From Acidobacteriaceae bacterium (GTDB lineage: Bacteria; Acidobacteriota; Terriglobia; Terriglobales; Acidobacteriaceae), in NCBI GenBank assembly GCA_030039675.1, contig JASHVE010000086.1, positions 1 through 39,504 of the forward strand: a DNA stretch of 39,504 bases, read 5' to 3'. Below are positions 1 to 39,504 of the stretch, one piece after another. Under the pieces are notes generated by a model. The model was not told the DNA's origin, made no database searches, and saw only the letters and a program-made list of their open reading frames with translations. The translations under genes were made by a program, and so were the position numbers. How positions within the stretch are numbered: the first letter of the stretch is position 1; each line of letters opens with the position of its first letter.

Positions 1-741
1 TCCGTGGGGACCCCGGTGCTTGGGCTTGTCGGCAAGGGGATTACGTTCGACACGGGCGGCATCTCGATCAAGCCGGCCGACAACATGGAGAAGATGAAGT
101 ACGACATGGCGGGCGGCGCGGCGATGCTGGGCGCGATGCGCGCCATTGCGCTGCTCAAGCCGAAGGTGCGGGTAATCGGCATTGTGTGCGCGGCCGAAAA
201 TATGCCGGACGGCAAGGCGCAGAAGCCGGGCGATGTGCAGACGGCCATGTCAGGCAAGACGATCGAGATCATCAACACCGACGCCGAGGGACGGCTGGTG
301 CTGGCCGACGGGCTGGCCTACGCGAAGCAACTGGGCGCGACCCACCTGATCGATGCGGCTACGCTGACTGGCGCGTGCGTGGTGGCGCTGGGCATGGTGA
401 ACGCAGGCGCGTTCTCGAATGACGATGCGACGTTTGCGAAGTTCGACGCGGCGCTGAAGGTCTCCGGCGAAAAGTTCTGGCGGCTGCCGCTGGGCGACGA
501 GTACATGGACCTGATCAAGTCCGACATTGGCGACATCAAGAACACCGGCGGGCGCTATGGCGGCGCGATCACCGCGGCGGAGTTTCTGCACGCCTTTGCC
601 GAAGAGACGCCATGGATTCACCTGGACATTGCGGGCGTGGCGTGGATCGAGGATTCCAAGCCATACATCGCCAAAGGGCCGAGCGGGATCGCGGTGCGGT
701 CGATTCTGGAGTGGGTGCGGAGCTACCAGGGAAACGCTTAG
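1..741 (+). CDS. pepA: Leucyl aminopeptidase (M17 family), 3' part
   Basis: This is the C-terminal catalytic half of a cytosolic M17 metallo-aminopeptidase, which releases N-terminal residues from peptides. The reading frame is open from the first base, so the N-terminal domain lies outside the window. The sequence shows the KGITFDTGG motif (nt about 34-60), which carries metal-binding Lys and Asp, then [10 protein letters not shown], and the family signature NTDAEGRL (nt 274-297), which carries metal-binding Asp and Glu and the catalytic Arg. About 246 residues remain, fitting the catalytic domain of a roughly 500-residue enzyme. It ends in TAG and the next gene is more than 500 bp away. The family assignment is secure; the in vivo substrate range cannot be read from sequence. 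Confidence 0.95.
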
Positions 742-1278
742 GGAGTGCCGCAACGACTGGGTGCAGTGGTGTGCGATTCTGTGGTCGCTTCGTGGATCGA
801 GAGATGGTCTGTAGCGTTGCGATAAAACATTTCCCAATATCCCGCACAACGCGAGAACGGTATGACAGTGCCGTTTTCACGTTCCAGACTCAAACCCCAG
901 GGCTAGCGCGGTTCCAGATTTTACGCGACCTTTTCAGATCCACTTAGAGCAGTTCCCGAATTAACTTCGATTTTTTTGAGAGCTGTGCAGGGTGGCCTTT
1001 TCTTAAAGAAGAGGCCACTTTGACATGTCGCTTCGGTATAGAGCAACTCGGGAACTGCTATAGCTGTGATTGCGTGCATGTAGCGGTTTTTTACAAAGCG
1101 ATGACCAGCCGGTGACAATTGCGGCTCGCGAATTGGCCTACGCTTCATGCGAAGCACGGGTCTTCTCACAATTCACGATTCACAATCCGAGAACTGCCAG
1201 AGGAGGCGCTGCGCCCGGTACTCGCAGTTGCGGGTTCTGCGCTGCCTCTGTGCCTGACTTCAGAAGGAGAGTCGCATC
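742..1278. other. Intergenic region holding a 112-bp hairpin repeat
   Basis: No convincing gene is seen here; the short open frames lack a ribosome site and run through the repeat. The only recognisable structure is the family C hairpin repeat at 948-1059. The 3' part contains the Shine-Dalgarno AAGGAG (about 1264-1269) of the next gene. Confidence 0.6.
948..1059 (+). repeat. Hairpin repeat, family C (single copy here)
   Basis: This 112-bp near-palindromic element begins AGCAGTTCCCGAATT and ends with the matching AACTCGGGAACTGCT. Its centre is an 11-bp stem, GTGGCCTTTTC / GAAGAGGCCAC, around the loop TTAAA. It has the same size, end structure, TTAG left flank and central hairpin plan as families A and B elsewhere in the window, with different but still paired stem sequence. 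It lies between the aminopeptidase gene and the TIGR03118 gene. No transposase is nearby, so a non-autonomous MITE- or REP-like element is the most likely identity. Confidence 0.85.
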
Positions 1279-2355
1279 ATGCAGCTTTGCAAGACCGCAG
1301 CCGCCGCTTGTCTCGGTGTCGTTCTTTCCATGCTTCCGGCCCCGGCCGAGGCACAGTATCAACTCACCAACCTGGTTTCGAATCAACTCCACCAGTTCCC
1401 GAACACGGCCCCGACCATCGATCCGCTGCTGGCCAACGCGTGGGGATTGGCTCGCAGCGCCACGAGCCCCTGGTGGATCAGCGATAACGATACGGGCTGG
1501 TCGACCCTCTATACCGCAACCGGAACACAAGAGTCGCTCAAGGTTTCGATTCCCACGGCCGGAAACGGGCCATCCTCGCCGACGGGCGTGAACGGCCCCG
1601 GCATGCCGACTGGAGTTGTGTCTAACGGGTCGTCGACGGATTTCCAGGTCGATGGGGAGCCGTCGAGCTTCATCTTCGCCACGCTGGATGGCACCATCAG
1701 CGCCTGGGCGTCGAAGGTGAACAAGAACCAGTCGACCATCGCGGTTGACGACTCAGCCGCCAAAGCCAGCTTCACAGGCCTGGCCATCACCAGCTATGCC
1801 ACGGGGAACTTTCTTTACGCCGCGGACAACGCCAATAATGTGATCGATGTGTACAACGGCAGCTGGGCATTTGTGAAGTCGTTCAGCGATCCCAATGCCC
1901 CGTCAACCTTCTCCGTCTTCGGCATTCAGGACATCAACGGCCTGGTTTACGTCACCTATGCCGTACCCAACGTGGGCGCCGGAGGCCTCGTCGACGTCTT
2001 CAAGGAGGACGGCACCTTTGTGAAGACACTGATTCAAGGAGACACGCTGAACCAGGCTTGGGGCGTGGCTGCTGCTCCGGCGAATTTTGGCCCCCTGAGC
2101 AATACTCTGCTGATCTCAAACAACTCGGTTGACGGAACCATCAATGCGTTCGATCCGATTACCGGAAAGTTTGTCGGCACAATCAGAGACCAGTTCGGCA
2201 GAAAGATTGTTCTCAATAACCTGTGGGGGATTTCCTTCGGCGGCGGAGCTACGAACAACGGAGCAACCAACGAGTTGTTCGTCACCGTGGGGCAGGGGAT
2301 TGGCACCAACGAACTGGCCGGTACGTTTGCAAAGATCGTCTTCAAGCCTCTCTGA
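1279..2355 (+). CDS. Secreted TIGR03118 family protein
   Basis: The 358-residue product starts with a clear signal peptide (about residues 1-25, ending around APAEAQ), so it is probably exported. The mature part opens with a stretch typical of the TIGR03118 family (YQLTNLVSN, then NAWGLARS and WWISDN) and continues as repeated beta-rich segments such as NFLYAADNANN, VYVTYA and LLISNNSVDGTINAFDP, in the style of an NHL-like beta-propeller. The family has no defined biochemical role. The start is supported by AAGGAG about 10 nt upstream. It appears monocistronic, with a hairpin terminator just after it. No PEP-CTERM or other sorting tail is visible at its C-terminus. Confidence 0.8.
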   Translation: MQLCKTAAAACLGVVLSMLPAPAEAQYQLTNLVSNQLHQFPNTAPTIDPLLANAWGLARSATSPWWISDNDTGWSTLYTATGTQESLKVSIPTAGNGPSSPTGVNGPGMPTGVVSNGSSTDFQVDGEPSSFIFATLDGTISAWASKVNKNQSTIAVDDSAAKASFTGLAITSYATGNFLYAADNANNVIDVYNGSWAFVKSFSDPNAPSTFSVFGIQDINGLVYVTYAVPNVGAGGLVDVFKEDGTFVKTLIQGDTLNQAWGVAAAPANFGPLSNTLLISNNSVDGTINAFDPITGKFVGTIRDQFGRKIVLNNLWGISFGGGATNNGATNELFVTVGQGIGTNELAGTFAKIVFKPL

Positions 2356-2384
2356 GAACAAATTGCCGGGTGAAGACGTAACGA

Positions 2385-2407
2385 GGGCCGCCTGAAATGG
2401 GCGGCCC
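2385..2407 (+). terminator. Hairpin, probable terminator after the TIGR03118 gene
   Basis: An 8-bp GC-only stem, GGGCCGCC / GGCGGCCC, with a 7-nt loop lies 30 nt after the stop codon. The following bases are only moderately T-rich, so termination efficiency is uncertain. Confidence 0.6.
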
Positions 2408-2957
2408 TTCTACTTGAGGCGGTTGAGTGCAATATTCGTGTTGATGCGCAAAGAGCGCAACGCTGACCAAGAAGCAGAAAAAATCAAGACCAGTAAAGCA
2501 ATAGCTCCATTCGTTATTGCTCCAACCCGCAATCGGAGCCGGCCCTCAGCGGTTGCTGTCCTGTCACCGGCTCACCGGAATTACCTTCTGATCGACAGGT
2601 TGCAGCGCTTCAAGCGAGTGCCCCATGCGCCGCGGCGCCGGTTACAACTTTTTGGTTGTTTCTCGACAGAACCGGAAAATCTTCCGCAAGAAATCAAATT
2701 GGAATTTGCTCATTGTCCGCAACACAAAATGAAGTTGCGCCGCTTTCCGCCGATTGAACAGATAGCAGCGAGTTGCCGGAGTGCGCCTAGAGAGCATTTT
2801 CGGAATACATATTGACTTTTTGAGAGCGGTGAAGGGTGGCTTTTTCTTGATGAAAAAGCCACTTGAGTTCACGCTTCCGGTCTACAGTAATTCCGAAAAT
2901 GCTATAGGCGGCGTGCAGCGACGCGTGTGCCTGGCTGGTGGCCGGAACGAGGATGCA
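2408..2957. other. Non-coding stretch with repeat A1
   Basis: A 133-codon open frame (2414-2815) exists here but it has no ribosome site, its composition is unlike its neighbours, and it runs into the hairpin repeat. I see no supported gene. The family A repeat occupies 2793-2903 and the CGAGGA ribosome site of the next gene is at about 2948-2953. Confidence 0.6.
2793..2903 (+). repeat. Hairpin repeat, family A, copy 1
   Basis: A 111-bp element with 14-bp perfect terminal inverted repeats, AGCATTTTCGGAAT and ATTCCGAAAATGCT. The central 11-bp stem is GTGGCTTTTTC / GAAAAAGCCAC with loop TTGAT. Copies 2 (7783-7893) and 3 (20581-20691) are nearly identical and the same length. Small open frames inside it are by-products of the palindrome. 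Confidence 0.92.
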
Positions 2958-3854
2958 ATGATCGAACGCACCGATCTGCTGGAGTCCGCGCTGGACAGCC
3001 TTCCCGACGGCGTGGCGGTGTTTGGCGCAGAGGGCAAGGTCGTGTGGTGGAACCACGCCGCGGAGGCCATCACCGGTTATGCCGGGATGGATCTGCCGGC
3101 GCAGCCGGTTGCTGCTGTGCTGGAAGGCCTGCTCGAGGGGAAGCAGCTCGCGGATCTGCATACCGGCTCGCAGGCGCATGCGGGGCGCGGAGCGCTGGTG
3201 CGGGTGAGGCACAAGCTGGGGCATGAAGTGGCGGTGATCGTGCGCGCGCTGATTCTGCGCGACGGGTTGGGCGATCGCATAGGGATGGCAGCCCTGTTTC
3301 ATCCCGCGGAGAGTCTGGAGGCGCTGCCGCGCGGCGACGCCGGAGAAAACGCCGACCTTGCGGCCAATCAAGTGGACCTGGAGGACCGGTTGAGCTGCGA
3401 GTTTGAGGACTTCCTGCACGGCGGCCCGCCGCTGGGCGTGCTATGGATTGGCGTGGATCAGGCGCACGAGTTGCGCAAGACGCACGGCGCCGCGGCCTGC
3501 CACGCCATGCTCGAGAAGGTACAGCATGCGCTAGCCGTCGGTTTACGGCCTTCGGAGCGGATTGGGCGCTTGGGTGAAGACGAGTTCCTGGTGATCGCGC
3601 ATGAGCGCACGCTGGAGGTGCTCGCGGGTCACGCGCAGACGCTGGCCGGGCTGGCGCGGACGGCCGACTTCCGCTGGTGGGGCGACCGGGTTTCACTCAC
3701 TGTAAGCATTGGTGCGGGACAGGCCGATGCGAGCCGCGACGAGACGCTGGCCCAGCTTCTCGATCGAGCGCGGAAGGCGATGGTCACGAGCATGCGCGAA
3801 GGAGGAAACCGCGTCGTGTGCGCGGCAGGAGAAAAGAAATGTTTGCCATCATAG
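2958..3854 (+). CDS. PAS/GGDEF-like signalling protein
   Basis: The 298-residue soluble protein has an N-terminal PAS-like sensor segment (about residues 8-110: SLPDGVAVFGAEGKVVWWN, then EAITGYAG) and a C-terminal GGDEF-type domain (about 150-295). GGDEF domains make cyclic di-GMP from two GTP. Here the signature is GEDEF (residues 206-210) rather than GGDEF, and the position usually holding an RxxD inhibitory site reads RPSE, so activity is uncertain. A later VSLTVSIGAG strand and an ARKAM helix fit the fold. The start at 2958 follows CGAGGA; a longer open frame begins upstream but would run through the hairpin repeat. Its stop overlaps the motA start by 16 nt, implying translational coupling and a role linked to stator function. 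Confidence 0.8.
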   Translation: MIERTDLLESALDSLPDGVAVFGAEGKVVWWNHAAEAITGYAGMDLPAQPVAAVLEGLLEGKQLADLHTGSQAHAGRGALVRVRHKLGHEVAVIVRALILRDGLGDRIGMAALFHPAESLEALPRGDAGENADLAANQVDLEDRLSCEFEDFLHGGPPLGVLWIGVDQAHELRKTHGAAACHAMLEKVQHALAVGLRPSERIGRLGEDEFLVIAHERTLEVLAGHAQTLAGLARTADFRWWGDRVSLTVSIGAGQADASRDETLAQLLDRARKAMVTSMREGGNRVVCAAGEKKCLPS

Positions 3855-4717
3855 GGGTTTTGGTTGTATTCGGCGCGGTGATCGGCGGTTTTCTGATGGA
3901 GAAAGGGCACCTTGCGGTGCTGGTTCAGCCAGCCGAACTCATCATCATTGCCGGCGCCGCGTCAGGAACTGTGCTGGTGGCCAATCCGTTGCGCATTCTC
4001 AAAGCTATCGTTGCCGGAGTGCTGGGTACGCTCAAGAGCTCGCAGTTCACGAAAGAGCATTACCTGAGCACGCTCAAGATGATGTACGAGTTCCTGCAGA
4101 AGGTGCGCAAGGAGGGCCTGCTGGCTATCGAGGCGGACGTGGAGAAGCCGAAGGAGAGCGCGCTGTTCAAGAACTATCCGCAGTTTCTCGGCGACGGGCA
4201 CGCGCTGCATTTTGTGTGCGACACCCTGCGCATGGCGATTACCGGCGGCGTGGAGCCCTTCGACATGGACCAGATGATGGAACTGGACATGGAGGTGCAT
4301 CATCAGGCATCGATGCAGCCGGTGGATGCCCTGACCACCGTGGCCGATTCGCTGCCGGGGCTGGGCATTGTGGCTGCGGTGCTGGGTGTGGTGATCACGA
4401 TGGGCGCGTTGGGCGGCCCTCCGGAGGAGATTGGAGCGCATGTGGCCGCGGCGCTGGTGGGCACGTTTCTCGGCATCCTTTTGTGCTATGGGGTAGTGGG
4501 GCCGCTGAGCGCGAACATGCGCAAGGCCGCGGATGAGCATAACGAGTATCTGCACGTGCTGCGCGTGCTGCTGCTGGCGTTTCTCAAAGGCAGCGCGCCG
4601 ATGATCGCCATCGAGATGGGTCGACGGGCGATTCCCGCGCACGCGCGGCCCAGTTTCGAAGAGATGGAGAAGAGCTGCAAGAACCAGGGAGCCGGCGCTG
4701 AGGCGGCTGCGGCGTGA
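3839..4717 (+). CDS. motA: Flagellar motor stator protein MotA
   Basis: This 292-residue inner-membrane protein forms the ion channel of the flagellar motor together with MotB. Four membrane segments are visible, two near the N-terminus (about residues 1-20 and 30-55) and two later (about 175-195 and 200-225), separated by a large cytoplasmic loop that would contact the rotor. The LPGLGIVAAVLGVVITMG stretch before segment three matches the conserved Pro-containing MotA motif. Length is normal for the family. The start ATG at 3839 follows AGGAGA and overlaps the end of the GGDEF-like gene. MotB follows after about 100 bp. No other flagellar gene is present in the window. Confidence 0.93.
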   Translation: MFAIIGVLVVFGAVIGGFLMEKGHLAVLVQPAELIIIAGAASGTVLVANPLRILKAIVAGVLGTLKSSQFTKEHYLSTLKMMYEFLQKVRKEGLLAIEADVEKPKESALFKNYPQFLGDGHALHFVCDTLRMAITGGVEPFDMDQMMELDMEVHHQASMQPVDALTTVADSLPGLGIVAAVLGVVITMGALGGPPEEIGAHVAAALVGTFLGILLCYGVVGPLSANMRKAADEHNEYLHVLRVLLLAFLKGSAPMIAIEMGRRAIPAHARPSFEEMEKSCKNQGAGAEAAAA

Positions 4718-4723
4718 GAGCGA

Positions 4724-4755
4724 GTCAGCAAGTTAGCGAGTTAGCAAGTTAGCGA
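4724..4755. repeat. Four tandem copies of an 8-mer between motA and motB
   Basis: The motA-motB spacer contains four consecutive units: GTCAGCAA, GTTAGCGA, GTTAGCAA, GTTAGCGA. The array begins 7 bp after the motA stop. It contains repeated TTAG, a motif that also flanks the hairpin repeats. Confidence 0.75.
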
Positions 4756-4815
4756 AGGCTGCGCATCGGCGAAGGTTGGCGCGCGGCATCACAGCGTGAA
4801 GAGAAACAATCGAAC

Positions 4816-5712
4816 ATGACAGCGAAGACCCAGCCGATCATCATCAGGAAGAAGCACGGCCATGGCGGGCACCACGGCGGCGCGTGGAAGGTGGCGTACG
4901 CCGACTTCGTCACCGCGATGATGGCACTGTTCATTGTGCTGTGGCTGATGAGCTCGAGCGACAAGGTGAAGAAGGCCGTGGCCGGCTACTTCAATGATCC
5001 GAAAGGGACGGCCAACTTGCTGGGCACGACGATGGCAGGAAACGGCGTCGAAGTGGTGCAGAACGACGACGCTCTGAAGCGGCTGAAACAGAAGCTCGAA
5101 GAGGAGATCAAGGCCAAGAAAGAGCTGCAGAAGTTGTCGAAGCAGATCGAGATCACGATCACTCCGGAAGGACTGCGGATCGAGCTGATCGAATCGAAGA
5201 ACGGCACATTCTATGAGAGCGGCAGCGCGCAGCTCAGCGATAGCGGGCAGGAACTGCTGGCGCTGTTGGCCGGAGAGCTGAAGACCCTGCCGAACAATCT
5301 GCTGATCGAGGGGCACACCGACGCCGCGCAATACTCGACCAATGCGAACTACAGCAACTGGGAGCTCTCGGCCGATCGCGCCAACGCAGCGCGGCGGCTG
5401 ATGCAGGCCGATGGCGTGCGCCCCAACCAGGTCACGCAGATTCGCGGTTACGCTGACCAGCTGCTGCGCGTGAAGGACAATCCGTATGATCCGTCGAACC
5501 GCAGGATTTCGATTCTGGTGAAGAACCTGACTGTGGGTGTGCCGCAGATTCCATCGGGAGCGCCGGTGGCTGCGGCCAGCAAGCCTGCTTCCACGGCAGC
5601 GCCGCCGCAGAATGCGATGCAACCGGCCGCGCTGACTTCGGCAAAAGCTCCGGCGAGCAAGACGGGGCTGGTGGGCAAACTGACGGCGATGCTGCCAAGT
5701 AGGAAGAAATAA
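4816..5712 (+). CDS. motB: Flagellar motor stator protein MotB
   Basis: The 298-residue protein is the peptidoglycan-anchored stator partner of MotA. The basic, His/Gly-rich N-terminus is followed by one membrane helix (about residues 28-46) with the motif YADFVTAMMALF, in which D30 is the expected ion-binding aspartate. A plug-like segment follows, and an OmpA-type peptidoglycan-binding domain (about 130-240) with IEGHTDA, ELSADRANAARR and NRRISILV. The C-terminal 50 residues are Ala/Pro-rich and variable. AlaTyrAlaAsp context suggests proton rather than sodium use, but this is inference. An intrinsic terminator lies just downstream and the next gene is convergent. Confidence 0.93.
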   Translation: MTAKTQPIIIRKKHGHGGHHGGAWKVAYADFVTAMMALFIVLWLMSSSDKVKKAVAGYFNDPKGTANLLGTTMAGNGVEVVQNDDALKRLKQKLEEEIKAKKELQKLSKQIEITITPEGLRIELIESKNGTFYESGSAQLSDSGQELLALLAGELKTLPNNLLIEGHTDAAQYSTNANYSNWELSADRANAARRLMQADGVRPNQVTQIRGYADQLLRVKDNPYDPSNRRISILVKNLTVGVPQIPSGAPVAAASKPASTAAPPQNAMQPAALTSAKAPASKTGLVGKLTAMLPSRKK

Positions 5713-5726
5713 CAATCCTGATAGAA

Positions 5727-5751
5727 ATCCCTGCGGTCAGGGATGCTTTTT
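5727..5751 (+). terminator. Intrinsic terminator after motB
   Basis: The stem ATCCCTG / CAGGGAT with loop CGGT is followed by GCTTTTT. It closes the motAB unit and overlaps the last codons of the convergent aroDE gene, so its sequence serves both as terminator and as code. Confidence 0.8.
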
Positions 5752-7359
5752 GTGATTCGACGAAGAGACCGTATGGTCGCTTTTCTGGTGATTGCGGAGG
5801 GCCAGCTCCACGACGCGCAGCATGTCGGCTTCGGGTGCAGGTTTGCCGGTCCAGATTTCGAACTGGCGCGCACCCTGCTGCACGAACATTTCGAGGCCGC
5901 TGATGACGGTGAGGCCGCGTGAACGCGCCAGCTTGAGCAGTGCGGTATCGAGCGGGTTATAGACCATGTCGAAGACGACGTGGGCGTTCAGCTCGTTTTC
6001 AGCGATGGGCAAAGATTGAATGGCGCCGGTCATGCCGCAAGGCGTGGTGTTGATGATCGCGTCGAAGCGGTTTTTCACGAGCTGATCGCGCTTGACGGCC
6101 TTGGCTTTGGCTTTGCGGGCGAGAGCGACGGCGGTTTCGTGAGTGCGATTGGTGATGAAGACCTCCGCGCCCTGTTCGACCAGGCCGAAGACCGCGGCAC
6201 GCGCGGCGCCGCCTGCGCCAACGACCAGGATGCGCGAGCCCCTGAGCCGCATGCGCCGCTCGAGCGGCCGCACCACGCCCGCTACATCGGTATTGAAGCC
6301 GACGATCTTGCCGTCGCTGCTGACGCGCAGCGTGTTGCAGGCGCCGATGCGCGAAGTGAGCGGGTCCATGTTGGCCAGATGCGGCAGGACATCCTGCTTG
6401 AGCGGCATGGTGACAGCGACGCCGCTGAGCGGCAGCTCGCGGGTGAGGGTGAGCAGGTCGTCGAGGGACTTGACCTTCAGCGGCAGCATGATCGCGTTGA
6501 TGCTTTCGCGGCGAAAGGCAGTGTTGTGCATGAGCGGCGAAAGCGAGTGGCCGATGGGATTGCCGGCGACGCCGAAGATGCGCGTGGCCTGGTCGAGCTG
6601 CTCAACGCGGTAGAGGTCGACGAGCGTGCGCACGGTGGTCTGGCCGGGCGCGGTCTCCACGCCCTCGCCCGCCGAGGCGAAGGTAAACGCAGCGCCGGCG
6701 CGGGGACCCAGCAGGCGGCTGACGATGCCTTCTTCGCCCATGGCGATGCCAATGACATTGGAGTGCAGCGAGAGGTCCTCAATGAGCCGCAGCACGGCCA
6801 GATTGTCGGCCAGCGTGCGCGCGGTGGAAACGACTTTGACGAAGTCGGGCTCGAAGGCCTGGATGCGCTGCGCCGCCTGGGCCAGGCCTTTGGTGCGTGT
6901 GAAGTCGTGAAAGCTTACCAGCAGCGCGGCGCCCGCGGCGCGCACGGCGGCGCGGAACCTGGCGAGCTGGGGTTTGGTGGTCTGCTCGGCGGATTCGACT
7001 TCGAGGTCGACGATGTGGCAGCCGGCTTCGGCGGCGTGAAGCAGAATGTCCAGCTCGGAGGTGAGCGATCCGGCGAAGTGGCCGCCATTCTCTTTGCGGC
7101 GGCAGGTGGCGATGGCCATGATCTCGCGATTGTGCGCGAGGAAGTCCTTGAGCTGGGGCAGGGCGGCGGCGGGTTTGGGGAGCGGGTCCAGGCGGAACTC
7201 GAGAAACCGTGCGTCCTTGAGCGCGCCCTCGGCGCGGGAAAACAGTTCAGCCGGTGTACTGCCCTGCACAGCTACGCACAGCCTGGGCGCCCGCAGCCGC
7301 GGGGCCGCAGGCACAGGCGCGGGCATGGGAGCCACTGAACTGGGCGCAACGTGAGACAT
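5737..7359 (-). CDS. aroDE: Bifunctional 3-dehydroquinate dehydratase / shikimate dehydrogenase
   Basis: This 540-residue fusion would catalyse two consecutive shikimate-pathway steps. The N-terminal half (about residues 25-255) is a type I dehydroquinase, with SFHDF carrying catalytic H151 and DFVKVVSTA carrying Schiff-base K175. The C-terminal half (about 260-540) is an NADP-dependent shikimate dehydrogenase, with GHSLSPLMHN for shikimate binding, catalytic K321 in VTMPLKQD, D358 in GFNTD, and the Rossmann motif VGAGGAARA (about 380-388). The domain order matches plant DHD-SDH proteins. The start is not fixed: ATG at 7359 is chosen, ATG at 7377 is equally possible, and neither has a good ribosome site. 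It is convergent with motB, with 24 bp between stops. Confidence 0.93.
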   Translation of the reverse strand: MSHVAPSSVAPMPAPVPAAPRLRAPRLCVAVQGSTPAELFSRAEGALKDARFLEFRLDPLPKPAAALPQLKDFLAHNREIMAIATCRRKENGGHFAGSLTSELDILLHAAEAGCHIVDLEVESAEQTTKPQLARFRAAVRAAGAALLVSFHDFTRTKGLAQAAQRIQAFEPDFVKVVSTARTLADNLAVLRLIEDLSLHSNVIGIAMGEEGIVSRLLGPRAGAAFTFASAGEGVETAPGQTTVRTLVDLYRVEQLDQATRIFGVAGNPIGHSLSPLMHNTAFRRESINAIMLPLKVKSLDDLLTLTRELPLSGVAVTMPLKQDVLPHLANMDPLTSRIGACNTLRVSSDGKIVGFNTDVAGVVRPLERRMRLRGSRILVVGAGGAARAAVFGLVEQGAEVFITNRTHETAVALARKAKAKAVKRDQLVKNRFDAIINTTPCGMTGAIQSLPIAENELNAHVVFDMVYNPLDTALLKLARSRGLTVISGLEMFVQQGARQFEIWTGKPAPEADMLRVVELALRNHQKSDHTVSSSNHKKHP

Positions 7360-7526
7360 AGTTGTCAATTGACGCATCTTACATGCGGTTCGCTGGAGAT
7401 GCAACTTACCGGCGGGGAGGTAGCCATAGGGCTTCGCACGAGCCGTTTTGCCGACCGCTTCGGCGGCAGGGGTGCCGGAAAGATGCCGGGAAAGGCGAGG
7501 CCAAGAGGCAGGATACAAAAGAGGGA

Positions 7527-7564
7527 GGGGGTGGGCTCTCCTCCGAGATCTACCCCCTGCTTTT
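7527..7564 (+). terminator. Possible terminator-like hairpin
   Basis: The arms GGGGGT (7527-7532) and ACCCCC (7552-7557) are separated by 19 nt and followed by TGCTTTT. There is no gene ending upstream on this strand, so it may instead be a leader attenuator or coincidental. Confidence 0.3.
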
Positions 7565-7782
7565 CGGAGTTTTCGAAGATCCGGTTCGGCAGCGGATCAT
7601 AGCCTTTGCGACGCCTCGGAAAGGCCGAAACTCGAGCTCCGCCCGGGTTTCCCTTCCTTTCCCGCTGTCACACCCGTTGTATGAGTTTCCTTGCCGCTTT
7701 TGAGTTTCGTTTCCGATTCTCTTGATGGCCGGTGGCTACTCTTTCCTCCTGGAAGAATTCTCTTCCGTTACAAACCTTAGTC

Positions 7783-7893
7783 AGCATTTTCGGAATACAT
7801 ATAGACTCTTTGAGAGCAGTGAAAGGTGGCTTTTTCTTGATGAAAAAGCCACTTGAGTTCATGCTTTCGGTCTAAAGTAATTCCGAAAATGCT
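7783..7893 (+). repeat. Hairpin repeat, family A, copy 2
   Basis: A 111-bp element with the same 14-bp terminal inverted repeats and the same GTGGCTTTTTC-TTGAT-GAAAAAGCCAC core as copies 1 and 3. It differs from them at only a few positions, mostly outside the paired arms. It lies between divergent genes. Confidence 0.92.
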
Positions 7894-8065
7894 ATGGAAT
7901 CGCGGTCCGGGAGGCGAGTTGCCGGGCGGCGGCAATTTGGCTTATGGGTCGGAGATACTTCGCCTGCGACCAGAAGCGATTGCCGCATGGGCATAGCTTT
8001 CTGACTGGTGGGCCGAGGTTACCAACGGCGGGAAGGGTACGCAGGCCGTATGGTACAGTGGCGCC

Positions 8066-9010
8066 ATGCACCGGAAGAGTTCGGCTTTTTTTGCCCTGCT
8101 GCTCGGGATGGCTTTGGGCGCCACGGCAGCAGCGGGGCAAGCTGCCCCAGATCCGCCCGCGGATGGTCAGAATGCACCCGGAGCCGGCACTGCTCCGCGC
8201 ACGCCGGCCCCACCCCGCAGCCGCGCGAATCTGAGCTCTTCCTCAGCCGCAAGCCCGGCCAGCACAACGTCTCCCGGCGATTCCGATAGCGGCGCGGCCG
8301 ACTACCAGCCGCCTCACATTACGATCGCCACGCCGGCTCCCGCTGCGGCGCCCTGGCCGTGGCAGGACCGCATCTCCTGGGCGGCGAACCTGGTGCTGGT
8401 GATTCTGGGGTACGCAGGGATTCTTCTCGCGGTTTCGACTCTCAAGAAGATCGAGCGGCAGACGCAGTATTCAGAGGCCGCCGCGCAGGCGGCTGCAGAC
8501 AGCGCCCAGGCCGCGCTGCTGCACGCGCAGGCCCTGGAGCGTGCGGAGCGGCCGTGGATCCTGGTAACCATCGAGCCGTCGCACCGCGTGGAGAACCGTT
8601 TCATGGTGATGGCGACGAATCGCGGACGGCGCCCGGCACGGGTTCTTACCGCGGTGGACAAGATCACCATCCAGGCCGATCAGGCGTCGCTGCCGGAAGA
8701 GCCGCAGTACGACGACGCGGAGCCGAACGCCTCGCTGGCCGGCTTGATTCTGCTGCCCGGCGAGTCGACGGGCATCAAGGCATTCGGGCGCGACGATGTG
8801 GCAGCCCTGTGCGAGACCGAAGAGCAGGTGCAGCGGATCGAAAAATGGGAGGAATTGATCCTGCTCTACGGCAAGGTGGCCTACGAGGACCTGGTGGCTA
8901 CGGGCGATGCGCCGACACGGGAGACTGCGTGGTGCTGCTGGTACATCCACGGACGGCAGAACAGCGGGATGGTCACGGCGGGGTCGGCGGCTTATAACCG
9001 GCACACGTAG
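8066..9010 (+). CDS. Unknown membrane-anchored protein
   Basis: I do not recognise this 314-residue protein. It has an N-terminal signal-like segment (residues 1-26), a low-complexity Pro/Ala/Ser region (27-98) that should sit outside the membrane, one clear membrane helix (about 103-125), a probable coiled coil (about 127-162, rich in Ala and Gln), and a soluble C-terminal domain (165-314) beginning RPWILVTIEPS and containing two adjacent Cys (ETAWCCWYIHG) near the end. The topology suggests a periplasmic N-terminus and a cytoplasmic C-terminal domain. It is alone on its strand and convergent with the sigma-54 activator gene. No ribosome site is obvious at the chosen ATG. Confidence 0.7.
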   Translation: MHRKSSAFFALLLGMALGATAAAGQAAPDPPADGQNAPGAGTAPRTPAPPRSRANLSSSSAASPASTTSPGDSDSGAADYQPPHITIATPAPAAAPWPWQDRISWAANLVLVILGYAGILLAVSTLKKIERQTQYSEAAAQAAADSAQAALLHAQALERAERPWILVTIEPSHRVENRFMVMATNRGRRPARVLTAVDKITIQADQASLPEEPQYDDAEPNASLAGLILLPGESTGIKAFGRDDVAALCETEEQVQRIEKWEELILLYGKVAYEDLVATGDAPTRETAWCCWYIHGRQNSGMVTAGSAAYNRHT

Positions 9011-9019
9011 TAGAGAACC

Positions 9020-9075
9020 GTGCTCTCCCACCTTAGCCAATTCGCAAAAAGCGCGAATCGCCGAAGGTGGGGCAC
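9020..9075. repeat. Imperfect palindrome between convergent genes
   Basis: Outer arms GTGC...GCAC and CCCACCTT (9027-9034) / AAGGTGGG (9064-9071), with inner arms ATTCGC (9040-9045) / GCGAAT (9053-9058) around an A-rich loop. It is unrelated in sequence to the 111-bp families. Its position between two gene ends suggests a bidirectional terminator or another dispersed-repeat class. Confidence 0.55.
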
Positions 9076-9102
9076 CCGGCACCCGGATTTGTAGAGCGCC
9101 GA

Positions 9103-10518
<1,416 letters not shown>

Positions 10519-10641
10519 GGGGCGCGAGCTTCCTCCTGCTGGATTCCGCGATGGTGGTTCTGATACCGGGGCGATGTACTCCTATCTTGCTTAATCGACT
10601 CAAAATTGCCAATCCCTGAATAGTGCTAAATAACATGCCCT

Positions 10642-10661
10642 TGGTAACCACCTGGTCACCA
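10642..10661. promoter_or_regulatory. Paired TGGTNACCA palindromes upstream of the activator gene
   Basis: TGGTAACCA (10642-10650) and TGGTCACCA (10653-10661) are two near-identical palindromic 9-mers whose centres are 11 bp apart, one helical turn. They sit about 125-145 bp before the activator start. Operator function is inferred from spacing and symmetry only. Confidence 0.35.
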
Positions 10662-10909
10662 GCGCCGAAACTGAGGCGAGAGACGCTGCCGCGCGCGTCG
10701 AAGATGGTCAGATAAGGTATTTATATTCAAATGCTTGCCGCAGGCTTTGCCGATACACCGGGGCGGAAAGCCGCTAAATTGGGCCAAATTGTGGCTAACT
10801 CTATGTAATCGTCTCTATTTAATGCTGTTATGGGTGGAGTGGCATGAGAATCACAGACCATGGCCAAGTGCGCATGGCGGAGAAAATTCCCACAGCACTC
10901 CCCGGAAAG

Positions 10910-10925
10910 TAACACTTTCGTGTTA
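10910..10925. promoter_or_regulatory. Palindrome TAACAC-N4-GTGTTA
   Basis: A 6-bp perfect inverted repeat with a 4-nt centre lies about 75 bp before the promoter match at 10996. The position suits an activator site, but it does not resemble the TGTATACGGC module. Confidence 0.3.
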
Positions 10926-10995
10926 TGCGAGCTGCGGTACCGGGTTATTACTTCGGTGTGACTTTGCTCCCACCGTCGGGCCGGCTAGTGAAAAA

Positions 10996-11011
10996 CGGCA
11001 CGAGAATTGCC
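10996..11011 (+). promoter_or_regulatory. Sigma-54 (24-12) promoter, distal to cpaA
   Basis: CGGCACGAGAATTGCC matches the consensus TGGCACG-N4-TTGCW at 10 of 12 informative positions, with GG (10997-10998) and GC (11009-11010) exactly 10 bp apart. Transcription would start near 11022, giving a leader of about 450 nt to cpaA or a separate non-coding transcript. Confidence 0.6.
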
Positions 11012-11301
11012 AAATATGTTTGCGGGAACCGGAAAAACCCGGGCGCGAGAGGGCTTCCGGCGTCCTGCAAATTCCCGCTACTGCATGGGGCGAGGGGCGA
11101 AAAAGGAACCGCGAGACGTATCCAACAGGTCATCGGGCGATGCACCGAAATGGGTATTGGCAATTTCTATAAATCGTTTATTTAACTTATGTTGAGAACT
11201 ACCGATAGAGGGGTATAAAGCCAGAAAAGCGGGAGTGCCGAAACAGACTGCTGCTCGATGGCGGCGAAGTGAACTATGCGTCTCGAAGGGCTCGTTAAGC
11301 C

Positions 11302-11354
11302 GTGTATACGGCGCGTTCCACCACCTCAGAGCCCGCGTAAACAGCCGTGTACAC
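11302..11354. promoter_or_regulatory. Probable enhancer (activator-binding) module upstream of cpaA
   Basis: GTGTATACGGC (11302-11312) and GCCGTGTACAC (11344-11354) form an 11-bp inverted repeat with one mismatch. Core centres are 43 bp apart, about four helical turns. The same module, TGTATACGGC-N23/24-GTAAACA-NN-CGTRTACA, recurs at 28785-28834 upstream of flp. The downstream edge lies about 60 bp before a 24-12 promoter match, the usual zone for a bacterial enhancer-binding protein. Binding by the adjacent activator is inferred. Confidence 0.7.
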
Positions 11355-11413
11355 TTCGTGGTCCTTGTGCCGGTAAGACTTTGATTTCAATGCCTTTCGG
11401 TCTGTCTGTGGTT

Positions 11414-11429
11414 TGGTGGGCCAATTGCT
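11414..11429 (+). promoter_or_regulatory. Sigma-54 (24-12) promoter proximal to cpaA
   Basis: TGGTGGGCCAATTGCT matches 9 of 12 informative consensus positions, with GG (11415-11416) and GC (11427-11428) correctly spaced. The predicted start near 11440 gives a 37-nt leader to cpaA. The enhancer module just upstream raises confidence. Confidence 0.55.
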
Positions 11430-11476
11430 TGAATGTGGCTACCACCCAGTACGGAGGCAGTAAAAGGAGCATGGGG

Positions 11477-11977
11477 ATGCACTCGTTTGCCTGGTGGCCG
11501 ACGCTGATCGTGGTAGCGGTGGCGACCTTCACGGATCTCCGATCCCGGCGCATCCCGAACTGGCTGGTGTTTCCTTTCCTGCTGGCGGGGATTGCGGTGA
11601 GCGGCTGGTTGAGAGGGTGGCATGGGATGGGGCAGAGTCTGGAAGGTTTAGGGTTGGGCGCCCTGCTGTTCGGGATTCTGTTTGTGCTGGGCGGCATGGG
11701 CGCGGGCGATGTGAAGCTTTGTGCCGCAATCGGGGCGTGGATTGGACCGGGACAGATGCTGATCGCGCTGGTGTTGACGGGCCTGGCGGGGGGCGTGATG
11801 GTGATCGGCTGGGCGCTTTATGCGGGATTCTTTCGGAACCTGTTTCAAGGGGCCGGGGATCTGGTGTTCGGTTGGAATAGCGGTGAAAGGGCGCAACTGA
11901 GCGATCCGAAACGGCGCAAGATGCCGTACGCGCCGGCGATCGCCATAGGCACGCTGATCTCGTTTTTTGCTAGGTGA
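11477..11977 (+). CDS. cpaA: Tad prepilin peptidase CpaA/TadV
   Basis: This 166-residue inner-membrane aspartyl protease (A24 family) cuts the leader from Flp prepilin and the TadE/TadG pseudopilins. The two catalytic aspartates are seen as D20 in TDLRSRRIPN and D78 in GMGAGDVKL, within a protein of about five or six membrane segments. It is the short form without an N-methyltransferase domain, usual for Tad systems. The ATG at 11477 is preferred because AAAGGAG lies 7 nt upstream; an ATG two codons earlier is too close to it, and the much longer open frame upstream would cover the promoter and enhancer module. It is the first gene of the Tad operon, 10 nt before cpaE. Confidence 0.9.
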   Translation: MHSFAWWPTLIVVAVATFTDLRSRRIPNWLVFPFLLAGIAVSGWLRGWHGMGQSLEGLGLGALLFGILFVLGGMGAGDVKLCAAIGAWIGPGQMLIALVLTGLAGGVMVIGWALYAGFFRNLFQGAGDLVFGWNSGERAQLSDPKRRKMPYAPAIAIGTLISFFAR

Positions 11978-11987
11978 GGAAATAGAT

Positions 11988-13268
11988 ATGGACAGCTTGC
12001 ATTCGAATGATCGGGGTTCAAGCGACAAGCAGTACGGGACGAGGAGCGAGCGTGCCGTGACTGCGGATTCTTCCCCTTACTTCAGTTCGCAGTACCCGGA
12101 GTCAATCGGCGGTGCGGCGTTGTCGATTGCGCTGATTGGCTCCGATGACGAGCGCCGCTCGGCGATGCGGGCGACGGCCGGAGCTGCGGGCAACGATGTG
12201 CGTGAGTTCTCTTCCTATCCAGCCACTCTGGACGATGTGCCGAAGATGCTGGAATCCCACTATGACATCGTGATCATGGACCTGGACGCGGACCCCGAAT
12301 ACGCGCTGGAGCTGGTGGAGAGCATCTGTGCGCACGGCGGCGTGACGGTGATGGTGTATTCGGAAAAAAACGATCCGGATCTGCTGGTGCGGTGCATGCG
12401 CGCCGGCGCACGCGAGTTCCTGACCATGCCGCTGGATACAAACCTGGTGGCTGAGGCGCTGGTGCGAGCCGCGGCGCGGAGGCCGGTGACCAGGACGGGC
12501 AAGAAGACCGCGGGGCGGCTGCTGACGTTTATCGGCGCCAAGGGCGGCGCGGGCGTGACGACGATCGCTACCAATTTCGCGGTCGCACTGGCGCAGGACC
12601 CGAACCAGAAGACGCTGCTCATCGATCTCGATCTGCCGCTGGGCGATGCCGCGTTAAACCTGGGAATCGCGGCCGAATATTCGACGATCAATGCGCTGCA
12701 GTCGACGAACCGGCTGGACGCGAGCTTTCTTTCGCAGTTGCTGGTCAAGCACAGTTCCGGCGTTTCCGTGCTGGCGGCGCCGGGCAAGTTCATTCCGTAT
12801 GAAGCCTCTGAGGACGCCATCGAGCGCCTGTTCGAGGTGGCGCGGCGGGATTTCGATAACGTGGTGGTCGACTGGGGATCGCGGGTGGATTTCTCCGGGA
12901 CCAGCGTGCTGAAGCAGTCAACGTCGATTTATCTGATCACGCAGGCGGGCATTCCCGAACTACGCAACTCGAATCGTCTGATCTCGCAGTTTTTCGCCGG
13001 AGCAGGCTCGCAGCTGGAGATTGTGATCAACCGGTTTGAGCCGCGCGTGCTGGGCGTTGGAGAAGAGCACATTACCAAGGCGCTGACGCGGCCGGCGCAG
13101 TGGAAGATCCCGAACGATTACCCGTCGGTGCGCAAGATGCAGATCAATGCCACACCGCTGGCGCTGGCGGATTCGCCGATTTCGCGGTTGATCAAGCAGA
13201 TGGCGCGCTCGGCGACCGGGCAGGTGGAGACGCCGACGAAGAAGAAGGGTTTCAGCCTCTTTGGGTGA
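11988..13268 (+). CDS. cpaE: Tad localisation ATPase CpaE/TadZ
   Basis: The 426-residue protein combines an N-terminal receiver-like domain (about residues 40-165) with a MinD/ParA-type ATPase domain (about 178-400). In the receiver part an Asp is kept (IVIMDLDAD) but the conserved Lys is Met (EFLTMPLD), typical of the non-phosphorylated CpaE/TadZ receivers. The ATPase has the deviant Walker A motif KGGAGVTT starting at K185 and the LLIDLDLPLGDAAL segment. The family positions the Tad machine, often at the pole. The ATG at 11988 follows GTGAGGA with good spacing. A Lys-rich C-terminal tail ends in KKGFSLFG. Confidence 0.92.
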   Translation: MDSLHSNDRGSSDKQYGTRSERAVTADSSPYFSSQYPESIGGAALSIALIGSDDERRSAMRATAGAAGNDVREFSSYPATLDDVPKMLESHYDIVIMDLDADPEYALELVESICAHGGVTVMVYSEKNDPDLLVRCMRAGAREFLTMPLDTNLVAEALVRAAARRPVTRTGKKTAGRLLTFIGAKGGAGVTTIATNFAVALAQDPNQKTLLIDLDLPLGDAALNLGIAAEYSTINALQSTNRLDASFLSQLLVKHSSGVSVLAAPGKFIPYEASEDAIERLFEVARRDFDNVVVDWGSRVDFSGTSVLKQSTSIYLITQAGIPELRNSNRLISQFFAGAGSQLEIVINRFEPRVLGVGEEHITKALTRPAQWKIPNDYPSVRKMQINATPLALADSPISRLIKQMARSATGQVETPTKKKGFSLFG

Positions 13269-13332
13269 GAGCACAGCGATGGGAGCGATAGCGGCTTCAT
13301 TCACGATTTTTTGATGGCAGGGACGGTACGAC

Positions 13333-14613
13333 GTGGAATTACTGAATCTGGAAAAGTACAAAGCCGAGATACACAGGACGCTGATCTCGAAGCTCGACCT
13401 CGAAAAGCTGTCGCGCGTTAATTCCAGCCAGGCGCGGCAGGCTGTGTCGAGCATCGTGAAGGAGATCATCGCCGATCAGCGCGTGCCGCTGAACTACGAC
13501 GAGCAGGAAAAGATCCAGGCTGACCTGCTCGACGAGGTCTTCGGACTTGGGCCACTGGAGCCGCTGCTGCGCGATCCGAAGATCTCCGACATTCTGGTTA
13601 ACGACAAAGACCATGTCTTCGTGGAAAAAGGCGGACTGCTGCAGAAGGTGAACACCTCTTTCCGCGACGACCGCCATCTGCTGCAGATCATCGACCGCAT
13701 CGTGTCGCGCGTGGGCCGCCGCGTAGACGAGTCCTCGCCGATGGTGGACGCGCGCCTGCCTGACGGATCGCGCGTGAACGCGATCATTCCGCCGCTGGCG
13801 CTGGACGGGCCTTCGCTCTCGATCCGCCGCTTTGGCACCGGACCGCTGGCGGCCAATCAGCTGGTGCAGTTGAAGAGCATTTCGCCGGAGATGATGGAAG
13901 TGCTGTCGGCGGCCGTGAAAGCGCGCATCAGCATCGTGATTGCAGGCGGCACCGGCGCCGGCAAAACGACCTTCCTGAATATTCTGTCGCAATACATTCC
14001 CAACAACGAGCGGCTGGTGACCATTGAGGACGCGGCCGAACTGAGGCTGGCGCAGGAAAACATCGTGCGCCTGGAGACGCGGCCGCCGAATATTGAAGGC
14101 CAGGGCGCGATCCGGCAGCGGCAACTGCTCATCAACTGCCTGCGTATGCGGCCTGACCGCATCATCATGGGCGAGGTCCGCGGCGAAGAAGCGTTCGACA
14201 TGCTGCAGGCGATGAACACGGGCCACGAAGGCTCGATGACCACGATTCACGCCAACACGCCGCGCGACGCCATTGCGCGTCTTGAATCGATGGTGGCGAT
14301 GGGCAACATGAACCTGCCGGAGAAATCGGTGCGGCAGCAGATCGCTTCGGCTATCACGATCGTGGTGCAGGCTACGCGTTTGAGCGACGGCACCCGTAAG
14401 GTCACCAGCGTGGCGGAGATCACGGGCATGGAAGAGAACGTGATCAGCATGCAGGAAATCTTCACGTTCCAGAAGAAAGGTATCGGTCCGGACGGGAGAG
14501 TGATCGGAGTGTTTTCGCCGACACGCATCCGCCCCAAGTTTTTAGAGCGGCTGCGGGTTTCGGGAATCGTGCTGCCGCCAGCGATCTTCGAACGGGAGAC
14601 GCTGGTTAACTAG
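13333..14613 (+). CDS. cpaF: Tad motor ATPase CpaF/TadA
   Basis: This 426-residue hexameric cytoplasmic ATPase powers pilin assembly (VirB11/GspE superfamily). An N-terminal helical segment (1-70) precedes the [14 protein letters not shown] region and the RecA-like domain, with Walker [10 protein letters not shown] at about residues 205-213, a Walker-B region with [15 protein letters not shown], and a His box in the [13 protein letters not shown] stretch. Length is normal. The start is GTG at 13333; the first residues [20 protein letters not shown] fit the family, but the upstream ribosome site is weak and the nearby ATG is out of frame. It follows cpaE by 64 nt and precedes tadB by 16 nt. 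Confidence 0.95.
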
Positions 14614-14629
14614 CGGAGAGGAGGCAGAC

Positions 14630-15604
14630 ATGCAGGCCATGCCACTGGTTGTCGTTCTGGTCTTTATCGGCGTGTTCACGATCATTGCGGTGCCCGTCAT
14701 CGCGATCGGATCGACCCGGAAGACCAAGCAGGTTCTGGCGACGCTAGACTCTGCGCTGGCGACCGAAAGCCCCGCGACGCGGGAACAGATCGTCAATATC
14801 CGGAAGGATTCAACACTCAGCAGCATTCCGTGGCTCAACTCGAAGCTGCTGCAATTTCAACTGGCGCCGTATCTGCAGGGACTGCTGAAGCAGGCGAATG
14901 TGAAGTGGAGCGCGGGCCGATTGCTCGCAGTATCGGGCGCCTGTTTCGGAATTCCAATGCTCATCATCTACAACCAGTTCGGAACGATGCTGGGAGGGCT
15001 GGGCGCCGGACTTGCGTTAGCCGCCGCGCCGTTCGGCTGGATCTTTTACATGCGCAACCGGCGCTTCGATCAGTTTCAGCAGGGACTGCCCGAAGCTCTG
15101 GACCTGATGGTGAGCGCACTGCGCGCGGGACACAGCCTGATCGCCGCGATGGGACTGGTGGCGCGGGAGTGCGCTGATCCGGTCGGTATCGAATTCCGGG
15201 CGTGCTTCGACGAGCAGAACTACGGACTCGAACTGAAGGCGGCCCTCGATAATATGCTGCATCGCATGCCTCTCCAGGACCTGAAGATTACGGCCACGGC
15301 GATCATGATCCAGAAGGAGAGCGGCGGCAATCTTGCCGAGGTGCTGGACAAGACGGCCCACGTGATCCGGGAGCGGTTCCGGCTCAAGCGGGAAGTGCAG
15401 GTGCATACGGCGCAGGGCCGGCTCACGGGATGGATCCTGAGCCTGTTGCCGGTGGCGCTGGGCGCGGCGCTGTATTTCGTGAATCCGAGCATGATGAGCG
15501 TTCTCTGGCATCGGGACATCGGCATCAAGCTGATCTGGGCGGCGATTGGCATGACGATCCTGGGCGGACTCGTGATTCGCCACATCGTCAATCTGGATAT
15601 GTAG
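14630..15604 (+). CDS. tadB: Tad inner-membrane platform protein TadB
   Basis: The 324-residue polytopic protein belongs to the GspF/T2SSF superfamily and forms, with TadC, the inner-membrane platform that couples the CpaF motor to pilus growth. It has an N-terminal membrane helix (about 5-26), a central pair (about 95-140), a cytoplasmic T2SSF domain (about 155-285; seen as QFQQGLPEALDLMVSALRAGHSL and QKESGGNLAEVLD) and C-terminal helices. The ATG follows GAGGAGG at ideal spacing. It is 9 nt upstream of tadC. Confidence 0.92.
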   Translation: MQAMPLVVVLVFIGVFTIIAVPVIAIGSTRKTKQVLATLDSALATESPATREQIVNIRKDSTLSSIPWLNSKLLQFQLAPYLQGLLKQANVKWSAGRLLAVSGACFGIPMLIIYNQFGTMLGGLGAGLALAAAPFGWIFYMRNRRFDQFQQGLPEALDLMVSALRAGHSLIAAMGLVARECADPVGIEFRACFDEQNYGLELKAALDNMLHRMPLQDLKITATAIMIQKESGGNLAEVLDKTAHVIRERFRLKREVQVHTAQGRLTGWILSLLPVALGAALYFVNPSMMSVLWHRDIGIKLIWAAIGMTILGGLVIRHIVNLDM

Positions 15605-15613
15605 AGGCGAACC

Positions 15614-16534
15614 ATGACGATTACAATTCTGACTTTCGCGGTGATCTTCCTGCTGTTTGCAAGCGGCGGGCTGTTGCTGTTCTATCGTGAGGCCATGCTG
15701 AAGCGGATCTCGGAAGCGATCGATCCGCAGAACAAGCCGAAGCCGCGCTCGCTGCTGGATACCATCCAGCAGACCGGATCGTCGCTGGGCGGCGTGGTGG
15801 AGCACTTCGAGCACGTTTTGCCGAAGAGCCAGGCTGAGGTCTCGGTGATCTCGCAGCGCCTGATCCGCGCCGGCAACCGGAACGAGTCGGCGGTGAAAGT
15901 CTTCTACGGCATGAAGGTTCTGCTGCCTCTGCTGCTTTGCATTCTGGCACTGGTGACGGGACTCGCGCATGTGATGAGCTCGTTCTTCGTCTATGCGACG
16001 GCACTGGGCTTGGGATTCCTGGCGCCTGATTTCTGGTTGGGAAGGCAGATCAAGAAGCGTCAAAAGGCAATCGAGAAAGGCCTTCCCGATGTGCTCGACC
16101 TGCTGGTGATCTGCATTGAGGCTGGATTGAGTCTGGACCAGGCGACGGCGCGCACGGCCGACGAGCTGCGCACCGCCCAGCCGGAGTTGAGCGACGAGCT
16201 CAACGTCGTGGTGCTGGAGCAGCGCGCGGGCAGGCCGCGCGCCGATGCATGGCGCCATCTGGCCGAACGGACGGGCGTGGAGAGTTTGCGCAACATGGTT
16301 TCGATGCTGGTGCAGTCGGAACAACTCGGCACCAGCATCGCCAAGACGCTGCGTGTGCATGCCGACACGCTTAGAACGCAGCGTGTGCAGGCGATCGAAG
16401 AGATGGCCGCGAAGACCTCGGTCAAGCTGGTTTTCCCCCTGGTATTTTTTATTTTTCCTGCGCTGTTTCTGGTCGTACTCGGTCCGGCAGTGCTTATCAT
16501 GATCGACTCTTTCAAATCGCTTACAGGGCAATAA
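15614..16534 (+). CDS. tadC: Tad inner-membrane platform protein TadC
   Basis: The 306-residue partner of TadB is also in the T2SSF superfamily. Membrane helices are predicted near residues 3-22, 95-135 and 270-300, with the cytoplasmic T2SSF domain (about 155-275) showing KGLPDVLDLLVICIEAGLSL and QSEQLGTSIAKTLRVHAD. The hydrophobic C-terminus (KLVFPLVFFIFPALFLVVLGPAV) is typical of TadC. It is in the same operon as cpaA to tadB, and the first small membrane peptide gene follows after 16 nt. Confidence 0.93.
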   Translation: MTITILTFAVIFLLFASGGLLLFYREAMLKRISEAIDPQNKPKPRSLLDTIQQTGSSLGGVVEHFEHVLPKSQAEVSVISQRLIRAGNRNESAVKVFYGMKVLLPLLLCILALVTGLAHVMSSFFVYATALGLGFLAPDFWLGRQIKKRQKAIEKGLPDVLDLLVICIEAGLSLDQATARTADELRTAQPELSDELNVVVLEQRAGRPRADAWRHLAERTGVESLRNMVSMLVQSEQLGTSIAKTLRVHADTLRTQRVQAIEEMAAKTSVKLVFPLVFFIFPALFLVVLGPAVLIMIDSFKSLTGQ

Positions 16535-16550
16535 GGGAAGGAGGAAACGC

Positions 16551-16646
16551 ATGGATAGTACGACGATCGTCCGGGTTGTTGCGGGCGTGCTGTTTGTCAT
16601 CGTGCTGGTGCTGTTGATTCAGCGCCGCCGCACCCGGGTGAAATAG
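16551..16646 (+). CDS. 31-residue membrane peptide, paralogue 1
   Basis: A short gene between tadC and the DUF192-PilZ gene encodes 31 residues, beginning MDSTTIVRVVAGVLFVIVLV and ending QRRRTRVK. It has a short polar N-terminus, one membrane helix (about residues 6-23) and a strongly basic C-terminal tail, so the tail should face the cytoplasm. AAGGAGG lies 6 nt before the ATG, one of the best ribosome sites in the operon. A second gene with the same length and near-identical ends follows 131 bp later, and this conservation argues for real translation. No known function; a small accessory of the Tad platform is a guess from position. Confidence 0.82.
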   Translation: MDSTTIVRVVAGVLFVIVLVLLIQRRRTRVK

Positions 16647-16729
16647 CCGGACGGTTTGGGGGATTGTGCGGCCCATGCAACAAGGAACACCTCCCGCCGT
16701 GTGACCGGGGACGGGAAGTTTTCGAGCGT

Positions 16730-16745
16730 TGGCCTGGTAATGGCT
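16730..16745 (+). promoter_or_regulatory. Weak sigma-54-like match before peptide paralogue 2
   Basis: TGGCCTGGTAATGGCT matches 9 of 12 informative 24-12 positions with correct GG-N10-GC spacing. It lies 33 bp before the second peptide's ATG. No enhancer module is seen near it, so chance is a real possibility. Confidence 0.28.
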
Positions 16746-16777
16746 GATTGCAAAGTTAATGAGAGGAGAAAGGCTCT

Positions 16778-16873
16778 ATGGAGACAACCACACTAATCCG
16801 GCTTATAGCCGGTGTGTTGTTTGTAGTCGTTTTGGGTCTCTTGGTTCAACGCCGCCGCACGCGGGTGAAGTAG
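16778..16873 (+). CDS. 31-residue membrane peptide, paralogue 2
   Basis: This encodes METTTLIRLIAGVLFVVVLG and then an 11-residue end closing QRRRTRVK, 31 residues in all. It matches paralogue 1 in length, helix position and the eight-residue basic tail, while the DNA has diverged at many third codon positions. That pattern is what selection on the protein would leave. A GAGGAG ribosome site lies about 9 nt upstream. The 131-bp spacer before it is unusually long for this operon and may hold its own promoter. Confidence 0.82.
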   Translation: METTTLIRLIAGVLFVVVLGLLVQRRRTRVK

Positions 16874-17064
16874 CGCGGAACTCGGTGGAACCAGCGACGC
16901 CTTGCATTTGTGCAGGCGCCGCTGCCAGTTAGAGAAGTCCCGCCGACCGGGGCAAGCCGTGCTGAAAGATCCCGCCCCGGCAGGCCGATTCGGCGGCGGG
17001 AGAGGTGTTGTGTCCTCTTCTGCTTCTCTGGATGGCAGAGCTGTCCAAGAAGGGATTTGTTTAC

Positions 17065-18114
17065 ATGCACGGGACGCAAGAGGCAAAACGGATTTTCGGC
17101 AGAACGGGGAGTGATGCGGTGGTCGACGTGCCGCTTCCCAGGGGGACTATGGAATCACGGACACATTGCGCCTACAACCAGACCCGGGAGTGTTTTCTGG
17201 GGCTGGAAGTTACGGCCGCCGATCTGTCGTATGCAGGAATCGTGGAGCTGATGTCCACGATGACATTGAGATCGGGCGAGGGCTTGTGGATCGTGCCGTT
17301 CCGCGGTATCCCCACCGCCGGCCTTCCGGCGCCCCTGGATCTCATTTATCTCGACGAGGATTGCCGCATCATCGATCTGGTGGAGTCGTTCCCGACGTTC
17401 CGCATCAGCTCTTCGAGCCCGCGCGCAACCAGCGTGCTGGCCCTGCCGGTGCACTCGATTTATTCGTCGCAGAGCCAGGCCGGCGATCAGCTGGTGCTGT
17501 GCATGGCCGAGGAGATGGAACAGCGGCTGGAGCGGATTGCGAATCTGCGCGGCGAGACGACGACGGTACAGAGCGCGGTGCTGCTCAGAGAAAAGCCGCT
17601 GTGGAGCGGAGGCCCCGGCCTGTTGGAGCTGGAGAACCACTCCCAGCAGGAATTCCTGTTATCGAGGGGCACGCATGAGATGTCGCTGGCGCGGCCGGGC
17701 GAGAACACGTCGAAGCCGCCGCGGCGGTGGCTGGAGCGGTGGTGGTCTCCTGATCCGCGCAAAGCTCCCCGCGATCTGCTGCCTGGCCTCGCGGCCTATT
17801 ACTGGAATGGCGCCGCGCCGGAGCCGCACGGCATTCGCGACATCAGTTCGTCGGGATTGTATGTGGTGACCGAAGAGCGATGGTATCCCGGGACGCTGGT
17901 CCTGATGACGCTGCAGAGAACCGATGTGGGCGAAGAGATCGAAGAACGGTCGATTGCAGTGCAATCGCGCGCGGTGCGCTGGGGCACCGACGGCGTAGGC
18001 CTGAAGTTTGTTTTGCCGGACGCGCAGGACGTGAAGCGCGGCCACAATCTGCTCACGGATGGAGCGGATAGAAAGGCGCTGGAACGCTTTTTGCAGAGGT
18101 TGAAAAAAATGTAA
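17065..18114 (+). CDS. DUF192-PilZ fusion protein of the Tad locus
   Basis: The 349-residue protein joins two domains. Residues about 30-165 resemble DUF192: RSGEGLWIVPFRG and LDLIYLDEDCRIIDLVESFP align with the stand-alone DUF192 protein at 25468-25908, but the conserved HTFFMRFPID core is replaced by PTAGLPAPLD. Residues about 228-330 form a PilZ domain, with RKAPR (R232-R236, the RxxxR motif) and DISSSG (259-264, the D/NxSxxG motif), so c-di-GMP binding is likely. The protein is probably a second-messenger receptor acting on the Tad machine. The ATG at 17065 follows AAGGGA; upstream in-frame starts lack ribosome sites. A GC-rich hairpin lies in the leader (about 16970-17005). It ends 79 nt before tadE. 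Confidence 0.8.
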   Translation: MHGTQEAKRIFGRTGSDAVVDVPLPRGTMESRTHCAYNQTRECFLGLEVTAADLSYAGIVELMSTMTLRSGEGLWIVPFRGIPTAGLPAPLDLIYLDEDCRIIDLVESFPTFRISSSSPRATSVLALPVHSIYSSQSQAGDQLVLCMAEEMEQRLERIANLRGETTTVQSAVLLREKPLWSGGPGLLELENHSQQEFLLSRGTHEMSLARPGENTSKPPRRWLERWWSPDPRKAPRDLLPGLAAYYWNGAAPEPHGIRDISSSGLYVVTEERWYPGTLVLMTLQRTDVGEEIEERSIAVQSRAVRWGTDGVGLKFVLPDAQDVKRGHNLLTDGADRKALERFLQRLKKM

Positions 18115-18193
18115 TGCACAACGGCGCGGGGCGCCGGAAAGTGCGAGCGGCGTCGCGAAAGCAAGGCGACCGCTCAGCAAGCCGGGAGGAAGA

Positions 18194-18757
18194 ATGATGA
18201 AGAAACTGGTCAACCGCACGATGCGGACGCTTTTTGGAGTGCAGGGCCGGAGGAAAGCCGGCGCTGCTGTGAACCCGCATCAGGAAGGTGGCTGCATTCT
18301 GGCCCGTTGGCGCCGCGAAGAGCACGGCAATGCTGTGGTCGAGTTCGCGCTGACGCTTCCGATCCTGATGGGTTTGTTGATGGCCATCTTTGAGTTCGGC
18401 ATTGCGTTCAACAACCAGCTCCAGCTGACACAGGCCGTTGGAGCCGGGGCGCAATATCTGCAACTGATCCGACAAACAACTACAGATCCGTGCAAAGACA
18501 CGCTGACGACCATCGAGAATTCTGCTCCGACGCTCAAGCCCTCGAGCATCACACTCACGCTAACGATGAGTGGAGACAGTCCCGTGACGGCGAGCACCTG
18601 CTCGGGAGATCAGTCGGAGCTGGGACAAGGGGATCCTGTGACGGTGTATGCAAGCTACCCGTGCAACATCACCATTTTCGGCATGAATCTTGGCTCGCTT
18701 TCTACCCGGACTTTCAACTGCAATCTGACGGCACAAGTTACAGAGTATGAGTACTAA
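18194..18757 (+). CDS. tadE: Pseudopilin TadE
   Basis: This 187-residue protein has a long basic leader, then the class-III prepilin-like junction G45-N46 followed by AVVEF with Glu at +5 (E50), and the hydrophobic helix of a TadE pseudopilin (TLPILMGLLMAIFEFGIAF). CpaA should cleave after G45. The C-terminal 115 residues are a periplasmic, Thr/Ser-rich domain with Cys residues that could pair (for example in TDPCKD, TCSGD, YPCN and FNCN). GGAGGA precedes the start. The gene is 25 nt before the tadG start. Confidence 0.88.
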   Translation: MMKKLVNRTMRTLFGVQGRRKAGAAVNPHQEGGCILARWRREEHGNAVVEFALTLPILMGLLMAIFEFGIAFNNQLQLTQAVGAGAQYLQLIRQTTTDPCKDTLTTIENSAPTLKPSSITLTLTMSGDSPVTASTCSGDQSELGQGDPVTVYASYPCNITIFGMNLGSLSTRTFNCNLTAQVTEYEY

Positions 18758-18782
18758 ATTCAATCATTTCGAGGACAATTCC

Positions 18783-20408
18783 ATGAAGAAGACTATCGGG
18801 TTATTTGTCCATAAGGCCCTCAATGACCAAGGCGGACAGATCCTGCCATGGATCGCAGTCGTATTGGTCGGAATTATGGGCGCGGCAGGGCTTTCGATCG
18901 ATGTCGGTCGCGCCTATGTCGCTCACAGCCAGCTGCAGAATTACGCGAACGCCGCGGCGCTGGCAGCAGCGGGAGAGGTGTATAACACTTCTTCCACGAA
19001 TAACGCAAGCACGGTCGCAACCAGCTACAGCGCCGCGAGTGGCGACGAAAATGTAAACGCCAGTCTGGGAACTGTAACCACCACGGTGACCACGGTATGT
19101 CTCAACGCCCTCATGCCGTTGGGATCGACGTGCGGCAGCGGCTCGCCGGCCAATGCTGTCAAAGTGAAGCAGACGGCCACTGTGCCGACTACCTTCATGA
19201 AGCTTTTCGGCTTCAACTCTCTCTCTGTCTCGTCCATGGCAACTGCATCCATGCAGGGCATGTCGAAGCCATGGAACGTGGCCATCATTCTGGACGCAAC
19301 TTCGTCGATGAGCGATGCACCGCCGTCGGGCAGCTGCACCGGGTACAGCACGGAGTTCTCGTGCGCACTTGGCGGCGTTCAGGCCCTCCTAGAGGCAGTA
19401 CAGCCTTGCGCCGGCGGGACGGGTTGCACCAGCGCCAACACACAGTTCCGCGTGGCCCTGTTCTCGTTCCCGAATGTCAGCACGGGCACGGTTGCCGACG
19501 AATGGAACTGCAGCGGCACGCCGACCAACGAGCACTACACGTTGCCGATTACGAACGGATACAGCAGCGAGACAACCACCTTGACGTCGTACACTCCCCT
19601 CACTTACAGCGGCGTCGATGCAACCTATGAAGATACACCGGTAAACACCAGCGACGGCGATGTCAACGGATTTGTATCCGATTACTGGTCCGCCACTCAA
19701 ACAAACAACCTGAATACGAGCTCTTCCATCGTGAAGGCTGTCACAGGTTGCATGAAGAATCCCGGCGGCGAGAGCACGTATTATGGCGGCGTGATCTACG
19801 CAGCACAGGCCGCGCTGGCCGCTGAACAGAAAGCCAATGGCGGGAACAACGCGCTGATCATCCTGAGCGACGGTCAGGCGAATGCGGACAACAGCAAGTT
19901 CCCATCGTCAGGTTCTTCGGCTAGCCCATCGGCCGATGGGTTCACGGTTACGACAAACTCGACCAGCAACACTACGACTAATTTAACGGGAACCAGCGGC
20001 TCTTTCGGCTACTATCCTGACTTCCATGATGAGTGCCAGCAGGCGATCATGGCAGCCCAGGCTGCGCAGACGGCGGGTACGACGGTGTTCTCGGTTGCCT
20101 TCGGCTCCGAAGACGACGGTTGCGCCGTTTCAGGAAGCGGAGTAACGGTGACCGATACAACGCTGATTGCAACTGCGACATCGGGCAATAGTGCGCTTTC
20201 GCTCTCGACGCTGACGCCGTGCATCACGATGAAGAACATGGCGTCTCCAACGACGGCGAACGGAACTTCGTACTTCTACGCAGATTCTTCCAGCGCCAGC
20301 AGCGGCTGCACTGATACGGCCCATACGGTGTCACAAATCAATCAGATCTTCTGGGCGATTTCGTCGTATTTCACAACTCCACGACTGGTGCCGAATAGCG
20401 CCACATAG
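18783..20408 (+). CDS. tadG: TadG-like protein with von Willebrand A domain
   Basis: The 541-residue protein begins with a TadE/TadG-type membrane segment (GGQILPWIAVVLVGIMGAAG, about 15-34) and the AYVAHSQLQNYANAAALAAAG helix. A von Willebrand factor A-like domain follows, with a MIDAS-type DATSSM motif at D171 (DxSxS with Thr for the first Ser) and ALIILSDGQAN later. Such proteins are minor, surface-exposed components of Tad pili, and the vWA domain suggests an adhesive or metal-dependent contact role. The region between is rich in Ser, Thr and Asn. ATG at 18783 is preferred over one at 18747 because GAGGA lies 7 nt upstream and the leader is then more typical. A strong terminator follows. 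Confidence 0.85.
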   Translation: MKKTIGLFVHKALNDQGGQILPWIAVVLVGIMGAAGLSIDVGRAYVAHSQLQNYANAAALAAAGEVYNTSSTNNASTVATSYSAASGDENVNASLGTVTTTVTTVCLNALMPLGSTCGSGSPANAVKVKQTATVPTTFMKLFGFNSLSVSSMATASMQGMSKPWNVAIILDATSSMSDAPPSGSCTGYSTEFSCALGGVQALLEAVQPCAGGTGCTSANTQFRVALFSFPNVSTGTVADEWNCSGTPTNEHYTLPITNGYSSETTTLTSYTPLTYSGVDATYEDTPVNTSDGDVNGFVSDYWSATQTNNLNTSSSIVKAVTGCMKNPGGESTYYGGVIYAAQAALAAEQKANGGNNALIILSDGQANADNSKFPSSGSSASPSADGFTVTTNSTSNTTTNLTGTSGSFGYYPDFHDECQQAIMAAQAAQTAGTTVFSVAFGSEDDGCAVSGSGVTVTDTTLIATATSGNSALSLSTLTPCITMKNMASPTTANGTSYFYADSSSASSGCTDTAHTVSQINQIFWAISSYFTTPRLVPNSAT

Positions 20409-20432
20409 ACGTGGACGACCCAAGAACAACTG

Positions 20433-20468
20433 GCCCGGCGATTGGATCACCCACTCGCCGGGCTTTTT
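20433..20468 (+). terminator. Strong intrinsic terminator of the Tad operon
   Basis: GCCCGGCGA (20433-20441) pairs perfectly with TCGCCGGGC (20455-20463) across a 13-nt loop and is followed by TTTTT. It lies 25 nt after the tadG stop and closes the cpaA-tadG transcript. Confidence 0.92.
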
Positions 20469-20580
20469 ATGTGCTTCTATCACTTCCGGGAAGCAGCACC
20501 TTCACCCGTTAACGGTGCCGCGTTGCGGTAATGAATGCACCATGCCTTATCGAACGGACCCCATTACTGAAGGACCTTAG

Positions 20581-20691
20581 AGCATTTTCGGAATACATAT
20601 AGACATTTTGAGAGCAGTGAAAGGTGGCTTTTTCTTGATGAAAAAGCCACTTGAGTTCATGCTTTCGATCTACAGTAATTCCGAAAATGCT
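20581..20691 (+). repeat. Hairpin repeat, family A, copy 3
   Basis: A 111-bp element preceded by CCTTAG, with 14-bp terminal inverted repeats AGCATTTTCGGAAT / ATTCCGAAAATGCT. The central stem is 20624-20634 paired with 20640-20650 around TTGAT. A second, wobble-containing stem joins GAGAGCAGTGAA to TTCATGCTTTC. Confidence 0.93.
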
Positions 20692-20696
20692 TGTAG

Positions 20697-20807
20697 AGCG
20701 GTTCCACAGTTGATGTGCCCTTGCCGAAGCCGCGGAAGGTGGCATTTTCTTGAGGAAGATGCCACTTTGCAGCAGTGGCTTCAGGACATAGCAACTGTGG
20801 AACCGCT
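20697..20807 (+). repeat. Hairpin repeat, family B, copy 1
   Basis: A 111-bp element with 16-bp perfect terminal inverted repeats AGCGGTTCCACAGTTG / CAACTGTGGAACCGCT. The central stem is GTGGCATTTTC / GAAGATGCCAC with loop TTGAG and one wobble pair. A subterminal stem joins GAAGCCGC to GTGGCTTC. It follows family A copy 3 after TGTAG. Confidence 0.93.
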
Positions 20808-20892
20808 GTCGCGGTCAAACCGGGGCCGTGACACTGGAGCATAACCTGCACGCCGGGCCATACTCCAGCGTCACAGCGTTTGCTGAAACGCC

Positions 20893-22287
20893 CTACTCGA
20901 ACTGTTCGGGAATGATGAGGAGCACTTCGACTTTGGCGATCTGGCCGTTTTCCGAGGCAGGGCGGAACTTCCAGCGCTCAAGGGAATCGAGAACGAACTG
21001 GGCTTCAGGAAACTGCTGCGGAAAGATGATGCTGAGGGTCTCGAATCTTCCCGCGTTGTTGACGAAGCCGTGAATCATGAGGGCGTCGGAATCGATGGAG
21101 CCGGGCGTGAGATTGGGGCGCACGATGCTGTAGGGCCACGGAGCGTCAAGGTGCGCAACGGAGCCGGCTTGTGCAGCGTCGGCCATGCGCGGCAGCGAGT
21201 ACTGGAGGATCCAGCTCTTTTCGAGGCCGACGTGCAGGTAGACCGTATAGGCCATCCTGCCCTGCCATACGTTGGTGATCTCCGGGTATTCGTCTTCGAG
21301 CGAAGATCCCACGATGACCGCGCCAAACCGTCCAGTGATGGGCTCGGAGATGACGGTAGCAGAATACTGATCGCCTCCGGCCGGCGCACCTGCCGGCGCC
21401 GCCTGTCCTTCGCCGGCATGGGCGCCCGCGGATTTACCGGTCCCGGCGCCGCTGCCTGCGGATTTGGTTTCGGTATCGCCATGGCCTTGTGAAGCTGCGG
21501 TCTTGGCCGGCCCGGTTGTAGCTCCCGACGCGTTGGCGGCGGCGACTTCATTTACCGGCGGGAGAGTGACAGTTCCGTTCGTCATCTTGACGTCAGAGAG
21601 CGACATCACCGCGGCAGGGGTGGGCGGGGCAGTGGACTGCGAGACGGTTGCTGGAGGAGTCGGCGGCTGCGGCGGCCCGTGCACCACGAGAGGCGTGGTG
21701 GTGGAAGGAGCCAGCAATTGTTTGAGCGACGGTTGCGTGGCTGACGAAATGGCGACGTCGTTCAGATTCGGTTCCTGGTTGGGCATTGTGAGTTTGGGTA
21801 TGACCGGGGTGGTCGCGGGTTTTTGCGGCACAGGCGCGACAATCTTTACCACCGGAGTCTTGGCAGGGGTCCAGAGGATGACCTGCGGCAGGGGAGCGGA
21901 TTTCATGAGCACCAGATTGGTGTGCAGGTCAGGCTGCAGCAGCGTCTGGGGAGCGATCTTGGCTTTCTCAAACCGAGGCGTCGCAAGCGCCTGCGCGGAT
22001 TCTCTTCCGCCGGGCGTGGCAGGGTGAGGCGTATGGCTCGGGCCAGGATGAGGCATGGCTTGCGCCACGGCGCGGCGCCCGTCGAGATCGGGCATCTTCA
22101 GATCGAGACGGCGAAGCGAGTAGCGGTCCAATGGAGCGTGCGTGATGACCGGCGGCGTGTAGAGGACGCCGAAGCAGACCATGCTGATGACGCCGACGTG
22201 AATCAGCGCCGAAACCGCCATTGTAATGGGTGTGCGGCGCGAATCCGAGTGCTGGGTGAAGAGTGTGACCGTGCGGGGGGACGTCAT
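20893..22287 (-). CDS. TonB-like protein
   Basis: The 464-residue protein has a short N-terminal cytoplasmic segment, one membrane helix (about residues 22-45, AVSALIHVGVISMVCFGVLY), a very long Pro/Ala/Thr-rich periplasmic linker (about 50-330) and a C-terminal TonB-C-like domain (about 370-464) with MIHGFVNNAGRFETLSI and LDSLERWKFRPASENGQIAKVEVLLIIPEQ. This is the architecture of energy transducers that couple inner-membrane energy to outer-membrane receptors. No ExbB/ExbD genes are adjacent. The start at 22287 is uncertain: GGAGG lies 14 nt upstream, and a longer frame would include repeat B2. It is reversed within the Tad region, so its link to pilus biogenesis is unclear. Confidence 0.75.
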   Translation of the reverse strand: MTSPRTVTLFTQHSDSRRTPITMAVSALIHVGVISMVCFGVLYTPPVITHAPLDRYSLRRLDLKMPDLDGRRAVAQAMPHPGPSHTPHPATPGGRESAQALATPRFEKAKIAPQTLLQPDLHTNLVLMKSAPLPQVILWTPAKTPVVKIVAPVPQKPATTPVIPKLTMPNQEPNLNDVAISSATQPSLKQLLAPSTTTPLVVHGPPQPPTPPATVSQSTAPPTPAAVMSLSDVKMTNGTVTLPPVNEVAAANASGATTGPAKTAASQGHGDTETKSAGSGAGTGKSAGAHAGEGQAAPAGAPAGGDQYSATVISEPITGRFGAVIVGSSLEDEYPEITNVWQGRMAYTVYLHVGLEKSWILQYSLPRMADAAQAGSVAHLDAPWPYSIVRPNLTPGSIDSDALMIHGFVNNAGRFETLSIIFPQQFPEAQFVLDSLERWKFRPASENGQIAKVEVLLIIPEQFE

Positions 22288-22347
22288 GAACGAGTCTATT
22301 TCCTCCGTTGCCGCGCCTGGCTTCGCATTGAGGAACTTACCGATTCG

Positions 22348-22458
22348 AGCGGTTCCACAGTTGATGTGCCCTTGCCGAAGCCGCGGAAGGTGGCATTTTC
22401 TTGAGGAAAATGCCACTTTGCAGCAGTGGCTTCGGGATATAGCAACTGTGAAACCGGT
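22348..22458 (+). repeat. Hairpin repeat, family B, copy 2
   Basis: A 111-bp element with family B ends; the last arm reads CAACTGTGAAACCGGT, so two positions are unpaired. The core stem GTGGCATTTTC / GAAAATGCCAC with loop TTGAG is perfect. The usual TTAG left flank is absent here (ATTCG instead). Confidence 0.92.
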
Positions 22459-22685
22459 GTAAACTTCCTGGCCCGTGTCACCACAGCAAAAAAGGGAAAT
22501 CGTTCAGCCGCGTTTCCGGATTCCAGACTTCCCAGAAACAAATTGCTCTCGATCGTCTTTACCCGCGGCCGAGATTCTGACACGATTGACCGAGAGCCGA
22601 CGTGATGTTCTGGAATGCGGTTACTTCGGAGTTTACAGTCAACCCGATTGTACTTTGTCTGCCGAATCCGTGTTACCAGTTATGC

Positions 22686-22701
22686 CGGTGTGTTGATTGC
22701 A
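22686..22701 (+). promoter_or_regulatory. Weak sigma-54-like match upstream of cpaB
   Basis: CGGTGTGTTGATTGCA has GG-N10-GC spacing and a perfect TTGCA element but matches only 8 of 12 informative positions. It lies about 300 bp before cpaB. It could extend sigma-54 control to cpaBC, but may be chance. Confidence 0.3.
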
Positions 22702-22989
22702 GTATGCCATTGTGGGAACAACTTTTGGTAGTTTCCACATCGCCTGTTGGAGTCATTGGTCGTAGCACTTTAGATACCTCGGAAACTCGAAAAAAAGCGA
22801 TTCTTGTGATTTTGGAGAAGCACTAACGGATATACTAAAGTCACACGACCCCTAACAAGGCTCAATGCCGACGCGTTCCCCCGGCACTAAGCGTGGATGG
22901 CAAGGCCGTTCGACTGGGCACTCCGATCCGAATGGGGCACAGAAAGGTGGAGTTGCCGGCACCACGGCCAACTCAGAGCACGTTGAGAG

Positions 22990-23835
22990 ATGAACCGAAG
23001 ACTGCTTACGATCCTTCTCGTCGCATTCGTGATAGCCAGTGTTTGCACCTTTCTGGTCTATCGAATTCTTGGCCATATGGTCGTGGCGTCCAAGCCGGTT
23101 TCCACTACGCGAGTGGTGGCGGCGGCGACCGATATCAAATTGGGAACCGTGCTAACCCCATCGGACCTAACCACCACTGAGATAGCCGGAGCTACGCCGA
23201 AGGGCGCCATCCTGAAACCGGAGCAGGCGCTCAATCGCGGCGTGATCGCGGACATCTACCAGGGTGAGCCGATCCTGGAGAGCCGCCTGGCTCCCGCCGG
23301 CTCGGGCGGCGGCCTGGCGGCTACGATTCCCGACGGCATGCGAGCCGCCGCTGTCCGGGTGGACGAAGTGGTGGGCCTGGCTGGATTCGTGACCCCGGGC
23401 ATGCGCGTGGACGTTCTGGCTTCCGGTATTCCGCCGAATGCTCCGCCGACGCAGGGCACGATCACGAAGACAGTGTTGCAGAATATCCAGGTGCTCTCGG
23501 CGGGAACCGATATTCAAAAAGATGCGGCAGGCAAGCCGCAGCAGGTGCAGGTGGTCAACCTGCTGGTGACACCGGAGCAGGCCGAGACGCTGAGTCTGGC
23601 CAGCCAGTTGAAGATTCAGCTGGTGCTGCGTAATCCGCTGGACACGAAGATTGCAGCGGTTCCCAACACGGCGATGAGCTCGCTGTTCACCGATCAAAAC
23701 CCAACACCGCAGCCGCAACGGAGAGTTGTGGCAAGGGCCGCTCCCAAGCCGGCGCCCCCGCAATATTCGATCCAGGTGATTAATGGATCGAGTACCACCG
23801 AAGAAAAATTCAGCTCGCCGGAGGGACAGCATTGA
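22990..23835 (+). CDS. cpaB: Tad pilus assembly protein CpaB/RcpC
   Basis: The 281-residue protein has an N-terminal membrane anchor (about residues 4-27), a SAF domain (about 42-105: TRVVAAATDIKLGTVLTPSDL) and the RcpC/CpaB domain (about 110-225: AVRVDEVVGLAGFVTPGMRVDVLAS and LLVTPEQAETLSLASQ). It acts in the periplasm with the CpaC secretin, probably linking it to the inner-membrane machine or cell wall. The Pro-rich C-terminal 55 residues are variable. Its TGA overlaps the TTG start of cpaC, indicating translational coupling. It is separated from the main Tad operon by the reversed TonB-like gene. Confidence 0.93.
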   Translation: MNRRLLTILLVAFVIASVCTFLVYRILGHMVVASKPVSTTRVVAAATDIKLGTVLTPSDLTTTEIAGATPKGAILKPEQALNRGVIADIYQGEPILESRLAPAGSGGGLAATIPDGMRAAAVRVDEVVGLAGFVTPGMRVDVLASGIPPNAPPTQGTITKTVLQNIQVLSAGTDIQKDAAGKPQQVQVVNLLVTPEQAETLSLASQLKIQLVLRNPLDTKIAAVPNTAMSSLFTDQNPTPQPQRRVVARAAPKPAPPQYSIQVINGSSTTEEKFSSPEGQH

Positions 23836-25424
23836 GAGCGAAGACCTCAATAGCGATCACGTGGTTTTGCGCAGTGTCGTTCGCCGTTTGCGCCGGGCAC
23901 AGCATGCAGGCTCAAACGTCTCCAGCAGCCGGCGCTGCATCCCAGGATTCGACTAACGATTTGTCGGTGACAGTGGGCAAGACGGTGCTGGTGGATTGCG
24001 CCCAGCCGATCTCACGCGTGGCGATCGGGCTCGGCGAGGTTGCGCAGGCCAGTGCAGTGAGCCCCACCGAGATCATGGTGAATGGCAAAACCCCCGGAGA
24101 GACAAGCCTGATCATCTGGGATATTCACGGCGGACGGCAGTTCTTTAACGTGACCGTGCGGCCGATGGCAACGCTTTCGAGCGACAACCTGGATGCGGTG
24201 CGGCGGGAGCTGAGAACCGAGCTGCCGGGCCAGACAATCAAGGTGAGCTACGACAATAACAACATCTTTCTCCGCGGTGATGTGAAGGACCTCGTAAGCT
24301 CTGACCGGGCGGTGAAGATTGCTTCGACCGCGGGCAAGGTGGTGAACCTGCTGAATGTGGATGTGCCGGCGTCGGACCCGCAGATCCTGCTCAAGGTGCG
24401 TTTCTGCAGCGTGGATCGCACGTTGGAAAAGCAGCTTGGCATCAATTTATTCAATCTGGGCGCAGGGAATTTCGTCGGCGGGTCGACGACCGGCCAATAC
24501 AGCCCGCCGTTCCTTTCAGGGCCCTCGGGGTCGAGTTCCCAAGGTGTGGGAACCACCACCGGCAATGCGGCGCTCTCTAACGAGCTGAATCTTTTCGCCT
24601 TTTATCCGGGTCTTGGACTGGGTGCAACCATCGAGGCCATGGAGAGCAAGGGCCTGGTGGAGACTCTCGCAGAGCCCAATCTGCTGGCGACGAACGGCAA
24701 AGAGGCGAGCTTCCTGGCCGGCGGCGAGTATCCCTACCCTGTCGTGCAAGGCACGTCGGCGGGCGGATCGACTGCGGTGACGATCCAGTTCAAGGAGTAT
24801 GGAATCCGGCTCAACTTTATTCCCACGATCACCCCGCGGGGTACGATCCGGCTGCAGGTGGCTCCAGAGGTGAGCGCGCTGGACTTTGCGCACGCCGTGA
24901 CGATTTCGGGATTCGAAGTGCCGGCCATCACTTCGCGTAAGGTCAACACGGAAGTAGAGCTGAAAGACGGCCAAAGCTTCATCGTCGGCGGCCTGCTTGA
25001 TAATGAGGAATCCGAGACATTCGAGAAGGTTCCTTTCCTGGGCGACATTCCGGTGCTGGGCAAGTTCTTCCAGTCGATGACGAGAACCAAGTCGAACACC
25101 GAGCTGATTGTGATCGTCACACCGGAGCTGGTGGCGCCGATCCCTGCCGGTCAAACGCTGCCGCAGTTGAAGTATCCGGTTGCGTTCCTGCCGCCCAACT
25201 CGAACATTCCCATGCATACACCGGACGGCAAGACGCCGGAGAACACGCCGGCTCCTGCGCCGACGAGCGTACCGGTCGAGACGTTGCTCGACAGCATGAA
25301 ACCGGAGAAGCCTTTGATCATCGAAGGCAGCACCGGCGGCTTTGGGACAGCGGGGGCGCCGATCAATTCCGGCAGCACCACTTCCTATCCCGGCGGTGCA
25401 GGAACCGCGGCTGCGCCGCAATAG
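23832..25424 (+). CDS. cpaC: Tad outer-membrane secretin CpaC/RcpA
   Basis: The 530-residue secretin forms the outer-membrane channel for the pilus. It has a signal peptide (about residues 1-28), an N-terminal pilus/secretin domain (about 45-120: GKTVLVDCAQPISRVAIGLG and NGKTPGETSLIIWD), a BON-like segment and the secretin domain (about 245-445) with VGGLLDNEES, KVPFLGDIPVLGKFF and ELIVIVTPELVAP. The C-terminal 80 residues are Pro/Gly-rich and probably disordered. The start is TTG at 23832, overlapping the cpaB stop and preceded by GGAGGG. Confidence 0.94.
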   Translation: MRAKTSIAITWFCAVSFAVCAGHSMQAQTSPAAGAASQDSTNDLSVTVGKTVLVDCAQPISRVAIGLGEVAQASAVSPTEIMVNGKTPGETSLIIWDIHGGRQFFNVTVRPMATLSSDNLDAVRRELRTELPGQTIKVSYDNNNIFLRGDVKDLVSSDRAVKIASTAGKVVNLLNVDVPASDPQILLKVRFCSVDRTLEKQLGINLFNLGAGNFVGGSTTGQYSPPFLSGPSGSSSQGVGTTTGNAALSNELNLFAFYPGLGLGATIEAMESKGLVETLAEPNLLATNGKEASFLAGGEYPYPVVQGTSAGGSTAVTIQFKEYGIRLNFIPTITPRGTIRLQVAPEVSALDFAHAVTISGFEVPAITSRKVNTEVELKDGQSFIVGGLLDNEESETFEKVPFLGDIPVLGKFFQSMTRTKSNTELIVIVTPELVAPIPAGQTLPQLKYPVAFLPPNSNIPMHTPDGKTPENTPAPAPTSVPVETLLDSMKPEKPLIIEGSTGGFGTAGAPINSGSTTSYPGGAGTAAAPQ

Positions 25425-25467
25425 GTCCGCAACCTGCGCGTCACCGCGAGCAATCTGAGGCTGAAGG

Positions 25468-25908
25468 ATGAACCTGTTCCAACGGATTGCTTGCGGGTGG
25501 CGGCGTTTTCTTACGCCGGGGCCCGCAAAGGTTCCGGAGAGCCCGCTCAAGGTAGTGAATACGACGCGCGGCACAGTGATGGCGACGCGTCTTGATGTGG
25601 CCAACAGCGGAAAAACGCGCAGAAAGGGCCTGCTGGGACGCGATCATCTCGCGTCCGGTGAAGGCTTGTGGATTATTCCCTGCGAATCTGTGCATACGTT
25701 CTTCATGCGATTCCCTATCGACCTGGTCTATCTTGACCGCGGAAACTGCGTCAGGAAGGTGAGGAGCAGCGTGGGTGCGTGGCGGATCTCGGGGTGCTTT
25801 GCGGCGCACTCAGTGCTGGAACTGCCTGCGGGTACGGTGCGCGCAACGGCGACGAAGCGCGGGGACGCGATCGAGATGACGCCTGCCGGTTCTGAACAGG
25901 CCGGTTAG
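25468..25908 (+). CDS. Stand-alone DUF192 protein of the Tad locus
   Basis: The 146-residue protein is a complete DUF192 domain: KGLLGRDHL, GEGLWIIPC, then the conserved core HTFFMRFPIDLVYLD, ending with ELPAGTVRATATKRGD. DUF192 has no established biochemical role. No clear signal peptide is present, although the N-terminus is basic and slightly hydrophobic. It follows cpaC by 43 nt and is probably co-transcribed. Unlike the DUF192 part of the PilZ fusion at 17065-18114, the core motif is intact. The TAG stop codon coincides with the TTAG that abuts repeat B3, so the last residues may have been set by the repeat insertion. Confidence 0.85.
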   Translation: MNLFQRIACGWRRFLTPGPAKVPESPLKVVNTTRGTVMATRLDVANSGKTRRKGLLGRDHLASGEGLWIIPCESVHTFFMRFPIDLVYLDRGNCVRKVRSSVGAWRISGCFAAHSVLELPAGTVRATATKRGDAIEMTPAGSEQAG

Positions 25909-26019
25909 AGCGGTCCCACAGTTGATATGCCCTTGCCGAAGCCGCGGAAGGTGGCATTTTCTTGAGGAAAATGCCACTTTGCAGCAGTGGCTTCGGGATA
26001 TAGCAACTGTGAAACCGCT
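25909..26019 (+). repeat. Hairpin repeat, family B, copy 3
   Basis: A 111-bp element with ends AGCGGTCCCACAGTTG / CAACTGTGAAACCGCT and a perfect core stem GTGGCATTTTC / GAAAATGCCAC with loop TTGAG. It starts directly after the stop codon of the DUF192 gene and lies between convergent genes, where it could also act as a transcript end. Confidence 0.92.
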
Positions 26020-26045
26020 GTAGCGCCGGCCGGCTCCGGCTCGCC

Positions 26046-27362
26046 TTACACGGCTGCGATCAGGTCTTTCTTCCGGGAATGATTCATATATATCCATGCA
26101 TAGAACAGGCTCAGGGCAAGCAGGCTGAGTGGAACCGGAAAGATGCGCACGGTTAGAGGCAAAGGCAGCCGGAGGATCACGTCGAGGAAGATCCACAAGA
26201 TGTCTCCTGTCACGACGAGCGCTGTTGCGCTTACCAGGAGCGCGAGCCATCTGGTTATTGCGCCGCCTTCGGTCCAAAGCATGGCGCAGGCGGGAATCGC
26301 CAGCAGCAGGAGCTTGGTGTCCTGCTGACGGTGGTAAACAGGCAGCATGGACAGTGCGGCGATGGCTGCGAGGGCAAACCAGCGTTCTCGCCCCTGAGCA
26401 CGGTTTCGCAACGCGACAATTATCAAAGGAAGGAATGCCGCGAAAACTGCGATGAAGCTGGCTGAATTGTAGAAATGCGGGTCGTCTTTAAATGAGCTGA
26501 GGACTACAGACAGGTTGACCATCATGCCCAAGCCATATCGGCCCGTGGAAGCGGGTCCGGGATCGCTGAGGCCGCCGCGTGCGGAAAGCGCCGCCGTGTT
26601 CGAGCGCCACTCCTGAATCCAATGCGGTGCCACATGCCATGTCCACAGGAGTGCAGGGGCGCTGATCAGCAGAGCCAACAGGAGAGTGCGGAGCGCATGC
26701 TTGCGGCAGGTTCCTCCTGACAACAAAAAATAGAGCCAGATCAATCCCGCATCTTGCGGCTTAAGCGCGAGGCTCGCGGCAAGGCAAATCGTACCAGCAG
26801 CGATCCAGCGTTCCTTCATAAAACACCAGACAGCAACGACACAGAGGCCCACGGCAATCCCTGCGGCATTGCTGAGCGCCACAAGGTCACCGCTGTTGAC
26901 GAGGAAGAAGCCGAGCAGGAGGCCGGAGATCCTCGGCGCATGATTGGCTCCGATATCCCAAATCAGGAACGAAGCGAGAATGAGGCTGCCGATGGTGAGC
27001 GCCATCCATAGCACGTGTGCAGGACCCCATGACAGCGCGGCGAAGGGCGCGGTGATCATGAAGGCAGATGGCAGGTACAGGTACCGCGACACAATCTGAA
27101 GGACCTTTGGCGTGTCCAGCTGTCGATAAACGCCCTCCATCTGATAGAGGCGCAGTACCTCGCTTTGCTGGTATGGATCGTGATGCTGAAGAAGGCATCG
27201 CGCGGGGTAGTACAGGACTTTGAAGTCGACCATAGGAGTGGGCGAGGCTTTCTCCATGCCGATACCCAGCAGGAGAAATACGATGCACCCCATCAGGAGA
27301 AAATAGAATCCATCGCGGCGTTCCTTCGCTGTCCGGTTCACTGGTCGCTTCGCGTCCCCCAA
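26046..27362 (-). CDS. GT87-like (DUF2029) membrane glycosyltransferase
   Basis: This polytopic protein of up to 438 residues has about ten membrane segments and the features of the GT87/DUF2029 mannosyltransferase-like group of the GT-C fold: an Asp in the first periplasmic loop (MVDFKVLYYPARCLL), a following HHDPYQQSEV segment, and an ALKPQDAGLIW stretch. Such enzymes use polyprenyl-phosphate sugars on the periplasmic side. The start is uncertain: TTG at 27362 is the longest choice and has no ribosome site; an ATG at the first membrane helix is an alternative. It is followed on the same strand by a related gene only about 95 bp upstream. Acceptor unknown. Confidence 0.7.
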   Translation of the reverse strand: MGDAKRPVNRTAKERRDGFYFLLMGCIVFLLLGIGMEKASPTPMVDFKVLYYPARCLLQHHDPYQQSEVLRLYQMEGVYRQLDTPKVLQIVSRYLYLPSAFMITAPFAALSWGPAHVLWMALTIGSLILASFLIWDIGANHAPRISGLLLGFFLVNSGDLVALSNAAGIAVGLCVVAVWCFMKERWIAAGTICLAASLALKPQDAGLIWLYFLLSGGTCRKHALRTLLLALLISAPALLWTWHVAPHWIQEWRSNTAALSARGGLSDPGPASTGRYGLGMMVNLSVVLSSFKDDPHFYNSASFIAVFAAFLPLIIVALRNRAQGRERWFALAAIAALSMLPVYHRQQDTKLLLLAIPACAMLWTEGGAITRWLALLVSATALVVTGDILWIFLDVILRLPLPLTVRIFPVPLSLLALSLFYAWIYMNHSRKKDLIAAV

Positions 27363-27456
27363 CTACAAGTCCAGAAATCAAGCAAACTGAGAAAGCTATG
27401 GCTGTCGAATTTCCTTCAGTAGTGAAGTGAATCTGTTGAATCTATCGCGTGCAGTG

Positions 27457-28695
27457 CTAGGAACGAGAAATATGCGCCGCCGAAACCGGCGCTTCGCCTC
27501 CGTGAGCTTGTACGAACTCCACCGGCGCGGAGACGGCGTGCGCAGCCGCAGAGGAGCGTGCAACGAGATACCACAAGAGCCACACCGGGGCCGTCCACAG
27601 ATAATAAACGGAGTTAATGCGGACGCGAAGCGCCTGGAGCTCGATGATGGCGAGGACGCAGACCAGGACAACGAGCAGGGGACGTTTGCGTGTGGTGAAG
27701 GCGCCGTGCATCACAGCCGGGATCGCGATGCTCTGATCATACAAAAAGGAATAGGGTGCGGCGATGAGCGAAACGAGGATCAGCAGATCGCCGTTTTCGA
27801 TCCAGCTCCATCCGTGGCGGCGGCGCCAGAAGAACCACACGGCCCACGCCGAGGCGACTGCGGCAGGCAAATATTGCAGCCAGACCGCGTTCCGATTGAT
27901 GGAGAAACGCATCGCGTCGCTGAGGCAAGGAACGAACTCCTGCACGACAGACGTGGAACGCATGAGCGCCAGATAGGCCGAGAAAGCAGATGGGTCGATC
28001 CAGAGTGTGAGGGCGCAGCTCGCCGCCGTCGCAGCCACAGCGCCGGCGAGCACCTTATAGCTGCGCGAGAACAAGATCCAGGCCAGCAGCGCCGCGGCGA
28101 AAGGGAGAAACAGATGCGGCTTGAGCACGCAGAGCCAGAGAGACGCGCCAGCCGCGAAGGGGCGAGTGCAGTGGTAGTAGAGGAACAGAGTCAGCCCGAG
28201 CAGCGCGAAGAGGGACGTCTGGCCCATGGTGAGACACATGAGGGCGGGCACAAAGGACAGACCGAGCCAATGAATATAATTTGGAGGTGAGCCATGCAGC
28301 TTGCGGACCAGATGCACGGAAATCAACAGGCAAGCGAGCAAGATGAGAGACCATAGAAGGGCTGCGATCCGTACGCCGAAGAAGCCCAGAGGAAAAGCGA
28401 GGGGTAATCCCCACGGAGGATTGCGCATAAGGAGGACGCCGTTGCCCTTCAGCCCCACCGAATGTTCAATGCGTCTTATCGCGCCTGCATCATAGGGATC
28501 AGCGTGCTGGACCAGCTGGCGACCGGTCGCATAATATGCGACGAAGTCGCGCGAACCGGCCATTTTGCCTGCAAGAGGCACTGTGAAAAGGAACAGTGCC
28601 GTGATGCCGAGAACCACGCCGCTGAGCAGCGCAATCGATATATCTGCGAGATCGTAGCGAGGCTTGGCCGCGGGCGGATGCGTGGTGTCCGGCAT
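27457..28695 (-). CDS. GT87-like (DUF2029) membrane glycosyltransferase
   Basis: A 412-residue polytopic protein related to its neighbour at 26046-27362. After the first membrane helix it has SRDFVAYYATGRQLVQHADPYD, the GT87-type loop with Asp and a YATGRQL segment, then several helices and CVLKPHLFLPF. The ATG at 28695 (MPDTTHPPAA) is preferred over an upstream start that would overlap regulatory DNA. It is transcribed divergently from flp1, and the flp enhancer module lies about 90 bp before its start, so it could share regulation with the pilins. Pilin glycosylation is a possible role, from position only. Confidence 0.75.
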   Translation of the reverse strand: MPDTTHPPAAKPRYDLADISIALLSGVVLGITALFLFTVPLAGKMAGSRDFVAYYATGRQLVQHADPYDAGAIRRIEHSVGLKGNGVLLMRNPPWGLPLAFPLGFFGVRIAALLWSLILLACLLISVHLVRKLHGSPPNYIHWLGLSFVPALMCLTMGQTSLFALLGLTLFLYYHCTRPFAAGASLWLCVLKPHLFLPFAAALLAWILFSRSYKVLAGAVAATAASCALTLWIDPSAFSAYLALMRSTSVVQEFVPCLSDAMRFSINRNAVWLQYLPAAVASAWAVWFFWRRRHGWSWIENGDLLILVSLIAAPYSFLYDQSIAIPAVMHGAFTTRKRPLLVVLVCVLAIIELQALRVRINSVYYLWTAPVWLLWYLVARSSAAAHAVSAPVEFVQAHGGEAPVSAAHISRS

Positions 28696-28784
28696 GGACG
28701 ATATTGTACCGATTGGCTGAAAAGCAGTGGATCGCACCGCGGCCACACTGCAATAACACACAGGTGGCATACACCTTTAGGTCA

Positions 28785-28834
28785 TGTATACGGCTCGCTC
28801 GTGGGAGAAGAACCACTGTAAACACGCGTATACA
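28785..28834. promoter_or_regulatory. Probable enhancer (activator-binding) module upstream of flp
   Basis: TGTATACGGC (28785-28794) and GTAAACA-NN-CGTATACA (28818-28834) repeat the module found before cpaA, with a 23-bp gap here against 24 bp there. The two GTATAC cores are 42 bp apart. The right core lies about 83 bp before the GG of the 24-12 promoter at 28912. The match between the two loci is 24 of 25 aligned positions across the conserved blocks. Confidence 0.72.
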
Positions 28835-28911
28835 GCAAGGGTAGGCAAAAGCTCGCCAGATGAGATTGTAAGTGCTTCTTTCTTAAGAGACATTGCTTCA
28901 GAGACCCTGAA

Positions 28912-28927
28912 TGGCATGCCAGGTGCA
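28912..28927 (+). promoter_or_regulatory. Sigma-54 (24-12) promoter of flp1
   Basis: TGGCATGCCAGGTGCA matches 10 of 12 informative positions of TGGCACG-N4-TTGCW, with GG (28913-28914) and GC (28925-28926) 10 bp apart. Transcription would start near 28938, 43 nt before the flp1 ATG. The enhancer module lies at the right distance upstream. Confidence 0.7.
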
Positions 28928-28980
28928 TAGTAGGGGGTGCCCCGGCTGAGGCTGGGAATCAACTACTTGGAGAGATCGAG

Positions 28981-29166
28981 ATGAACAACCTTTTTCTGAA
29001 GATGTATGTTAAGGTCCAGGATTTCCTGAGCCGCGAGGAAGGCCAGGATCTGGTTGAGTACGCCCTGCTGATTACCCTGGTCGCACTGGCTGCCGTTTCC
29101 GGCATCAACAAGGTAGCCTCCGCAATCAACACCGTCTTCACCAACATTAGCAACACGCTTTCGTAA
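28981..29166 (+). CDS. flp: Flp-type pilin, copy 1
   Basis: The 61-residue prepilin is the probable major subunit of the Tad pilus. The leader ends at G21, followed by QDLVEYALL with Glu at +5 and Tyr at +6, the canonical Flp processing site for CpaA. The mature part is 40 residues: a hydrophobic helix (ITLVALAAVSGINKVASAI) and a polar tail ending SNTLS. GGAGAGA lies about 6 nt before the ATG. It is 3.5 kb from cpaC and 17 kb from cpaA, under its own predicted sigma-54 promoter. A hairpin 52 nt after the stop may stabilise or end the transcript. Confidence 0.94.
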   Translation: MNNLFLKMYVKVQDFLSREEGQDLVEYALLITLVALAAVSGINKVASAINTVFTNISNTLS

Positions 29167-29218
29167 GCACTGGCAGAAGAACGTCAGGAACACGCACCCA
29201 GTACCTCAGCTCCTTCAC

Positions 29219-29260
29219 GGGAGAGCGTCGTATCGGACCCCACCGCCCCGTCGCTCTCCC
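29219..29260 (+). terminator. Hairpin after flp1
   Basis: GGGAGAGCG (29219-29227) pairs with CGCTCTCCC (29252-29260) across a 24-nt loop. There is no T-tract, so partial termination or mRNA 3' protection, which would favour high pilin levels, is more likely than a strong stop. Confidence 0.45.
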
Positions 29261-29404
29261 TGCAAGGTTGTTATTCAGTTATCGGGCGGGGAGGTCAATC
29301 CCAACAGGTTTTGAATTGGGAGTTTGAACGCATCCAGGCTCGAGTATTAGAACTGAAAGCGCACGCATAGGATAGAAGCCAGGCTGGATATGGAGAAGCT
29401 TGAC

Positions 29405-29590
29405 ATGCACGATCAGTTCTTAAAACTACAACTCAAGTTCTGGGAATTGATATACGACGAGAATGGCCAGGACTTAGTGGAATACGGTTTGATCGTGACA
29501 GCGATTGCGCTGGCGGCAATTGGCGGCATACAGCATTTTGCTTCAGCGGTCGCAACGCTCTTCAATAACATTGATAATTCCCTTTCGTAA
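29405..29590 (+). CDS. flp2: Flp-type pilin, copy 2
   Basis: This second Flp prepilin has 61 residues when started at the ATG at 29405. That start has GGAGAAG 7 nt upstream and places the processing site at G21-Q22, exactly as in copy 1; an ATG five codons earlier lacks such support. QDLVEYGLIV keeps Glu at +5 and Tyr at +6, and the tail NNIDNSLS parallels that of copy 1. The leader (KLQLKFWELIYDENG) and mature helix have diverged, so the two pilins may be used in different amounts or conditions. The 238-bp gap after copy 1 shows no convincing 24-12 promoter or enhancer module. Confidence 0.9.
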   Translation: MHDQFLKLQLKFWELIYDENGQDLVEYGLIVTAIALAAIGGIQHFASAVATLFNNIDNSLS

Positions 29591-29629
29591 ATTCCCACGT
29601 CCCTCATTGACTTCCCAATTTATGCTTAG

Positions 29630-29740
29630 AGCGGTTCCACAGTTGATGTGCCCTTGCCGAAGCCGCGGAAGGTGGGATTTTCTTGCGGAAAATGCCACTT
29701 TGCAGCAGTGGTTTCGGGATATAGCAACTGTGAAACCGCT
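29630..29740 (+). repeat. Hairpin repeat, family B, copy 4
   Basis: A 111-bp element preceded by GCTTAG, ends AGCGGTTCCACAGTTG / CAACTGTGAAACCGCT. The core stem carries changes (GTGGGATTTTC, loop TTGCG), leaving one mismatch, so this is the most degraded of the four B copies. It separates the pilin genes from the glycosyltransferase island. Confidence 0.9.
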
Positions 29741-29820
29741 GTGGGCGAATACGGGTGGAATTCAGCATCCTCCGCGTTGCCAGTAGCGTAAACTTGCAAT
29801 GTTCCTAAAAACGCACTGAC

Positions 29821-31572
29821 ATGCTGCCGCCTTCTCCATCTGAGAGCACCGGCTCGCTGCTGATTGTTGAATGCGGCTTAACGGCGATCGCCACAGCATG
29901 CTCGTTTGCATGGCCAACGCTCGGCGCCAGATGGTTTGCGCGGATCGAGCGGCCGTTTGGGCGGCTGGCGCAGCGGAAAAAGGTTTCTATTTTTGTGGTG
30001 GGTCTGAGCGTCCTGGTTCTGCGCCTGGCACTTCTCCCTCTTTACCCGATCCCGATTCCGTTTGTTACAGATGATTTCAGCTTCCTGCTGGCTGGCGAGA
30101 CCTTCGCGCTGGGCCGGCTGACGAATCCCACGCCCGCGATGTGGACGCACTTTGAGAGCATCCACATCACAATGAAGCCGACCTACATGTCGATGTACTT
30201 CCCCGGGCAGGGGCTGATTCTGGCGGCGGGCCAGGTGTTGCTGGGCAATCCATGGTACGGGGTTCTGATCGTCAGCGCGCTGATGTGCGCCGCGCTCTGC
30301 TGGATGCTGCAGGCATGGCTGCCTCCGAAGTGGGCCCTGTTGGGCGGGTTGATGGCAGTGCTGCGGCTGGGCGTGTTCAGTTGCTGGACCAATACCTATC
30401 ACGCAGCCGGCTCGCTTGCAGCGCTGGGTGGCGCGCTGGTGCTTGGCGCATTACCGCGTCTTAAGAAGACGGCGCGGATGCGCTATGGCGTCCTGCTGGC
30501 GCTGGGCGCTGCCATTCTGGCTCTCACACGCGCCTACGAAGGGCTTTTGCTGTGCCTGCCGGCTGCCGTGGAGCTGGGACGCTGGCTGCTGCGTGGAAAA
30601 AACCTGCCGAGTACCGCGGTACTGGCGCGGCGCGCCGTTCTGCCGCTGGCCATCCTGATCACGGCAGGATCGTGGCTGGCGCTTTATGATTACCGGGCGT
30701 TTGGAAGTCCGACGACGCTGCCCTACACGGTGGACCGGAATACCTATGCCGTTACGCCGTATTTTGTCTGGCAGCATCAGCGGCCCACTCCCGCATACCG
30801 GCACGCGGTGATGCGGCAGTTCTACATGGATACGGAGTACGCGTTTTTCAAACAACTCCACAGCTGGAAAGGATTTATTCCACAGACGCTGATCAAGATC
30901 CAGTTTTCCGCGCAGTTTTATATCAGTTTTTCTCTGCTGCTACCGCTGATCATGCTGCGGCGAGCCTTTCTTGACCGGCGCATCCGCTTTTTGACGATCA
31001 CGATCGTGGTCATGGTGGCGGGACTGCTGATCGAGATCTATCTGCTGCCTCACTATGTGGCGCCTTTCACGGCGGCGTTTTATGCGATTGGTCTGCAGGC
31101 GATGCGGCATCTGAGGGTATGGAAGCCGGAGGGGAAGCCGGTGGGGCTCGAGTTGACACGAATGACCATTGCTGTGTGCGTTGTCCTGGCCGGAGTGCGT
31201 GTCTTTGCGCGGCCGCTGCACATCGCTCCGCCGGAGTTGCCGGTGAATAACTGGAACTGCACCTGGTTCGGTCCGGAGCACTACGGTGTGGAGCGGGCGC
31301 AGATCGAGTCGGAGCTGGAGAAGATGCCCGGCCAGCAATTGGCTATTGTGCGCTATGGCAAGGGTCATAACACCCTGAACGAGTGGGTCTATAACCAGCC
31401 GGATATCGATGGTTCCAAAGTCGTATGGGCTCGAGAGATGGATCCGGTGGATAATATGGAACTAATCCATTACTACGCCCACAGGAAGGTGTGGCTGGTT
31501 GAGCCGGATACGATTCCGGCCAGGGTGTCGCCCTATCCGGTACCGGGGATGACAAACGGAGCCATGCGCTAA
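29821..31572 (+). CDS. GT-C fold membrane glycosyltransferase, paralogue 1
   Basis: The 583-residue polytopic protein has about ten membrane segments and a soluble C-terminal region of about 110 residues. The first large loop holds VTDDFSFLLAGETFALGRLTNP, whose paired Asp is typical of GT-C enzymes (PMT/ArnT-like, GT39-like) that use lipid-linked sugars. The loop also has MWTHFESIHITM and the MYFPGQG segment. The C-terminal region contains FGPEHYGVERAQIE and DGSKVVWAREMDP. A paralogue of identical length lies at 32881-34632, beyond a PAP2-like gene. No clear ribosome site precedes the ATG. Sugar and acceptor are unknown; a cell-envelope glycolipid or pilin is possible. Confidence 0.75.
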   Translation: MLPPSPSESTGSLLIVECGLTAIATACSFAWPTLGARWFARIERPFGRLAQRKKVSIFVVGLSVLVLRLALLPLYPIPIPFVTDDFSFLLAGETFALGRLTNPTPAMWTHFESIHITMKPTYMSMYFPGQGLILAAGQVLLGNPWYGVLIVSALMCAALCWMLQAWLPPKWALLGGLMAVLRLGVFSCWTNTYHAAGSLAALGGALVLGALPRLKKTARMRYGVLLALGAAILALTRAYEGLLLCLPAAVELGRWLLRGKNLPSTAVLARRAVLPLAILITAGSWLALYDYRAFGSPTTLPYTVDRNTYAVTPYFVWQHQRPTPAYRHAVMRQFYMDTEYAFFKQLHSWKGFIPQTLIKIQFSAQFYISFSLLLPLIMLRRAFLDRRIRFLTITIVVMVAGLLIEIYLLPHYVAPFTAAFYAIGLQAMRHLRVWKPEGKPVGLELTRMTIAVCVVLAGVRVFARPLHIAPPELPVNNWNCTWFGPEHYGVERAQIESELEKMPGQQLAIVRYGKGHNTLNEWVYNQPDIDGSKVVWAREMDPVDNMELIHYYAHRKVWLVEPDTIPARVSPYPVPGMTNGAMR

Positions 31573-31649
31573 GCCGACGACTGTGTTGGACCGGCGAGGG
31601 GTCTTCCGGCAAAGTTGTGCGCTGTATCACAAGAGAGGAAACGCGACGT

Positions 31650-32735
31650 ATGATCGTGCCTCGTGGACCTGACTGTGAATCCCGGCTTGTGGAGGCCGAT
31701 GGCGCAGTTGCGCTCCCTCTCGCAGGGCAAGGTATCTTGCCAATGAGCAAGAGTGCGCAGGCAGTGTGGCTCCGGCTTCGACCTTTGGGCAGGCCCGGCT
31801 TCCAACTTCTGATGGTTTACCTCGGTGTGGCTGCCGTGGTTGCTTCTGTGCTGGGTTGCTGGCTCACTGCCACTCAGGTCCCGAATGCGGCGAGTCTTGC
31901 ACTTGGCGCCGGCATCGCGCTTACGGCGATACTGCCGCTTCTTTTCTACATTGGAACTGCCGGAAAGCGATATCTGCGAGACGCGGCCTTCACAATTCTA
32001 TGGGTCATTTTCTGTTCGTTCATCCTTGGATTTCCGGTTACAGTCGCGTCCAGGCTGGGAATGGGGATTAACTTGCAGGACGCGCGTTTTGTGCAATGGG
32101 ACCACTGGCTTGGCATCAATGTTCCAGCCATTGCCGGATGGGCGTCGCATCATTGGTTGGGGAACATCGCGAACAAGAGTTATGCGTGGCTCTTCCCGTT
32201 CATGCAGGTTGCAATCTTTCTGCCCATTCTGGCCGGCGAGCTGAAATACACGCAGAAATTCGTTCTCGCCAATATGATGTCTTTCTTTTTGGGTATTCCT
32301 GTATTCGCCATGTTTCCGGCGATCGGGCCGTGGTTTGGCTACCATCTCGCTGCGAGACCGGATCAGGCAGCTTGCCAGGCATTGATCTTTCTCATGCGGA
32401 CTCCCGGACCGTATGTCTACCAATATCCGGCGGGGGCCATCTGTTTTCCTTCCTTTCACGTGGTGTGGGCGATTCTCTGTGTCCAGGCTTTGTGGTGGGT
32501 TCGCCCGTTGCGCATTCCCGTTTCGGCGTTTTGCGGACTGATCATTTTCTCGACGATGACCGTCGACAACCATTATTTTTGCGATGTGCTGGCCGGGATA
32601 GCGCTCGCTGCCGCTGCTCTCGTTTTGACGAACCGCCTGGTCGACTGGAATGCGCCCGACGCTGGTTCACCCAGTCGTTCAGGGCCCTCCAAGACAGAAA
32701 CGATTTCTCTGCCAGCCGGTGAAGCGATCGTCTGA
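31650..32735 (+). CDS. PAP2/Aur1-like membrane phosphotransferase or phosphatase
   Basis: The 361-residue protein has about six membrane segments and the motifs of the PAP2 superfamily: ICFPSFHVVWAI with catalytic-type H270 and DNHYFCDVLAG with H308 and D312. The overall form is closest to the Aur1/Ipt1-type group, which transfers phospho-headgroups to sphingolipid-like acceptors, although lipid phosphatase activity is equally possible. An ATG at 31650 preceded by AGAGAGGA is chosen; ATG at 31743, nearer the first helix, is an alternative. It sits between two paralogous GT-C genes, suggesting a joint role in making or recycling a lipid-linked glycan. Confidence 0.75.
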   Translation: MIVPRGPDCESRLVEADGAVALPLAGQGILPMSKSAQAVWLRLRPLGRPGFQLLMVYLGVAAVVASVLGCWLTATQVPNAASLALGAGIALTAILPLLFYIGTAGKRYLRDAAFTILWVIFCSFILGFPVTVASRLGMGINLQDARFVQWDHWLGINVPAIAGWASHHWLGNIANKSYAWLFPFMQVAIFLPILAGELKYTQKFVLANMMSFFLGIPVFAMFPAIGPWFGYHLAARPDQAACQALIFLMRTPGPYVYQYPAGAICFPSFHVVWAILCVQALWWVRPLRIPVSAFCGLIIFSTMTVDNHYFCDVLAGIALAAAALVLTNRLVDWNAPDAGSPSRSGPSKTETISLPAGEAIV

Positions 32736-32880
32736 GAGGGAGCCCGGCGCAACGGCCCCAAGCCGCGGCAATTCCACAGATGCCGATGGCTCCGCCGATG
32801 TTCTTATCAGGGCGCGGACCAATCACGGGTCAGGAGTTTGCGCCATGATCCAATCTGCCTGGAGTCTGAACTGAGAAGTC

Positions 32881-34632
32881 ATGTTACTGCCTTCCGCTAC
32901 GGGATCAAATCAGACATTACAGATTCTTGAGCTCGGCCTTACCACGATCACGATTACCGCCGCATTCGCGTGGCCCGAGCTTGGCGCGAACGTGTTCCGG
33001 CGCGTCGAGGGTGCTCTCGGCGCGTTGGCGCGCAGAAAAAGGCTTGCGGCTGCCTCGGTTGGTTTGTGCGTGCTGGCGTTTCGGCTGGCCATCCTTCCTC
33101 TTTACCCGGTACCTCTTCCTTTTGTTCCCGACGACTTCAGTTTCCTGCTCGCGGCGGACACCTTCGTCCATGGCCGGCTGGCAAATCCGACGCCTGTGAT
33201 GTGGACGCATTTCGAAAGCATCCATATCACGATGCAGCCTACGTATACGTCCATGTACTTCCCGGGACAAGGCCTGCTGCTTGCGGCGAGCAAGCTGTTG
33301 CTGGGCAACCCGTGGTATGGTGTATTGCTTGCCAGCGCACTGATGTGCGCGGCGATCTGCTGGGCGCTGCAAGCGTGGCTGCCGCCGGGCTGGGCGCTGC
33401 TCGGCGGCAGCATTGCAGTCCTGCGTCTGGGGATTTTCAGCTGTTGGACGAATACGTACCACACGGCAGGATCTCTAAGCGCCTTGGGTGGAGCGCTGAT
33501 ACTGGGCGCACTTCCGCGACTGATGAGGACAGGCCGCTTTCGCTACGGCCTGCTCATGGGAATTGGAATCAGCATTCTGATTTTGACCCGGCCTTCCGAA
33601 GGGCTTCTGCTTTGTATTCCGGTCGCATTTGTACTGGGCCGATGGCTGATCAAAGGAAAGAACAGGCCAGCGGCGGGTTCTCTGGCGCGGCGCGCGGCTT
33701 TGCCGCTGGCCATAGTGGCCTGCACCATAGGCTGGCTTGGGTATTACGATTACCGGGCGTTTGGCTGTGCCACCACGCCGCCATACACCATCGATCGGAA
33801 TACCTATGCGGTTACGCCTTATTATGTTTGGCAGCCGCCGCGGCCGGTTCCGCATTACAGGCACCAGGTGATGCAGCATTTTTATACATATACGGAGTAC
33901 GAGTTTTACTCGAAAATCCGCACCTTTCCCGGGTTTCTATCTCAAACCCTGCTGAAATTTGTGATCGCGGTCCTGTTTTTTTCCTGTTGCCCGCTATTGT
34001 TTCCGCTCATTATGCTGCGCCGGGTCTTGATGGACCGCCGCATTCGCTTTCTTGTCATTTGCGGATTAGCTTCGTTTGTTGGGTTGATTGTCGAGATCTA
34101 CCTTGAGCCGTATTACATTGCCCCATTTACGGTGGCCTACTATGCTATCGGGTTGCAGGCCATGCGGCACCTTCGGGTTTGGAAACCCGAGGACAGGCCT
34201 GTTGGGCGAGGGATACTGCGTCTAACCGTCGTCCTCTGTATTGTGCTGGCAGGTCTGCGCCTGTTCGCGCAGCAACTCGATCTATCCGTTGCGGAGTGGC
34301 CGCCCAACAACTGGAATCTTACCTGGTATGGTCCTGAACATTACGGGGTGGAACGAGCTCAGATCGAATCCAGGCTGGAACAGCTCCCGGGCCCGCAGTT
34401 GGCCATTGTCCGCTATGGACCCAAGCACGAAAGCCTCGATGAGTGGGTTTACAATGGCGCGGACATCGATGGCTCCAAAGTCGTATGGGCAAGAGAGATG
34501 GATCCGGTAGATAATGAAGAGCTAATCCACCACTACGCCAACCGGAAGGTGTGGCTGGTTGAGCCGGACGCGATCCCGGCGAAGGTTTCGCCTTATCCAA
34601 CGCCTGACACGGCGGAAGTTGCGGCGCATTAA
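32881..34632 (+). CDS. GT-C fold membrane glycosyltransferase, paralogue 2
   Basis: A 583-residue protein, the same length as and clearly homologous to the product of 29821-31572 from end to end. The VPDDFSFLLAADTF loop, MWTHFESIHITM, MYFPGQG, FSCWTNTYH and the C-terminal DGSKVVWAREMDPVDN are shared nearly unchanged, while the N-terminal 60 residues and the membrane segment around residues 365-390 differ most. The pair arose by duplication and probably has diverged in donor or acceptor choice. A weak GAGAAG precedes the ATG. It is followed 51 bp later by the GT2 gene on the same strand. Confidence 0.75.
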   Translation: MLLPSATGSNQTLQILELGLTTITITAAFAWPELGANVFRRVEGALGALARRKRLAAASVGLCVLAFRLAILPLYPVPLPFVPDDFSFLLAADTFVHGRLANPTPVMWTHFESIHITMQPTYTSMYFPGQGLLLAASKLLLGNPWYGVLLASALMCAAICWALQAWLPPGWALLGGSIAVLRLGIFSCWTNTYHTAGSLSALGGALILGALPRLMRTGRFRYGLLMGIGISILILTRPSEGLLLCIPVAFVLGRWLIKGKNRPAAGSLARRAALPLAIVACTIGWLGYYDYRAFGCATTPPYTIDRNTYAVTPYYVWQPPRPVPHYRHQVMQHFYTYTEYEFYSKIRTFPGFLSQTLLKFVIAVLFFSCCPLLFPLIMLRRVLMDRRIRFLVICGLASFVGLIVEIYLEPYYIAPFTVAYYAIGLQAMRHLRVWKPEDRPVGRGILRLTVVLCIVLAGLRLFAQQLDLSVAEWPPNNWNLTWYGPEHYGVERAQIESRLEQLPGPQLAIVRYGPKHESLDEWVYNGADIDGSKVVWAREMDPVDNEELIHHYANRKVWLVEPDAIPAKVSPYPTPDTAEVAAH

Positions 34633-34683
34633 GCCGGTTGTGTTGGTGGGGTGTGAGCTGATGGTGATTCAGGAGTTTGAGCC

Positions 34684-35472
34684 ATGATCAACGGAAAACG
34701 GGTTGCCGTGGTGATGCCGGCCTATAACGCGGAAAAGACGCTCGAGCGCACAGTCGCCGAGCTTACCGACGTGGTAGACATCAAGATTCTGGTCGATGAT
34801 TCGAGCAAGGACCGGACGGCGGAGTTGTCGCGTAGGCTCGGCGTACAGACGTTCGTCCATGACACCAACTACGGTTACGGACGCAACCAGCAGACCTGCT
34901 ACCGCGAGGCGCTGGCTGCCGGCGCAGACATCGTCGTGATGGTGCACCCGGACTACCAATACACTCCGTTGCTGGTTCCGGCCATGGCGGGCATGATCGC
35001 CAGCGGCGTGTACGATATGGTGCTGGCGTCGCGCATCCTGGGCCGCGGGGCGCTGAAGGGCGGCATGCCGCTCTACAAGTATGTCTTCAACCGCATGCTG
35101 ACGGCGTTTCAAAACCTGTTTCTGGGCGTAAAGCTCTCGGAGTATCACACGGGGTTCCGCGCCTTCTCGCGGGAGCTTCTGGAGGCGCTGCCGCTGCTTG
35201 AAAACTCCGACGATTTTGTCTTCGACAACCAGATGATTGCGCAGGCCGTGATGTTCGGCTTCGAGATCGGCGAGATTTCGTGCCCGACGAAATACTTTGA
35301 AGAAGCCTCTTCCATCAACTTCCGGCGCAGCGTGAAATACGGCCTGGGCGTGCTGGCCACGACCGCCGGATTTGTGGCGCACAAGCTGAGAATCCGTCGA
35401 TCACCGCGGTATGGCGCTACAGGCCGAAAAGTTTCACAGCAGTACTACTCCGGGACCGAGCGTGTGGCCTGA
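34684..35472 (+). CDS. Family 2 glycosyltransferase (polyprenyl-phosphate type)
   Basis: The 262-residue GT-A enzyme has VVMPAYNAEKTL near the N-terminus, the nucleotide-binding VDDSSKDRT (D38, D39), and HPDYQYTP (D90), where DPM1/DpgS-like enzymes usually read DADxQ. The C-terminal PTKYFEEASSINFRRSVKYG is typical of dolichyl/undecaprenyl-phosphate sugar synthases. No C-terminal membrane helices are seen. It could provide the polyprenyl-phosphate sugar used by the neighbouring GT-C proteins, which links the island functionally. It overlaps the acyltransferase gene start by 62 nt. Confidence 0.85.
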   Translation: MINGKRVAVVMPAYNAEKTLERTVAELTDVVDIKILVDDSSKDRTAELSRRLGVQTFVHDTNYGYGRNQQTCYREALAAGADIVVMVHPDYQYTPLLVPAMAGMIASGVYDMVLASRILGRGALKGGMPLYKYVFNRMLTAFQNLFLGVKLSEYHTGFRAFSRELLEALPLLENSDDFVFDNQMIAQAVMFGFEIGEISCPTKYFEEASSINFRRSVKYGLGVLATTAGFVAHKLRIRRSPRYGATGRKVSQQYYSGTERVA

Positions 35473-36526
35473 CGTTGCGCGTCGCAGCGAAGGCCGTGTC
35501 CCGGTGCTCGATGGCTGGCGCAGCATCGCCATTTTGCTGGTGTTGTTTGAGCACATTGGCACGAGCCTAGCCGGCCGCTACACCGCGCCGTGGAGGCAAA
35601 CCGGACAGCACGGCGTTACCCTCTTCTTTGTACTCAGCGGCTTTCTGATCGCTTCCAGGCTGGCGGAAGGCCCCATCGACCTGAAGCGCTTTTATCTCCG
35701 GCGCTTCTTCCGCCTGATGCCGGTTGCATGGGCCTATCTTGCTGCTCTTGTACTCTTCGATCTACTCGCCAATGCGCATTTCACATCACTTAGAGAAGTG
35801 TGTGCGTGCCTCTTCTTTTATCGCAACTTCATCTCCGTTGGTGGCGGCGGAGCGATGGCCGGGCACTCCTGGTCGCTGTCGATCGAAGAGCAGTTCTACG
35901 TGGCGTGGCCCTGTCTGTTACGTTTCGCCGGTCCGTGCAGGGGAGGCTGGTTTGCCGCGGCGGGGGCCCTTGTGTGCGCCTGGTTCCGGCTGATGCACTG
36001 GAGCTTCTACAACCGGCAATGGTACGCGTTCCACACTGAAGTGCGCGCCGACGCGCTGCTGATCGGCTGCCTGTTCGCACCTTTGCTCGGCAACCCCAGG
36101 GTTCGGTCTTTCGCCGCGAAGCAGTCAGAATGCTGGACACTTCCAGCTCTGTCACTGCTGCTCTTCTGCATTGCCTGCTACCACTGGCTGCCGCCGCTGT
36201 TTGAGAGCCTCACTATCGGCTGCCTGGTTGCAGCATCGGCTGTGCATCCTCGTTGGCTCATGGCGCGATCCCTTTCGTGGCGGCCACTCACCTGGCTGGG
36301 AACGGTCTCGTATAGCATCTACGTCTGGCAACAGGTCTTTCTTTCGCATTACGCGGCAAGGACCGTCGTGATCAAGATGATGTGCCTGATGCCGCTGTTC
36401 GCGCTCGGCAGCTACTACCTCATCGAGCGGCGGGCAACACGCTTCGGTTATCGGATTACGAGTGCGCGCGGTGCGCATGCTGCGGAAGTGGATGGAGCCC
36501 TGGTCGCGGCGCAGGAAACGGCTTAA
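35411..36526 (+). CDS. Acyltransferase 3 family membrane protein
   Basis: The 371-residue polytopic protein is an acyltransferase-3 (OafA/NodX-like) enzyme that O-acylates surface glycans. It shows PVLDGWRSIAILLVLFEH, with the conserved Arg (R37) and His (H48), then GVTLFFVLSGFLI, and HSWSLSIEEQFYVAWP, followed by several helices up to SYSIYVWQQ. The ATG at 35411 lies inside the GT2 gene and has no ribosome site; a GTG at 35462 would shorten the overlap to 11 nt and is a real alternative. Translational coupling with the GT2 gene is likely. Confidence 0.87.
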   Translation: MALQAEKFHSSTTPGPSVWPDVARRSEGRVPVLDGWRSIAILLVLFEHIGTSLAGRYTAPWRQTGQHGVTLFFVLSGFLIASRLAEGPIDLKRFYLRRFFRLMPVAWAYLAALVLFDLLANAHFTSLREVCACLFFYRNFISVGGGGAMAGHSWSLSIEEQFYVAWPCLLRFAGPCRGGWFAAAGALVCAWFRLMHWSFYNRQWYAFHTEVRADALLIGCLFAPLLGNPRVRSFAAKQSECWTLPALSLLLFCIACYHWLPPLFESLTIGCLVAASAVHPRWLMARSLSWRPLTWLGTVSYSIYVWQQVFLSHYAARTVVIKMMCLMPLFALGSYYLIERRATRFGYRITSARGAHAAEVDGALVAAQETA

Positions 36527-36652
36527 GGCGATTTCCGACCATAGCGGGTGCCCGTCAATCCGCGTCGAAGCGAGCATGCGCCAGCCGCTGCCGCGACGGC
36601 GGTATACTTGCGCCGGGGCGGAATGCGCGTGGATATTCCGTTTTTTGTCTTC

Positions 36653-39115
36653 ATGTTGCGTTGTGAACACGCAAAGCGGACCGTCGTTGGTCTGCTGTTT
36701 CTCCTTTGTGTCCCGGTGGTGACGGGGCAGCCGCTTACCGCCCATGCGCCTGCTGTGCTGACGGCTGTGGATGAGAACGGCGTGGCGGTTGCCGGCGCGC
36801 AGATCACGATTCTCGAACCAGGACTCGGACCTGTGCAGTTGTGGACGGACTACGCGGGCCGCTGCTCGTTTACGCCGCGGCAAAGCGCGCCGTATCAGGT
36901 GCGTGCTGAAATGCCGGGGTTTTATCGGGCCGAGGAGAGCGGCATCGATGTGCGCCAGAGCAACCTGAAGATCGTGCTGCTGCACGAACAGATTGTGCGC
37001 GAGCAGGTGAATGTGACGGCATCCACGCCGGGCATCGATATTGAGCAGCCTTCCGACCAGATGACGATGAACACGCCGGAGATCGTCAACATTCCCTACC
37101 AGACCTCGCGCGACATTCGCTATCTTCTGCCCTACAACCCCGGCGTGGTGCAGGATGCTTCGGAGCAGGTTCATGTGGCCGGGTCAGAGACGTGGGAGAC
37201 GCTGGATACACTGGATGGTTTCGACATCCGCTCGCCGGAAGAAGGGACGCTGGACATGCGCGTGAGCGCCGATGCGGTGCGATCGGTCGACGTGGAGACG
37301 ACGCGGTATCCGGTAGAGTTCGGGCGTGCGACAGGCGGCGTGGTGGCTTTTTACACGGGGATGGGCGACAACAAATTCCGCTTCAATGCGACGAACTTTA
37401 TCCCTTCGCTCCGCGACGTGAACGGAATCCGCTTCGACAAATTTGTGCCGCGGTTCACTTTTTCCGGACCGCTGGAACGCAACCGGACCTGGTTTTACGA
37501 CGGGCTGGAGACCGAATACGACAACATTTATATTTCCGAGCTTCCGGCGAACGCCGATACCGACTCTCTGTTACGCGGCAGCAATCTTTTCAAGATTCAG
37601 TCGAACCTGACGCAGGCTGACATTCTGACGGCAGGATTGCTGTTCAACGATTACCATTCGCCGTATGACGGGATCTCGGCGCTTACTTCGCAACAGAGCA
37701 CGACGAATCGCGACATCATCGCATGGCTGCCTTATGTGCGCAATCAATGGAGCTTTGGAGGGGGAGCGCTGCTGGACGTCGGCGTAGGCGTGATGCGCTT
37801 CCGCGATGGCCACGAGCCGCACGGTGACGCGCCCTACGAAATTACGCCGGAGATCGCGCAGGGGAGCTATTTTGAAAATCTCACCGGGCGTTCGCAGCGC
37901 GTGGAAGGTACCGCGGCGCTGTATCTGCCGGCGCGGCACTGGGCGGGAATGCACGATGTGAAGATGGGCGTCGACCTGGATCACATTGGCTACAACCAGG
38001 ACCAGGTGCGCATGCCGGTGAATTATCTGCGTGAGAATGGAAAGCTTGACCGGCAGAGCGTTTTCGCGCCGGCGGCGCCGTTCGCGCTGCATAACGGCGA
38101 GGTGGGCGCATATGCGGAAGACCGCTGGCAGATGAGGAAGGATCTGCTGGTTGAGCCCGGATTGCGCTTCGACTGGGATGAGATCATCCGGCGGCCGCTT
38201 GTGTCACCGCGTCTTGCAGCGGTGTATGCGCCGGAGGGAACCAAGATCTCGGCGGGCATCGGGCTTTACTACGAGCACACGCAGCTTGCGTATTTCGCGC
38301 AGACATTCGCGGGAGTGCGCTACGACACGTATTACGAACCGGATGGGATGACTCCGGTTGGGCCGGCGCAGGAGACCGAGTTTACTGCGAAGGACGGATT
38401 GCTTCACGAGCCGCGAGCGTTGAACTGGAGCCTGGGGATCGAGCGAAAGCTGCCATGGGAGCTTCTGGCAGGCGCGAACTTTCTCGAAAAGCGGACCAGC
38501 AATGTGTTCACGTTTGCGAATCAGAGCGGGCCCGCTGAGTTGTCGGGGGATTATCTGCTCACGAACGGGCGGCAGGACCACTACGATTCATTCGAGGTGC
38601 ACGCGCGGCGGGTGTTTGCGAATGAGTACACGATTTTTGTTTCCTACATGCACTCCTCGGCGCATACCGATGCCGCGCTCGAGTATCTGCCTACGCCTTC
38701 GCCGCTGGGAGCGCAGCAGAGCGGACCGCTGCCATGGGATACGCCGAACCGCATTCTGTCATGGGGCTGGCTGCCGGTGCCAGTTGCGAAGCTGCACAAG
38801 CGATGGGATCTTGTGTATCTGTTCGATCGCCACACGGGGTTCCCCTACACGTCAGTCAATGCGGCGCAGCAGGTGGTGGGTGCGGCGGGGTCGCGGCGGT
38901 TTCCGGAGTATGTCAACTTCAGTCCCGGGCTGGAGTGGAAGTTTCATTTTCACGGCGCCTATTATGGATTGCGTGGCGTGATGGAGAACGCGACGGACAG
39001 CACGAATCCGGTAGTGGTGAATAGCGTCATCGATTCGCCGCAGTACGGAACCTTCAGCGAGCCGGAGGGGCGCGCATTTACGGCACGCATCCGGCTGATT
39101 GGTTCATCGAAGTAG
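36653..39115 (+). CDS. TonB-dependent receptor with carboxypeptidase-regulatory-like domain
   Basis: The outer-membrane protein of about 820 residues has a signal peptide (VVGLLFLLCVPVVTG), an N-terminal carboxypeptidase-regulatory-like beta domain (about 30-110: LTAVDENGVAVAGAQITILEPG), a plug-like region (about 120-240: VNVTASTP, then YPVEFGRATGGVVAFYTG) and a beta-barrel to the C-terminus. It is shorter than the 1,000-plus-residue Oar-like receptors common in acidobacteria. The start is uncertain: ATG at 36653 gives a clean signal peptide, while ATG at 36623 adds ten residues but lies about 9 nt after the start predicted from a TATACT box at 36602. Substrate unknown. Confidence 0.85.
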   Translation: MLRCEHAKRTVVGLLFLLCVPVVTGQPLTAHAPAVLTAVDENGVAVAGAQITILEPGLGPVQLWTDYAGRCSFTPRQSAPYQVRAEMPGFYRAEESGIDVRQSNLKIVLLHEQIVREQVNVTASTPGIDIEQPSDQMTMNTPEIVNIPYQTSRDIRYLLPYNPGVVQDASEQVHVAGSETWETLDTLDGFDIRSPEEGTLDMRVSADAVRSVDVETTRYPVEFGRATGGVVAFYTGMGDNKFRFNATNFIPSLRDVNGIRFDKFVPRFTFSGPLERNRTWFYDGLETEYDNIYISELPANADTDSLLRGSNLFKIQSNLTQADILTAGLLFNDYHSPYDGISALTSQQSTTNRDIIAWLPYVRNQWSFGGGALLDVGVGVMRFRDGHEPHGDAPYEITPEIAQGSYFENLTGRSQRVEGTAALYLPARHWAGMHDVKMGVDLDHIGYNQDQVRMPVNYLRENGKLDRQSVFAPAAPFALHNGEVGAYAEDRWQMRKDLLVEPGLRFDWDEIIRRPLVSPRLAAVYAPEGTKISAGIGLYYEHTQLAYFAQTFAGVRYDTYYEPDGMTPVGPAQETEFTAKDGLLHEPRALNWSLGIERKLPWELLAGANFLEKRTSNVFTFANQSGPAELSGDYLLTNGRQDHYDSFEVHARRVFANEYTIFVSYMHSSAHTDAALEYLPTPSPLGAQQSGPLPWDTPNRILSWGWLPVPVAKLHKRWDLVYLFDRHTGFPYTSVNAAQQVVGAAGSRRFPEYVNFSPGLEWKFHFHGAYYGLRGVMENATDSTNPVVVNSVIDSPQYGTFSEPEGRAFTARIRLIGSSK

Positions 39116-39125
39116 AGGAGCCCCG

Positions 39126-39350
39126 ATGAATGAGTTGGGCAAAATACTGCTGGGGCTGGGGCTGCTGCTCGCGTGCATCGGCGCAATTGTGCTGATCGCA
39201 GGTCGGGTCGGTTTGCCGTTGGGTCGCTTGCCCGGCGATTTCGGTTACAGGGGCAAGCGGGTTTCCTTTTACTTTCCGCTGGGCACATCGCTGCTGTTCA
39301 GTGTTTTGCTGAGTGTTCTCTTTTATCTCATCTCGCGTTTTCGCCGTTAA
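39126..39350 (+). CDS. DUF2905 small membrane protein
   Basis: The 74-residue protein has two membrane helices (about residues 5-26 and 50-70) and between them the DUF2905 signature, LGRLPGDFGYRGKRVSFYFPLGTS. The family's function is unknown. GAGGAG lies 5 nt before the ATG and overlaps the stop of the receptor gene, indicating co-transcription. Its 3' end overlaps the 3' end of the opposite-strand gene by 23 bp. Confidence 0.9.
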   Translation: MNELGKILLGLGLLLACIGAIVLIAGRVGLPLGRLPGDFGYRGKRVSFYFPLGTSLLFSVLLSVLFYLISRFRR

Positions 39351-39504
39351 CAAATCCGAAGCGGTAGTCCGGCTTGAGCCCGCATTGGTAGACGGTGGAC
39401 TTGTCTGCATTGGTTCTCGCGGTGCAGTTGGCCCAACTCAGGTAGAGATCCGGACCGAGAAGAAAGACCATGGGCGTGCCGTTGACATCGGCTTCAATGC
39501 TGAC
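39328..39504 (-). CDS. 3' end of an unknown gene
   Basis: On the minus strand the last 177 bp of the window are open to a TGA at 39328, giving the C-terminal 58 residues of a protein. It reads VSIEADVNGTPMVFLLGPDL at the window edge and ends GFVNGENAR. It contains two Cys (ANCTART, YQCGLKP), as in many exported proteins. The frame is supported by length without a stop and protein-like composition. I do not recognise the family; the rest lies outside the window. Confidence 0.55.
   Translation of the reverse strand, partial: VSIEADVNGTPMVFLLGPDLYLSWANCTARTNADKSTVYQCGLKPDYRFGFVNGENAR

Follow-up and report, generated by a model that had tools for sequence, protein, structure and literature searches.

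A conserved single-helix micro-protein encoded behind tadC in Acidobacteriota is a candidate accessory subunit of the Tad platform

TadB and TadC are believed to make up a platform, and together with the ATPase they have been modelled as a 6:3:3 assembly (PMC11300603). In the case of the related protein PulF, evidence supports a trimer around a central channel, and for TadB and TadC a trimer of heterodimers has been suggested (PMC10790770). In all type IV filament systems, how the motion of the ATPase is passed on to the pilins via the platform proteins has yet to be settled (PMC11300603, PMC10790770). In the tad operon of an Acidobacteriaceae bacterium, two very small genes follow directly on tadC. 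This locus raises the question of whether the two are real genes, whether they belong to the Tad machine and what their products might do there.

The stretch analysed here, called the window, comprises 39,504 nucleotides. Its Tad locus starts with a prepilin peptidase gene (position 11276) and a tadZ-like gene (11985), followed on the + strand by tadA (13333..14613, T2SSE ATPase, Pfam PF00437, E 6e-59) and the two T2SSF platform genes tadB (14630..15604, PF00482, E 4e-19) and tadC (15614..16534, PF00482, E 2e-19). The two peptide genes are part of this cluster. Behind them lies a DUF192-like gene with a C-terminal PilZ domain (17065..18114, +), in whose product PilZ passes the cut-off with E 1e-4 and DUF192 falls below it with E 1e-3. 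Genes for TadE (18194), a TadG-like protein (18747), CpaB (22990) and the secretin (23832) complete the locus, and a prepilin motif scan of the window found only two ordinary Flp pilins, at 28864-29163 and 29357-29587. Downstream of the Flp pilins, a tandem pair of very similar 583-residue multi-pass membrane proteins is encoded at 29821-31572 and 32881-34632.

The first peptide gene, pepA (16551..16646, +), encodes the 31-residue peptide MDSTTIVRVVAGVLFVIVLVLLIQRRRTRVK, and its paralogue pepB (16778..16873, +) encodes the 31-residue peptide METTTLIRLIAGVLFVVVLGLLVQRRRTRVK. Both open reading frames are found exactly where the initial annotation had placed them, each with a Shine-Dalgarno sequence, a single membrane helix and the identical tail QRRRTRVK. 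The stop codon of tadC occupies 16532-16534; directly 3' of it stands the Shine-Dalgarno sequence of pepA, AAGGAGG (16538..16544, +), 6 nt 5' of the ATG. That of pepB, AGGAG (16764..16768, +), precedes its ATG by 9 nt. The two genes are separated by a spacer of 131 nt (16647..16777, +), the sequence of which is not conserved. In a pairwise comparison the peptides are 71% identical, and among the 185 ATG-started frames of 20-60 residues in the window no other pair comes near them in similarity (score 118, against 62 for the next pair). An AF2 model of the pepA product shows one continuous helix over residues 3-30 with a mean pLDDT of 92. Sequence and model together describe a small hydrophobic membrane peptide with a basic end.

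The initial annotation had taken the divergence of the two genes at third codon positions, with the protein kept, as a sign of real translation. This observation was borne out: the DNA of pepA and pepB differs at 15 third positions and at 10 first and second positions, with a pN/pS of 0.26. The same pattern was seen in a family set of 160 distinct coding sequences, corresponding to 149 distinct peptides, that was pooled from all loci. Here the pooled value of pN/pS is 0.40 at an almost saturated pS, and the entropies at codon positions 1, 2 and 3 are 0.88, 0.54 and 1.55 bits. Frame 0 has no stops, whereas the two shifted frames have stops in 115 of 123 and 35 of 123 sequences. A Shine-Dalgarno match of at least 4 nt at the proper distance precedes 96% of the 160 coding sequences, compared with 48% of shuffled leaders. 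When the window was compared with three close relatives, the peptide genes were 72-85% identical and the spacer 34-50%. Since third positions vary, the other frames are broken, the pN/pS is low and conserved genes surround an unconserved spacer, the peptide genes show the pattern of protein-level selection, and by this evidence the gene family is real. Conservation and ribosome sites together strongly support translation. Chance reading frames are ruled out by the conservation across the 160 coding sequences. A structured RNA was also considered and rejected: Rfam gave no match in the region, and the fold z-scores are +0.7 for the spacer, which is not significant, and -1.2 for the region after pepB.

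The peptide was then compared with known families. No model of Pfam, NCBIfam or PHROGs scored above its cut-off, including those for CydX, KdpF and CcmD in Pfam and NCBIfam, and no PDB chain matched. Of 25 members compared with the CcmD model of Pfam, a single one reached E 0.07, and weak matches to the LPXTG anchor, DUF543 and PsbH look like an effect of hydrophobic composition. In the open literature we found no description of the peptide. It is a new family of a known type of part, the operon-encoded single-helix accessory proteins, and we found no such part described for Tad. Tad inventories that are built on existing family models would miss it, and conserved genes in the tad operons of this phylum, which is dominant in soil, lie outside the current family libraries.

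The link to the Tad machine was studied in the genomes of the same family, Acidobacteriaceae. The peptide was detected in 90 of 300 genomes, and TadC is present in 89 of these 90 (Fisher 4e-22). In the lone peptide genome without TadC (G299), the peptides lie right where a contig begins. All 50 TadC proteins closest to that of the window have the peptide encoded on their own strand, 17-319 bp downstream. tadC is also the most constant neighbour overall, lying within 400 bp of the peptide in 103 of the 109 distinct loci whose upstream sequence is long enough. One copy is present in 72 loci, two in 32 and three in 8. On a tree of TadC, 7 changes suffice to explain where the peptide is present, compared with 35 when the labels are shuffled. 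It is carried by an entire clade of 99 rows and by none of the 20 rows of the sister clade; the two rows of the large clade that are printed 'none' are re-fetched, unrescanned loci of the genomes G034 and G182, for which the family-wide genome search does find the peptide. The connection to Tad that the initial annotation had drawn from gene position therefore has strong support from neighbourhood, co-occurrence and the TadC tree. No copy was detectable in 97 of the 186 TadC-bearing genomes of the family, so the peptide is not essential to Tad in general.

A profile search over the phylum detected the peptide in further families of the class and elsewhere in Acidobacteriota, again after tadC (families f2, f3, f11, f29, f38, f44, f47, f51 and f60). 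Carriers with a name include Terracidiphilus and Granulicella MAGs and Occallatibacter savannae; among cultured relatives the gene is present in O. savannae AB23 (L145) and in Acidobacteriaceae bacterium KBS 96 (L152). Conservation thus extends to many genomes beyond the one in which the peptides were noticed. The sequence motif proposed at that time came close but was incomplete: either R or Q occupies position 8, and the tails of relatives diverge from QRRRTRVK to RRKKKSA, RMKKKAPR and others. At two loci (L084, L087) tadC is the last tad gene and the peptide still stands behind it; at another (L081), where the contig ends, a tadA-like gene lies close to it. Three matches of the phylum search (L096-L098) look spurious. 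The peptide was not found in a plasmid collection, and in a small sample of six proteobacterial plasmid tad loci there was neither an annotated micro-gene after tadC nor, within 400 bp of it, a hydrophobic mini-ORF preceded by a ribosome site.

Since the 31-residue peptide genes after tadC have been kept by evolution, the Tad machine of Acidobacteriota probably has a tiny extra part that has gone undescribed. What this part does can be approached by comparison with CydX, a single-helix protein that is encoded after cydB and tied to a CydA subtype, and that is replaced elsewhere by CydY or CydZ (PMC4325964). In both cases a micro-protein gene directly follows that of the last large membrane subunit and is coupled to the sequence type of one large subunit, orphans are rare, and different mini-ORFs occupy the same spot in other clades. 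The host complex differs, we claim no sequence relationship, and the Tad peptide has tandem copies and a polybasic tail. CcmD, KdpF and AcrZ are likewise single-helix accessory proteins of larger membrane complexes, but the Tad peptide has no significant match to their families. From the CydX parallel, and from the platform that TadB and TadC are thought to form, we propose with moderate confidence that the peptide is a small, CydX-like accessory subunit of the TadB/TadC inner-membrane platform in the Acidobacteriota Tad (type IVc) machine.

From gene order and co-inheritance we infer a partnership with TadB and TadC. The initial annotation had suggested that the peptides stabilise or regulate these two proteins or the secretion complex; the tie to Tad in this suggestion stands, and the role itself is read from the same gene order and co-inheritance. 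Orientation, contact with TadB/TadC and effect on assembly we infer as follows. By the positive-inside rule, a basic tail is expected in the cytoplasm and an acidic N-terminus outside. The peptide would probably cross the membrane with one helix, its short acidic N-terminus in the periplasm and its polybasic C-terminus in the cytoplasm. CcmD has an N-out/C-in topology (PMC10903887). The helix would most likely pack against membrane helices of TadB/TadC and stabilise the platform or tune how it is coupled to TadA, the ATPase, in a way similar to CydX in cytochrome bd. Present in one to three copies in tandem, the genes would set the dosage or supply slightly different subunits. An additional conserved helix that goes with a single platform lineage offers a new and genetically simple handle on how ATPase motion reaches the pilins.

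With some placements, a partner other than TadC is conceivable. In two sister genomes (L040 and L092) the peptide is encoded about 1.5 kb from tadC, directly after a Flp pilin gene and before DUF192. Genome G217, a single contig, has three copies, of which one follows tadC and two lie elsewhere. One of the latter (L032) is in a partial second tad cluster with an NtrC-like regulator, TadZ, the peptide and PilZ, lacking tadA, tadB and tadC. The other (L033, 3897-3989) is an intact orphan copy, MDQTTIIRIVAGVLVIVILIVLIQRRRTRTK, which begins 20 bp behind an FtsK-like gene; the surrounding several kb contain no tad genes. A relative of the NtrC-like regulator is encoded in the window at 9103-10518 (-), divergent from the tad operon.

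One such partner could be the DUF192-PilZ protein, or else TadZ or TadA. The peptide would then serve as a membrane dock, and its polybasic tail would recruit the cytoplasmic protein to the pilus base, possibly under c-di-GMP control. A DUF192/PilZ gene follows the peptide within 700 bp in 100 of 107 loci, the order tadZ-peptide-PilZ is kept at L032 where tadABC are missing, and at L040 and L092 the peptide has remained near DUF192 though away from tadC. However, three loci of other families (L084, L087 and L088) keep the pair of tadC and peptide with no DUF192/PilZ gene behind it, and in the majority of tad operons without the peptide, DUF192/PilZ is nevertheless found behind tadC. We consider this dock unlikely. 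As a separate observation, DUF192 genes are commonly found 3' of tadC across Acidobacteriota, and the window copy is one that is joined to PilZ.

The pilins themselves are another possible partner. As a membrane chaperone or minor component, the peptide might hold Flp or TadE pilins near the platform before assembly; it belongs to a pilus operon, stands directly after a Flp pilin gene at L040 and L092, and its several copies would suit a stoichiometric partner. It shares with the Flp (type IVb) pilins a small size, a single hydrophobic helix and the Tad locus, but is no pilin itself: its basic end is C-terminal, and the 31-residue peptides have neither a prepilin leader nor a G-x3/4-E-Y cleavage site. 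The two ordinary Flp pilins of the window are encoded elsewhere, 12 kb away from the peptide, and such a handling role appears improbable to us.

A small toxin of type I, like TisB, ZorO or Ibs, arranged in tandem and restrained by an antisense RNA, would resemble the peptide in its length of about 30 residues, the hydrophobic helix, the basic cytoplasmic end and the tandem copies (PMC8309996). In contrast, the Tad peptide is fixed in its operon over the whole phylum and co-inherited with TadC. A conserved antisense or leader region was not seen in the spacer, whose sequence varies; Rfam gave no match, and no promoter-like site was found on either strand when scored against the sigma-70 consensus only. 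We consider a toxin very unlikely. That pepA and pepB are leader ORFs, whose translation merely controls the downstream genes while the peptide is inert, would fit their small size and their position between tadC and the next gene, but is hardly credible, as it is the amino acid sequence and not the DNA that is conserved and some loci have no tad gene downstream.

Returning to the accessory subunit of the TadB/TadC platform, the site behind tadC is also used by other small genes. In five genomes of the peptide-free clade, a different single-helix mini-ORF of 24-27 residues and of the LGLVxYNR type follows the tadC stop codon or overlaps it, for example MTPGVVAVLVVLLLLGLVAYNRQKDRV (loci L052, L053, L060 and L190-L194). 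An hhalign comparison of the main peptide with this replacement gave a probability of 45%. Tentatively, one may extend the proposal to a dedicated platform micro-subunit in one to three variants, with the site after tadC filled repeatedly by unrelated mini-proteins and a small helix being a general need of the split (TadB plus TadC) platforms in this phylum. Such a helix could also account for the sealing or tuning of the platform in the model of a TadB/TadC heterodimer trimer with its central channel.

Contacts between the peptides were considered from covariation. In several lineages, an acidic residue (D/E) at position 2 is accompanied by R8, and N at this position by Q8 (Fisher 2e-13). All independent changes run the same way, but they amount to 2-4 pairs and are not significant; since the independent events are so few, the covariation is at most a hint of self-association, that is, of helix-helix pairing between peptides. 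Position 8 compared with the columns of TadB and TadC gave weak uncorrected signals (best p 1e-4 over many tests) and nothing usable. Longer members of the family exist as well, such as MPLALWLTQATPESGSDSTTIIRVAAGVLALLCVVAILVRRKRKASKQDWS (L085). Versions of about 51 residues at L083, L085, L086 and L087 have a hydrophobic N-terminal extension and share the conserved ending S-K-x-D-W-S/N.
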